Below are positions 1 through 64,000 of a DNA stretch of 64,000 bases, piece after piece. The stretch is from Byssothecium circinans (taxonomy: Eukaryota; Ascomycota; Dothideomycetes; Pleosporales; Massarinaceae), in NCBI GenBank assembly GCA_010015675.1, contig ML976990.1, positions 331,327 to 395,326 on the forward strand, written 5' to 3'. Below the pieces are notes generated by a model, which was not told the DNA's origin, searched no databases, and saw nothing but the letters and a program-made list of their open reading frames with translations. A program made the translations under genes and the position numbers. The stretch's first letter is position 1; each line of letters opens with the position of its first letter.

Positions 1-46
1 ACTCTAGGGAGTTGATTTCTTCAATTGCAGCGTTAATCGGATCCAT
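1..46 (-). mobile_element. 5' end of a pogo/Fot-type transposase, cut by the window edge
   Basis: On the minus strand an ATG at 46 opens 15 codons reading MDPINAAIEEINSLE. Proteins that start with MDPI-x-x-A-I-E-x-I-x-S-L-E are usual for the psq-type helix-turn-helix of fungal pogo/Fot DDE transposases; the rest lies outside the window. Just upstream of this ATG, at 95-105 and 112-122, the 11-mer TGCGCATCACG occurs twice as a direct repeat, as expected for subterminal transposase-binding repeats near an element end. If so, the element ends around 120-140, less than 100 bp before the QNS1 start codon. The family call rests on 15 residues and on recalled resemblance; the element boundary is inference. 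Confidence 0.5.
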
Positions 47-94
47 ACTGGTGTAGTTATGAGGTTGTGAAGATTGTGGTGTTTTAGTGTGGGG

Positions 95-122
95 TGCGCA
101 TCACGCGAACCTGCGCATCACG
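95..122. repeat. Two direct copies of TGCGCATCACG
   Basis: Exact 11-bp copies at 95-105 and 112-122, 17 bp apart, in the spacer between the transposase start and QNS1. They may be subterminal repeats of the edge transposon or an upstream element of QNS1. The repeat is seen directly; the role is inferred. Confidence 0.6.
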
Positions 123-220
123 TAAGCCACTACGTTAGCGCCCACACCTTTTTGTGCGCCCTGCGCCCAGAGATAGTGGTAGCTGTAATTCCTAATAAAG
201 CAGCCCTTTGACCGCCCACC

Positions 221-2749
221 ATGACGAGGCTGGCGAAGGTCGCCGTCTGCTCTCTCAATCAATGGGTCCTCGATTGGTATGGCAATTATGAGCGCATCCG
301 GACGTCCATAGTAGATGCCTTAAAACAGGGAGCCAAGCTGCGTGTAGGAGTAAGAATGCCACTGCACGAACTACATATGATACATACACTGACCACACTT
401 CCATAGCCGGAGCTGGAACTTTGCGGTTACGGGTTGCTCGACCACTTTCTAGAGAACGACGTGTATGACCACGCACTTGAGTTTATAGCCAGGATACTCA
501 GTGACAAAGAGCTCCATGGTATTGTCATTGATCTCGGTGCCCCCATCTCGCACAATAGTCTGCGGTACAACTGCAGAGTCCTTATGCTCAATGGCCGCAT
601 CATTCTCATCGTAAGTAACGACAGCCTACAGAATGACACACACTGACTTTATCCCAACGTGAAGAGGCCTAAGCTCTCACTCGCAAACGATGGGAATTAT
701 AGAGGTTAGCAATGCCAATGGTCGAAATGCATGAGAGGCAGACACTGACTTTTTGCTAACCTTTAGAATCCCGATATTTCACACCCTGGAAATCGACGAG
801 GCATGTCGAGCAATTCCTACTTCCACCGGGAAAGTTGAGGGACCTTCAAGGAGCACGCACAGTCCCCATCGGCGATGCCTTGATTCGATTCGACGACACG
901 CTTCTAGGGGTAGAAACGTGCGAAGAGCTATTCACACCCATGGCTCCACACATTGAAATGGGTTTATGTGGCGCTGAGATATTCTCAAATGCCTCTGGCT
1001 CTCACGCCACTTTACACAAGCTTCACACTCGGTACGTTTAACTTTTATTATAGCTACAAACGGAACCAAAATTCGCTGACTTGACATAGACTGGACCTCA
1101 TTTTAGGTGCCACAAACAAGTCCAAAGGCGTCTAGTAAGAATGCTACCGCAAAAACTGCATCTAAGGCATTCACTGACTCGGTACTTCAACTGTAGCCTT
1201 TATAGTAACCAATCCGGCTGCGACGGAGACCGACTTTACTTTGACGCGAGTGCCATGATCATTCAAAATGGCAAGGTTATCAAACTGGGCTCGCAATTTT
1301 CCCTGAAGGACGTCGAAACACTGACCGCGGTCGTCGATCTCGACCAAGTACGGAGCGAACGCTACGCTCCTTCGAGAGGACTACAAGCCACCGCCTGCCC
1401 ACCTTACCCTATCATTGACATCGACTTCGGTCTTTCTTCAGCCGACTTAGTTGCAGACCCAGAGATCATACCCAAGTTCCTTGGCGAGGAAGAGGAGATC
1501 GGTTTGTTAGGCGGAGCGTGGTTGTTCGACTATCTCAGGAGGTCGGGCGCAGCTGGATTCCTGATCCCGCTTTCGGGGGGCCTGGACAGCTGCAGTACGG
1601 CGATGCTAGTGTTTTCCATGTGTCGAATGGTCTGTGATGCCATAAAAGATGGGAACGAAACTGTCATCGCAGATGTCAGAAGGATTGCGGGACCTTATGG
1701 TTCCAAGAACGAGTGGTTGCCAAAATCGCCTGAGGAACTCTGCTCACGTATTCTTCATACCGTTTACATGGGCATGTCCAAACGTAAGCAACACCAGTGT
1801 ACAAACTGCCGTGAGACATACACTGACTTCGTATAACGTTTAGAGTCCAGCGCAGAAACTAGAGGAAGAGCTAATAGGCTCAGTCAAGCCATTGGTTCTC
1901 ACCACATCGACCTCGACATAGATGAGATTTACCATGCGCAGCGAAACTTGATTGTCAACACAACAGGCTATACCCCTAACTTCAGGTCTGAAGGGGGAAC
2001 CGAAACCGATAATCTAGCCTTGCAGAACATACAAGCGAGGATTCGGATGGTAACCGCCTACTCGTATGCCCAGACGTTGCCTTCCATTCGCAAGCGGCGA
2101 GGCGGAGGTGGCCTTTTGGTGCTGGGATCTTCAAACGTAGATGAAGTCTTGTATGGCTACTAGTAAGTTCTGTTCTACGAAATAGACATGAGATACACGC
2201 TGACTCAATTTTCACAGCACCAAGTACGATGCCAGCTCTGCCGATATCAATCCAATCGGTTCAATCAGCAAGACCGATCTGAAGAAATTCCTGACCTGGG
2301 CAGGTCAGGCATGGGACATTCCCATCCTAGAAGAATTCCTGAACGCGACTCCTACAGCAGAGCTAGAACCGCTGACCTCCACCTACGTCCAGTCGGACGA
2401 AGCTGACATGCAGTTAACGTACGATGAGCTTTCGGCGTTCGGAACTCTCCGCAAGGTCGACAGGCTAGGTCCCTTCGGATGCTTTCAGCGCCTGTGTCTG
2501 GATTGGAGCACCAAGATGTCGCCATCAGAAGTCGCAGCGAAGACTAAGCGGTTTTTCAGCGCCCACTATAGGAATCGCCACAAGACTACCACATTGACAC
2601 CGTCTCTGTTTGCCTGTCAGTATAGCCCAGACGACAACCGGTTTGATATGAGACCGTTTCTGTATCCACCGCAAGCCCATGGGTACGAATTCGAACTCAT
2701 AGATGCCGAGGTCGAGAGGTTGGAGAAGAAGAAAGTAGAGGGTAAGTGA
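221..2749 (+). CDS. QNS1: Glutamine-dependent NAD(+) synthetase
   Basis: Makes NAD from deamido-NAD, ATP and glutamine, the last step of NAD synthesis. Eight exons: 221-349, 407-610, 665-704, 767-1031, 1090-1134, 1197-1783, 1844-2162, 2218-2749; joined they give about 706 residues, close to yeast Qns1 (714). The N-terminal half is a nitrilase-type glutaminase with the Glu-Lys-Cys triad in GPELELCGYG, IRPKLSLAND and ETCEELFTP. The C-terminal half is an ATP-pyrophosphatase with the P-loop LSGGLDSCSTA, then SEGGTETDNLALQN and SSNVDEVLYGYYTKYDASSAD. All seven introns are 54-63 nt with a CTGAC branch site. The start is the first ATG in frame with conserved TRLAKVAVCSLNQW. A donor-like GGTAAGTGAG overlaps the last codons, so a further intron and a different C-terminus (EGFKDA, stop near 2823) are possible. 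Confidence 0.93.
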
Positions 2750-3639
2750 GGGGATGGAGAGTGGATGGGGGATGCTGGACTGCGATTCGCTTCTACTCGG
2801 GTTCAGGATTCAAAGATGCATAGCGTGGTGTCGAACGTCTGGTGCGGATACGGAGTGCGATGTGTTTTGAGAACATGGGCCGCATAGCCGTATAATTTAG
2901 AATCCCCCCTCTGCTCAGATACATGCATATGGACCTGGTTTGAAGAAAACTATAGGAAATGAATACTTACAACGACTGTCTTGACTTCAACCTCAGCCGT
3001 GATTTACCGCTGTTCGAAATTGTCTCCTGTCATTGACTACTTTATGACCTCAACGTCTGCAAAGATCCTGATCGTAGGCGCCCGATCTTTAAACTTGAAA
3101 AACTTATCCCAAAGACTGTTTTCACACGTAAATTAATATGTGAGCATGCCATCACGATCAGTCGACGGAGCACATGATACTAGAAAGGAGGTAATTGGGG
3201 GAACGGGTGTGTTAAGTGCGATTGGCTAGTATGGACCATATAACGAGTACACTCTTGCGAGAACAAATGGCATGTGATGCGAACAGTACTTTGAAACATG
3301 CCTCCGCCGATCCAGCGAACAGCACGAGACTAACGCGTCCGTCACGCCTTGGTGTTGTTTACCTATTTGCGAAGCAGAAATAGAAATGATCATGAAGATG
3401 AAAATATCACAATCGCACAAGGAGACGGGGAATATTTGGTCTGAACTTTTGATTTCATTGCATGACTGGTAGAAAGCCGTTCTACTTATTTACCTTGACG
3501 CCGGAACCGGTAACCGCAAGGTAGACCATCGTCTGACCTGATGCATATGCCGAGATTCGTTCTCAACGCACACATCAATACGGTTGTGTTGCAGACAGAC
3601 GCACACAGATGCTTATACCATAAAAACACCATCAACAAC
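2750..3639. other. Intergenic, convergent 3' flanks
   Basis: Lies between the 3' ends of QNS1 (plus) and RPL7 (minus), so it should hold both 3' UTRs. I see no conserved coding sequence, tRNA or repeat. Confidence 0.6.
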
Positions 3640-4564
3640 TTAGTTCATCGACTTGATGAGTCCGTTGATGAATTGTTCCCGGTTGCCAAGATCGCCGCCC
3701 TCAATGAAGTGCTTGAACTTGCGGGGACGGAAGCCTCCGGTGGGGTTGGAAAGCTTGAAGGGCCAGAGGAAGTTGGAGGCCTGCTTGAAGTTGGGGCCGA
3801 CGGTGTAGATCTCGTGGATGAGGTCCTCGATGCAGACGATGCCGAACTGACCAAGGTTGGCCTCAATGATCTCGTTGTCGGAGATGGGGATGCGCTGCTT
3901 GTTGACCTTGCCATACCCGCGCTTGTAGATGAGTTCGCGAACGGTCTTGTGGTTAGGGTATCCGTAGGCGACGAAGGGTTCGACGATCTTCAGCATCTCC
4001 GAGGTAGCCTTGGTCAGCTTGACGAAGACGCCATTGTTGATCTGGAGGAGACGGAGTAGCTGGAGGGTCTTGCGCTTCTTGGGGTCAATCTTGTTGATAC
4101 TGCGTGGAATTAGTACGCTGAAGATGCGATACGAGATTGTCGCGGTGGACTCACCCCTTGATGCGGACGACGAAGACCAGCTTGGGCTCGGCGGGGACGT
4201 AGAACGAGTCGTTCTGTTTAGCAGTACGCTTCGCCTCAATCACATCGCGCTCGGCCTTGCGGTACTCCTCTGTGTACTTCTGGGCACGCTCGAAGATGAC
4301 GGATCGCTTCTTCTTGTTGGCCTAAGACAGTCTTAGCCAACATGATACTCCTAACTGCAACGCAGATTACGGGAGATTGTTATCACACCTCTCGCTTCTT
4401 CTTCAATTCGGCGGCGCGCGACTCGTTGGACTTTTCGGCGGCCTTCTGCTTCTTCAAGATCGACTCGGGGACCGCGATCTGGTTCTTGGTGGGGACGCTG
4501 GGGCATGTCAGTATGAAGTTGAAGGGAACATAGCGATCGTCTTGTCTTACGTGGAGCCGGCCAT
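3640..4564 (-). CDS. RPL7: 60S ribosomal protein L7 (uL30)
   Basis: Structural protein of the cytosolic large ribosomal subunit. Four exons on the minus strand: 4551-4564, 4389-4497, 4155-4321, 3640-4099, giving 249 residues (yeast Rpl7 is 244). The first exon is only 14 nt (MAGST). Family landmarks are the basic N-terminus, [17 protein letters not shown], the run from [17 protein letters not shown] to [22 protein letters not shown] and the C-terminal [19 protein letters not shown]. Introns are 53-67 nt, too short to carry the box C/D snoRNAs found in yeast RPL7 introns. The intron after exon 2 has the unusual donor GTGTGA. It is divergent from the tRNA methyltransferase gene at 4895, with a 330 bp shared promoter. 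Confidence 0.95.
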
Positions 4565-4894
4565 TATGCTGGTGGATAGTATTGAAACGACGGGTGTCGG
4601 TGTCGGTGTCGGTGTCGGTCGATGTATGGGAGGCTGGAGGTGAGAGTGAAAGTGTGTGGTGACCTGGATCGGCTGCAAAATCAATGTGCGCGCTCGGACC
4701 CTGCCAAGATTTGGCTCAACGCTACTAATCGAGCTTCCCCGCCAATCAAGTCCGCCTCGACGCAGAGCTACTGAACTTTTCTTGCCTTCACTCTTGCACC
4801 TGCTTTCTCTTTCCTGTACTTGGTCAAGCCTATCGGGCACTCTCAAATCCTACCGACGTTGTCGCAGCACCAAGACATCCATAAATCGGCGGCA
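4565..4894. promoter_or_regulatory. Shared divergent promoter of RPL7 and NCL1
   Basis: A 330 bp spacer between two divergent start codons (4564 minus, 4895 plus). It contains a short GTGTCG tandem repeat at about 4593-4619, just upstream of the RPL7 start. No TATA box is clear. Co-expression of the two translation genes from this spacer is an inference. Confidence 0.5.
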
Positions 4895-7423
4895 ATGGCA
4901 CGAGGACGGGGAGGAGCGCGTGGTGGTGGGCGCAAACCATTCCATAAAGGTAAGAACAATCGCAGCGGAGGCAGAGATGTGAGGACCGAGTCTTGGTCGG
5001 ATATCAAGCGGGAGAATGAGACGTTCAAAAGCTACTATGAGCTTGGCGGGTTTTTGGAACCGGAGGAGTTCAAAGAGATGTGGGAGAGACTGGCGAAGGA
5101 CTTGCCGAACAGCTTCCGCTTTACTGGAACCAAAGCAGAGGCACTGGCGGTACGCAAGATCTTAATCGAGCGCTATATCCCGGCTATCACTGCCATGAAA
5201 TTCGAGGGCCAGCCAGTCGAGCCACCCAGACCTGTCAAAGCCTTCGCCGACGACCTTGTTTGGGACATGAAGACCGACAAGAAGATTGTACGCCGACATG
5301 CACCGTTTGCAGACTTCCAGAAGTTCCTCGTCACGGAAGCCGCTTCGGGAAACATCAGCCGACAAGAGGTGGTGAGCATGATCCCGCCGCATTTCCTGGC
5401 CGTCAAGCCAGGGATGGTCGTGCTGGACATGTGCGCTGCGCCTGGCAGCAAAACGGCGCAATTGGCTGAGATGATACACGGAGATGAGGAAGAGAGGGTC
5501 CGGAAGGCGGCGAATGGAGAGTCGCCGAACTCTAACGATGGTGGTGACTATAGTGACGACGGCAGGTCTACGGGCTTGTTGATCGCGAATGACACCGACT
5601 ACAAGCGCGCAGGCATGTTGGTACACCAGGTGAAGCGACTCAATTTCCCCAACCTCATTGTCACTCAGCACGACGCCTCAATCTACCCCTCAATCGAGCT
5701 GCCGACTAAGGAAGGAGAGAAGAAGCAATACCTCAAATTTGACCGCATCTTGGCTGACGTGCCTTGCTCTGGCGATGGTACAGCGCGCAAGAACCCCGGT
5801 GTGTGGTCGAAGTGGACGCCCAAGGATGGTCTCGGCTTGCACAACCTACAACTGCGAATTCTCTTCCGTGGCATACAGATGCTCAAGAAGGGCGGACGCC
5901 TAGTGTACTCAACTTGTAGCATGAACCCGACCGAGAACGAAGCTGTGGTTGCGGCTGCCATCAAAGCCTGCGGCGGCGTTTCTAAAGTGCAACTTGTTGA
6001 TTGCCATCGTCAGCTCCCCAACTTGAAGCGAAAGCCCGGTCTCAATACGTGGAAAGTCATGGACACTTCTTATGCGCTTGGAACCAAAGAACCAGCCTAC
6101 CACATGTTCACTAGCTGGGATAATTTTGCTAAGACCAAATTCAAATACGACCACTCGGACCAACCTAGGCAGTTCTCCAACAAGATAGTCCCCGAATGTT
6201 TTCCTCCAGTCGCAGCGTCTGAAGCGGAACGCATACCGCTCGAGCGCTGCGTTCGCGTGTACCCGCATATGCAAGATACTGGAGCTTTCTTCATCGCCGT
6301 TCTGGAGAAGATAGATGATGTCAAGGTTTCACAGATCCGGAGCTCTAACAACGAGGAAGACCTCAAACTAGCATGGGCTGCGTCTCAGTTTGGTGCAACA
6401 AGCGAAGTCGAGTCAGCCGATAAGTCGAACGGTGAAGCCGCAAGTGGAGAATCATCACACTTAAAGCGAAAACTAGAGGAGAAAGGTGATGATGTGGATA
6501 CCGGAAAACGAGTGAGGGTGGAGGATGCCCTCGCTGAACCTGTAGCGTCTAGTGTGCAACACTTGCCAAAGCCTGCGACCAACGGTTCAACTCCGCAACC
6601 CGCTCCAGTCAAGTTCAACTCCGAGCAGCAGACCCAGAACAAGGAATATTTTGAATATCTTCCCGCAGATGATCCCAATATCACCAAACTCCTGGACTTC
6701 TTTGGGATCTCCGATCGCTTCCCGCGCGATCGCTTTATGGTCAAGAACAAGGAGGGCCTCCCGCTCAACAAGGTTTACTACACATCCGCGCTCGCCAAGT
6801 CTATCATCAACCAAAACAAATACCGCGGTATGAAATTCGTCCATTGTGGTGTAATCATGTTCGTCGCGCATAAGGCCAGCAAAGATCGGGAACTGGCCGC
6901 GCCCTGGCGTCTGCAGAACGAGGGTATTCGCATCCTAGAGCCGTGGGCGAACAAGCGCATCGTACACTGCACTTCCAAGGCCACCCTCTACAAACTGCTT
7001 ATTGAGATGTTCCCAATTCTCCCCAAGGATGGAGCCCATAACATTGGTGAAGTTGGCGATCAGCTCCTGCAGATGGACATCGGATGCACCTTCGTGCGCA
7101 TCGAGCAGAGCGAGGGTGAAGATGGCTTTCCGTTCCGCATGGTGCTGCCGCTGTGGAGGCACCCGGGCAGCGCCAACCTGATGGTCGACAAGGATGACCG
7201 TAAGGCCATGCTGCTGCGCTTCTTCAATGAAAAGAACCCGACCATCATCAACCACGTGGCGGACAAGGCTAAGGCGAAAGCGGAAGAGGAGGCCAAGAAG
7301 GAAGAGGAAGAGGACCAGACGATGGAGGATGCTACCGCAGAGGCCGTCGAGGGTGAGGGTGACGGTGACAGTGATGAAGGTGCGAAGGTGAATGAGGGTG
7401 TTGAGATGGTAGTCGATGCTTAG
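4895..7423 (+). CDS. NCL1: tRNA (cytosine-5-)-methyltransferase, NSUN2/Trm4 family
   Basis: Single-exon gene, 842 residues, for the SAM-dependent RNA m5C methyltransferase that modifies several cytosines in tRNAs. A glycine- and arginine-rich N-terminus is followed by the Rossmann core: GMVVLDMCAAPGSKTAQL binds SAM, FDRILADVPCSGDGTARK holds the PCSG catalytic-release motif, and LVYSTCSMNPTENEAVV holds the nucleophilic TC motif. Both cysteines of the NSUN family are present. The C-terminal third is the family-specific domain and ends in a strongly acidic/Lys-Glu tail. It is longer than yeast Ncl1 (684), mainly from an insert near 6380-6600 and the tail. An in-frame ATG at 4820 exists, but the start at 4895 gives the usual MARGRGGARGGGRK terminus. 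Confidence 0.93.
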   Translation: MARGRGGARGGGRKPFHKGKNNRSGGRDVRTESWSDIKRENETFKSYYELGGFLEPEEFKEMWERLAKDLPNSFRFTGTKAEALAVRKILIERYIPAITAMKFEGQPVEPPRPVKAFADDLVWDMKTDKKIVRRHAPFADFQKFLVTEAASGNISRQEVVSMIPPHFLAVKPGMVVLDMCAAPGSKTAQLAEMIHGDEEERVRKAANGESPNSNDGGDYSDDGRSTGLLIANDTDYKRAGMLVHQVKRLNFPNLIVTQHDASIYPSIELPTKEGEKKQYLKFDRILADVPCSGDGTARKNPGVWSKWTPKDGLGLHNLQLRILFRGIQMLKKGGRLVYSTCSMNPTENEAVVAAAIKACGGVSKVQLVDCHRQLPNLKRKPGLNTWKVMDTSYALGTKEPAYHMFTSWDNFAKTKFKYDHSDQPRQFSNKIVPECFPPVAASEAERIPLERCVRVYPHMQDTGAFFIAVLEKIDDVKVSQIRSSNNEEDLKLAWAASQFGATSEVESADKSNGEAASGESSHLKRKLEEKGDDVDTGKRVRVEDALAEPVASSVQHLPKPATNGSTPQPAPVKFNSEQQTQNKEYFEYLPADDPNITKLLDFFGISDRFPRDRFMVKNKEGLPLNKVYYTSALAKSIINQNKYRGMKFVHCGVIMFVAHKASKDRELAAPWRLQNEGIRILEPWANKRIVHCTSKATLYKLLIEMFPILPKDGAHNIGEVGDQLLQMDIGCTFVRIEQSEGEDGFPFRMVLPLWRHPGSANLMVDKDDRKAMLLRFFNEKNPTIINHVADKAKAKAEEEAKKEEEEDQTMEDATAEAVEGEGDGDSDEGAKVNEGVEMVVDA

Positions 7424-8355
7424 AGCTTATTTCACGGATTGGTCCCTTGCTAGCATCCATGAGCATGGTTTCTATACCTGGCGCCATCTCAATAGATGGT
7501 CTGACCGTCTGTGTGTATGAGTGTGTGACGGAGTCGGGCGTTGGTTGGGCTTGTGTCATCGGCATACGGCGTTGAGCCTGGCATACATACATGCATGGGG
7601 AAAAGATACCTCCACTTTAACGAGATGATACTTGCTAAAAAGCCAAACTTTCTATCTGCAAACGTGACCGAAGTGACGACGCACTGATACACTTTCCGTT
7701 TATGGCCATGTCTATAAAACGTAGTCTGATTTTCTCCTTCGAGGCTCAACATCTATTCCTTAATACTATCCCGTCTGTATGATTCTGTACCTTCTACCTT
7801 GAAGGGGAAAAAATCCCTGTTCGGGTTTTCAACACACCAACGTTAGCCTGCCTCGTTGATCCATTATTGAAAAGGTGGATTAGACAAAGTCAATAAACCC
7901 TCTCCCATGGCGCGATAGAATGTCTCAATATCTAGTAATATTGGTTGGGGACGGGTATATATAAAGCAGCTCCACTAACGTGAAAAGGTTCTAGACTAGG
8001 CAAAACAAGACAAAACAAAACAAAACAACAACGCCCCACAACATGCAGCATGAAACGTACTCATTAAGCATAGCATAAGCAGCACATCGGATCTTCGAAT
8101 TCACCTCTATTCTTCAAACTCCACACAAAGTCTCTCCCCCAAACCCCCCAACCCCCCACTCATTCATGTAATAAGGTCTGCTGCTGCTGTGAAATGAGTG
8201 AAGAGACCATCTAGACGGTATACCCACCTCTTGAGAGAAACTCCGGTTGAGGGTCTGGTAAGAACGCCCACGCCCACGGCCATGCCTTGCAAACGAACAT
8301 GCCAAAATATCAAATATCCAATGCAACCCCCTACCCAATATGCCAAATCCAGCAT
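7424..8355. other. Intergenic, convergent 3' flanks
   Basis: Between the NCL1 stop and the kinesin stop. Contains an A/C-rich run of AAAAC units near 8000-8030 and a C-rich run near 8138-8160. No supported coding sequence. Confidence 0.6.
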
Positions 8356-11300
8356 CTACCGCTGATTGAAAAACCAACTCGTCCTCTTCCCACCACCCTG
8401 CTGCCCCGCCTCCTGCGCCTGCAACTGTCCTAGGACCGGCAGTGCGGGACCATCCTGCACATTCCCGCCACCACCGCCTCCACGCAGGGGCTTCGCAATG
8501 CGCGAACCAACGGCGTTTCCGAACGCGAAGGAAGCGCCTGACGTAGGCGATCCAAGACCGCGGGTGGAGCCCTGCTTTGCGGCTTCGAGGCGCTCTTTGA
8601 CGGCCGTGAGTTGGGCTTCGAATCTATTTTCGGTGAGGTTAACAGATGTCCAACCCTCTTGAGGTTCAGAGAAAGAGATTGAAAGAGATGGATGAGCTTT
8701 TGTTGGAGAAGAGTTTTTGAGTTTGATAGGAGATGACGATGACTTCTTTAATTTCGATGGAGAAGTAGATGGGGAGGGTTGGAGAGAAGGTATGAAAGAG
8801 GGTCTGTACCGATGATTCGCTGCCGTCAATTTCTCCTGGCTGTCTTGGAGCAGTTGCTCGAGCGACTGGATGCGCTCGTTTCGCGCAATGAGTTTGCGCT
8901 CTGCAATTGCGACTTCCTTCTTGAGGCTGGAGTTTTGTTCGACGAGCTGGCGCTGGACGACGGTGAGCTGCTCGAGATTGCGCTCGAGGAACATCATCTT
9001 CTTTTGCTGGGCCCGGTTGTTGGATGTCCGGAGGACGTTGTTGTATTGCTCCCGCGTCTCATCGAGGGAGATTTCCAGTTCGACGACCTTGGTAATGGTT
9101 AGTCTAGTTTTCTTTTGTGAAGCTTGGTTTGGGGTCAGGGGAGGTGTCAGGCAAACTTACACGTTCACAACGGTTCTGTAGGTCCCTCATCAAGCTCTTT
9201 TTCATGTTGTCGAACTCGCTGATTTGTTGTTGCACCGTCTTACCATTGATGCCGTTGGCAACACCGTTAGCAATGGCGCCGCTCTTGATGCGCTGTTGTA
9301 AGCCCTCAATCTCGGCCTTGAGCTTGTTGTTCTCTTCGGTCTTGCGGGTTAGATCTTGCTTGAGCTCCTCAGCAGCTTCAATGTTGCCTTCTTGTCGTGC
9401 ACCGTAGGCATCTTTCAATGAGGCCTTCACCTCCTCAATGTCGGCATCCAAAAGATTGCGCTCTAGGAGTTCCTCGTACTGCTGCTGCAACTCAGAAACG
9501 CGCGCCTCCAGTGCTTCCCGTCGTCGGTTGTGGGATGCGTCTTCCTCGTTTCGGGCTGCTAGGGAGAGCTCTGCTTGCCGCACAATGCCCTGGGTCTCCT
9601 GTAGCCTCTCGCGGAGCTCCCGTAGTGCGTCAGGTGCGACAGCCTCACCCGAAGAGGCCATTTCGTGCAGGGTTTCCAGCTCTTCAATAATCTTCCGGAT
9701 CGAGCGCTCATTGTCGCTGAACACTTCTCCTCCAAGGTCAAACCCTGCCATCATCTGTGCCATAGCCTCGGCCTTCTTTTTCTTCTTCTCGTCCAGTGCT
9801 GCGCTAGTCTCCTTAGCGTTCATACGGGCGTCTAGAAGTTGTTGCTTGACATCGTCTAGTTCGGCGGTAAGTTCTGAGTTGGCCTCTTTGAGACCATCCA
9901 TGGTAATGAGAGCCTCCTTGCCCTCGAAGTTGATCTTTTCGACTTGCATCTTAAGCTCATTAAGTTCGGTCGTCATCCGCTCGTTGTCTTTGTTTGACTT
10001 TGAATCTCGCTCCCTGAAGTACTGCAGCTCTTCCTTCGTAGTCTTCAGCTGATCCTCAATTTTGGAGAGCTGCGTTTCCCTCTCCGCAACCTGGTCTTGA
10101 AGCTCATTTTCTCTCCGCAAGAACTCGTCCTTCTCATCTTTTTCCAGAGGTATGCTAGGTGTTCCTGCTCGATCAAGGTCCATCCTAGAATCTGGTCTTG
10201 AAGGCGTCTCCGGGCTTTTCGCAGCATCCAATCTAAGTGCGCGTGGTGTCGAGGGCGCCTTCCTTGCTCCAGTCACACCGGCTTCCAACGCTGGCGTCCA
10301 ACTCTCCTTTGGCACACTTTCTCCATTTCGCCAGATGGTAACTTCGCCTTCCAAGGAAGCAATGTACTGCTCGAATGTGGTGATTTGTCCTTGTGCCTTC
10401 TTGAGCATTGCCTTGAGCTCCGTGGGGCTGAGTTCTGCATTGACCTTGGCCTTGTTCTTGATCGACTTTGCGCGCATACCGAATCGCAGTGTACCCACTG
10501 TTTCGACATCGTTGTAGCTGCTGGGCGAGCAGTTGATAATCAGCGTTGTCCGCGAATTACCGCCTAGCGATTCTTGCAGGATTCGTGTGAGCTTCGAGTC
10601 TCTGTACGGAATATGTGAGGATTTGCCATCGGTAAGAGCGTTGATGACCATGCCGAGCGCACTCAAACTCTTGTTGATCTTCTTCGCTTCCTCCAGTGTC
10701 TGACCGCTTGCACCTGTTTTTCCGACTTTTTCTGAACCGGCCAAATCAACCATGAAAAGCTGTCCGGTCTTTTGCGAGCCGGTTTCGGTGTTCTTCTGTG
10801 AAACGGTGATGACGAAAATGGAATGCGACCGTGATGACTCTGCATTCATGTTTGTTGCCGCCACCGCTCTTGCCTCTCCACCTCTTCGCATGACCTCGTA
10901 GACTTCTTCCACGGATGCAACATAGACCTCCAGCAAGCCCTTTACGTAGACACCCTTGTTCTTCTCCTCATGTACCGGTAGATTGTCATGTTGTGGCACC
11001 AGCAGATCTCGAATGCGCTCCATGTAGATTTCCATATAGCTGACCCGGACGGTGTATTCAATGGAGCTCGGTGAGGCCATGATGCTCGCAAAGATTTGCT
11101 CAACGATGCGCGGAATGATGCCCTTGCCTTCCTCGTCGTCGATGCTAGTTCCCATCATAGTGTACGACTTTCCCGCACCAGTCTGACCGTACGCAAACAC
11201 AGTGCCGTTGTAACCATTCAGGATATCGTCGACAGTTGGCCGGATCGAGTAGTCGAACACATCGTTTTGACGTGAAGTCATGTCGAACACGCGGTCGAAG

Positions 11301-11638
11301 GTGAAGGACCCGGAGGCCTCTTTCGACTGTAGTACGCATGATGGTCAGCAAGCGGTGTACTTGTGCGGCTCAGAGTGTTGAACGATAGCCGACATACCTG
11401 TATCGTACATGTGTCATCGTCCTTGAACTCTACTATAGGCTCTCCGCCGCTGGCGATTTCGACCTTGTTCTGCGGACGGAACCGCGCCACCACTGCATTT
11501 GTTGTCAGTTATCTGCACCCGTACCCTCATGCTCCACCCCATGCAAAATCGCATAGCGCACCTTTTATGGTATTGGAACTGCAGAAGTTAGTTTAGATGC
11601 CTCTTCCGTATGACTCCCGCGGGTCCCACTTACGACAT
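8356..11638 (-). CDS. Conventional kinesin (kinesin-1) heavy chain
   Basis: Plus-end-directed microtubule motor for vesicle transport and hyphal growth. Five exons on the minus strand: 11634-11638, 11562-11578, 11398-11492, 9161-11326, 8356-9087; about 1004 residues. The first two exons are 5 and 17 nt, and only their joining restores the canonical MSSNTIKVVARFRPQN start. The motor domain shows the P-loop AYGQTGAGKSYTMMG, switch I NMNAESSRSHS, switch II VDLAGSEKVGKTG and HIPYRDSKLTRILQESLGG. The neck and long coiled-coil stalk follow, with the fungal kinesin-1 segment NRCERVVELEISLDETR spanning the last splice. The globular tail is Ser/Lys-rich and ends at WFFNQR. No internal stop or frameshift is seen. 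Confidence 0.95.
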
Positions 11639-12365
11639 GACGGCAGCCCGAAATCGCGTCTTCGGCCCGGCGGCCTCAGTCTCTTTGCAGTCGGCGCGCT
11701 CTCAGACGCTGCGGGGCACGTCGGCGTATCGTGCGGTATTGTGTGTGCTGTGCGGCGCTGCGAACTCCTGTCGTGGGACGTCGAGGGTAGCGTCGTCGAT
11801 GTATCTCAGGCTCGGCTCGGCGTGGTGGAGGAGATTAGGCCCCGCCTGGTATAAGGGGAAAATGAATTACAGCCCGTTTCAGAGTAGCGCACAGCGCAAG
11901 ATGAGGTTAGGTAGACAAGGTCGACCGTGGGCTGGGACGTGGACAGCAGAGAAGGAGCGTGGACGGGTCAAAGAGGCTGTAGCATAGCATTCGAGGCGTG
12001 GATGAGCTACTTGTGTGGTTGTTGATGGCTGCGAGCACTAGCGCGACTCCCCACCGCCGCGCAACAACCACCAGCGTCACGCAGTTCCCGCTGACATGGC
12101 AAAACACTAGACATGGTTATCGACCGCACGCAGTCCCACCGCTACAGAGAGCACCACACACATTGCTGCTGGTTTCGTGATCGAAATGGTATTGGACTGA
12201 ACGCAAGAAACGCAGCCGCCATCACTATAAACTAGGACTTCCTGAAAGACTCCGGAACGCCTGCGCTATGAACAAAGCAGACTACAACATCCAAACAGCT
12301 TAGCACACAACTAAAAACTCCCGTATGCATCTGTACGGCAATAGGTCTTTTGCCTTGGGCCTGCA
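11639..12365. other. Kinesin promoter and RAD6 3' flank
   Basis: About 730 bp upstream of the kinesin start and downstream of the RAD6 stop, both genes on minus. Open frames here lack codon or family support. No clear TATA box. Confidence 0.5.
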
Positions 12366-13032
12366 TCAATCCTCCCAGCTCTTCTCCACCGTCTCGCGCA
12401 CCCGCTTAGTGTACTCCCGGCGGTTGTCTTTGTATAGGTTCGACGCTTCGACGTTGGCGGGGGACGATGTGTTCGGGTCGTTCAGAAGACTACTTCCATC
12501 AGCATCATGATCCATAGCCATCTGCCCGTTCCGTCTCACCTCTGAATGCTGGTCAGAATGGCCGCTACATCATACGTCGGGCTCCAGCGGTTCTGCAGAA
12601 TGTCCAAGCAGAGCTCTCCCGTGCCGTAGACGTTCGGGTGGAACATCTGGCTGATAAACTTCACGCCAGGAGGCTTGTTCGGGTATGCCTCCTCAAAGTG
12701 CATAACCAGTCTGAAGGTCCCATCTTCAAAGGGCGTATCTGTGGGCCCGATGATTACGGCGTTCCTATGCTCTTGTGAGTCCGCGCCCAGACGTCAGTGA
12801 GTCGCGTGCGGGGTTTTCGTACCAGGTCATGACATTGTCGGCGATGGGAGATGCAGAGACGCCAGCCGGGGGATCAGTTTGCATGCGCTGTATGCCAGTA
12901 CTGTCAGCAATAGTATTCAATCAGGATCGCGGCTTCGTGCAGCCCACCCTGATGCCGCAGAGCAAACTGATGCAAGCCGGAGTGGCGCACCTTGAAGTCT
13001 CGCATTAGTCGGCGGCGCGCAGCGGTAGACAT
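12366..13032 (-). CDS. RAD6: Ubiquitin-conjugating enzyme E2, Rad6/Ubc2 type
   Basis: E2 that works with Rad18 on PCNA, Bre1 on histone H2B and Ubr1 in the N-degron pathway. Four exons on minus: 12991-13032, 12823-12887, 12540-12764, 12366-12489, giving 151 residues. Family landmarks are [73 protein letters not shown] with the active-site cysteine, and the terminal [13 protein letters not shown]. The protein stops directly after WED, without the acidic tail of yeast Rad6, as in other filamentous fungi and animals. Every intron falls inside a conserved block, which fixes the borders well. Confidence 0.96.
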
Positions 13033-13609
13033 GGCGAGTTGTTCGTTCGAAGAGAGACGTAGCGGTGGAGGAGAGACGGCGAGCAAGTCTTGGAAGTGTT
13101 TTGTAGTGGAGGAAGATGAGTGACCGTTGGCGGCGTCACAGGTGTGTCGAACAAATGCGGGTGCAGCTTCCCTAAACTCTCATGCATCTCCGCTGTGGCG
13201 GGAAACCCGCATCACGTGCTATCACTTAGTCCATGCACATGTGGATCCGCGAGCTGACAGGTCAACTCCTTGCACTCGTATTGCCGTATTTGGTTTTGAT
13301 GTTTTGTCTTCGACTATTTTTGTAATTAAAGGACGAGTAAGCCTTTACCTACCGCATTGCCATGTATGCATGCACTGTATGTCCATAAAAATTTACATTT
13401 GAATACCCTCAGGTCCCTCCACCCGTCTTGTATGCCATGCTGTTTTAATCGCAGCCCGCTAAAACGCTTCACATAGCATGGCAAAGGAAATACATGGTAA
13501 TGTCAAGGAGAATTTCTTACCCACTCTGCCCAGGTACAGTCGTGTGCTAAAGCCTAGCAACGCTTTCCAGAGTCTGGACCTGGCAAAGCGTTGCAACTCG
13601 TACGGAACA
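13033..13609. other. RAD6 promoter and sulfatase 3' flank
   Basis: About 580 bp between the RAD6 start and the sulfatase stop, both genes on minus. Nothing recognisable. Confidence 0.5.
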
Positions 13610-15723
13610 TCACTCCCCATTAGCGCCGGCAATGCCATGGTGAGTCGCTGAAGCTGACTTCTCGCGACCAAGGTAGTCAACCACCGGGAAGCGGGCACGA
13701 CGCTCAAGCTCGTCGAGCGGAATGTGAGAGCGGATGAAGCGGTCCTTTTCAACTCCCGGAGGCTGATAGTCCCACGTGTCTTTGGCGCCTATCTCAAATT
13801 AGCATTTGCAAGAAAATACAAAGATAATTGCACTTACCGATTTGTAGCGCACCCCAAGTCAATTGGCGCCTTCGTTGGCTAGCTAGACAATCCTGATGGA
13901 CTTTTAGCAGATCCCATTTCTCACGGGCTTGCGCCTCGAAGGAAGCGAACACTTGAGCGTATCCTGGAGACGTAGCAAGGTTGTTGAGCTCCTGAGGATC
14001 TTCAACGAGGTTGAAGAGCTGTGGAGGGTCGACTAGAGAGGTTGTGTACTTCCAGGGCCCGCGGCGAATCATTACGACAGGCGTAACGGTGCCTTCTCCC
14101 ATGAATTCGCCAAACACCTCGTCGACGCCAGGTTCATCCGAAACGAGGTATCTGTAGAGACTCACGCCGTCGATGGGCTGAACAATACGAGAGGCGTCGC
14201 CTCCGACCAGGTCAACAAAGGTGGGAAGTAAGTCCATTGTAGAGACCGATTCCTTGACCCGCTTGGGCTTGAACTTTGCAGGGTAGTTGATGACCATCGG
14301 AACTCTTGCACTGTTCTCGAACCATGACATCTTATACCAAAGGCCACGCTCGCCAAGCATGTCGCCGTGGTCTCCAGTAAACACAATGATCGTATCCTTG
14401 TCCAAGTAGCAGTCCTTCAAGATCTTTCGAAGTTTGCCGACCTGGTCATCGACGAAGGTGCAAGCCCCATAGTAAGCACGGCGCGCTCGACTAGCAGCCT
14501 CATCCGGGATGGGGTTGTCCCATAGATCGACTGTCTTCATGAGGCGCTGTGAATGAGAATCCTGGTCCTCTCGCTCGATGTGCACTTTGGGCAAAGGGAT
14601 GTCGACGCCCTCGTAGCGATCCCAATAGTCCCGTGTTATAGTGTACGGATCATGGGGATGCGTCAAAGAAACAGTTAGTGCAAAGGGGCGGCGAGTCTTC
14701 GTGTCAGTGCGAGCATAATCGTAGAGATATTGTTGAGACTATCGATGTTGTTAGTGAGGATTCGAACAATGACCTGCTCTCTTCATGATCAGACTGACCT
14801 TGTACATGACATCCTCGTCATAGTCCAGCTGGTTCGAACGCACACACGGACCGGCTTGCATAACAGAGGACATGTTATGGTACCACTCCTGGCGCGCTTC
14901 GGGCTTGTCCCAGTTCACGGTCCAGCCCAAGTCGCCAGGATAGATATCAGATGTGAGCCTAATGAAAAGTCAACGCGGTTCCATTGTACATCCCATGTGT
15001 CTAAAAATTGGCAAAGCAGTGCTGCACTTCTGCACTGGTAATGCACTAATGAGGGAGGTTTTACCTATGCTCGAAGCCATGCAACTGGTCCTTGCCGATG
15101 AAGTGCATCTTGCCGGCAAGTACAGTTTCGTAGCCCTCATGCCGCAAGTAGTGGGCGTAAGTGGGGACGTCTGAGCCCAAGATGGAAGCATTATCATATC
15201 CTTCGATCTTCGAAGGAAGCTGCCCGGTGCACATGGTGAACCTAGATGGGGCGCAAAGCGGCGAATTGCAATAAGCGCTGGAGAAGACAACGCCAGTGCT
15301 GGCAAGCTCGTCAATGTTGGGTGTCTTGATGACCGAATTTGGATCGTTCATTTTGAGAAGTGGTGCGGCCATCTGATCAGCCATGATGTAGAGAATGTTT
15401 GGCTTGCTAGGAGGTCCATCTGAACCTGTGCTTCCGGACCCAAAGTTTCTCGAGTTTTCCAACAAAGTTTGAGATGTAACAAATTGACCGCCTCCTGTAT
15501 GAGGTCCCGAAGAGACACTTCCTACAACACCGTTCGCAGTGCCTGTGAGGCCATTGCCATTGGTAAAAGAGGAAGAAGAATTGACAGAAACATTTCCCCT
15601 AACTGGTGCGTGCGCTTCCAACGACGTTGTACCCTCGGCAGGCGCCGGCTTGAGCATCTGCTTCACTATGGATGGAGCGAAGGCCTGCGGCTTCTCCGAA
15701 TGCACACAGGCGCTGGGTGCCAT
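13610..15723 (-). CDS. Choline-sulfatase-like sulfatase
   Basis: Hydrolyses a sulfate ester, most likely choline-O-sulfate, a fungal sulfur store and osmolyte. Four exons on minus: 15065-15723, 14799-14958, 13838-14738, 13610-13788; 632 residues. The fold begins near residue 108 with KPNILYIMADQ; YCNSPLCAPSRFTMCTG carries the C-x-P-S-R motif (Cys157) that becomes formylglycine. Metal and active-site segments follow: AGKMHFIGKDQLHGFEHR, SLTHPHDPY and FTGDHGDMLGERGLWYKMSW. The last exon carries WDYQPPGVEKDRFIRSH, typical of the choline-sulfatase C-terminal region. An extra Ser/Gly-rich stretch of about 105 residues precedes the enzyme and has no signal peptide. The choline specificity is inferred from the C-terminus; arylsulfatase is the alternative. 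Confidence 0.88.
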
Positions 15724-18700
15724 GATGGAGTGGAGTCTTGACGAAGTGATGAGAATGATGGGAGGTCAGACCCCGCGGCAGCTACTTGGGAAGCGGCGTG
15801 GCTGAAGGCACGCTAGCAATGGAAAGCAGCAGTGGAAAGCAGGAGGTATGCAAAGTCTGAGGAGATGATTGATCCGGATCGTTGGGGAGAAGGAGTGAGA
15901 GTGAGAGCGGAGAGAGGAGACAGCTTTTAAAAACAAGTGGCCGGCTGTTGCAGCATGCGGGGTGGAATACATCCGTGGACAGGATGAAGTGGAGGAGCAG
16001 GAGAAGCGGTCAGTGCCTTTTTGGGGCGAGCGAGGCAATCACGCAATTCACGACGTCGAACGCCATCCGCGCTAAGCCATTCCGGGCCGGCACACCTACC
16101 TTGCGCTAATCCCCCACAACCTTACAAGAAACTCCACACGACCGTTTGATTCCCGTACCGACGCGCACTCTCCCCTCATCAAAGGATTGACCCCTCGCAC
16201 ACGACCATCATCGACCTGCGTTCCCGCTGGCATATGACCCTTTCGCCGCTAGACTTCGGACCGCTCAATCTGCATCCAAACAAAGCCGATTGACATGGCT
16301 CAACCATTCACCAATCCCTCACACCGGCTCATGTACCGGCGTGCCCGAGCCCAGATGCAAGACGGTGATTTCAATGCCCTGTAGATGAAGCATACACCAC
16401 CTGGGTGAACGTGCATTTTTTCGGCAGACGCCTGGTCTTATGGATGCAGGGTCTCCGGTAAGAGATAGTCGTTGAACTAGGATTGGGGAAGCTAAGCAGG
16501 CAATAGGACTTGGATTTGCGAACTTTCATGGGCGGATGAAGTGGATGAAGGCTCTCGACATTCTAGACGCGGAGGTGTGAAGTCAGGCTTGGCTCACACT
16601 AATCGCCATGGCGCTATCCCATTGGCCGGACTTCAACCTCAAACCTCGACCAGCACAGAAGACATGTGCATATGATCAGAGACGGCGCAGCGCCGTGAAG
16701 GATTCACTGCCGCTCGAATATTCCAGTTGGCGCCGTTTGGGTCACGAGGGCTACCCCAAGCAATCTGTGTTTTCCGAAACCTCCGAATCTTCAGTGACCA
16801 CCTGCAGTCTCGAGCTGCACACATTGTTAGCACGTCTGCGTGCTAGCGCCACCACGCAAGTTCGAGTTCAATTGAGCCCCAAACCGAGCTCTATTCATCG
16901 ACTACATTGACATTGGGACCTACCGTTGCTCTACTTCAGGAGACGGGTCTGAAACAGTGCTAAACTCCGTCAGCCGTTGGACTACTTCACTTTTCCAGGG
17001 TCATCTGCAGGCTAAGAGGTCTCTTCTCACTACTCTTTCCCAAGTCGACGCTAGCCATTGCAAACCCGACCTGAAGGGTCTGCTCATCAACGAGCCTATA
17101 TCCATGTATGACAAGATTATGCATGTTAAGAATGTTACTTCTCTCGTGGGCACGGCTCGTCGGGTTGTCGTCGGCCCATCGCTGACTTTGGTCACAGATA
17201 CGCCATGCTTCTTCGCCTGCTCAGCATGCACCGCTAATCACCGAGTCCCTGACGGTACACCTCCTTCAAACATGGCATCGAAATTGCAGATCGGCAGCCA
17301 AAGAAGGGCATAGTGCTGTTCCAAATCCAACGCTTATTCGTCTTTACCACTGATTGGCTGTCATGAGTGATTCCAATTGGATAACCACACGGTGACACAT
17401 CAACAAGACATCAAGATACGACTTGACCACCCCTACACACCTTTGAAGGCAATAAATCTGGCCCGTTGTCTTATTGCTATGGATCTTTTGCCTGGCTGAG
17501 GAAACCGCGTCCTTTGTCAATGATATCGTACAACCAACCCCACTTACGCTAAGGATGCGTCTTCCTGTACGCACTCTCCGGCCGCCCTCGATTGATACAC
17601 TCACAACAACGTCAGGGTCAACACTCCTGCCTGCCGACTCCGCATACGCTAGACACCTCATGCTTTCAATGGCCGGAGCCAGAACATTTGGCAATATCCT
17701 GGCGTGCCATGCAACTGCACGAAGATCGATATGGTCAGCCGACTACGTGAAAACTTCCCACACGCTGCAAAATCGGTGCATGCGGCGAGACTGATACTTT
17801 GAACATCAGCTGCAAGTGCGTCGGACGAGAAGATGCATGGCCGTGACAAGTCGGACATGGACGCCGACGGAAGAGCTGAAAATATTCTTGTCAAGCTTGG
17901 CTGCGACTATCGTTCCCCACATACGCTAGAGAAGATACAGTCATCTCTGACGCTCTTTAAGGACAGCATGTCTGATTAACTAGATTGCTCGTCCCTTCAA
18001 TACGCACATGTTTATGAACACGCAGTTAAATGACGCCCATGATGAACGGCGCCCTTCACGCCGTGGATTTTTGAAGAGTAACAGCTGTCTCAGGATGAAG
18101 TATTGGAATCACTATTTTTAGTAAAGACAGCTCTCGTACGAAGGGATTCGACATGCATTCCCTTGTCATTTTAAAGTACAACCAGACATGAGCTACAGCA
18201 ATGAGCTTCACGTCTACCAAACATCGCCAACCAGAGCTGCCGGCAACGTAGCTCTAGATATGGCAAGTCGGCGGTGTTTTGTAAAATGGAGCCCTGTAGA
18301 ATGGGGATTTGCTCTGCTATAATGTCCTTCCTGTGCAAGTGGCATCTCCTTGCTCCAATGGAGACTCCACTTACGCCCTATTCAACACCTTTTGAGACGA
18401 CTACGACAACTTCCACACAACTACTAACACGTCCTCCGAATTAGCTGTAAACTAAACAATAAGTTCCCTATTGCTATCTTCCACTCTAATGCTCCAATCC
18501 GAGTCCCTATACCCTTAACTACCCTCTCCATTCCTTCAACGTCTTGTCTACGCGAGGTAGACCTCCATGTCAGAAGCTCGCTATCGCACCACCAAGCTCA
18601 AACGCACTGCTACTTCATATCTCCTACCCCTTGTATATTCCAGAACCGTGCTATGCTCTCGCGTACACAATTTTAACCCACCTCCCTCCTACACGGTCCG

Positions 18701-20049
18701 TTATACGCACGCAATCGCGTCCGTTTAAGCATGTCCGGCTTAGCCTCATACCTAATCACACTCAGTAATGTCGACACATGTTGAGGTGATCGGAAGTCGA
18801 CGACGGAGCTGGTTAGCAAGATGCTAATTTCGGCGATGCGACGATGGACGAAGATAAGTTGCGAGGCGAGTTATTGCACGCAGCTGGGGGAAAAGACCGT
18901 ATATTTATCTGGTCCGCCGTGGGCCAAAGCCCTTGATAGCGCCAAGCAGGCAGCAGTGGTCACTCCACTCGTACCATGGTTGCCAAAGTGTTGAGGTTTA
19001 ACACGAATTTTTTTCTGTCGGACGCAGGTTAATCCGCTCCGCTTACGTAATCGTTCATCTAAAGTCGTTTCGAGTTCCGAGGCCGGTGCGCCTTATCCTT
19101 ATCGTGTTTTTTCCTTGTGTTGATACCCTACGGTACTCACATGAGTACTAGTGGTGATGATTGCTCCTTCTTGATTAATGTCGACACAACGTTGTCAACA
19201 CCTCGTGTCTTCTGTAAAAGGCTCCGTGCCACACTTATGGCTTCACTGTATAGAACTTGGATTCGAGCATACTGCATACCTATTATATAAGTTCTCGCCA
19301 ACGTTCGATCGCATCATTCTACCTAATCAACTTTCGATGATCTCGCAGGGTTGTGAACTACTTCCTTTCCCTATTATCCTTCCCGCTGAGGAGAACATTG
19401 ATGTGAAAGTACTCCTATACTTTTTTCTTTTTGTTTTTGTAACACTTTGCTGTAAAGATTTCTTGGATAATGGAAGGGGTGACGATTAGTTCTTTCTCGC
19501 AGGTTTTGCATTTCTCCTGACACAATACAGTTAACTCGGGTTCAACACCTTCAGAATCTCAGCTCTAGGATGTTGAATACCCTATCATAATCCCCATCGT
19601 TATCCTGCCGTACTGGGCCAACACCCAATCCACCAAACCGTCACACAGCCGTATGTTCATCTGCAAATTGTACATTTCAACATCTTACATTATCCCATCT
19701 CTATTAATGCGCTTTTGATCTCCTTTTCATCTCTATAAAATCCCTCCCCCGCATACTCCGCAGCCATAGATTGGAGATTCCACCCCAAAAAGCGTACAGT
19801 GAAAATAACCCAAGCAATCCCTTCTACAAAGACGACCTGCCCATCAAACGCCCATTGTCCAATGCAAAGACTCTCGTTACCCGGGTATCCCAATATCGTA
19901 CAAAAGGGTAATGTAAAATGTACAAGAGTGAGAAGTAGTAGGTATACAGAGCAACAGATGGTGTGGAATGGGCAGGCATGTTTCCTCCATGCATCTCTCC
20001 TTCCCTGTTGTGCTGGAGGGGTCCGAACAACGCACTGCAGTCAACTCAC
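15724..20049. other. 4.3 kb gene-poor stretch
   Basis: No gene is supported on either strand. The first few hundred bases should be the sulfatase promoter. A 29-codon frame at 16295-16383 (MAQPFTNPSHRLMYRRARAQ...) and a 118-codon frame at 16957-17313 are the most protein-like fragments, but I recognise neither. From about 17.9 to 19.7 kb the frames are short and broken. It could hold non-coding transcripts, decayed genes or genes with many small exons that I cannot assemble. Confidence 0.5.
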
Positions 20050-22134
20050 TTAGACGAAGCTCTTCATGCGTCCTGCACCTGAGTCTCCACCCCTCCTCTC
20101 GCCGCCGAAACCACCCGAGCCTCCGCTTCGCCTCTCTCCGCCAAAGCCCCCGCCACCTCTCCTGTCGCCGCCAAAACCACCTCCGCCTCTCCGGTCGCCG
20201 CCAAAGCCACCTCCGCCTCTCCTGTCGCCAAAGCCGCCGCCGCTTCTCCTGTCGCCCCCGTCGCTCCTGTCATTCGAAAAACGACCACCGCCTCCTCCAC
20301 GACCTCCAAAGCTACCACCACTACGAGCACCTTCACGGGCACTTCCTCCGCGCCTACCTCCTGAAAAGAGCGAAGCCGGGGGCGGAGGAGGAGTAGGCAG
20401 TCCCCAACCAAACTCAGCTAGCCTGTTTGCACCGTCAAGCAGACCCTTCTTATCCCTGTACGACTGGAAGCTTCCAAATAGTCCTCGGAAAGCATCGTCC
20501 AATTGGTTTGGGTACACCTTTTTGTGCGCTTCAACTGTATCTTGAATGAGTTGAGCAACATCCTGCGGCAATTCAGCTGTCTCCGACATGTCGACCTTTG
20601 CAGTTTCAAGGGTATCGTCATTCTTGAGCGGCAAATTCCTTAGGCGACTGGCTACTTCATTGCGATCAAATGGTGTAATTAGTAGCCAACCTTCGCCTTC
20701 CTTGCCAGCACGACCAGTACGCCCTATACGATGGATGTAGGAATCCCGGTCGCGCGGAAGGCCGATTTGAATGACATGGGAGACGTTGGGGAAGTCCATA
20801 CCACGTGCAGTGACATCGGAGGAAAATAGGATACCGGCGTTAGCAAAGCGGAAGTCGTCAGAGGCCTTGGTTCGTTGTGCTTGCGAAAGCTTGGCGTGTA
20901 TCTCGTAGGTACGGAGACCACTGAGCGGCTTGTCGCGCTTGAAACCTCCAGAGAGCTTGTAGAAGACGGAAGCGGCGAGTGTGACTTCGGCAGTAGAGTT
21001 GAAGTATACGATTGCCTTGAACGGACGGCCATCGCGCTCCTGGGGGTTTGTGTGTTTCCGTAGAATGAGCTCGTATAGCGTGGGCATGATGTTCTCAAAA
21101 CCCTGAACTTGAACCATCTTTTGAGGAATCCTATTGTGCGTGGGCTCCTCGTCCTCACTCACGCACTTGGCGAAGTGGAAGCCAGGTCGCAGTGTCCGCC
21201 TAACGAGATTGACGACATCGCGGGGAATGGTGGCAGAGAACATGAGGTTCTGTCGTTCGACTTCGGCGGGGTCTGGGAGGTGCTTCTTAATCTGCTCAAT
21301 CTCCTCAGTGAAACCTTGGTCCAACAGGCGATCGGCCTCGTCCATGACGAATGCAGCCAGATTTGGCGCCTTGATGCCGGAGTAGGGGTCGGAGAGGATA
21401 TCGTTGAGACGACCGGGGGTACCAATGAGGAGATGGCATCCCTCCCGCTGCGTCTTCCGGAGCATTAGTGTCTTCTGAGTCCCACCAACAGCAGTCTGCA
21501 CAATCAGACCTGTCCCTTGAGTGATCTTCTTTGCCTCCACAGCGATTTGCTCGGCAAGTTCTCGAGTTGGTGAGATGACAATGGCTCTAATATCGTCGGA
21601 CCTGGCACGCTTGTAGCCGCGGGTTCGCTCGGCGAGTTGAGGATCTTTCTGGATGATACGCTGGATGGTGGGGACGAGGAAGCCGAGGGTTTTACCGGTG
21701 CCAGTTTTCGCCTGTGCGATGCTGAGAAGCGATTAGCAAAGTAGATAGAGTAGAAGGGAGGTATCATACACGTCAACGCCGCTCAATGCCTCGTTGATAG
21801 TACGCGATTGGACGTCCGTCATCGTGTTGATGTTCATTTTATCCGTGATGGTATTGACGATATTCGGGTGCACCAGACCCCTTAGGGCGAGGTCTTTGAA
21901 CTGTATGACTGGTGCATCGTTCACGTCTTGCTGTTGCTGGGCAGCTTCAGCAGCCGCAACCTGTCGCCACTGTGCACTTTGATGGAACGCTTGTGTCGCG
22001 ACAAGGGGAACTCGAGGCGTCGAATACCTCAGCGCGGCGGTGATCTGAGGCACTCGCAATACTCTCGAAGAGAGCGCCGCCGAAGAAAGATTCCTCGACA
22101 GCGGCGCTGGACATCTTCGCAACGCGCTGAACAT
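20050..22134 (-). CDS. MSS116: Mitochondrial DEAD-box RNA helicase, Mss116 type
   Basis: ATP-dependent RNA chaperone for mitochondrial intron splicing and translation. Two exons on minus, 21770-22134 and 20050-21721, giving 678 residues. The N-terminus is Arg/Ser-rich without acids (MFSALRRCPAPLSRNLSS), a mitochondrial targeting signature. Helicase motifs in order: Q motif around FKDLALRGLVHPNIV, motif I AKTGTGKT restored exactly by the splice, Ia PTRELAEQ, Ib TPGRLND, II DEAD, III SAT, V ARGMDFPNVSHV, VI HRIGRTGRAGKEG. The C-terminus is an Arg/Gly-rich RNA-binding tail with repeated GGGFGGDRRGG units, encoded by a GC-rich tandem stretch at about 20070-20280. The motifs leave little doubt on the family; mitochondrial location is inferred from the leader. 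Confidence 0.92.
20070..20280 (-). repeat. Tandem Gly/Arg-rich coding repeat
   Basis: Repeated units of about 24-27 bp coding for FGGDRRGGGG-like segments in the MSS116 tail. Copies of CTCCTGTCGCCGCCAAA or close variants recur. Such repeats often vary in number between strains. Confidence 0.7.
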
Positions 22135-22589
22135 GATGGATGGGAGGAAAGGGACCGCTTCTTCTGCAGAGCGACGTCAATTACAAAGGTGTATCGTGAA
22201 AACGAAGGATTAAGAGTAATACAGCGTCGAGAAGAGCTGGTAAGAAGGGGCCGCGCTGGGGCAGGCACAAGCTGATGAAGAAGTGATTTGATGGTCGAAA
22301 GGAGGTTTCGATGCGCCGGTTTGATGGAACTTTTTCTGCGGGCCGTGCGTACGCGCTTGCATTTCCTTGCGTTATCGTTATCATCACGTGCGTACCTCAT
22401 CCAGTCTCAAGTGCTAAATGGTAGAACAATCAAAGACACGGGCAGCGTTTCGAGGAGAATCCGATAAAGTGTTTGTTGCAGCGAAACAGTAGCTCCTTTC
22501 ATTTATCTAGTCTATTGTGTAATTGTGGACGTAAATGCAGCCAAATGCAATCCACCAACACCAAATCAATGCAAACATGCGCGACACCA
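22135..22589. other. MSS116 promoter and 3' flank of the 22.6 kb gene
   Basis: 455 bp with short overlapping frames only. No repeat or RNA gene seen. Confidence 0.5.
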
Positions 22590-23716
22590 TCATTCCCCCC
22601 TCTCCAACCTCTTCTGATTCCTGGCCCTCTCACTACTCATCATCGTGAACCCCTCGGTAATCCCCTGCTGCAATCCACCCGTCACCCCTCTTACCAACCA
22701 AACCATTGCATCATTCACTGCTTGTCCAACCTTTCCATCGTTCATCTGGCATATCGTATGTGACAACTGCAAGCTCCCCCTTCGAAGCGCATCCGCAGTC
22801 ACAAGTCCATTGTTAACCATTCGCTGCATCAAGTTGTGTTCCCTCTCAAAGCGATATGCATGGCCGAGGAAGATCTTGAGGTATGGCAGGAGGAACTCGA
22901 TCATGACGAAGGCTTGGAAGACTGTGATTGCGATGATCTTGTGTAGTGTCGATGCGTTGGGCGGTGGTTCTTGGGCAGCCGAGGTTTCTTGCATGAAGGG
23001 AGCGATGGCCTGGTTGCAGGGCTCGTTGTGAACGATAGCGACGCTCGCTGGTGTTGCGGCTTGTAGAGTCATGATCTCTTCTGGCGTGAGTTCGGACGGG
23101 AGTCCGCGTAACAGGTATGTCAGCCCATGGATGTACAACTGGCGCGTAAGAATGGTCGAGGTCTCGTCGTCTCTGTCTGCAAGGATATGTGATTCGGCAT
23201 AGGCTTGTGTAGCAAGACTCACGCCTATGAAATATTAGCGTCGGCTACCAGCCGAGTGTCGCATCGCATACCTTGGTTCGAATACCTCCAGTTGATACCC
23301 GTCTTCTTCTCCAACACATAAAAAGTCGGTGGTGTCCCCATAGACGACTGTGGGCGTGTTGAAAAGCATTCTTGGAAAGCTATCTCTCCCTCCACAGAGT
23401 CAATGGATGTGCGAGACGAGGTCGATTGAGCACTGCCGGGTCGGGAAGTGCAGCCCGGAGATGGAGTTTCCGACTGAATCGTTTCCTTAGAGGTACTTCT
23501 TCGAGAGTGAAAGCCACTTATAGTCCGTCGTATCGATGGAATCGTGGGAATGCGTCTCTGCACAACCGCAGGCAGCACAGTAAAGATCATACTGTCTCTC
23601 TTGGACGAAGGCTTGCTATCCGCTTCAACCGAGGGTACAACAGCGGGGGTTTCAAACTCTATCGTAGGTGGCGGAGTCGGGGGTTGAGTCTGGGCTTGGT
23701 TTTGCGCGGAGGTCAT
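22590..23716 (-). CDS. Unrecognised fungal protein, 359 aa
   Basis: Two exons on minus, 23272-23716 and 22590-23224, joined through NQGVSLATQ; a canonical GTATGC donor and CATAG acceptor support the splice. I do not recognise the family. The first 130 residues are low complexity, rich in Pro, Ser, Thr and Arg (QTQPPTPPPT; a cluster of SRR and SRP motifs), and look disordered and phosphorylatable. The second half is ordered: a Leu-rich helical region, then one strongly hydrophobic segment of about 25 residues (KIIAITVFQAFVMIEFLLPY) that may be a membrane or hairpin helix, then a charged helical stretch to GFTMMSSERARNQKRLERGE. There is no signal peptide. Membrane attachment is inference. Confidence 0.75.
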
Positions 23717-24270
23717 GGCTGTATGCTAATACACGTCTTCGTTGCCCTACAGTCGAACAGAAGCTGCAAGCGGGAGTTTATTGCGAGGGAGGGTATGCAT
23801 GACAAGAGTTGCTTTGGGACGATAGCTAAAAGATAAATTTTGAAATGTTGGGGCCGCATAACGATAAGCATTGGGCGAGCATGTGAGCCAGAGACTGATT
23901 GTCATTTGGTGTGCATGTGAAAGTCGAGGGGCACCGGTGTTGTTGAGACGTGCCCGGCCGCTCGCTACGAGCCTCCAGGCCGAACCCGACGCCAACCAGT
24001 TAACGGCCGTCCAATCATCTTGTTACATGCAAGAGAGCCGCTTCGTCTTCGTGTCAAGATCGGATTCTGAGCTCAATAGCTTTTGGTGTCTTGTCGTTGG
24101 TGCTGCACGACATCGCGACCGGCGACCGGGTGCAGATACACATATGCATACATAAATGGTTCCGGATGCGTCCAGCTAGCTAGTGCTGTCGGCCAATCGA
24201 AGTTTTGCAAGATGTATTTCATCTGTGCGAACCGGCAGCTTTACTCTCGCAGTTCGAAGAGTGACCTTAC
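23717..24270. other. Promoter side of the 22.6 kb gene
   Basis: About 550 bp with no supported gene, upstream of the unrecognised minus-strand gene. Confidence 0.45.
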
Positions 24271-24405
24271 AAAGGGCAGCTTCAATGTTTTAGAATTCCG
24301 TCAATCACGTGCTCGGTAATTTGTATCCATGGCAGTCTGTCGCTGATTGGCCAAAACCAGGATGTCTAGTGCACGTGATTGACAGAATTCTAAAAGCTGC
24401 CCCTT
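24271..24405. repeat. Inverted repeat of about 35 bp arms around a 58 bp loop
   Basis: Left arm 24272-24312 and right arm 24371-24405 are reverse complements: GGCAGCTT, then TTAGAATTC, one mismatch (C/T), then GTCAATCACGTGC. The left arm carries an extra 7 nt after GGCAGCTT. The loop includes GATTGGCCAA. The structure ends 14 bp from the stop codon of the CHAT gene. It could be a small MITE, or an RNA hairpin in the 3' end of the CHAT transcript. I found no clear target-site duplication. Confidence 0.75.
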
Positions 24406-24418
24406 GCAGAAACCATCA

Positions 24419-26847
24419 CTATTCCTCCTCAAGATCCTCAGGGTAAAGCTCCTTCGCTCCGTACCCTGTCAGCACAAAAGCTGCCCAATACCTCTCTTCC
24501 CTCAACTCCGTCGCATTCTGCTTCTTCAGCTCATCGATATGATACGTAGGATTGATCACATATTCATCCTGGAAATCGTGGCTTGCGTATTCTTCCACCT
24601 CGGCAATCAGATCGCCCAACTCGTCTCTTGTCAATGTGCGCATTCTTTTCTGCGTAGTGTACAATGCCTCGGCCGGCGAGAGCGACTTTCGCAACTCTTT
24701 GTAGAACATGATCATGAAGAGAAGCGTGGCAGAATCGTCTACTGGCCAGAGACTACCAATGAAGGTCTTGGTTCCCGTAGCGAGAAGAGTATGTGCGAAA
24801 CCGACTGCACTACCAGATGCGTAGGCTCTTGATAGACCTGCAGGCTCGATCAGCATGGAGTTTTAATAACTGGAGCTTGTTCGGTGACAGCAGTATTTTT
24901 TCGTGCACGCCTCGTCTCTTGAACTAGTTGTAGGCAATTGCAAATACCACCATACGTACCGGAAACACATGAACTGAAGATAACGAGATCGGCTCTGATT
25001 GATAGCTCACGCCAATCTGATATTTCGAGCGGCTCTTGGAAGAGTTGGATGGACGAACTCATGGGAGTTTTGTGGTTGAATGTACTGTGGGCGCACAGGT
25101 GAAGAATATGAGCTCCTTCTGCCACTGACTTGAAATCGTCTCGGCTCTTCTCGTCGGCTATAAAGGGCCATTCTTGGTGTCGCCGAGCAATACAGAGAGC
25201 TTCTATTCGAGAGTAAGGAATATCTCTTAAAGCTGGCAAGTTCCTTCTTTCTTTTTCCTTGTCCTTGGGTGCATTACTGACAACCGAAATTTTGGGGCGA
25301 GCCACTTCTTCGCTCGAAGCTGCTTGTGTCTGTAGCCGACTCCATATGTTCAAGCTTGGCACTACTGTGACAGGCAGGTCGAAAAAGATGGTCCATGGTA
25401 CGTGAGCTAGCTCACCAGAGGGTATGATAATGAGCTTCGTCTTTCCGACTAGATGTGGTCGTACAGGAGCGACAACAGCATCGTCAAGGACATGGCTCAA
25501 CTTTTCCTGGCATGCGGCCGAAGCTATACGTTGGGGATCTGAGGGCCTTACATACGATCTGGACGGCCCAAGGCCAACGCGTTGTGCTGTTCGGGTTGAT
25601 TGACCTGGCTTTGAGCGTGAAAATCCCATCGTGGCATGGAGATTGTTTATGCAGTCGTGGATCTCCTTTGCGTCGACCTCGTTCCATTCCGCTAAGCGTA
25701 TACCATCAGACGTGGCGACTATGATCATGACTCCGCATGGGGGTGTTGAAGCCAGGGCATACTCTACGACGACGGTGTCGGAGGGTATGTTTGCTCTCAT
25801 TTCTTCGATGTCTCCGAGCAAGACGTCTCCAATGTGAGGATTCTTAGTCCGAGCGAACAGAATAGCTTTCCGCCAGCGTATCTGGACTTTCATGTGTGCT
25901 AAAATCGTTGCGTTCATTCGCTGAGAGAGATCGACAGAGGAGCTTGGGTCTGTGAAGGACTTGCTCATTGATTGCGCCATGGTGCTTGGTCTTGACTCTT
26001 GAGACGGCAGCATAGAAACGGGCGACTCCCGCCGATCATCAACTTGTTTATTGATATCAGAAATCGGCGCTTCTGTCGTAGGCGGTGCTGATACAGGCGC
26101 TGCGGCTGCGGCAATCAAAGAGTCTCGTTTCTTGATTGATTGCAGAGCAGCTTCAGCTACAACGCGCATGCGAATATCCATATCCCATGTACCACTTGTC
26201 CCTGCTTCGCGAGTGGTTTTCCAGATGACGTATCGCTCTCTGTCTGTTACGCTCGACCCGGAGCTTATTGAGTGAAGAAGTGAACGTGCTCGACCTTGTT
26301 CTAGATAGTACAGTGCTTGGTGCTTCCAGTCTTTGGAGGTCAAAAGTTGGCCTTTGCATTGGAAGTGACAGGGTAGTATTGGACGCCCGTTCTTGTCTAG
26401 TGGTGGGATTTTGGCGAACTTTGTGCAAATTCTGGCAGCGGAGAAGAATACATTGGCCCAATCCGAGCGATCGAAGAGCCAGATGCTGGTGTCGTGCGAG
26501 TCTTGGATTTTCTGATACAGTTCTGACGCACAACAACCGCAGTTGTAGATCTGAAGAGCATCTAGCAGAAGACAGTTTCGTCTCCGGATGGATGTTTCAC
26601 GTTCAGCTTGCTCTTCCTTCTTTTGACCCTCTTCAAGAATGTCTCGCGCCTTTGAGTCTCTAAGAGAAGCTGTTGTACTGTTCTCAACGTCTGTGTGCAG
26701 ATCGGAACGACGAAGTGGGGCTTGTTGCGGATCCTCTAGGAATCCAGAAAGCCGTGAGCGGTTCGGGGATATACTGGAATCCTGCTTACGACGATGTTTT
26801 ACTGGCACCCCTTCAGTGGGTGCTTGGCAGTGCTGGTGTTTTGCCAT
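24419..26847 (-). CDS. CHAT-domain (caspase-like) protease
   Basis: Two exons on minus, 24960-26847 and 24419-24837, 768 residues, spliced in the catalytic block (FSSCVSG|LSRAYASGSAVGF). The C-terminal 350 residues are a CHAT domain, the caspase-HetF/separase-like peptidase fold: KTKLIIIPSGELAHVPW, HILHLCAHSTF with His587 and LVIFSSCVSG with Cys627 give the expected His/Cys dyad, and FIGSLWPVDDSAT, FYKELRKSLSPAEAL and ERYWAAFVLTGYG follow. Upstream, DWKHQALYYLEQGRARSLLHSI resembles the linker after TPR arrays in TPR-CHAT proteins, but few or no TPRs precede it; the first 90 residues are polar and disordered. Sequence before the ATG (CTAAGC ... CTACAG) looks like an intron end, so more 5' exons are possible. 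It is divergent from the gasdermin-like gene at 27769. Confidence 0.85.
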
Positions 26848-27768
26848 TGCTGTAGCGTGTGAAACTTTGCTTAGTTATAGCCTGCGAGTCGATAGGGGCC
26901 ACATGAAAACTGTCCTGCTTATGTGAGTATCTTAGAAAATAATGGATGAATGCAAGCTACTTACGAGAACAGGGTGTCAAACGCGGATAGCGGCGTAGAG
27001 CGGGCGGCAAGAAGCTTGTATAAACCCTAGTAGAGCCTCAAATGTTCAGCTTCAGGCCAGCCCGTGTCATGAGATGGCAAGGCTGCGGTTTTTAATGCTG
27101 GGCGGCCGCCATTTCTGCCACTCGTCGCCAAAAGCGGTTTCTCTCGAGCCTTGCATGTTCCGGCTGCCGTATCTGGGGTGGCTTGGTCCGCACAGCTGAC
27201 GAGATGACGTATTGTAGCTTCCCATCGGGCGATGCAAGTGATTCAGCCTAATCACACGGCGCAACGCGAGCGAAAGCTGAAGGCAAGGTTGATGAAGGAA
27301 TGGTAAAGAGGGCATGATAGTTGAGGCCATGTGTGGGACGACTTCTAGCGCCCGCATTTTAGCGCCCAGTAGCGCTCCTAGACTAGTCGAGTCTTTCCAT
27401 CACCATCCATCCGAATTTCAGCCTTGGTCTCATATGGGTTAGAGATTCTGACTTTTTAATTCGGAACCGAACACCTCGCAACTGCAAAAATCAGACTGAA
27501 CAATGACATCGTTCGCCCCCAGCCTGGAGCCGCCTGACGGTGTGCGACGGTCAGCCGCAAACTCGTATTATTCACCTGCATTATGGGAGCCTGACCTTCG
27601 TGGCGAAGCCTATTGCCTTCATGACCAACCCACATACATAGCCTGCCGAGTGGCGGCAGTTTCTTAAAAGTTCATGCTGTCTCGAGTCCCTCGTTTAATC
27701 TCATTCTTGCAGATAAAACTGAAAGTATCTTGATCCTGTGCAAGTTCACGTCAACAAACTTCGAAGCT
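26848..27768. promoter_or_regulatory. Shared divergent spacer of the CHAT and gasdermin-like genes
   Basis: 921 bp between two divergent start codons. At 27343-27377 the octamer TAGCGCCC occurs twice, followed by the variant TAGCGCTC. A 54-codon frame at 27502-27666 on plus and an acceptor-like TTCTTGCAG at about 27705-27713 leave room for a 5' exon of the plus-strand gene. Joint regulation from this spacer is an inference. Confidence 0.45.
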
Positions 27769-28909
27769 ATGCAGTTCCTTGGACAGCAAAAGAGAACGTT
27801 CCTACCCTACGAGCGGGGTATTCTCCCAGAAGATCTTCGGCTGGGGAGTTTGTACATAAACCCCCTCGATCCAACTGACGGTCTCGACTCAACTCGCTTT
27901 GAATACCGGGACGAGTAAGTTACCACTCAACTTCGATGCACCTTTTTCGATTTGAACAGTACTAACGGTGGTTAGCATCGAAGACCAAGAAGAATATGAA
28001 TCACATATTCGACAATGGACACGCAAAGAAGAAAAAGACGTCCCTTTCTCCATCGAATTTGAAAAATCCCAAGTCGCATCAGCAAATATTAGCTTTACAC
28101 ACTGGATGAAAGCTGGCAAGAATCGCGACCAATCAACCCATGTAACGTTGGAAGGTGCATCTGGCCGTCGCATGAAGATCAAAAGGCCAGAGAGTTTCCT
28201 TAGAGAGGTCTTTAAACAGCCGCAACTCGAACAGTGGCTCAGGATGCATGCTTCAGTAACCTATAGATCGAAGCATAGCACTCATGGAGAATGGAAAGCC
28301 CCTGAGCTGTGGCTAGTAACCGGCGTGCAGTATGTAACTGGCGGCGCATTTCACTTCGAAGGCAACTTCTCGACTGCCACCTCGGCGGGAGCAGGCGCAG
28401 ATCTCGGTGCTTTGGCTGGAGGACCGCCTGGGGTACTCAAAGTTAAAGCAGATGCTAGCCGCGAGCGATCAAATGGTGCACAAAACGATTTCGGCCACGA
28501 AGACGAGCGTGTGTGGGCTGCGCAGTTCATGCCTGTCAAGATCGAGTATGGCCGGTTTGCGGATCCCGAGCTAAGCGTTCGGAAGAACATCATTCCCAAG
28601 ACGATATTGCAGATTCGCCTAGACGACGTACCAGATCTAGCGCCACAAGGTTTTCGAACGGGATATGAGTACTCAGAGGAAGCGAGCAGTCCACCACCAG
28701 AACTCATTGGACGTGTTGTTGCTGAGTTCGGGGATGACAAGGACGAGGCAGAAGATGATGGAGACAGTGATGACGAGGGTTTGGTGATTGATGATAGGCC
28801 CTACGTGGATGCAATACGTGACGCGAATTGGAAGCAGTACGAGCATGGTATAGAGTACCTGAGAAAGCAGAAGCAACGGCGGAACAATATTGGTCGTCAG
28901 GAGAGTTAA
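27769..28909 (+). CDS. Gasdermin-like pore-forming protein (putative)
   Basis: Two exons, 27769-27914 and 27976-28909, with donor GTAAGT, branch TACTAAC and acceptor TTAG; 359 residues. The body looks like alternating beta strands: LGSLYINPLDPTDGL near the start, RPESFLREVFKQPQLEQWL, then APELWLVTGVQYVTGGAFHF followed by a small-residue, Gly/Ala-rich stretch and GVLKVKADASRERS. The L-x-V/L-V-T-x-V block plus an alanine-rich hairpin recalls the gasdermin N-terminal domain. Residues from about 300 form an acidic linker (DDKDEAEDDGDSDDEG), then a basic helix to the end, a layout like the short inhibitory tail of fungal gasdermins. Its divergent neighbour is a CHAT protease, the usual partner. 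The family call is inference from pattern and context; an in-frame ATG at 27730 is an alternative start. Confidence 0.55.
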
Positions 28910-29389
28910 GCAGAATAGTGAGTTAGTGTACTGTATAATCTGAATCCGGTTCTATGTGGAATATATCTTGCGCATATTCTATTCGGCAAAGTGCACGCTT
29001 ATGTTTTGAGTGCACTTAAGCGATTTTTTAAACCCACTTAACACTACAACATATAATGTTACAGACCCACCCTTTCTTCTCTTTACAATGTTCTCTATCT
29101 ATCCGCATGTATGTTCTTAAACACTCAAAATGTAATGGCGACTACGTTCGGGGCCGAAACCTTCGTTCTAATAAACGAGCGCCAGATAGACCTGTCAACG
29201 AAACCGAAGGCTACTCAAATCTAGACTTGTGAAGCCACAACATCCACTATGCCTACATTGACACCCATCGCTTCTCACCCTATCTCAACTTCTTCCCATC
29301 TATGACTCACTTTCGCGGGCAAGTATCTCAGAACTATTCTTCTTACATCTGCCACACTGAACTGACCGATCAAAACCATTCAGTTCACT
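28910..29389. other. 3' flank of the gasdermin-like gene
   Basis: About 480 bp, relatively AT-rich, without a supported gene. Confidence 0.5.
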
Positions 29390-29587
29390 ATGACAACCAC
29401 CGCTAGATCGTCACGTCACGACTCTGCAGAGAAGACCTCGACCAACTCAAGTGAGAATCAGAAGCTCGCTACAACGACAGCACCAAAAAGCTCACCCTCG
29501 TCCACGACTTCCTCAACCAGCGCAGAAGCCTTCTGTGGGATTTCAGCCTGCAGTATCATCAAGGCCATACTGTTGGTTGCGGTGTAG
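29390..29587 (+). CDS. Possible small protein, 65 aa
   Basis: An intact ATG frame of 65 codons, mostly Thr/Ser with a hydrophobic C-terminus (FCGISACSIIKAILLVAV). The context before the ATG (CAGTTCACTATGACAACC) is acceptable. I recognise no family and there is no N-terminal signal peptide; a C-terminal membrane anchor is conceivable. It could equally be a chance frame. Confidence 0.25.
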   Translation: MTTTARSSRHDSAEKTSTNSSENQKLATTTAPKSSPSSTTSSTSAEAFCGISACSIIKAILLVAV

Positions 29588-29942
29588 ACCTTGTCACAAA
29601 GACGATTTGGTCCATACGAGACGGACAGAAGCTCGATGCCGAGTTCGATGATGTGCAAGGAAGGCTATTTTGATCTTGGAACTTAATGGCCTGGCTGCGG
29701 TCGAAACAAACATCAACGGTTCATTCCTGTGGGAAGACGAAAGACAACGTTGAGTAACAAAGCTCCAGAGGCGGTCGGAGATAGGGGTGAGAAGGAAAAA
29801 GAGCGGTGAAGACAACTAGGTAGCTGACTGAACTTGCAGAATAATGGTCACTGACAGGAATTGAGTTCAGAAGAACAGATAGTCGTGCTGTCGAATGAGG
29901 TCGCCAGAGCAGGTCTAAAGTTAATCAGCAGCCACAATGCAA
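29588..29942. other. 3' flank of the Zn2Cys6 regulator gene
   Basis: About 355 bp. No feature seen. Confidence 0.45.
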
Positions 29943-31606
29943 TTAAGAGCCAAATGTACGCACGTATTCAAACCATGGCACATTCCGCGTGCCATCCGAC
30001 TTTTTGCGGTCTTCCCATGTCTTCTTTAGCATTGTGAACACGCTCCGGCGATACGATATGCCTGTAGTCGCCTTGATATGCTCCAAACACACGAGAGCGT
30101 ATTGTTGTTGGTGAGGAGAAACCGTGTCGGCGCCGGCAACAAATAGCGGGAAGAGAAGACGCTTAAAATACGGTGACTCTCGTGATATGGCTGCTGACGC
30201 GTCGAGAATGGCGCTCACGGAAGCTTTGATTCGGTCATCGGTGCAGGGAATTTTGAACGTGTCGGGAAAACGAAGTACGCGTAGTATTGCGACGTGTCGA
30301 TAGGCTTCAGCTAGCAATGTCCACTCGATATCCTCGTTCGGGTATTGTTTTTGAACAGGATCCCAGGTTCGAAGCTGTGTTAGTGTTCGGTCTAAAATGT
30401 CTTCGAATTCATTTTCAGGCATGTCGTGGGCTCTGAACTTCTTGCCAGCTGATAGAGTTTCGCCGATAGAGGTAAAGATTTCGACGGGGCAGCCAACTAG
30501 CGAGTTTAACGTATGACCCGCGGTAGACGCGACGAAGTCTCTAATGCTGGAAGGGAATGCAAGCTTCTCAGCTCCACTAAAACCTCGGAGTAGATCAAAC
30601 CTTTAACTATTAGGTCTAGTCGGAAAAGGTAAGGGGATGCTTGCCATGTAAGCGTGGTGATAAGAAAGAGCTTGCTCGGAGTCATTTTGCGAGAGCCATT
30701 TGCGAGTCGAGTACAGAGGAAAGTTACGCCGTTGAGATGCGCACCATGGGGTGATCTCCCGCAATCGTAAAGCTGTGCGATATAAGACGGTCTCCGCTGT
30801 ACTGTACAAAAGAAGCAATGAGTACTCACATCATGCAAAACTAGTATCAGAACAAGAGCTAATGCAGCCTCTTCTTCCATCTCACTTAGACCATAACTTT
30901 CCTCTTTTAACAAGAGCTCACTGAGGGATTGGATCGCTGCAAGTCGGTACTGAATCGCAGCTGTGAACAAGGGGTGTTTTGGTTCCGTGCCTGGCTTCGC
31001 TATGTGACACGCAGTCAAGCCAAGAACAGCTTTTAATAGCCCTGTATGCTGATATGCTAGGGGAAGGATGAACATCTCGAATGGATTTGGCGTATTTTGG
31101 GAGGTGATCCATAGACTTTTACACACGGTATCCTCATCTGAACCGATTAGTCTTGCGAAGTTGAGACACGTTGGCACATACAATACAGCAACAATTCTCG
31201 TTCTTGATCAACCTCGGATGGTTGAGTATTCCGAGTAGAATCGGCTGTATGCGAGCTGACCGGCAAATCGTCCATGCTGTCTGCAGTACACTGCGATATG
31301 GTTTCCAGTGCTTTCGTATCGGTCGCTTTCCTAATCGACGCCCTGGTTTCACGTTCGGCTTTCGCGCTACTGCGCGTCTTCCGGAGAGCGCCATTCTTCA
31401 TGTCATACATTTGAATGTTCAACTGATAGCCTTCGCATACCAGCCCGTGATTGCGGCAGCGCAAGCATGTTGGACGCGTCCGATCACATTTCCGAGACTT
31501 CTTCCGACACGTGCCGCAAACCGGATCTGTGTCGGGGATGAGCGTCGGTGGACACGAAGTGAAGACAGCGAAGCTTACCCGTGCGGCGAGTCACTGCTGA
31601 TGGCAT
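29943..31606 (-). CDS. Zn2Cys6 transcription factor with an apparent frameshift
   Basis: Fungal binuclear-cluster regulator. Exons on minus: 31579-31606, 30830-31526, 30645-30772, 29943-30600. The second exon gives DPVCGTCRKKSRKCDRTR... with spacing C-x2-C-x6-C-x6-C-x2-C-x6-C, then a basic region. The rest resembles the fungal-specific regulatory domain: NPFEMFILPLAYQHTGLLKA, LGLTACHIA, SPHGAHLNGVTFLC, WFDLLRGFSGAEKLAFP, and the terminal NVPWFEYVRTFGS. Near 31181-31185 the cluster frame (...RELLLY) and the regulatory-domain frame (YVPTCLNFARL...) do not join: skipping the two bases 31182-31181 would restore them. Either a 2-nt insertion has broken the gene or a poor-consensus intron (about 89 nt, donor GTGTAC) removes it. 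The intron before WFDLL has a GC donor. An upstream in-frame ATG exists at 31705. Targets are unknown. Confidence 0.75.
30601..30644 (-). other. GC-AG intron in the Zn2Cys6 gene
   Basis: The 44-nt intron starts GCAAGC, not GTAAGC, and ends TTAAAG. Splicing it out restores ACATG|GTTTGAT = T-W-F-D-L-L-R-G-F-S-G, a conserved phrase of these regulators. GC-AG introns are a small minority in fungi. Confidence 0.7.
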
Positions 31607-32506
31607 TATTGTGCTTTTAAACCCGTTCCCCGGGATGGTTGGAGTCGTGGCATCGGGTTTGAGATTGACTTTCCGCCGCCTGCCAAGGATCAGCGTTGGT
31701 GGCAATCCATATCACGTGAGCACGATATATTTAACATTGAATGGTTGATTATTTGAAGGTCATCGGTCCTCAAGAAAGAGCTAACACTTATAACAATCCA
31801 TCGTTTCACATACACAAACACACAGAAAAGAAAAATCGGTTCCTGCCACAGATCTTCCACAATGACAAACGGGTTAATGTTCTCAACTCTCTCACAATCT
31901 CTTCCTAACGATAAATGTAAAAGACCCAATGCTAAACCCACCAAACATGCCCATCCCATTCCATCCCACATCCAAGAATTCCCGTCATATGCGGGTTGGA
32001 TTAGGACAGTATCGGAAATTCCCCTTCGACCCACCCACACCCCTTCTCGAGTCATGAAAGAAAATACATTGAAGCGAGCGTACAGAAGAGAAGTATAGTA
32101 ATAGTAATAATAAAAAAAGGTCCAACACCCTCTAGGAGGGGGCGGCGAGAAGCGAAGTCGGAAAAGTTTTGAGAAAGAAAACAGTAGGGTGCAGGCTATG
32201 CGGGTAGAAAAATAGTAGTAAGTGAATAATGAAGGTCGTCGTACGAGGCCCAACGGAGTGATTAAAGAGTTTACCCACTTCGAGACAAAGCTCGCTCGCT
32301 CGTTCTCTCGATCGAGCCTTTGTCTCTCTCGTGAAGTTGGTTGAAGATGTCGAAAAAAAGTCTATCAGGATGATGTCGTTTAGCCATCGTATATACAATT
32401 GGAAAAGAAAATTGAACCAGCTATTCCCACCCCCTCCTTCCATTCTCATCATATTATCCCATTAAGTAGTAAGAACAGGGCGTCTTCGTCCCTTTCAAGG
32501 AGCTGC
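31607..32506. other. Regulator promoter and mucin-gene 3' flank
   Basis: About 900 bp. Contains TAG/TAA-rich microsatellite sequence near 32093-32115. The 187-codon minus frame 31690-32253 is rich in Tyr and Phe because it reads through this AT-rich DNA; I treat it as 3' UTR, not a gene. Confidence 0.55.
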
Positions 32507-35500
32507 TCAGAATTGCTGGCCGATGAGATGTGGGTCGGCGAACAATAGTTCCCCACTCCTCTTGCGCTGCACACCCACGTCGTCGCTGAACTCGGTGGCG
32601 GTTGGAGCAGGGCTACCGTACAAGTTCTTGGGTACCTCGAGCTGTCCGCTACCACCGCTACCTCCTACGGGCTTCTTCTTGATGGTGAGGGGAAGACCGC
32701 CACCAGAGAGGAGGATTTGCCCAGGGCCGGCAAGTGTAGGTTCCCGGCGAGCGGGACCGGGCATAGGCTTGCGAGGCATATGGCCAGCGATCTTGAGAGG
32801 GGCAGGGACCGCGTCGTCAGTCTTGATGTCGCCCCAGCCCTTAGCTTGAGGCGGAGGAGAAGCAGCGCGTGCGGGCTTCGCGATAGGTGAAGGCTGCGTC
32901 AAGTTGGTCTGGCTGGAGCTTGCGCTCATAGGACTGGCACAACCGCCGGGTGACGGAGATCGCATGCCTAGGCCCGAGTTTCCATAGGGACTGATGCGTC
33001 CATCAGGTGTGGCACGACCGTTTGAAGGGTGAAGGTCTGGAGTGTTCCGGCCGTCTGGAGCCATTCTGCTTGGAATGACGGAGTTTTGAGAGTTGGAAGA
33101 GTCCCGGCCGGGGAAGTGAGAATTACAAGGTGGCGGAGGCGGGTTGAAGTGATCATGTGCGGTGGGTGTGCTTCGACCTGGACGCGGCGAACGAGGGGTT
33201 GGCGGAGGTGCTAGGACGATAAGCGAATCCGGAGTCTCAGTCTTGACATCTACGTGGAGAAGAAGGTCATGTTCGAAGGGGTCAGCGAATGGGTCGCTGT
33301 ATCTCTCCGAGTCCCGAGTTAGTGTTGGTGTAGGAATGCGCATGGGTGCCAAACCATATGGGCTCATTGGAGGATACTTATTGGCAGCTGGGTTGGTTGG
33401 AGGGTCCAAATCGATCGCAGTAGTGTAGTCGTCGCGGCCCAAGGGACGGTGGTCTGCAGGCGCAGCTTCCGGGTCCTGGAAAGGATTCTGGGACATGGCA
33501 GCGTATTCCATAGCAGCGTGGTTCATCGGAGGCATGGGAACGTCAGGGTCGCTGAAGGGGTCAGAGAGTGGCATTGAGCCGGTGCTGTAACGAGACTCTC
33601 GCGGGTGAGGATTGCGAGAGGCGGCTCCAATAGCGCCATACCCGAAGGAATGACGCAGCGACTTCTTCGAAAGAGCTCTAGCTAGTCCACTAGCAGCTCC
33701 CGACATGAGAGGAGCAGAACCTGGGGCTTCTGACATAGCAGGAGCACCGCCAGCCTTCTCGGCATCACCAGAATTGCCACTTCCACCAACAGGAGGGTCG
33801 TACAAGTAAGCCACTTCGGGGTACGCACCATTCTCTTCGTGCTTTTTGTTGGCAGCATTCGCGTGGTAACGACGAGCGATGAAGAGAGCAGCAACAAGAG
33901 CAATGAGAATAGAAGCGGTTCCTCCGACAGCAATCGCTGCCGTCTGCGGCTTCGAAAGCGGCGCTGGTGGAGGGGCAACGGGGAGAGCAGCGCCTGAAGT
34001 AGTGGTAGCCAAAGGTTCCGCAGGTAAGCTGGAGACGCGACGCGTGGGGACTGTCGACGAATGACCGTTGCCGGCAACGCCTGAAGTCTGTTTACCAGTA
34101 GCAGAGGATCCTTGGGCGGACGATCCCGCTGTGCCTGAACCAGATGTTGCCGTTGAAGCACCAGCTGCGCCAGTCGGAGTGCCCGTGGGGCCAGAGCTCG
34201 AGGTCTTTGTCTTGTCGGGGTTGACAGGTTCGTTTCCTTGCCTGATCTCAGAAGTTGGGATGACGGGCTTGGAAGATGAAGCAGCCGTGTTCTCAACCTT
34301 GACACCAGTAGATCCAAGGGAAGTAGGGACACTGTTGCTGATTGCAGGAGCACTCGTACCATTGACAGGGGCACTTGGCACCGGAGCAATAGTAGGTGCC
34401 GCTCCGGATGATCGAGTCTCGCTCGCAGGAACCTGTGTGGCCGAGGAAGCGGGCGGCACTACATTTGATGGTACTTGCGAGCCCGAGGACGGAGTGGGGA
34501 TGGTGGAAGATGGAGCTGGCACACCAGTGGATGGCTGACCAGAAGAGGCAGCTGGCACACCGGAGGATGGCAACCCGGAGGATGGAGCTGGCACGCCAGA
34601 GGATGGCAATCCGGAAGAGGGGACGGGCGCGCCGGAGGAAGGCTGCCCAGTAGACTGGATTGGCACGACAGACGAGGGTGCTGCAGAGACTGATGGGTTT
34701 GTTGACGAGGCGGCACTGACGGCTGAAGGATTCGCAAACGTAAAGTTAGGCAGGTCTGTGATGGAAGACTTTGCCGTGGGGACAACAGCGGCTGAGCTGT
34801 CCGAGCTGGCAGTAAGTGTCGGCAGAGGGATTCCAGAGCTAGGAAGACCAGTCGCAGAAAGACCACCACTGGGAAGAGATGTAGGCACAAACGAGGAAAC
34901 AATGCTGGACAGTGTTTCTGATACAGGGATGCCAGCCGGGAGCGTAGTAGGCAGGCTAGTAGGCAATCCCGATGGGAGGCCGGAAGAAATACCGCCAATG
35001 ACAGAGTTCACGATGGAGCTCACACCATTGGAAGGAATACCGCTAATGATACCCGTAGGAAGCCCAGAAGTAAGGCCGCCGCCGATTGAGCTAATGGCAG
35101 AGCTGATACCATCGGAAGGAATGACGGTAGGTAACCCAGTTGGTCCACTGATGGAAATAGCACTAGTGATAGAGTTGATGATTGACCCAACAGCTGAGGA
35201 AGGAATGACAGTGGGCAGGATACCAGAGTTGGACGGTCTAGAGGAGATCGCACTGTTAATAGCTGATGGAAGCTGCGACGCGTTAGATTGTACTTGAGAT
35301 ACAACGCTGCTAACACGAGAAGGAAGCTCAGAAGCTTGAGATAGCGCAGAAGAAACAACGCTGCTAACACGGGAGGGAAACTGGGAGACTTGAGACTGAA
35401 CGGACGAAACGGCACTGCTAACGCGCGAAGGAAGCTGAGATACTTCAGACTGCACGGAAGAAGCCACGCTGCTCACACGGGAAGGGAGTTGAGACGCCTC

Positions 35501-37564
35501 AGATTGTACTGAAGAAACAATGCCGCTCACACGAGAAGGAAGCTGAGTTGCCTCCGACTGCACGGAAGAGACAACGCCGCTCACGCGGGATGGAAGTCCA
35601 GACGCCTCCGATTGTGCCGAAGAGATAACGCCGCTGACACGGGAAGGCAGTCCAGAAGCCTCCGATTGTACCGAAGAGACAACGCCGCTGACACGGGAAG
35701 GAAGCTGAGACACCTCCGACTTCACTGAAGAGACAACGCTGCTCACACGGGATGGGAGCTGGGTAACTTCCGATATCCCAGAGGAGAGGGCACTGCTAAT
35801 ACCGCCAAGAATGCCAGTAGGAAGCGGGATCCCGCTCGAAGGGGCTGCAGTGGTTCGTGAGAAACCAGCGCTGGACTGTTCAAGTCGAGTAGAGCTAGCA
35901 GATACGGATGCTCTATCAGATGCTGAGCCAGAAGGTATCGCGCTCGAAGCCGGCCTCTCCTCTGAAGTCGTTGGCAGAGGCCTACCAGTGGATGAAGCTG
36001 CGTGTGATGCGGATGAAGCCCCCTCTGTGGATGCGGATGTTGGCTGCACGGTAGATCGGCTGGCGGAAGATGATTGAGAGTGTTGCTGCGAGCTCGAGGC
36101 CTGCGAAGTTGGCTGGGCAGATGAGCGAGTGGCTGAGGATGGCCCAGAGTGTTGCTGCGAGCGCGAAGCTTGAGATGTCGGCTGTACAGATGGTTGGATC
36201 GCCGAGGATTGAGATCGTTGCTGCGAGCTCGGAGCCTGCGAGATTGACGAAGGTTGTGCGCTCGAGACGCTCCTAGATGTTGGTATGGCGCTCGAAGACG
36301 CCTGGGACTGAGCCTTAGACTCTTGTGCAGAAGTCGCCGAGACCTTCTCAGATGCCGCCTGAGATGATTGTCCGAATCCACGGTTGCGGCCATTGGGGAC
36401 CTCCGATGCCGCTGAAGTTACTGCAGATGTCGCAGAATTGCTGGCGCTCGATCGCTGGGTGGTAGCCACCGAGGTACTGGCCGGAACTTGGGTCGTCGCA
36501 GAGGAAGAGACGATGGGAGCAGCGCTGCTGTTGGGCTTTTGGGACGTTTCCACCGAGGAGCTGACTGTGGCTTCCGAAGAACGAGCGGAAGAGGACTGAA
36601 CAGCTGAAGAAACGCTGCTTGGCTTTATCTGACCTGACGAGACAGCAGAAGAGATACTTACCACAGGAGCGGAAGAAGCTGCTGAAGAGGGTCTCGCACT
36701 AGAAACTGGAATTGTCGAAGAATGCACGACGGAGGTTGCTGATGTCGATACAATAACGCTGCTGCTCGGCTTAGTTTGGACCGATGAGACGATTGAAGAG
36801 CTGGACACGGCAACGCTAGATTGAGCTGTCGAAGAAGGATTCAAGCTTGATAGCTGAGTAGAGGATGGGTGAACAGCAGAAGGTGCTGATGTCGGTGCTG
36901 CGACGCTGCTGCTCGGTTTCGCGGCCGAGGACGAGATCGACGGTGCTGCTGCAGACGACAACGGTTTGGACTGACTCACGACCGCTGATGTCGAGGCAAT
37001 GGTTGGTGCTACAGTAGCAGCCGTAGTAGGCTTCTGTTGCGAGGAGACCGCAGTGGTGGTCGGCTTTTGCTGTGATGAGATGGCGGTCGTTGGTGCAACG
37101 GCCACCGATGTTGGTTTTTGCTGTGAAGATACGACCGCCACACTTGTCGTCGGCTTCTGTTGTGATACAATTGCTGTTGTTGGGGCGGCAGCCGCAGTTG
37201 TAGGCTTTGGCTGTGATGGTACTACTGCAGCAGCAGACGAGGCCGGCTTTTGAGCCGCAGTCGTTGGCGCTGCGGCAGCTGTGGTTGGCTTCACTTCAAC
37301 CACGGCCGATGGCTTCGCCACTGTTGGTGCTCCATTTCCTGCTCCTCCCGCCGCACTCGAGCCTGCCCTCCTCTCCACCTGAAGATGTTTCCTTGGTGCG
37401 TATCGTTCTTCCCTCCTGCCTACTACCTCCCCTGGCATTCGATTAGCAAAAGAAGGAGTCAAAGAACTAAGAGAGTAAAATATACCTCGACCGCGAAAAG
37501 CTGCATTAGTTGGAGTTACGAGTAACGCCGTGTAGGAAAGGACGACAATGCCTTTGAACCACAT
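32507..37564 (-). CDS. Large Ser/Thr-rich single-pass membrane mucin
   Basis: One long frame of 1685 residues from the ATG at 37564, chosen because it opens a clean signal peptide (MWFKGIVVLSYTALLV, cleavage near PTNA). About 1150 residues of Ser/Thr/Ala/Pro/Val-rich extracellular sequence follow, with KPTTAA repeats, SSxxQPTSQ repeats, nine 18-residue LPSRVSSVVSSVQSE-type repeats and SSGVPAP repeats. One transmembrane helix (TAAIAVGGTASILIALVAAL, encoded around 33870-33950) leads to a long cytosolic tail rich in Pro, Ser and Asp (DPFSDPD, DPFADPF, SPSPGG) that ends LIGQQF. This is the layout of signalling mucins and wall-stress sensors (Msb2, Wsc/Mid2 class), but no specific domain of those is visible. 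A 54-nt in-frame stretch after AAFRGR has intron signals (GTATAT ... GCTAATC ... CCAG), so the protein may be 1667 residues. Confidence 0.85.
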   Translation of the reverse strand: MWFKGIVVLSYTALLVTPTNAAFRGRGIFYSLSSLTPSFANRMPGEVVGRREERYAPRKHLQVERRAGSSAAGGAGNGAPTVAKPSAVVEVKPTTAAAAPTTAAQKPASSAAAVVPSQPKPTTAAAAPTTAIVSQQKPTTSVAVVSSQQKPTSVAVAPTTAISSQQKPTTTAVSSQQKPTTAATVAPTIASTSAVVSQSKPLSSAAAPSISSSAAKPSSSVAAPTSAPSAVHPSSTQLSSLNPSSTAQSSVAVSSSSIVSSVQTKPSSSVIVSTSATSVVHSSTIPVSSARPSSAASSAPVVSISSAVSSGQIKPSSVSSAVQSSSARSSEATVSSSVETSQKPNSSAAPIVSSSATTQVPASTSVATTQRSSASNSATSAVTSAASEVPNGRNRGFGQSSQAASEKVSATSAQESKAQSQASSSAIPTSRSVSSAQPSSISQAPSSQQRSQSSAIQPSVQPTSQASRSQQHSGPSSATRSSAQPTSQASSSQQHSQSSSASRSTVQPTSASTEGASSASHAASSTGRPLPTTSEERPASSAIPSGSASDRASVSASSTRLEQSSAGFSRTTAAPSSGIPLPTGILGGISSALSSGISEVTQLPSRVSSVVSSVKSEVSQLPSRVSGVVSSVQSEASGLPSRVSGVISSAQSEASGLPSRVSGVVSSVQSEATQLPSRVSGIVSSVQSEASQLPSRVSSVASSVQSEVSQLPSRVSSAVSSVQSQVSQFPSRVSSVVSSALSQASELPSRVSSVVSQVQSNASQLPSAINSAISSRPSNSGILPTVIPSSAVGSIINSITSAISISGPTGLPTVIPSDGISSAISSIGGGLTSGLPTGIISGIPSNGVSSIVNSVIGGISSGLPSGLPTSLPTTLPAGIPVSETLSSIVSSFVPTSLPSGGLSATGLPSSGIPLPTLTASSDSSAAVVPTAKSSITDLPNFTFANPSAVSAASSTNPSVSAAPSSVVPIQSTGQPSSGAPVPSSGLPSSGVPAPSSGLPSSGVPAASSGQPSTGVPAPSSTIPTPSSGSQVPSNVVPPASSATQVPASETRSSGAAPTIAPVPSAPVNGTSAPAISNSVPTSLGSTGVKVENTAASSSKPVIPTSEIRQGNEPVNPDKTKTSSSGPTGTPTGAAGASTATSGSGTAGSSAQGSSATGKQTSGVAGNGHSSTVPTRRVSSLPAEPLATTTSGAALPVAPPPAPLSKPQTAAIAVGGTASILIALVAALFIARRYHANAANKKHEENGAYPEVAYLYDPPVGGSGNSGDAEKAGGAPAMSEAPGSAPLMSGAASGLARALSKKSLRHSFGYGAIGAASRNPHPRESRYSTGSMPLSDPFSDPDVPMPPMNHAAMEYAAMSQNPFQDPEAAPADHRPLGRDDYTTAIDLDPPTNPAANKYPPMSPYGLAPMRIPTPTLTRDSERYSDPFADPFEHDLLLHVDVKTETPDSLIVLAPPPTPRSPRPGRSTPTAHDHFNPPPPPCNSHFPGRDSSNSQNSVIPSRMAPDGRNTPDLHPSNGRATPDGRISPYGNSGLGMRSPSPGGCASPMSASSSQTNLTQPSPIAKPARAASPPPQAKGWGDIKTDDAVPAPLKIAGHMPRKPMPGPARREPTLAGPGQILLSGGGLPLTIKKKPVGGSGGSGQLEVPKNLYGSPAPTATEFSDDVGVQRKRSGELLFADPHLIGQQF
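34540..34665 (-). repeat. Coding repeat of SSG[VAL]PAPSSGLP type
   Basis: Tandem copies of roughly 30-33 bp coding for (P)SSGVPAPSSGLPSSGVPAA in the ectodomain near the membrane. The phrase GGAAGATGG/GGAGGATGG recurs on the plus strand. Confidence 0.7.
35275..35760 (-). repeat. 54-bp coding minisatellite, nine units
   Basis: Nine tandem 18-codon units of the form LPSRVS-[SG]-V-V-S-S-V-Q-S-E-[AV]-[ST]-[QG] in the mucin ectodomain, with a degenerate tenth (LPSAINSAISS). Units differ by few substitutions, mostly at positions 7, 13-15 and 18, so the array looks recently expanded. Heptad-like spacing of Val/Leu suggests an amphipathic, possibly coiled, stalk. Confidence 0.9.
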
Positions 37565-38422
37565 TGCATTCTCGAATAAATGAGTGACTGAAAAAAAGGC
37601 AGCAAGGCGACGACAAAAACGAGAGAATCTCGAAACCAAATGAAAGGTACCACGATCCTTAAGGGAAGCGCGAGCTGCGAAGCCCGATGGCTTTAGTAGG
37701 TTGGCCCCATGCTGGATTCCATTGCGTCGGGGACGCTTTGGGATGTGTTTCCCTGCTCGCATCGGACAAGGGTGGTCGGGGTTGAGGCTTAGCCCGCACC
37801 TACCAACGCCTCAGTCCGACGATTATTACACGTTGCCTAGAAATAGAATAGACAGCCCAACCGAACGCGCATAACTTTGCGGGACGGAGAGACTACGGTC
37901 CAAATAGTGAAAGTCGGACCTGTACGTCAGAACTTTGACGTCGAATGCGGTCACGTTGGCCAACGAGCGTACAACATGGACGCTGGATGCGACCGCATTC
38001 AGGAACACGCGGCTGTCGACCATGCATGTTTAGCCAATTGATGGCTGGTATGCTGAGAGAAAGCATTACTGGAAACGGCGCGTCAAGCTGGGCAGGTTAC
38101 GAGATAACACTCCTCTTCTGGCGGGCTCCGTCTATGATATATGATTGCATATTACGCCACTGGTTGCCTTTTTTCTATGGTCTCCATCGAGCCCCTTACA
38201 GGTGTAAAGGGTCTTCTCCAGACTTCTGTCAAGGGCTGAGTAGACCATTAGAAGCGTACCCACGAGTGGACCGCTGATCTATTAGTGTTGGGGAATTGCC
38301 ACGCGACAGTCTGCTTAGCCCGGGCAATTCGAACGACGTTGTCCACGGTAAGACACGCCATCCCCCACACTTTCGCGGACTGCTGTTTCATGTTTGCCTG
38401 TCTACCTGGCCTCAGCCTATGA
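37565..38422. other. Mucin promoter and dehydrogenase 3' flank
   Basis: About 860 bp; the frame of the mucin runs on upstream to 37762 without a better start. No other gene seen. Confidence 0.5.
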
Positions 38423-39503
38423 CTACAAAGTAACAGGCGTCGATGTGTTTCCTGTAACAATCTGCGCTAATTGATCGCGAAGGACTTCTTGGACCCATGT
38501 GGGCATCGCGCGAATCGCCGTGACGATACTTGGGCCCAATAGCAGCTGCCCACTTTTTGCAGCTATAATCTGACGAACCACCTTCTCGGCGACATCCTTG
38601 GGATCATGTATAGTAGCTCCGCTGTGCCGTATTCCCTTTTCAATGGGAGCAGTCAGCCGAGTCTTGGTCCAAGTGGGAAACACAATGGAGGTTTTGATCT
38701 CGGGACATTTGTATCGATGCTTGAGCTCTGCGGTGAGGGCTTCATGCAGAGCCATGACGCCGGCTTTGGTTGCAGCATAATCAGCCTGTCCCGCCAGAGT
38801 GACAAAGGACGCCATGCTCGCAATGCCCAAGACGTGACCTTTTTTCTTCACAATCATATCGGGCAGGAATTCCTGAATGGTGTACCATTGGCTAAGGAGG
38901 TTCACACCGATGACAGCCTGCAGATGCTTTGGGGGTGTCTCCAAGATGGTATTGGCACGGCCAATTCCGGCATTGTTGACCAATATGGATGGCGAACCAT
39001 GGTCTGAGCGGAGCGCTTCTCCTGCATGGTGGACTGCATCTGGCGAGGCGACATCGCATACGTAGAATTTAATCGATGCACGCTCCTCTAACGGCTGGGT
39101 CAATGCAAGATACCAAGGCACAGGGGCATTTGAAGGACGCACCTTGGGTGAAGAGGTTGGATAGCGGTTGGATGTCAAAGACAGCCACCTTGACACCATA
39201 AGACAGCAATTTCTTCACGATCATTGCACCGATGCCCCCCGAGCCGCCCGTCACGACGGCAATCTCGTTAGGCCAGTCCCAGGAGCTCTTGTGGTTTTTG
39301 AATAGCCACTTGTTCTCTGCCCAAGCGTTCAGGAGGCTGTTGATTTCACGAACAAGACATAGTGCCAAGAGCCAGTGCAGCACTCGATAGAGGGTTGCTT
39401 GGTGCTGGTCCGAAAGAGGCAGCATCGGGAGTGCAGCCGGGGAAGGGGCAGCCAGGACGGCGAGATAGGCAGCGGCAACCACCAGGCATCGTATGGCTTG
39501 CAT
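38423..39503 (-). CDS. Short-chain dehydrogenase/reductase (RDH10/DHRS-like)
   Basis: NAD(P)-dependent oxidoreductase, probably membrane-bound and acting on lipid or retinol-like alcohols. Two exons on minus, 39143-39503 and 38423-39087, joined as LFTQ|EERASIKFYVCDV; 341 residues. The N-terminus has two hydrophobic stretches (LVVAAAYLAVLAAPSPAALP and LYRVLHWLLALCL), then the Rossmann motif VVTGGSGGIGAMIVKKLL, the acidic VCDV, the NNAG motif VNNAGIGRAN, catalytic Ser in LGIASMAS and Y-x-x-x-K in QADYAATKAG. These are classical SDR residues, all present. A start at 39554 would add 17 residues. The substrate cannot be told from the sequence. Confidence 0.88.
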
Positions 39504-40114
39504 GTCGGCGGCGGGGTGACAGGCAGGTGACAGGTAGGCGACCAGCGATGGCACAGATGGCGGCGAACTAGTGGGTCGTAAAGGGGAGACAATCGAGAGT
39601 GGATGGTTTAGACAGACTCATACACCTAGCTGTGAACCTGATGAGTCGGATTCTCGTGCAGCTCAGGGCTGAACAATTGAAGTGGTGAATGCGATCTGGA
39701 TGCGCTGGCCGGAAATTGACGTCCAAAGGCTGGTGGGATCCTGCAAGGTACGCGGTGGCAGCGTCAGCAAATGCTGGGATGGAAGACGCCTCTCCAGCCA
39801 ATACGAACGGAGGCAGGGCTGGCTATTTGCTGCGGACTTCGCAGAGTCTGGAGAGTGGTGATGACACTGGCGCTGGTGAGATGTTTCGGTGAACATTGAA
39901 GCTTGGTCGTGGGGGCGGCCCGTCCGACGCGATGAAGTCCGAAGGCGGATTATGTAATGCCACCAACTGTGCAATGTGCACATACACTTCGCACTTCGGG
40001 GCAGGTCGCAGCGACGCGGACTTTGCACGACGCCCTGAAGCCACCTCCCCGACATCGACACCCTACCCTCCGCAGAGACAGCTTTCACGTATTGGCGGAG
40101 CCTGACCTTGTCGC
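39504..40114. other. Divergent promoter of the dehydrogenase and MTG2
   Basis: About 610 bp between two divergent start codons. Overlapping frames here are antisense pairs without family support. Confidence 0.5.
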
Positions 40115-41827
40115 ATGCCGCCGGTCCTCACACCCCGGCCCCTTTGCTTTGGCCGCACAGTGACGAGGTTTCTGTGTGCTGCACGTTTCGAAGCTCCATC
40201 TGCATCCGCACCTGCTTCGGAAGCTCGATTCCGCACTCGGAGACTATTGCTATTACGATCGGCAAGATGTAGTTCGACTACTTCTACCGAGCACATGCGC
40301 TCCCCATTTCTGGCTCCAGATACCGATTCGTCCCATCTCGATCCCACGCCCGACAATTACTCGCTGACGCCCTTTGCCGACCGATGCATCCTCACCGCGG
40401 AAGCAGGTGCGGGTGGTCACGGTTGTGTGTCGTTCCTGCGTGAAAAGTACATAGAAGAAGGCCCGGCCAACGGGGGTGATGGGGGCAGTGGGGGCAACAT
40501 CTACATCCAGGCAGTGCGCGGGGAGACGTCACTGCACAAGCTGGCCAGACGGCGCCTAATAAAAGCTGGACGAGGACGCAATGGGCAGGGCAAGATGCGG
40601 GGCGGCGAAAGAGGAGCCGATGTTCTCATCACCGTCCCCGTGGGGACCATTGTGCGGGAGATCCAGCGGCAAGACCCTATTCAGGACGACATTGAGGAAG
40701 AGTGGCACGCCGCACGGTACGGCAAGAAGGAAGAGGGCGAAAAGCACGAATTGGAAGGGACGGGCAGCTACCGCAAAGACAAATGGCTGGTGTTCCCCGG
40801 CATGGTGCCTTCGGAGTTGAATCGGATGACATTCCCCAAGCTGCCGCCACCTCGAAAATCCCACCTCGCAGCCCTCCAACCGCAGGCGCCCATCTGGCTC
40901 GATCTGGACAAGCACATGGAGACGCCCATGTTGCTCGCTGCAGGTTCAATGGGCGGCTTTGGCAACCCTCACTTCGTCCTGCCCAACCAGTCGCGGCCAA
41001 AAATGGCTACGCGTGGTGATCCGGGCATGAAGCTATCACTCCAGCTAGAGCTGAAGATTTTGGCCGATCTAGGCTTGGTCGGTCTTCCAAATGCCGGGAA
41101 GAGCACGCTTTTGAGAGCCCTAAGCAACAGTCGCGCACGCATTGGCAGTTGGGCATTCACTACGCTACAGCCGAATGTCGGAACTGTCGTGTTAGACAAC
41201 CACAAGGGCCGCCCAGTAGTGTGCAAGCGGGGGAATGACGGTCAGCTGCGTGAGAACTTTACCATTGCAGATGTGCCTGGGCTCATTGAAGATGCCCATC
41301 TGGATAAGGGCCTCGGCCTAGGGTTCCTGCGCCATGTAGAACGAGCAGCGGTTCTTGCTTTTGTCATCGACCTCTCCGCTGGCGATCCCATTCAGGCACT
41401 CAAGCTACTTTGGAGAGAAGTCTCCGCGTATGAAACAATGCGTGGCAAAGAGCTGAATGCGGAGACTGAGCGCAGAATGGTCACGTACAGACCGCCTGGC
41501 AGCAGTGCACGTCCAAGCGATTCATCTGACCTCGTGGAGTCATCTGACTGGGAACAGTCTCTAGAACCACTCCCATTCATTCCAACAACACCAATTTCTG
41601 CAAAGCCCTGGTTTGTAGTCGCAACGAAGGCGGACGTGCCAGACACGCAGCAAAACTACGAAGCGCTGCGAGAGTATTTGGAGAACGTGAAGACTGGCGC
41701 GCAGCCGCATCCTAGCAACCTCCAGAATGCTTGGAAGCATAATGTCCAGTCGGTACCCATTAGTGCCATCAAGGCTGAGGGAGTAGAAGTCATTCCCCAG
41801 CTTGTCATGGATCTACTCGAAGAATGA
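40115..41827 (+). CDS. MTG2: Mitochondrial Obg/CgtA GTPase, Mtg2 type
   Basis: GTPase for late assembly of the mitochondrial large ribosomal subunit. Single exon, 570 residues. The leader is rich in Arg/Ser/Ala (FGRTVTRFLCAARFEAPSAS), as for mitochondrial import. The Gly-rich Obg fold follows (AEAGAGGHGCVSFLREKYIE, GPANGGDGGSGGNIYIQ), interrupted by an insert of about 90 charged residues, then GSMGGFGNPHFV. The G domain has G1 GLPNAGKSTLL, switch region SWAFTTLQPNVGTV, G3 ADVPGLIEDAH and G4 ATKADVPD. A short disordered segment precedes G4. All GTP-binding motifs are intact. Confidence 0.94.
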   Translation: MPPVLTPRPLCFGRTVTRFLCAARFEAPSASAPASEARFRTRRLLLLRSARCSSTTSTEHMRSPFLAPDTDSSHLDPTPDNYSLTPFADRCILTAEAGAGGHGCVSFLREKYIEEGPANGGDGGSGGNIYIQAVRGETSLHKLARRRLIKAGRGRNGQGKMRGGERGADVLITVPVGTIVREIQRQDPIQDDIEEEWHAARYGKKEEGEKHELEGTGSYRKDKWLVFPGMVPSELNRMTFPKLPPPRKSHLAALQPQAPIWLDLDKHMETPMLLAAGSMGGFGNPHFVLPNQSRPKMATRGDPGMKLSLQLELKILADLGLVGLPNAGKSTLLRALSNSRARIGSWAFTTLQPNVGTVVLDNHKGRPVVCKRGNDGQLRENFTIADVPGLIEDAHLDKGLGLGFLRHVERAAVLAFVIDLSAGDPIQALKLLWREVSAYETMRGKELNAETERRMVTYRPPGSSARPSDSSDLVESSDWEQSLEPLPFIPTTPISAKPWFVVATKADVPDTQQNYEALREYLENVKTGAQPHPSNLQNAWKHNVQSVPISAIKAEGVEVIPQLVMDLLEE

Positions 41828-43699
41828 TACCCCACTCTGTTATTTTTGTGATCATACTACACATCTCTGCTCCCCGTTCACCGTGTCGACCAGAACCTAC
41901 AACTGCTTTCATTTGAAGATCAGCATGACGTTGAAGTATCCCAACGGCTAGTCCCGCGTTCTACCCAATCGCCGCCCATCACCGATCTAAAATTGTATTC
42001 GCGATTCACAGCCCCCACCCATGACTCGATACTACCCAAAGCCGCTCGGTTCATAAGTAATCGGCCCCAACAGCGAAATACATCAGCGCTTTCGCAATGA
42101 AGTTCAGCCGACGCATCGCTACGGAGATTGCACTTCTCGTAACTGTCATTCCCGCGCGCATTTCCACCATGCAGGTACGCTGCACGCTGACCTTCAAGCG
42201 ACTTACCTCAGCGCTAGCCTGTCACTATACTGCACAGGGATACTAAAGCGTCGACGCATTGCCTTGATTCAGAGTGTAACGATTCGGCTACGTACGTATG
42301 CCACCCCCTGCAAAAGGGAGCTCGCGAGATGGAACCTTTATTGGCTACATACGTAATACATATGTAGGTATTGCTCCGCCTGGGCAGCGGGCACATCAAA
42401 CTCAACGCTTCTCCGCACGTACCTTGGCTCATTCGCCTGAAGCGCTCCGGTCCGCTACCCACGCGCCCTGGCACGACTCAAGCGTCTTCTTCGAATCTTC
42501 GGGAAGACTTACAGTAGTTCAGTGGAGCCTTTCAGGGGTCTCAATGAGTGTTCGCCCCTTTCTACTAAAAGCGATAGCGTGAAGGTCCATACACCTATTC
42601 CAGAGTCGTTTACGCAAAAGATCTGACGCGCTGTCAATAATTAGGGGTGAATCAATGCGGTATGAGGTCCTTTGTCCTTGGGAAGAGAGGGACTTGTGAC
42701 CTTGCCATGTAGTGTTCAAGTACTTGTTTGTGTTATAAATACTATTAGATATAGGTACCTTTACAGTGTCGAGCGTGAGCACAGGCTTTGCACTGCTATG
42801 GAAGCTTCACGATCCATTCCATTGTAGAATGTAGAAAGAGGAGAGAAAGTTATGTGTTCCAAATTGTGCAGTTGTGGGTAATAGCTAAAAGGTTGTTCGG
42901 ATTCACATAGATATGACCGCGCTGTTACCAGTCTATAACTCACAAAAGCCGAATTTGCTCGCAGTCATGAGCGTAGGAAACAGAGCAGCTACTCGGTAAT
43001 ACGGCTCGTCATGAAGCCTTGGATGGCCTGGAGCAAACTCGAATTCATCAAAAAGCATACTGCCTACTCTATGTTCTTCTCTGGGATTTTTTACGGTTCG
43101 AGGCTTTGGCGAGCATGCTCGGATCTTGGAAGAGATTACATGGTTGCAGTAACAGGCAGGGTGAATATTATATTCACGTGACGTTATACACATCCCAGAT
43201 GCCTTGATAAGCCTCATCCACTATCCCAATCTCCAAAAAAATCCAGATGTCAAGAAGTTGTCTCATGGATTATATGCACGAAGTCCAAGATCAGTGGTTC
43301 CATGGACGACGCTCATAATCAAGCAAATGTCTGCACCTGTCGTCGTGGGTAAGTTCTCGTGTGAGTGGACAAAAGACTCCTCAATACCTTTCTCGTTGAT
43401 CACACGAGAAATTTTGTTGAGGATGTATCCGCCATATGACACAATACTGAAGCACAGGTACGCGAGAGCTTACAGAAGAAGTCCTTGAGAGTCCCATTGA
43501 CACTAAATGCCTTCCACAGACCTTGAAGTGATATGTGGATAAAGAAACACAGTATATAGCTTTTTAAGAGCCATGTGAGGCTTTGAGCATCGAAATTGGA
43601 GGAGTTTACTTGACTTGGCGTGGACAAGCGGGCTCCCCGATGTGCTTTTCCCCTGATGACCACAACGATAATGTTCTAGAAATCCGAGACGTCCAGCTA
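41828..43699. other. Gene-poor, partly AT-rich stretch
   Basis: No confident gene. Best fragments are a 28-codon two-exon frame at 42097-42246 (listed separately) and a minus-strand open run around 42930-43480 that reads like part of a membrane protein (CFSIVSYGGYILNKISRVI) but is broken by stops and frame changes. It may be a decayed gene I cannot name. Confidence 0.4.
42097..42246 (+). CDS. Possible 28-residue peptide from two exons
   Basis: ATG at 42097 opens 26 codons (MKFSRRIATEIALLVTVIPA...) ending at a GCAG|GTACGC donor; a TGCACAG acceptor at 42231-42237 adds GGA TAC and a stop. The peptide would have one hydrophobic helix after a basic N-terminus, like tiny subunits of membrane complexes. 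I do not recognise it. It could be chance. Confidence 0.25.
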   Translation: MKFSRRIATEIALLVTVIPARISTMQVRCTLTFKRLTSALACHYTAQGY

Positions 43700-44358
43700 G
43701 AGGACCTCTTTTACCATTCCTCCAACAGCCCTAGGTGCAAATTCCGCCATCCACCGTACGCCCAGTAAGCTCCATAGCTGAGGCACGCATTATAAATCCA
43801 TCTCCATCCATCCAAAGTAAGACTGTGTCTCCAAACGCTTATTCTTTGCCACATGATCACTCGCCACATAATCAACCTCGACACATTTAACCTACGGTTT
43901 ACGACTAGGGCCACTTCCAACCGCCTGTTGTTCTCCGATAACGTCGTCATCGACCAGCAAGAAGACTCGACGCTCTCGCGCATGGCATTCATAGGATGAC
44001 CTCCGACCTCATCGCGGAATGCCTTCTTCAACTAATCAACATCCAAATCTTCGAAGATGTTGGTTTCAGAACGGGTGTCTAAGCGGAAGTGTAACAGTAT
44101 TTGCTGTGCCGCCGGGTCAGCTTTTCGAGCTCCGTCTGCGCCCAAAACCTGCTTCTCAACATCGGTACGTATACTCCTAAAAATAAATTAGCAGTGTTGG
44201 TCAGAGTCGGGTCCGCAAAACGACCCGTAAATGGTAAAGCCCCAGGGTTGGTAGTAGGACGTAAGATCGGTGCCTGCGGGGAGGATCTCATCCTCAGATG
44301 TGCGGAGAAGGCTACGCAAGAACTCCTGTGGATCATGCATGGTAATATTGCAGTCTGA
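43700..44358 (-). pseudogene. Decayed member of a widespread unnamed fungal protein family
   Basis: On minus, MSDCNITMHDPQEF... runs through GTDLTSYYQPWGFTIYGSF, RTDVEKQVLGADGARKADPA, ILLHFRLDTRSETNIFEDL, then in another frame RRVFLLVDDDVIGE, VKCVEVDYVASDHVAKN and QSYFGWMEMDL. The order W-G-[FY]-T-I-Y ... F-R-L-D-x-R-S-[DE] ... V-F-L-[LV]-V-D-[DE] ... Y-F-G-W-[MI]-[EK]-M matches a family I remember as hypothetical proteins common in Pezizomycotina. In-frame stops at 44188-44190, 44032-44034, 43892-43894 and 43790-43792 and a frame change near 43975-43990 break it. Stops at places expected to be Trp (KP*VKC) or Gln (VD*LKK) fit C-to-T changes such as repeat-induced point mutation. Confidence 0.7.
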
Positions 44359-45122
44359 CATTGTTATTAGGTGGCAGGGCAAAGATGGAATAACCACGAA
44401 CGCTTGCCTCTTGGGAATGAGACGGGTACTTCTGTGCGAGCCAGCTGAGGTAGGACAGATAGTCGAGATGGCGTGTTGAGGAAGAGCTGTGAGCAGGCAA
44501 AGAAGTGCTGTATAGTATTTGTGCCTGATGTGAGGTAGACTTAAGCAGTGTAGCGTACACTAGTGGACAGGTTGGATGAATGCTCTCTATGCTCACTGGT
44601 TATGGAATATTAATACTGAAGTCTGCAAATCCTCCCAAAATTTAAAGAACCATGCACAATTAAGACCTTCATGCTCATCTACCTCGCTTTAGTGAGTGCC
44701 TCCAAGGCAAACACTCCGTTCTGGTGGCACAGTTGAGCTTGGTAGAGCACCGGGTTTTACTTAATCTGTGATAGCTCTTGCACTTGCAGCTACTTTGAAA
44801 GCAGATGGGTCATATTGCATTCCAGATTCCACCTAGGCAGATTTGGTAATTGACTATGCCTTCATTTTCTATCTAACAACCATCACTAAAAAAGAAAAAA
44901 AGTCAGAATTTCGTCAAGGGTGACTACAGTGACTTGAATAGAAATCGGAAACCCATCCGGCGGTGAAGTCAACCATATTTTCCGAGACCGACTACGAATC
45001 CAACTACTACGAGCACGCCAATAAGGACGCTTATGAGTATAATAGTGCACAGGAGGAGATGAGAAGGTACCTAGATTATTTCAGGCAGCACTCTATCCGA
45101 ACGGCTACTACCCGAGCCCAGT
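44359..45122. other. Spacer with a possible 3' exon remnant
   Basis: On plus, about 65 open codons end at a TGA at 45137-45139 and read ...FSETDYESNYYEHANKDAYE..., acidic and Tyr-rich, without an ATG. It overlaps the 3' end of the methyltransferase gene. It may be the last exon of a lost gene; I cannot name it. Confidence 0.35.
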
Positions 45123-45806
45123 TCATTTCTTTGCAATGATCCACACGAAAGAAGCATCAACAGCACTATCAGTGATTTCTCTCACAATCACCTCCAGTCC
45201 AGCCTTTTCCACAATCTTCACACTCCCTTCCTCCCCCCATCCACTCCAGTACATCCATCCTTTCTCTTCGCCCAACCACGTCGGCATCACTTCGTTTGCC
45301 ATATCTTCTTTAGAGAAGTTCGCCAAGAACAATCCTCCCGGCTTGAGCCATGTCGCAATTCTCTCGACAAGCTCTGTCTGCTCGGCACGCGGGAGGTGTA
45401 TAACGGAATAGAAACCAACCACAGCGTCGAGCGAAGCTTCGGGGAATGCGAGGTCCATCATATCACCCTGCTTCAGTTCCAACCTTCCTTCCTTTTCGTA
45501 GTTCCCTATGTTGCTTCGTGCGAGCTCGATTTGCGTGGAGGAGAAATCGTTTCCGATAACGTGAACGCGAGGCATCGTGTTTTCCAACAGTCTCTTCGTT
45601 CCCGGTACCCCGGCGCCGCATCCAAGTTCCAAAACTTTGGCGTCTTCTTTTTTGGACGACTTGAGCAGATCGAGCAGTCGATTGAGGTAGCCCAGTCGTA
45701 CGGGATCGTCTTTGTCGGTGAAGGTTTCATTGTATTTGGGAGCTATTGCGTCGTAAGCGCTTGCGAGGCGGCGTTTGAGATCTTGTGGGACGGAGGTGTC
45801 GGACAT
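45123..45806 (-). CDS. Class I SAM-dependent methyltransferase
   Basis: Single exon, 227 residues, a small cytosolic methyltransferase of the methyltransf_11/25 type. Motif I is KVLELGCGAGVPGTK, the acidic motif II region is VHVIGNDFSSTQIELARS, then LKQGDMMDLAF, DAVVGFYSVIHLPRAEQ (motif IV/V) and WLKPGGLFLANFS. No membrane segment or targeting signal. The substrate is not evident; family members act on small molecules and the gene stands alone in a gene-poor stretch. Confidence 0.88.
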   Translation of the reverse strand: MSDTSVPQDLKRRLASAYDAIAPKYNETFTDKDDPVRLGYLNRLLDLLKSSKKEDAKVLELGCGAGVPGTKRLLENTMPRVHVIGNDFSSTQIELARSNIGNYEKEGRLELKQGDMMDLAFPEASLDAVVGFYSVIHLPRAEQTELVERIATWLKPGGLFLANFSKEDMANEVMPTWLGEEKGWMYWSGWGEEGSVKIVEKAGLEVIVREITDSAVDASFVWIIAKK

Positions 45807-46275
45807 CGCTGCTTGGAAATTGTTTCTTTAAGTGCGGCTTTGTTGCTTGGGGATTCTATCTTTATGAGATGTGTTCGATGTTAGAATAAAATTTGCTGCG
45901 CTCTGCTCACTGTTAGAGTCATACAGTGTCCGATGCAGATTACGCACTTGCCTATATATAGTTAGCGCATTGGGCCCCCCTCTCTATATTGATATGTCAT
46001 TCAAATGTTGGAGTCTATTATGAGTCATGATCATCTTTCACTGCATTTAGATGTGCCAGTCTCAGCAATGTGATACGGAGTGCTTCATTTTTACGGGCAA
46101 GAAATGCTATATGGGCTAAGGGAAAAGCAATTGCAGGAGATTAGTATGGACGTTGGATGGGTTTGAAAGACGCACTTATTTCATTTCTGTAGTTCTACAA
46201 TTTTTCCATAGCCCCATCGCCCTTGAGTAGTATTAAACTCCAGCGGTCCGGAGCCTGCAGTGGCATAAGAGATAG
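45807..46275. other. Methyltransferase promoter
   Basis: About 470 bp with no supported gene. Confidence 0.45.
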
Positions 46276-46810
46276 TCACCACGGCCACCATGCACCACGC
46301 GCACAACCTTCGGTGATCGGTTTGACCATTCCAGGATAGAAATTCATGTAATGAAAGCCTGGAAACTCTCTTGTTATCGTTGCGCGGCCCGCGTGCCATA
46401 ATTGTGCATATATGAAACCGCCTTTTGCATGCACTGCTTCTGTGATTTTGCGCCAACCCGAAAGATGTGAAGGGTGGAAGAGGCCCGGGACTCCTGGCAA
46501 GCCATTTCCCTTTCTGTTCTTTAGGTGTTTGGTAAACGAATCTTCGTCGAAGTCTTACATCTAAATTTGGTGAAATGCCCTCTGAGATCAACAGTCCCCC
46601 CTCGGTAGCTCTCTATTGATAGTATTCCACCATGAGCTCATCCGGATACCATATTCTATTATGATATCCCAATCCCTCGTCATCAAACAATGGAAGACCC
46701 CGATTTCGCGTCATGGGTGCGAGCACCACGCGATGCTTGAGCTCAATTTTCCCATCTGCGATCTTCATCGGCTCGAAGAGCTTCGAATTGGAGCGGTAAG
46801 ATGTCGACAT
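46276..46810 (-). pseudogene. Truncated Old Yellow Enzyme (NADH:flavin oxidoreductase)
   Basis: From an ATG at 46810, MSTSYRSNSKLFEPMKIADG and LKHRVVLAPMTRNRG start an OYE-type TIM barrel. An in-frame TAG at 46613-46615 interrupts VEYYQ*RATEGGLLISEGIS, where the family usually has Gln. The frame continues through an intact-looking 49-nt intron (46510-46558) into GNGLPGVPGLFHPSHLSGW, KITEAVHAKGGFIYAQLWHA and GRATI, then loses similarity and stops at 46276. About the last 230-250 residues of the family, with most of the FMN and substrate site, are missing. A nonsense codon plus loss of the 3' two thirds makes this a pseudogene. CAG to TAG is a C-to-T change. Confidence 0.85.
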
Positions 46811-47959
46811 GGCGTGCTCGTACAAAAGGCTGAAATTATACTGCTTCGAACTTCTCTCCACTGGTATGTTTGACACTTTGAATGGCAACGCTCCTCGTTC
46901 GAAGGTTGGGAGTTCACCGGATAGAGCCGCTTAGCTGCTAGCGTCCTAATGTAGTAAATAAACCCACCCAAACCCCTCGCGGGAGTTTTCGGACGGGCTG
47001 TGCATTGCTCTTCTTTTCAGACACGGTTGTGATTATATCTGGAGTTTTTTAAAGACCTGTTGAGGGCGCGCCTCTTATCAGGAACTAGGAGACTTGTGGG
47101 TGTTCGTGGGGCGAAGTTCTTATCAACATGCATCGCAGGGAAGCACCTACAGGGTGGGACGAGATTGTGATATCGCGCATCGGAAGGGGGCTCGTTAGCC
47201 GATAGCGATCGGAAGCGGTCCTATTCCCTCTTCTCATTCTCCTTGTTCTTCCTGAAGTCATTCTCAACTTTTTGATAGGTCAGTCCCTGCTTTCCAGCTT
47301 CCTGACCTATCCCTTAGTATGTAGAATTAAAATGAACCTTGGAATCGAACCACAAGAACGAGATGGTAAATTACCAAACGCATGCAGAATAACGAGGAAG
47401 AGCTATCCTATTGGAAAGTAAAAGTCGGAAATGAAAAACAGCTTGAAGAATTAAATCAATAAGGGGTAGAACCGGCCATAATCGCGTCGAAAAGGGGTAC
47501 AGCGGGCCATATTGTTGGGCGCACTCACAGTTTGGGAACCTAGCATGTCGTTATCACACCTAACCAAAAAAATCGACCGCTGGTGGTACCGCTACCTTGG
47601 TTCAAAATCGCATATGCAAACGCGTCGAACAGAAGCCTTCGCGTTTGCTCACCGTTCCGGAGCTGACCGAAAGCATGGGTGAAGTCCACTTAGACCTTAT
47701 TTCGAGGTGAATGGAGCGCCTCTTTCAGGATCAAACGTGACCTTCAGAGCCAGCTGAAAATAATCGAAGGTGAATATGAAATAGGTGATCGATTAAGCCC
47801 AGGTGCAATAGGTATATATACCTACACTGTTCCGCTGTTCCCGCCCTTCTTCTATACTCTACGCGCAAGTTCTTTAGTTACAAAACCCAAAACAAAAGTA
47901 AGTATATACACAAAATCCTTTCCATTCCATCCCATAAAAACCCCCCATCCCCCTACACT
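46811..47959. other. Intergenic, 1.15 kb
   Basis: No gene supported. Holds the putative promoter of the 47960 gene at its right end. Confidence 0.5.
47811..47823 (+). promoter_or_regulatory. TATA-like element upstream of the 47960 gene
   Basis: GTATATATACC lies about 140 bp upstream of the ATG and is followed by a pyrimidine-rich tract (CCGCCCTTCTTCT). Plausible core promoter; not provable here. Confidence 0.35.
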
Positions 47960-48826
47960 ATGATCTCCGGCTCCGGCTCCGGCGGCGGCAGAAGACCCCC
48001 AGGAAATCCCAACAACAACGCCAACTTCGGCAAGTCCTTTAACCACCAGCTCGGCAAACCCTCAAGAATGGAAACCAAACCCCGCAACGCATTCGAAGCC
48101 ATCGCCAACCCCGACGATCTAATCCGCGACATCCCCTTCCCGGAACAAGCAGTCAGCGACTTCAACGGCGTCCCCATCCACGAACCCCCCTTCCGAGACA
48201 TAAGCTCCAACATCATCGGTTCACTTGGGAACCCGCAGCTCCACCTCGCCGAACCCGACTGGGAACAATTCCTCCGATACTTCGCAGGCCGCCACCACGG
48301 CATCGCGAATCTGCAGGACCTCTATGTCTTCCTCACACGCGTCGCGCTTCCGAATGCTGTCATTATCAACCGACGTCTCCTTCTCCAATACTTCCTCGCC
48401 AACAGAAACGCCACCCCACGCATCGCCGTCCGCTACGACGCCTACAACTGGCGAAATATGCCCTACATCCCGCTTCGGCAAGAACGCCCAACAACTTTCC
48501 TACCTAGGGTGCAAAACCGCCCCATCTTCCGCTCCGCATTGGCTCCAAATGGAACGAACATGGTGCGATGGCTGCAAACACCAATGAACACTCCACCGCC
48601 CGAGTATCCCCCCTTTCCGCATCAGATGATCCATCGACCCTCGCAGCTGGACATGTATCTGCAGGAGAACGAGACGGACGTCCGGGGGATCCATCCGCAG
48701 AATCTGACGAGGAGGACGGTAGAGGTGTTTCATGCGTGGTGGTGGGTTGTGGGGAGGAACCGGTGGTTGGAGATTTATCGGGGGAATGCGTGGAGGGGGA
48801 TGGAGAGGGAGGTTTTTGGCGGATGA
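47960..48826 (+). CDS. Unrecognised protein, 288 aa
   Basis: Single exon opening MISGSGSGGGRRPPGNPNNN. I do not recognise the family. After a Gly/Asn/Pro-rich start of about 35 residues it is a compact, aromatic-rich sequence (FLRYFAGRHHGIANLQDLYV, VRYDAYNWRNMPYIPLRQE) that ends in a Trp-rich, basic stretch (VFHAWWWVVGRNRWLEIYRG). No signal peptide or membrane helix. Codon use is strongly C-ending at the third position, as in expressed genes, which argues against chance. Function unknown. Confidence 0.75.
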   Translation: MISGSGSGGGRRPPGNPNNNANFGKSFNHQLGKPSRMETKPRNAFEAIANPDDLIRDIPFPEQAVSDFNGVPIHEPPFRDISSNIIGSLGNPQLHLAEPDWEQFLRYFAGRHHGIANLQDLYVFLTRVALPNAVIINRRLLLQYFLANRNATPRIAVRYDAYNWRNMPYIPLRQERPTTFLPRVQNRPIFRSALAPNGTNMVRWLQTPMNTPPPEYPPFPHQMIHRPSQLDMYLQENETDVRGIHPQNLTRRTVEVFHAWWWVVGRNRWLEIYRGNAWRGMEREVFGG

Positions 48827-49135
48827 GGGTTGGGAGTGGAAGATAGATGGGTGAAGAGAAGATAGTGGATGGGGTGATTTAGACTGCAATATGGGGCATG
48901 ATATGAAGAATCGGTATGTCTGATACGTATTGTCAAAAAACCAGGCAAAGCAATACCAAGTTCAGCTTCCCACGGAATCAGGCCGTGGAAAGCAAGTATA
49001 ACATATCTCAGTTACTTCGCACAGTCAACCTCTGAGAATATTCTTAGGACTTGCAATGCTCCATACCAACTCAAAATCTCCCCTCAAACCCCCACCCTCA
49101 CCCCACGCCCCTTAACCCCAAGCCACACACCACCC
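48827..49135. other. Convergent 3' flanks
   Basis: 309 bp between two stop codons, C-rich near 49078-49135. No feature seen. Confidence 0.5.
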
Positions 49136-51026
49136 CTACATAAAATGCACCTCAGAATTCCTCGACCACCTCCGAAACGTCTTCCCCTTCCACCAAAACA
49201 ACCCCCCAAACAAACACCACAGAAAGATCAAACTAGCATTCGTCATAATCGGGGGTATAAACCCCGCCTCCTCGACCCACGGCGTGATAAACTTGCCAAA
49301 CCCATAGCCCCAGAGATTCTTATTCACCGTGATGCTTACAAACAGACTGCCCGCGACGGGTTTATAGCTGTCAACGGCATAGGTGCTCGCGATGGCGGGG
49401 AGGGCGGCGACTTGGATGCCCGCGCAGCTGAAGCCGATGATGACGATGGCTTCCCAGGGCCAGTGACGCTCCCAGCCCACGGCCACGACGATGTTGCCCA
49501 GGTACATGATCAGGATGTAGGGGATCATAGCGGGAAGACGCATTTCGGGTTCGCGGATGCCGTTGTTGCGGCGCGTGGAGCGCGCGGAGACCCAGTCGCT
49601 GAGAGGGCCGGCGGTAGCTAAGCCGATCAAAGCCCCGACGAGAATGGCGAAGTTCATAAAACCTGCCAGCATGTTAGCACATGTTCTATTATAGTATACG
49701 GGTATTAGAGGCGTACCGATCGACTGTGGTTTGAAATTATACGGAGGACTAGCGAAGGCTTGACTCTGCGTCAGGTTCAACGTCAAAAAGGAACTGCAAC
49801 TCCACGACACGACGAAGCTCGCAAACTCGACAATCGGAAACGCGAAAAGCTTCCATGGGATCCATAGGTCTAGCGCAATGGTCTTCCACGGATGAGCGTT
49901 TTTCTGAAAGAGCGCCCACTGCCACTTCCCCGGTTTTCCTTTGCCTAGATACGGGTCTCTGGCAGCGGTTTCTTCAAGCGTGAGTCCTTCAGTATTCGGT
50001 AGCGCCGAAGATGCCGTGGGCACTTGTTGGATCCGCTCAGGGTCGTTGTTCGCATCTGTCGGCAAGCTCTCAATCGTCATCGGCAGATCTTTCTCTTTCT
50101 CTTGATCCGACACTGCTGGACTCTCGCTCCCCTCTTTATTCCCCGCCGGCTCCAAATGCGCCCTCGGGAACCTCGTCTCCGGAAACATAACCACTACCAT
50201 TACAAAGCTCAGGCCCAAAATCGCCGTGTTCAGCCACCAAAAATTCCTCCAGCCGACGTTCTCCGCCATGACACCCGAGATGATGGGTCCAAGCATCAGA
50301 CTGCCCATGTATACGACCCAGTACAAGGTGTTCCACTTCCCACGGTCGTGCAGGAAAAATATGTCCGCGACCACAGAGGGCATAATCGTCTCAGCCGGCC
50401 CAGCTCCGATGCCGTTGACGACACAGGCACCCATGAAGGAGCCATAGGATGTAGCCTTTGCGCGCCAGATCGAAGTGCCGAAGTTGATGATCTGGGAGAT
50501 GATGAAGACGGGGCGGCGACCGAAGGAGGTACTGATGGGAACCCTACACGTCTCGTCAGTGATTGATCCGTTGTTTTTACCAGAAGGTATGGGGACACTC
50601 GACATACCATATGAAGTTACTGAACCCCAGCACCAGAATGCAAACACCTGTGAACTGAACGGCATCTGCAAGCGAACAGTCAAAGCTCTCCATGAGCGCT
50701 GGAAACATGGGCGCCAATGCCAGTGGCCCGAAGCCCTGGGTAAACGTGACCATGGATGCGCTGGTGATGCACGCGCCTTTCCAAAGGGCGCTCCAGTTCA
50801 AAGGGTCATGTGGGTCGTCTGTAGGTTGGGGCACTAGGACAGTACGGCCAGCACCTTTGACAAAGTGCGTGGCTCCGACATCCGTCATCACCTCTGTGCC
50901 GGGAAGGATTTCGGTGTGGAGTTCCTCCTCGATCCTCTTGATCTCCTATGACTGATGTCAGAAAGCTCGAAGATGAAGCGGAAATCAGGAAAGGATAGAT
51001 ACCTTTGCATCATAATTCATCTCCAT
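49136..51026 (-). CDS. MFS transporter, DHA1 type
   Basis: Twelve-helix proton-coupled carrier of the major facilitator superfamily. Four exons on minus: 51003-51026, 50608-50945, 49717-50543, 49136-49662; 571 residues. The first exon is eight codons (MEMNYDAK). The N-terminal cytosolic part holds the fungal signature DDPHDPLNWS just before helix 1. The loop 2-3 motif is WVPISTSFGRRPVFI, restored by the splice, and GIGAGPAETIMPSVVAD follows. A central hydrophilic loop of about 100 residues (AGNKEGSESPAVSDQEKEKD) separates the halves. The second half runs from LDLWIPWKLFAFPIVEFASF to SITVNKNLWGYGFGKFI and ends VHFM. The substrate is unknown; the class exports drugs, polyamines and small metabolites. 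Confidence 0.9.
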
Positions 51027-52827
51027 GATGAGCGATGTCTGCTCAAGCGAGCTCCAAACAATCTATTGAGAGGAAAAGGAACCGTGTCTCAGAATCGCAA
51101 GCTCCTGTTCGTCCAACCTATTATAGATGGTTGAAAGCACCCAAGTTCGAACGGCACAATTCCGCCTTTCCCTAGTCAATGACCGGGGGCTAGTCCGCTT
51201 CGCCCTGAGCCCTGCCTTTTAAGCTTGTGGCTGGAATCCGGGGTACCTGTCCTTAGCTGAACAAGTGTATTCAAAAGCGCGTATAGGAATAAAGGTTTCG
51301 AAATGCTCTCTTCCTGTATAACCTGTTAGTCCAAAGAACCGGGAGAACTCTACAAACGAGGCAGTTCCAGCGACTTCCGACACACCTCTAATCTGATCTC
51401 AACTCCCCAAAAGTTTTTTTAATCTCTACATTTCACACGCCAACGTCGCTCTTTCAAGTAGGTACCGTAGGATACAGACGGTTTCCCTTCCACCCCTCAT
51501 AAGAGGGCAGGGGGGCTGAACCCTTTTAGTCCAGCACACCAGTATAGTTCACACAAGCCACAAGCCCCCGAACTCGAAACACGGCAGTTGTCAAAAAGTA
51601 ACCACTACCTCTAACACGTACACGCCCGGAAGTATACCGCGAGAACGGTAGTCGTCGAACGTTTGAGGCTTGAAAGTTACCACTCACACGGTGCAGTTGA
51701 GTCAGAATTATTCGCGACTTCGCAGTGTCTACGTACTGTACCTGTCGAAAACCATCTCGCAAATAATATATACGACTTACCTACATGCGTCATATGCACG
51801 CAGTTATGGAGTACACCCCACAAGAATCCACCAACGAAGCGGCATGTCACTCCCGTGAACATCATTCCCCTACCCCACAACCCACCATGCCCAAACCGTA
51901 TCCCCATCCCGCCTCGATCAGTGACGGAACGAAGAACCGGCAAAGCCACTCTCTGCGCGATACTCGCACGCACGGGTGGAGTCGGAATCACCTTTTTCGC
52001 CACCCTCTCCTGATAGACGCACTTCTCAGATAATTGTCAGGGCCTTATTGGTTCGCTGGGGTGAGATTTGCACGTGATTCTGACTTCAGCTGTATCCACC
52101 ACGCTTTCGACTGGAAAGGATGGGTACGGGTACTGCAGCTCGGTGATGACGTCGGCGTTGTTCGACCAGTTGACATTGTTGCTTTTGGAGATGCATCTTA
52201 TCTCCGTCTTCTCGTCAGGCTCGGTGCTTGATGTGACGGGCATACCCCAGATACAAATACAGTACTGTATGTAGAACTCCCCTTTATGGTGTCTCAGCAG
52301 TCAGTCCGTAGTAGGAATTTTTTTGTTTCAGACTTTGGAGAAGAAAGTTACACATCATCCATCATATTTGACCACTCAACTTGTCTGCTCGTTTGCTTCC
52401 ACTTCCCCTTCCCTCCCTTCCCTTCCTTTCCTTTCATCCATCGCTAACCTAATCATCTTTCATGCCAAGGCAAGAAAGTAAAATAAACCCCATTCCAGCA
52501 GCCCACGCAAATGCCAGCGCGCCCGCTAGCACATCGCAAGGCTGAATAGAAACCATGCAGAAAAAGAAGAGGAAAGAAAGTGCCGATATCCAGGCACGAG
52601 GTATCATCAGGAGTAAAAAAACAGTAGGTGCAAGTAGGTATATGCATCGCATCGCACCCATTCCCCCCCAATAAAATACACCCACACATCTCTAGCCTTC
52701 GTTTCATTTATACCATAGAGAGCTCCAACATCGGGACTGATATAGACAGATGCCTCGCAATGTGTCTCATTCCAATATGCACATCCTCCTATGTACACCT
52801 AGGGTAGTAATAGTGACATGGTATATT
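51027..52827. other. Intergenic, 1.8 kb
   Basis: MFS promoter on the left and 3' flank of the Rab GAP gene on the right. A long pyrimidine tract of CCCTT units lies at 52397-52440. Frames of up to about 115 codons on both strands are antisense overlaps without family support. Confidence 0.5.
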
Positions 52828-55800
52828 CTACTGTTTGATCGTCGCACTGTTGGTACTCGCCGTCCTCTTCCATCCCGCCCAGCCCCATCCAGCAGCCGCT
52901 GGTGTTGTCGCGACGGGCGTAGGAGTGGTGGTTGTGACAGACGGTGTGGTGGTGGTGCTACTAGGCGCCGCGGTTTGTGATCGCCCAATTCCCCATCCCC
53001 AACTGCCCTCTGTGTTCGCGGATGCTTTGGTCTCGGGTGCAGGCGCATAAAGGGGTGTCGTGCCTGAGCTCGGGCTCGTGTTTGTACTCAACATCATCTT
53101 TCTTAAACTCTCGAACCTGTTTTTGTACTCTTCAAGCTCCTGCTTGGCAACCGCTTCCGCTGTCTTTGCAGTCACCAACTCGAGGAGCAAAGCATCGTTA
53201 TCAGCAGGTGGCTGGCTATCACTCGCAAGGAACTGCTGGGTCGCAAGTGAAGAAGTTCGTTTGGTGAATGTCGGCCCCTTTTGCGATTTGGTAGAGGCGG
53301 TGCGACCGAGGCGGAGTTCGCGGAGGCCGCCCGTGGTAGACATTGTGCTGTCTGCGGTATTCGATCGCGACAATGATGGGGATGTATCGGGCGTAGAGTC
53401 GGCATAAGGTGATGACCCCTTCCGAGCATGCTGTCGCAGTTCTTGAACAGTTTTTTCAAGCTTCTGGTTTTGGTTATATGAGTCTTGTAGACGATGCCGG
53501 GCTTCTTTGAGTGCTTCGCGTGAAATCTGCAGGTCGGCCTGCGTATCATTCATCTCTCTCGCTATGGCTTGTGCGCGCAGTGTCTCCGACGTCAGTTGCT
53601 CTTTCACACGAGAAAGATTGTCGCGCAAAACTTCCTTGGTCTCGAACATGGACGATGCGCGATGATGTGTTCGATGGGACGGAAACCTCTGGTCCAAGGT
53701 CTCAGCGGCTTCTTCGATCTCGTCGGGAGCGGCTGAAGTAGCTGTGACGGGTTCCCCATCGGCAGGCGGCGTAAGCATGGCAGCGGTGATGGTCGTTCTA
53801 CGACGCGACGCTCGACTCGATGGTGTGGCGAGTGACGACTGCTTCTTGCGAAACTTATCGACGACCGCTCGCACGATGCGATGGTCTTCCTTTCGGTCCT
53901 CTCGCTGCTTCTGCAAAGCGGCCTCAAGCTCGCTATTTTGGCGCTGCAATTGGCTCACCGACATGAGAAGCTGCTCGATCTGGTAGTGCAGATCCCGGTC
54001 TTTCGCCGAGTGGCCCATCCTGATAGACATGGCAGTTGATTCATGGCCGGACTTGAGTGATAAAGCGTCGCCTGAAGAGGCGCGCGAAATTTCGGTGAGC
54101 GCAGTGCTCTGTGTGTTCGTCGACATCTCCGATCCATCGGTAGAGTTGAGGGTTGCAAGGCTTTGCTTTGACGGGGTCCGGCGAAGAAAACTGACGGGTC
54201 TTGACGGAGCTGACAGGCCAGGGCTGAGTGAGACAGATTTTGTCGAAGAGTTAGAAGGGCCCCACAACCGCCCCAAGAAAGACGTTGCGGTCTTTTGTGC
54301 CTTTGTCTTGGAGCTGTCTTTCTCCTGTTCCTCGCGAAAACTTGTCTCTAGACCCTGCAGCCTCTCGCGTGTTACATCGTTGGTAAAACTGATCAAGTCA
54401 TTGACCAGGTCATCGGCCGAATTTGCATTTCGTCCATACGGATCCCACAGTGAGCGGCCTAAAAGCAGCTGCATTACATCCTCAAACTCCGACAAGGCTA
54501 AAATCCGAGACTCGTTTCTCTTCATAAGCGCGAGGGCTACTCGCATAATCGTTTCGGACGCACCCTCGGCGAATAAAACATCGTAAATGCGGAATAGCAT
54601 GGGTAGCGGGCACGTGACCGCGAAGAATGACAGGAACCACTGCGATAAATAAGCTGACTCCACCTGTAAGACATCGAGATGAGCAGCCAATTTCGGCATG
54701 TGCTGATTCAGTAGCCGTTGGAACTGGAAGATGCGAAGGTGTAGGCCAGAAAGATCAGGCAAGAAGCATGAGCGTAGGTCATAGTCTTCCATGAGTCTGT
54801 GATCATTAGTAAACATCGTAGAGCAAAGTATAAAGATATACGCACCGTACAAGTACGCAAAAGGCCTCCTTGTCGCCCATCTGCATCAGCAGCGGACCGA
54901 CCAGGAAGCCGAGACCCTGGCAGTAGCCGATCTTACTATCGTATAGGCTGAAGCACTTGAGCACACGCCCAAGCATCTTCTGGCCTTCACCTTCAGGGTC
55001 TTTGAACATCTCGACGCCGGGGAAACTTCGACCGAGGTCCTTGTTGATAATGTTCTCATAGGGACTTGACTCTCCGCAGAGATGGTCGTATTGGTCCTCA
55101 ATCAACTTCGCCCTTGCTCCCGATGCACTCTGCCATACCACCCCACGCAATGGCGCGGGTATACCTCCGCGTATCTTGTTGAGAGTGAGGGTCGGAAGAC
55201 GCTGGATCGTCTGGGGATAGTCCCGCACGAGAGCGGCCCAGAACTCCAGTTCGGTCATGGGAGGCGGGGAGGGAAGCTGTGAGAAGCGGACATCGGCGGT
55301 GTCGGTTTCTACAAGACGCTTGATCTGGCTGATGGAGGGGGGTCGAGACTGGCTGCGGGCACGGGCGAGGGCACCCACTTTGGTGCCTGCTTTGGAATCG
55401 GTCATGATGGCGTTGTTTTCTTGTTCAAGACGGGCCAACAGCAGTGTCATGGCCTGTATACACAGTTAATTAGGGTTCAAGAGGGCAGTACTAGGCGAGA
55501 AGCTCATGGGCTTCCACTCTTGAAAATGTATGCCCACTCCTGCAACGATCGGTGTGCTGGATGGCTTACCTCGTCCTGGCCGTCTTCCTGCGGCTCTTGT
55601 TCCTCCTTCTTCTCGAGCTCAGCCCAATCCACATGGGCACTCTGGCTGGAATCCAAGCTGCTGCTCCTCCGCGAACGCTCGACCGACTGGGGTGTACGCG
55701 GCCTGTCGGCATCCTCCAAGGAAACGGTCGGACTCTCCGCAGGTGGCAAGTTGTCGCCGTCCTGGCTACCGCGTCGCCCAAAAGCTGCCATGATTTCGGT

Positions 55801-56031
55801 AGAGTTGGGGCGCGAGGATAGACGCTTCTCATCAACCATGATCTCGGGCTGGGGCAGTCTGGGCGAAACAACGACATCGTCGCCGGTGTGCGAGCCGTCC
55901 GTTTCGGATAGGGGAACCGTCACCATCGAATCGGTAGGCAGGGGATTGCTGTCGACATGTGTTCTTGGGGTGCGCTCGATGTCGACGACCTTGTTCGTGA
56001 CGTGGACGTCCATCGCTTTCACGCCGTCCAT
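52828..56031 (-). CDS. GYP5: TBC-domain Rab GTPase-activating protein, Gyp5-like
   Basis: Stimulates GTP hydrolysis by Rab GTPases (Ypt1/Sec4 in yeast) in ER-Golgi or polarised traffic. Three exons on minus: 55570-56031, 54846-55453, 52828-54796; 1012 residues. A disordered Ser/Asp-rich N-terminus is followed by the TBC domain from about residue 225: KIRGGIPAPLRGVVWQSASG has the arginine-finger region, YCQGLGFLVGPLLMQM the glutamine finger, and QVESAYLSQWFLSFFAVTCP and RIYDVLFAEGASE the C-terminal TBC helices. The last 500 residues alternate Ser-rich linkers with coiled coils (REDRKEDHRIVRAVVDKFRK, LQISREALKEARHRLQDSYN) and end TNSATIKQ. The TBC plus C-terminal coiled-coil layout fits Gyp5/EVI5. 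The start is the first ATG after an upstream non-ATG open run. Confidence 0.9.
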
Positions 56032-58280
56032 GGCTGACCAAGTCGGAGTCGCTGTATTTACGGCTCTAGCATCTACAGGGTCCGTCCGGGATATCGAGGT
56101 GGGCAAGGTTCAAGCGCTGTGGTAGCACGCGGTACTGGAAACTTGGAGGGCCCGTCAGAGACTGGCGGCGGGCGTGTTTCGAAAGAGCGTGGATGGTGGG
56201 AATGGCGTCACTGGTGGTGGGTGTAGCTGCAGCAGTAGCAAAACACGACGGAATGAATGAATAGGCAGCGGAAACAGAGCCGAGAGATAGAAATGAGCGA
56301 CTCGCAAACAGATCACGCAAGGCCGAAACGAAGGAGGGGACACCTGGGAGGTGGACACAAAGACTCGAGCATAAAGCGTAAAGGGGAGCTTCTTTCGCTA
56401 TCACGACGAAGGGGTCCATGCTGCTTGGCGTTAATCCGCCGGCAATGACGGGCCACTCACTGCCCACAGCACCAATAGCAATAGCACCCATTGCGCATCG
56501 AGCGCCTCTCTGCATCGTGCCTGCACTGTTCCTATGCAAGGCTGCCATCAGACTCCGACAGCCACCGCTTGATAAAAATTGCGCGCTGTTGACGTCGCCG
56601 GCACTGCACGAGGTGATGCCCGGCGCGCCGCAAACCAGCAACGCAGTAGACACGCCGCGCCCACGCGACTTCCACACGCCAGCTCCTGTTCATGCATACG
56701 GCGAGTCCAACGGCTGCCAATGATGGGCCTGAGTATGGCGGCCATGCGAGCCTCCGAAACGGTCAAGCCAGGTCGAGACAAGCGCCAGACCCACCGTCTC
56801 CGCAGAAACTCGTCGACCTCGCGACGCGTGCATCTTCGATGCTAAATGACTGGGTGGTGGTTGAGAGTCAACGCACCTTTACGTAGCTCACTTACCGGTA
56901 GACTCACAGAATCGACTATTTTGCATTCCCTCAGATGCTCCTGTGCAATAATCACACAGAGCCGGCAATCCCAACCCCCAACACAAAAGAACGCGTCGGA
57001 TGAGATGGAATAGAACCTATGGAAGGAGGTAATCTGGGCGTAGGTCAGATAGACAGTCCATCCCGATACCAAGAGAAAAAGAGCACCCGCACCTTGCACA
57101 TTATCATTGATTCACATCACCAAACCACTATCTATCACAATTGCTTTTCCATAACATTCAAACCTCCTGTAATAATGCATGCCATATTAATACAAGGGAA
57201 AACATAATTCCCCCCTCCACGAATAACCCATAGCGAACACCAGTTCCCTAAGCGCAAACTACCGTGCAGATAGCCCGTCCGGCCATCATGACACTGCAGC
57301 ATGTCAAGTTCCGTCTGACATCAGGCCGCGGTCCAGTAACAGTAGTTGTGCTGACTACCATACCACACCTAACTTACACCGGACTTTCCCCTCCGTCCAA
57401 CCAACCAACCAAACACGTTGGCACAACCATCCACCCAACAACGGACTTTTTCCTTTCCCACCATGCCAACACGCCTTGTGAAACGCTCTAGCAGAAGAAC
57501 TAAAAAAACAAAAGGGTAAATAAAGAGCGTAGCGGCACTGTCTCGGGATTCGGTGAACGTTCTTTTTCGCAATTCCATTACACAACCATCTACGCCGAGG
57601 CAAAGCGCTGCTTGTCCTTTCCTTTGCGATTGGTCTGAAAGATGGGCGTAGGGAAAAAGCAGACAGCACGAGGAACAGGAAATAGCAGTCAAGTTATTGA
57701 AGGTTATACCAGTGTTATTGCAAAAGCGCCCCCTACCACCCACCACCCATGCCACCAAAAAAAAAAAAACCGAGCGCGCAGTCCATAACCCACCTCTCCC
57801 CTCTTCCCGCGTCTCTCCACTCCCTCCTTCCCCCATCGATCCAACCAAACCCTCCAGCTCGCCGCAAACGCAGCAGTCTCAACCACAGCTCCCCATCCAT
57901 CGGCCAACTCAAACCCAAAAGGGCAAGTCAAAGCCTCAAGACGTTCCAGAAGCCGCAGGAACCCGCATAGTCCACAAAAAGCAAGAGACACCAGCTAGAT
58001 ACGAACAGAGCGAAGAAGTAAGGTAGAAAAGAGGTAAGAGAAGGAAGTGCATCAGGACCACAAACTGGCCATAGAAAAGGGTGGATGGAGAAAAAGGGAA
58101 AAGAACGCCTGTCAAAGACCGCTCATGCCCAATGCAGGTAAGGAAAAAAACCCGTAAAAATGCTCAAGGCCATCAATACAAAAGGCCATGACCGACCCGA
58201 CCCAGAACCGCCTTGAGAATTCAAAACACCGTCAATGAATGCGCAATCTCGGTTTTCTTCAAACCACTCCACCGTGACGT
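56032..58280. other. Intergenic, 2.2 kb
   Basis: Rab GAP promoter and 3' flank of the spindle pole gene. A 203-codon minus frame at 56066-56677 is open but Ala/Ser/Cys-rich and resembles nothing. An A-run at 57758-57769 and CCA/CCT-rich stretches lie at 57400-57900. No supported gene. Confidence 0.5.
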
Positions 58281-61200
58281 CTAGTAAACACCAACCCTCG
58301 AGTCGCCCGTGAAATCCCTCTCCTCAGTATCTTCACATCCCTCCCAGGGTAGCTCCTCCTCCAAATCGTGGTAGCTCTGAATCGTCACCTTCTTAGCCTT
58401 CTTCTTCTCCGTCTCGTTGCCTTCGGCTTCAGCTTCAGCTTCATTGAGCACACGCTCCGTGATGTCCTCGACAAACTGCTCGGTGATTTCCTCCTTTGCT
58501 TGGCCCTCGAGCGCATCATATAAGTTGTAGATCTGGTCGTCCTTTACCTTAATCTTGGCGAGGAGATCGCCGATGTTCTCCTCATAGCTGAGACGCTGCT
58601 TGCGGCCTAGGCTAGGGTCGTGGCCTTCGAGCAAAGCCCGTGCGACGGCGAGTTCCATGTGTAAATGGGCACGTTCGTCGTACAAGCCTTTGATAACAAA
58701 AGCAAGAGCATCCCTAGGCGATTGGGTGGGTCGGAGCGTGGCATCGACGTCGTCAGGCATACGTGAGGAAACAGGCACAAGCTTCGGAATACGCAGAGAC
58801 TCGTCTGTGGCGTTGGGACGGCAAACAGTGCAGTTGTCATTATCGTGCGTCTTTGATTTGATGTTCTGAGCCAAGTTGAATTTCGCGGTCGCCTGTTTGC
58901 GTGACTCAATCTTCAGATCAGGGACAATGAATGCAGATGTCATCTCGGTGGGAGCGCTGCGACGACGACGGCTTGTGTTGCTGATCATCGACGCATCGGC
59001 GGTGGGGTCGGCATTCTCACCCTCAGGATTGGACATATTGCCGGTGAAGTCCTCTTCGAACTGGGTAAAGTTTGTTTTGGTAGAGGTCATATCCTTCATG
59101 GAAGACTTCCGCGGCAAGGAAGATTGGCGAGCGCTCTTCGCAGAAGCGGCGGAACGGACAGTATCCTCTTGGGCCCATCGTCCAGTTCGAGTAGTGTCCT
59201 CGCGAGCCTGACGGTTCGATCGGACAGTGTCGTCGCGGACCTGTCGCTCAGATCGCATGGTATCCTCGCGCATAATTTGTTCAAGAGGAACAGATGTGGC
59301 ACGACTACGAAGACGAAGTCGCTCCTCCTCCAACTGGCGGCGGAGCTGAGCAATAAGGGCGGGATCGATCTCGCTCAGCTGGGTAAGGTCTAGATCCGGA
59401 GGCGATTGGATGACGCTCGTGGCGGTGTGCTTTCCAGAAGCAGCACCACTCATGAGATACTGCGAGTGGGAGGTACGCGGCGCAAGAGAGATGTCGGTCG
59501 TAGACTCGGCTTCGCTTTCTACACCAGCGTTCTTGTTTTGGGGAACCGGCGAAGACACGCTGCGGCCAATATTGGTCGGCATGGGAGTACGCGAAGTCCT
59601 AGATATCTTGATATAAGGCTTCTTCGGGCTTTGTTCAATGCGACTCTCCTGAAAGGAGGCATTGGCTCTGCTGATGCGTGACTCCTCTTGGACGCGGTTT
59701 CGAAGACGGGCTAGGGTATCCTCCTCACGTCGTTGGCTAGGCCTACGCTGAATAGGCTCTACCAGTGCCGAAACATTGGTCTGCTGATTCTTTGCCTCCC
59801 GGATGTTCAAGAGCTCGCGTGTCATGCCCGACACTTCTCTACTTTGGGATACCTGGCGCTTCATTGCCTTCTCTTTTTGCGACCATCGCTGCTGATCCTT
59901 CTCATGCTGGGCAGTCAACTCGGCGAGCTCCTGTCGAAGCTGCTCGTTGTCGTATCGCATAGCATCGTTGGTGTGCTCCTGAGTCACGTCCTGAAAGTGC
60001 CGGATAGTCTCATCGCGTCTCTCAACTTTAGCCTTCAATGCTGCCTCACTATTTGACCAGTGGTGTCGGTCATCCTCGCGCTTGGCTTTGAGATTCTCCA
60101 GCTGAGTCTTCAAAGACTCATGATCAGCTTTAAGCCTCGCATACTCAGCTTGCTCCCGTCGTGCCTTTCGGAGTTCAACGTCGTTACGAGCGAGCTGTTG
60201 GGTATGTTCGTCATGGTCGGCGCGAACCCGAGCCAATTCAGCTTGGAGTTTCAAGTTTTGCCGCTGTGTAGCATTGTCCGTCTGGTCAATCTGGCGACGA
60301 AGCTGATCGTGCTGAGAACGGATTCGGGTCAACTCGGCCTGGAGCGACGCATTCTCTTGCTGCGTTGCGTTTTCAGTTTTGTCAACCTGCCGACGAAGCT
60401 GAACAGTCTCCTCGCGATGCTGAGCCTCCTCTTGCTCCAACTGATCCCGGAGCGCCTCGTTTTCCGCACGAAGAGAGTCTACTTCTTGACGAAGTGCATC
60501 ATTCTCAGAGCGCAAAGCGTGCTTTTCGGCTTTCAGCTCCTCGCACGTTTGGAAAGCAACGCCAAGCTGGCTGGCCATGTTATCACGTTCGCTACTGAGG
60601 CGCTTCTTTTCAATTTCGACAACGGCAATCTTGCGTTCGGTGCGATCGAGCTTCGTGCGGAGAGTTTGGACCGTAGCATCGAGGCCTGATGTGTGTTAGC
60701 ATTGGATATCCACTAAAAGGATTACAGTACTTACGCGTCTTCTCGACCTTCCAGGAGCTCTTACCAGAGCCTTCGCCATCAGTAGAGCCCAGCCCACTAT
60801 CACTACGTCTAAGCCTCTCCTGCGCCTGGGTTGTGGCCCTCAATTCGATCAGCTCCAACTCTTGCTCCTCAATCTTCTTCTCCGCTTTAGCACGCTCACG
60901 CTCCATTTCCGCGACCTTGTCCTGTAGCAATTGAAGCCCCGCAAATATGACTTTCTCTTCCTGGGCAATCGGAACGCTATCGACTTTGGTGAAGTTGGTC
61001 GGGCGACCGTTGCCATTGTTAGCGCCACTGAATCGGGACCGCGAAGTTGCGTTCTTAGAGAACACTGGAGTGCCATCCTCGAAGACACCAGACACAAGTT
61101 CGGTGAGGTTCGGGAGATCAGGGAGGACGAAGGACTGTGCAGTCGGATTTTGGGTGGCGGTGGCCGGCCGTGATCGCGATGTTGTGAGCATGCGTGGGGA

Positions 61201-62001
61201 AGCCTCAGCAACACCATCCATTTGGAGTGAAGTGTGTCGCTTGGGGTTGCCCCAACGCGCGCTTTTGGAGCTGGTGTACGTGACCGACGGCGGACGCTCG
61301 TCGAACATTGACGACTCCTCCGCTGACACCTTTGCATGGACCTGTGCGAGCGAAGTGCGCCTACGCTCTTGACCAGCCGTTGCTGGAGAATTGCGCGAGT
61401 TAGTCGGGCGCGGGGACACGTTTGTTTCCATGTCGTTCCGTGAAGCGCGTCGGATCTGTGCATCGCGCCTCAAGCTTCCTGTCTCGGCACCCAAAGACTT
61501 GCGCGAGCGGCCGGTTGGCGGCGTCATGTCGTAGAGGCTGTCGAAGCCGCGGTTGCTCATCTTGGCGGGCGTGCTGCGGTTGCTGCGAGGCAGTCCACGC
61601 GCCTGCTCTATCGAAATGTCCTCCTCGTCGGAAACGCTTTGACCGTCAAAGTCGCCAAACTCCTTGTTTACCATCGAGGTATTTGGGTTGGGTGGCTCCG
61701 AGCGCATTGGTTGCCAGCTCCCCTGCTTCTTTGCAGTCGAGCGAATGCGCGGGAATTGGGGAAATTGTGGTAGCGTGTTTGTGTCTTCGGCGAAGTTGTG
61801 TTGTGTTGAATGCAGGATCTCGTCGTTGTTGTTCCAGTCTGCTGAGCTGGGGTTGCTAAAGCCCGAGCGCTGCGTGGGATTCGAGTCGGTGGGTGCGGGT
61901 AGAACCGGTGAGATTGACCGCGCGCTGTGCTCATACATGCTGTTTGACAGCTCCCGCAGAGCCCGCGCCTTCCCTTCGCTGTGCGGCGGAGAGGACTGCA
62001 T
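58281..62001 (-). CDS. Spindle pole body coiled-coil protein (Cep57/Ppc89/SnaD-like)
   Basis: Two exons on minus, 60735-62001 and 58281-60685, joined as VEKTR|LDATVQTLRTKLDR; 1223 residues. The first 300 residues are disordered, Ser/Pro/Arg-rich. A continuous coiled coil then runs over about 350 residues (KVAEMERERAKAEKKIEEQE, then repeated QLRRQ[IV]DQTDNATQ units). After a Ser/Arg-rich linker with RQ[VA]R[ED]DT[VM]R repeats comes a conserved C-terminal block, NDNCTVCRPN then QSPRDALAFVIKGLYDERAH and HMELAVARALLEGHDPS, which resembles the Cep57 microtubule-binding domain. This architecture matches the fungal 'spindle pole body formation-associated protein' set (Aspergillus SnaD, fission yeast Ppc89). 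The name is from pattern; the coiled coil itself is certain. Confidence 0.75.
59150..59290 (-). repeat. Short coding repeat RQ[VA]R[ED]DT-R
   Basis: Tandem codons for REDTMRSERQVRDDTVRSNR-like units of about 13 residues, four or five copies, in the linker of the spindle pole protein. On the plus strand the phrase GACAGTGTC or close variants recur every 39 or so bases. Confidence 0.65.
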
Positions 62002-62370
62002 TGTGTGCAAGAGAGGCTGTAAACAGCCAGGTGCGCGCGTCGCGTCTTAAATTCGATCTTAGGGAATATGAAAGAGATGCTTCGTAAGTATAGGGGAAGC
62101 AACAAGATGTCGTCCAAAAGGCTATTCAAGCCAGGGTCAATTGGGAGACTGGTGCACGCCGTGGAAAGTGCAATGTGGGTTGAAGATGACGGACGTGAGC
62201 TGGCGGGAAAGAATAACATCGGAGGTAAACAGACCATTCTACCGACGCTAACCTCCCATGCTCCTGGCCAATCAAAAACTCGTTTCACAAATCCACTCCA
62301 CATGGCACATGCATCTGATATCCTCTCAGCCACTCATTCAATACTATGCTAAGTGGTATTCTGCAGCCTG
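62002..62370. other. Promoter of the spindle pole gene, 3' flank of the kinase
   Basis: 369 bp, no other feature seen. Confidence 0.5.
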
Positions 62371-64000
62371 TTACTCCCTCTCCCAAGACACCCGCCGCAA
62401 GCACAGCCGGTCCCATCGAACCAAGAAACCCACGACCAGTACATGACATACCAGCAGCACCAAGCTACCACCTAAGCCACCTAGATATCTTCCGCGGACA
62501 CCTCCAAGCGTAAATCCTAACCCCATACCCAAAAGATCAAGAGAAGCAAAACACAGCAACGGATACGCAACCCATGGATCCGCCGCGAAAGGCTGACAAG
62601 GGGCCAGCAACGAAAACGCCTTTGCAATGAAAATGGTTATTTTCGCCAGGTCAATAAACGCCGGGTTATGCAAAACTTCTAGAAAGCTCATAAGAGCTGA
62701 TTGTGTCGGCGCTGGAGGTAGCATGAGACGCGGCGAACGCTGAGGAGAAGGTTGGCGATGCACTTGCTGGGGTGGCGGCAGCTCCACTTTCCGAGGATGT
62801 AGGATCACAGAGCCTCCAGGTGACGACCCTCTGTTCGCTGATTGATCCGGAGGTGGGCTGGGTGAAGAGTGATTGTTGAGAGATGTGGAAGCACTCAGTT
62901 TGGAGCGACCGGGACGTGTGTAGTGGATTGAGTTTCTGTGACGTGCTGAGGCTTGAGCTGGACTGGGCGACTCAACTCTAGATATTCTGGGCCCCATATC
63001 GTCTAGACTAGAGGGACCATCGAAGCCGCTGAACTCGTCCAGTACCGACGGTGACTTCAAAGCTGTCATGATCTCTTCTGTGGTAGGTCGGTCCGCCGGG
63101 TTCAACGCCAGCAGATGCTTCAGTGATCCGTAAAGCTTTTCAGGGAGGTCTGACCGCACTCGGCGTTCATGATCAAAACCAGCCCAGGACGATATCTCAG
63201 CTCGGAGCTTATCCACATCTTCGTTGTCCTCGTCAATGCCATCCGCCTCTCGGTATGGTAGCCGTCCAAAACACATGAAGTAGACGATCAAGCCGAGCGA
63301 AAAGATGTCCGATTTTGTCGTAAAGTTGCCCAAGGGTCCATTTGGTGCAACATGTTTCAGCACCTCGGGCGCACAGTACGAGATTGTGCCGGTGGCCCCA
63401 GTACTCTTCCTTGCCACGTTCGCAGCTTGCACTTCGCCAAAGTCGCTGACCAACACCCTGACCTTCCGTCCCGTGTTGTGCAGCAAGCAGTTGCTCGGCT
63501 TAAGGTCTCGATGTATGTATCCATTGGCGTGTAGATGATTGAGTCCGGAGGTGATATCCTTGAAGAACGATATAATCTCCTCGAAATGCATCCTCTTCTG
63601 CCCTCTCAGATCCTGTGGGTCTTCCATTTGTCCTTTTGATCGTCTCCTCAGCCTTTCCTTCATCTGTTCCGTTGTCATCGTCTTCTTTGAGTCACCCAAG
63701 ACATAGCTCTGCAGGTCGCCGCTATTACAGTACTGCTGCATGATGAAGGCGCAAGGTACACTAGGTCCAAAGGTCGAAATCTGGTAGTCCTCGAGCCAGA
63801 CATGGCGATACGAGACGAGGTTCTGATGCGACAGATTCTGCAGCAATTGCACCTCGATGAGGACCTTCTCAAGCCATTCGTGATCGTCGCCCACGGGTAC
63901 CCGCTTGCAAGCGAACAGACCCAGATTCACGCCATCGAGAACGTGTCGCACTAGTAACACCACACCCTTTCCTCCTCTCCCAAGCTCCTGCTCCTCCACA
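62371..64000 (-). CDS. IKS1: Ser/Thr protein kinase, Iks1 type, 5' end outside the window
   Basis: Partial: the frame runs off the right edge at the Gly-rich loop (ELGRGGKGVVLLVRHV), so the true N-terminus is missing. Kinase motifs: VAIK-equivalent LFACKRVPVG, a long insert between lobes (KKTMTTEQMKERLRRRSKGQ), catalytic loop YIHRDLKPSNCLL, DFGEVQ, activation and APE segment TGTISYCAPEVLKH, and DIFSLGLIVYFMCFGRLPY. After a Pro/Ser-rich linker come hydrophobic stretches (IDLAKITIFIAKAFSLL, YPLLCFASLDLLGMGLGFTL, LGGSLVLLVCHVLVVGFLV), likely membrane helices, ending RVSWERE. Catalytic Lys, HRD and DFG are intact, so the kinase should be active. The C-terminal membrane helices fit Iks1-type kinases. 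Confidence 0.88.
   Translation of the reverse strand, partial: VEEQELGRGGKGVVLLVRHVLDGVNLGLFACKRVPVGDDHEWLEKVLIEVQLLQNLSHQNLVSYRHVWLEDYQISTFGPSVPCAFIMQQYCNSGDLQSYVLGDSKKTMTTEQMKERLRRRSKGQMEDPQDLRGQKRMHFEEIISFFKDITSGLNHLHANGYIHRDLKPSNCLLHNTGRKVRVLVSDFGEVQAANVARKSTGATGTISYCAPEVLKHVAPNGPLGNFTTKSDIFSLGLIVYFMCFGRLPYREADGIDEDNEDVDKLRAEISSWAGFDHERRVRSDLPEKLYGSLKHLLALNPADRPTTEEIMTALKSPSVLDEFSGFDGPSSLDDMGPRISRVESPSPAQASARHRNSIHYTRPGRSKLSASTSLNNHSSPSPPPDQSANRGSSPGGSVILHPRKVELPPPQQVHRQPSPQRSPRLMLPPAPTQSALMSFLEVLHNPAFIDLAKITIFIAKAFSLLAPCQPFAADPWVAYPLLCFASLDLLGMGLGFTLGGVRGRYLGGLGGSLVLLVCHVLVVGFLVRWDRLCLRRVSWERE

Follow-up and report, generated by a model that had tools for sequence, protein, structure and literature searches.

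A probable two-gene cell-death module of a predicted gasdermin and a CHAT protease in Byssothecium circinans

The window analysed here, a 64,000-nucleotide stretch of contig ML976990.1, lies in a 48.4-Mb assembly of Byssothecium circinans (Pleosporales, Massarineae) and carries two divergently oriented genes, one for a CHAT protease and one for a beta-rich protein (Table 1). The gene pair of the initial annotation, which had described it from the sequence alone, was upheld, as was the 921-bp gap between the start codons. The spliced gasdermin-like product has 359 residues and is identical over its full length (100% identity) to the NCBI protein CC80DRAFT_52932 of B. circinans. When the genome was searched with this protein, one gasdermin copy was found, in two exons. 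The CHAT product has 768 residues in the one-intron model, while the NCBI protein CC80DRAFT_52949 has 728; the 40 residues missing close to its N-terminus would be explained by an extra canonical 120-nt intron at 26789-26670 on the reverse strand. The frames around the transcription-factor domain next to the gasdermin gene overlap, which suggests introns or decay.

Table 1. Coordinates of the gene pair and of neighbouring frames in the window
Feature	Position	Strand	Content and basis
CHAT gene, whole	24419..26847	-	one-intron model, read from 26847 to 24419
CHAT gene, last exon	24419..24837	-	remaining CHAT domain, SLWPVDD block, stop; Pfam, tblastn
CHAT gene, intron	24838..24959	-	GTACGT...CTGCAG, directly 3' of the catalytic SSCVSG; same tblastn break in relatives
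CHAT gene, first part	24960..26847	-	N-terminal helical region and CHAT domain to the catalytic Cys; Pfam, splice model
Divergent intergenic region	26848..27768	.	921 bp between start codons; presumed home of both promoters
Gasdermin-like gene, exon 1	27769..27914	+	residues 1-48 and part of 49; splice model, identical NCBI protein
Gasdermin-like gene, intron	27915..27975	+	GTAAGT...TTAG; splice model
Gasdermin-like gene, exon 2	27976..28909	+	rest of core (to about 269), then the conserved DLxxxGxR junction (269-276), a flexible acidic linker, C-terminal tail helices (323-358) and the stop; splice model, alignment, predicted structure
Frame downstream of CHAT gene	22593..23222	-	open frame; zero Pfam matches at E 0.001
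Frame adjoining gasdermin gene	30509..31183	-	Fungal_trans_2 transcription-factor domain
Ser/Thr-rich frame	32507..37762	-	1751 residues; repeated LPSRVSxVxSSVQSE-type units; perhaps a cell-surface protein

A fold search with the predicted model of the 359-residue protein returned gasdermins as the best matches, with RCD-1 on top and gasdermin entries in VIA rows 1-22. The nearest solved relative is RCD-1 of Neurospora crassa (PDB 8jyx, 8jyy, 8jyz), and the structural match of the model to RCD-1-2 stops at residue 269. The gasdermin identity proposed earlier thus holds at the level of predicted structure, where the nearest match is the fungal RCD-1. The LVTGVQYVTGG block, with an Ala/Gly-rich segment behind it (about residues 162-201), and the acidic sequence after residue 276, both listed before as gasdermin-like traits, are also present. 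At the sequence level the family profile, compared with PDB sequences, placed rcd-1-1 first, but weakly (E 0.078 / 0.15), gasdermin was absent from the phmmer matches of the single sequence to the PDB, and no gasdermin model of Pfam or PADLOC was matched by the family. The assignment of the protein as a fungal gasdermin is well supported by structure prediction and fold match, together with the weak profile match.

A single-sequence search gave 49 proteins and a profile search, which scored the candidates with the most shared words, at least 72; the union comprises 76 gasdermin-like proteins among the matches listed, counting that of the window. The family occurs in the Dothideomycetes (Byssothecium, Massarina, Kalmusia, Tothia and Zopfia), in Oculimacula (Leotiomycetes) and in Xylaria hypoxylon (Sordariomycetes), and the profile search also contains Nemania, Aspergillus felis, Orbilia and, weakly (E 3e-11), Cladophialophora; we take all the named members to be ascomycetes. 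Two members bear other public names. P0027 (Rhynchosporium secalis) is called 'MACPF domain-containing', after a related but different fold, and P0047 (Rutstroemia) is called 'Metacaspase-1 protein', a label that looks wrong because P0047 has zero Pfam matches at E 0.001.

The partner protein matches Pfam CHAT with E 1.1e-42, scoring 147 bits where the cut-off is 24, and CHAT is its sole Pfam family at E 1, Peptidase_C50 (separase) not being matched. The His587/Cys627 dyad noted in the initial annotation is present in the 768-residue model and corresponds to His547/Cys587 in the NCBI model of 728 residues. Across the alignment of the 29 listed family members, His and Cys are each conserved in 28, the Kalmusia protein showing a gap. 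This Kalmusia model (P0054) is without the stretch that bears both catalytic residues, by gene-model error or real loss, and its gasdermin neighbour is full length. No PDB match to the CHAT protein was found with phmmer at E 0.01, and the hits of the family profile were limited to a designed helical protein (E 2.8e-4) and the transglycosylase SLT70 (E 0.32), both through its N-terminal part. The best explanation is a clan CD cysteine protease with a fold close to those of separase and CRISPR TPR-CHAT.

An N-terminal region found in 20 of the 29 listed members is absent from the Byssothecium protein. A tblastn search of the 921-bp gap with all 29 members for a missing N-terminal exon gave a best E of 0.13, from a part of P0064 that is already matched inside the CHAT gene. 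The lack of this region in the Byssothecium lineage suggests that a different trigger or receptor may act there. Elsewhere in the genome, CHAT matches lie in long open frames at C26:61459, C1:700625 and C12:14400 (855, 3044 and 1384 aa), and further ones, with internal stops that reflect introns or decay, at C48:298969, C1:714086 and C42:63760. No gasdermin family member was detected at E below 1 in the flanks (about 1.5 kb) of these other loci.

The pair is probably more than a chance neighbourhood, since close relatives of each protein occur in many fungi, and conserved pairing, raised earlier as a check, is found in other fungal genomes. Pairing was judged from equal-size contigs and from locus tags, so that for most relatives it stands for a shared contig size and not for a distance between genes. 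Among 75 gasdermins with a listed contig size (P0120, whose size is not listed, was left out of the 76) and the 29 listed CHAT members there are 13 pairs on equal-size contigs, including those of Byssothecium, Massarina, Kalmusia, Zopfia, Paraphaeosphaeria sporulosa, Cadophora, Tothia, Oculimacula and Glonium. Four of them have consecutive locus tags: Kalmusia (N0V90_005841/005842), P. sporulosa (DPSP01_005487/005486), Cadophora (IFR05_011242/011241) and Oculimacula (VTL71DRAFT_5583/5582). The contig of one pair measures 7972 bases and that of the Glonium pair 23,192. On contigs of at least 20 kb, 12/38 gasdermins and 12/19 CHAT proteins are matched to a partner, and in a rough check for coincidence none of 40 more distant CHAT rows matched the contig size of a gasdermin. 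The 26 gasdermins on long contigs without a matched CHAT protein form a real gap in this pairing. In the CHAT search part of the candidates were scored and the matches are listed as 90% clusters, but the gasdermin is present, for example, in Didymella, Stagonosporopsis, Ascochyta and Boeremia with no CHAT family member among the matches listed. Across the 13 pairs, distances in one family correlate with those in the other (r 0.816, p 0.0001), the mean identity being 46% in each; this fits co-inheritance and does not imply interaction. As for a subtilisin partner, none of the 24 S8 matches in the genome lies on the window's contig.

Behind the gasdermin core the alignments reveal a conserved element, D269-L270-x-x-x-G274-x-R276, at the end of the region matched to RCD-1-2. 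All 49 rows in the first alignment have G274 and R276, and the wider one keeps them in 31/34 and 33/34 rows. A WAAQF-type anchor is found in 71 of the 76 gasdermin-like proteins, the other five being short or partial sequences, and is followed by the full element in 67; the exceptions are two proteins with Ala for Gly, Glonium with the Arg only, and P0145 without the element. After R276 the predicted model has a variable acidic stretch with pLDDT near 30 and then a conserved helical tail, whose Trp334 is present in 46/49 rows; the tail after the junction has a median of 77 residues in the family. Animal and bacterial gasdermins are cleaved in the linker behind the core.

Separase and gingipain R, of clan CD, are reported to accept Arg at P1 (PMC4626109). 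For an enzyme of this type R276, as an Arg conserved at a flexible junction, would be a fitting target. The position of separase D2151 appears to be occupied by Leu628 (Cys+41) in the CHAT protein and by Leu in 24/29 CHAT rows, as judged from the equal spacing between catalytic Cys and LW block in Chaetomium separase and in the separase of the window's genome, and from a weak HHalign match of CHAT to separase (probability 2.5%, E 0.018). The numbering in this comparison takes the catalytic Cys of Chaetomium separase to be Cys2110. D2151 binds the P1 Arg in separase, and Lys is reported at this position in bacterial TPR-CHAT (PMC9729208). A separase-like Arg specificity of the CHAT enzyme is weakened by the apparent Leu628 at the P1-Arg pocket position. 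The cut sites described for three Craspases are varied (L|D, M|K and A|S); substitutions around the site are reported to be accepted by the Jettenia enzyme (PMC11106740). Because of Leu628, the Lys of TPR-CHAT and these varied sites, we treat R276 as a lead: on the sequence pattern it is a possible but rather doubtful cut site, and the element could equally be a structural clip.

The locus is, with good probability, a two-gene fungal module for regulated cell death. We infer that the core (about residues 7-269) would be held inactive by the C-terminal tail, made of the acidic linker (about 277-322) and the helices (323-358); the CHAT protease, once triggered, would cut near the core/tail junction, and the freed core would insert into the cell's own membranes and oligomerise into a pore, so that the cell dies. 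Of the earlier death-module proposal, the kind of pair, gasdermin plus CHAT, is supported by the fold match and the recurrence, and death itself stays presumptive.

Such two-gene clusters of gasdermin and CHAT have already been published, and the Byssothecium pair looks like one more family, which may already be counted in the published set of roughly 1900 gasdermins from fungi; the Podospora pair was described by Clave et al. 2022 (PMC10197012, PMC12881547, PMC10989679). Clustering with protease genes is reported for about 80% of the gasdermin genes in fungi, and for 19% a CHAT gene lies no more than 10 kb away (PMC10197012); CHAT accounts for about 17% of partner proteases (PMC10989679). The adjacency, the short tail after the core and the ascomycete host are the same in the clusters as reported and in Byssothecium. 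In Podospora anserina the gasdermin is activated by a TPR-bearing CHAT protease (PMC12881547), whereas the Byssothecium enzyme is without the N-terminal region. HET-Q1 of P. anserina is likewise a gasdermin from which a protease removes a short C-terminal fragment (PMC12881547), the tail in Byssothecium being its putative counterpart; its partner HET-Q2, however, is a subtilisin-type protease and het-Q1/het-Q2 are idiomorphs (PMC10197012, PMC12881547). Compared with bacterial TPR-CHAT/Csx29 (Craspase) and separase, the Byssothecium protein has no known link to CRISPR or cohesin, and it differs from separase by the Leu at the D2151 position, as placed by spacing and weak alignment. Our literature search found no publication joining gasdermin with Byssothecium.

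Among the alternatives, the pair might be a heterokaryon-incompatibility locus whose polymorphic alleles or idiomorphs trigger death on fusion of unlike strains. Gasdermin systems of this kind are known, namely rcd-1 and het-Q (PMC10197012, PMC12881547), and a CHAT protein of 1327 aa is reported as a hetB allele in Aspergillus fumigatus, also a death-related locus, where the alleles are idiomorphs and the other one encodes 149 residues (PMC11138114). However, the single gasdermin copy and the co-varying distances of the 13 pairs suggest a long-kept unit, which is compatible with allelic diversity but does not speak for it. Recurrence in two fungal classes fits a general defence or death module at least as well, any defence role being presumptive; none of the present results supports allorecognition, and we regard it as improbable.

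The module might instead make pores that are reversible or directed to organelles, acting in secretion or membrane remodelling and not in killing; secretion has been raised as a possible role of such clusters (PMC12881547). We consider this quite unlikely here, as RCD-1, HET-Q1 and the CHAT-linked gasdermin of Podospora are all described as cell-death proteins (PMC10197012, PMC12881547, PMC10989679).

The initial annotation had cited rcd-1 as an example of activation by a protease, which does not hold: RCD-1 is reported to be activated by two co-expressed antagonistic allelic variants (PMC10197012, PMC12881547). The Byssothecium gasdermin might be active without cleavage as an RCD-1-like heteromer, with the CHAT protein acting on another target or as an inhibitor, since this nearest solved relative is not activated by a protease. 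The RCD-1 variants, however, have 257 and 244 residues (PMC12881547), whereas the Byssothecium protein is about 100 residues longer than RCD-1 and has a tail of 83 residues after R276, an extra part that its family shares. The tail lies behind a low-confidence, probably flexible linker, as expected if it is cleavable, and a protease gene adjoins, which together make activity without cleavage very unlikely. A MACPF/CDC-type pore-former is hardly tenable, because the fold search ranks CDC/MACPF below the best gasdermins and no MACPF or CDC family was matched in Pfam at E 1 by the 49 family members.

Within the preferred death-module reading, a more specific proposal is speculative: a separate, long-kept gasdermin branch with its own separase-like CHAT protease that cuts after R276, and whose sensor has been lost in Massarineae. 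If true, a relative of the cohesin-cutting protease would have become a death switch, and its scissile site would be conserved, in contrast to the known Craspase sites, which vary from one ortholog to another. The CHAT proteins of Massarineae (Byssothecium, Massarina, Kalmusia and Paraphaeosphaeria) would then be without a possibly TPR-like sensor and would need another route of triggering.

The profile search includes P0131, a member of the gasdermin family in A. felis, on a contig of 31,209 bases. It may hint at a possible class of partner for A. fumigatus hetB, a CHAT protein for which the target is given as still open (PMC11138114). More broadly, public proteins named 'hypothetical', apart from one MACPF and one metacaspase label, become a recognisable family of fungal gasdermins unseen by Pfam, with which a CHAT partner recurs in Dothideomycetes and Leotiomycetes and whose conserved Arg junction provides a precise, testable candidate for the cleavage site.
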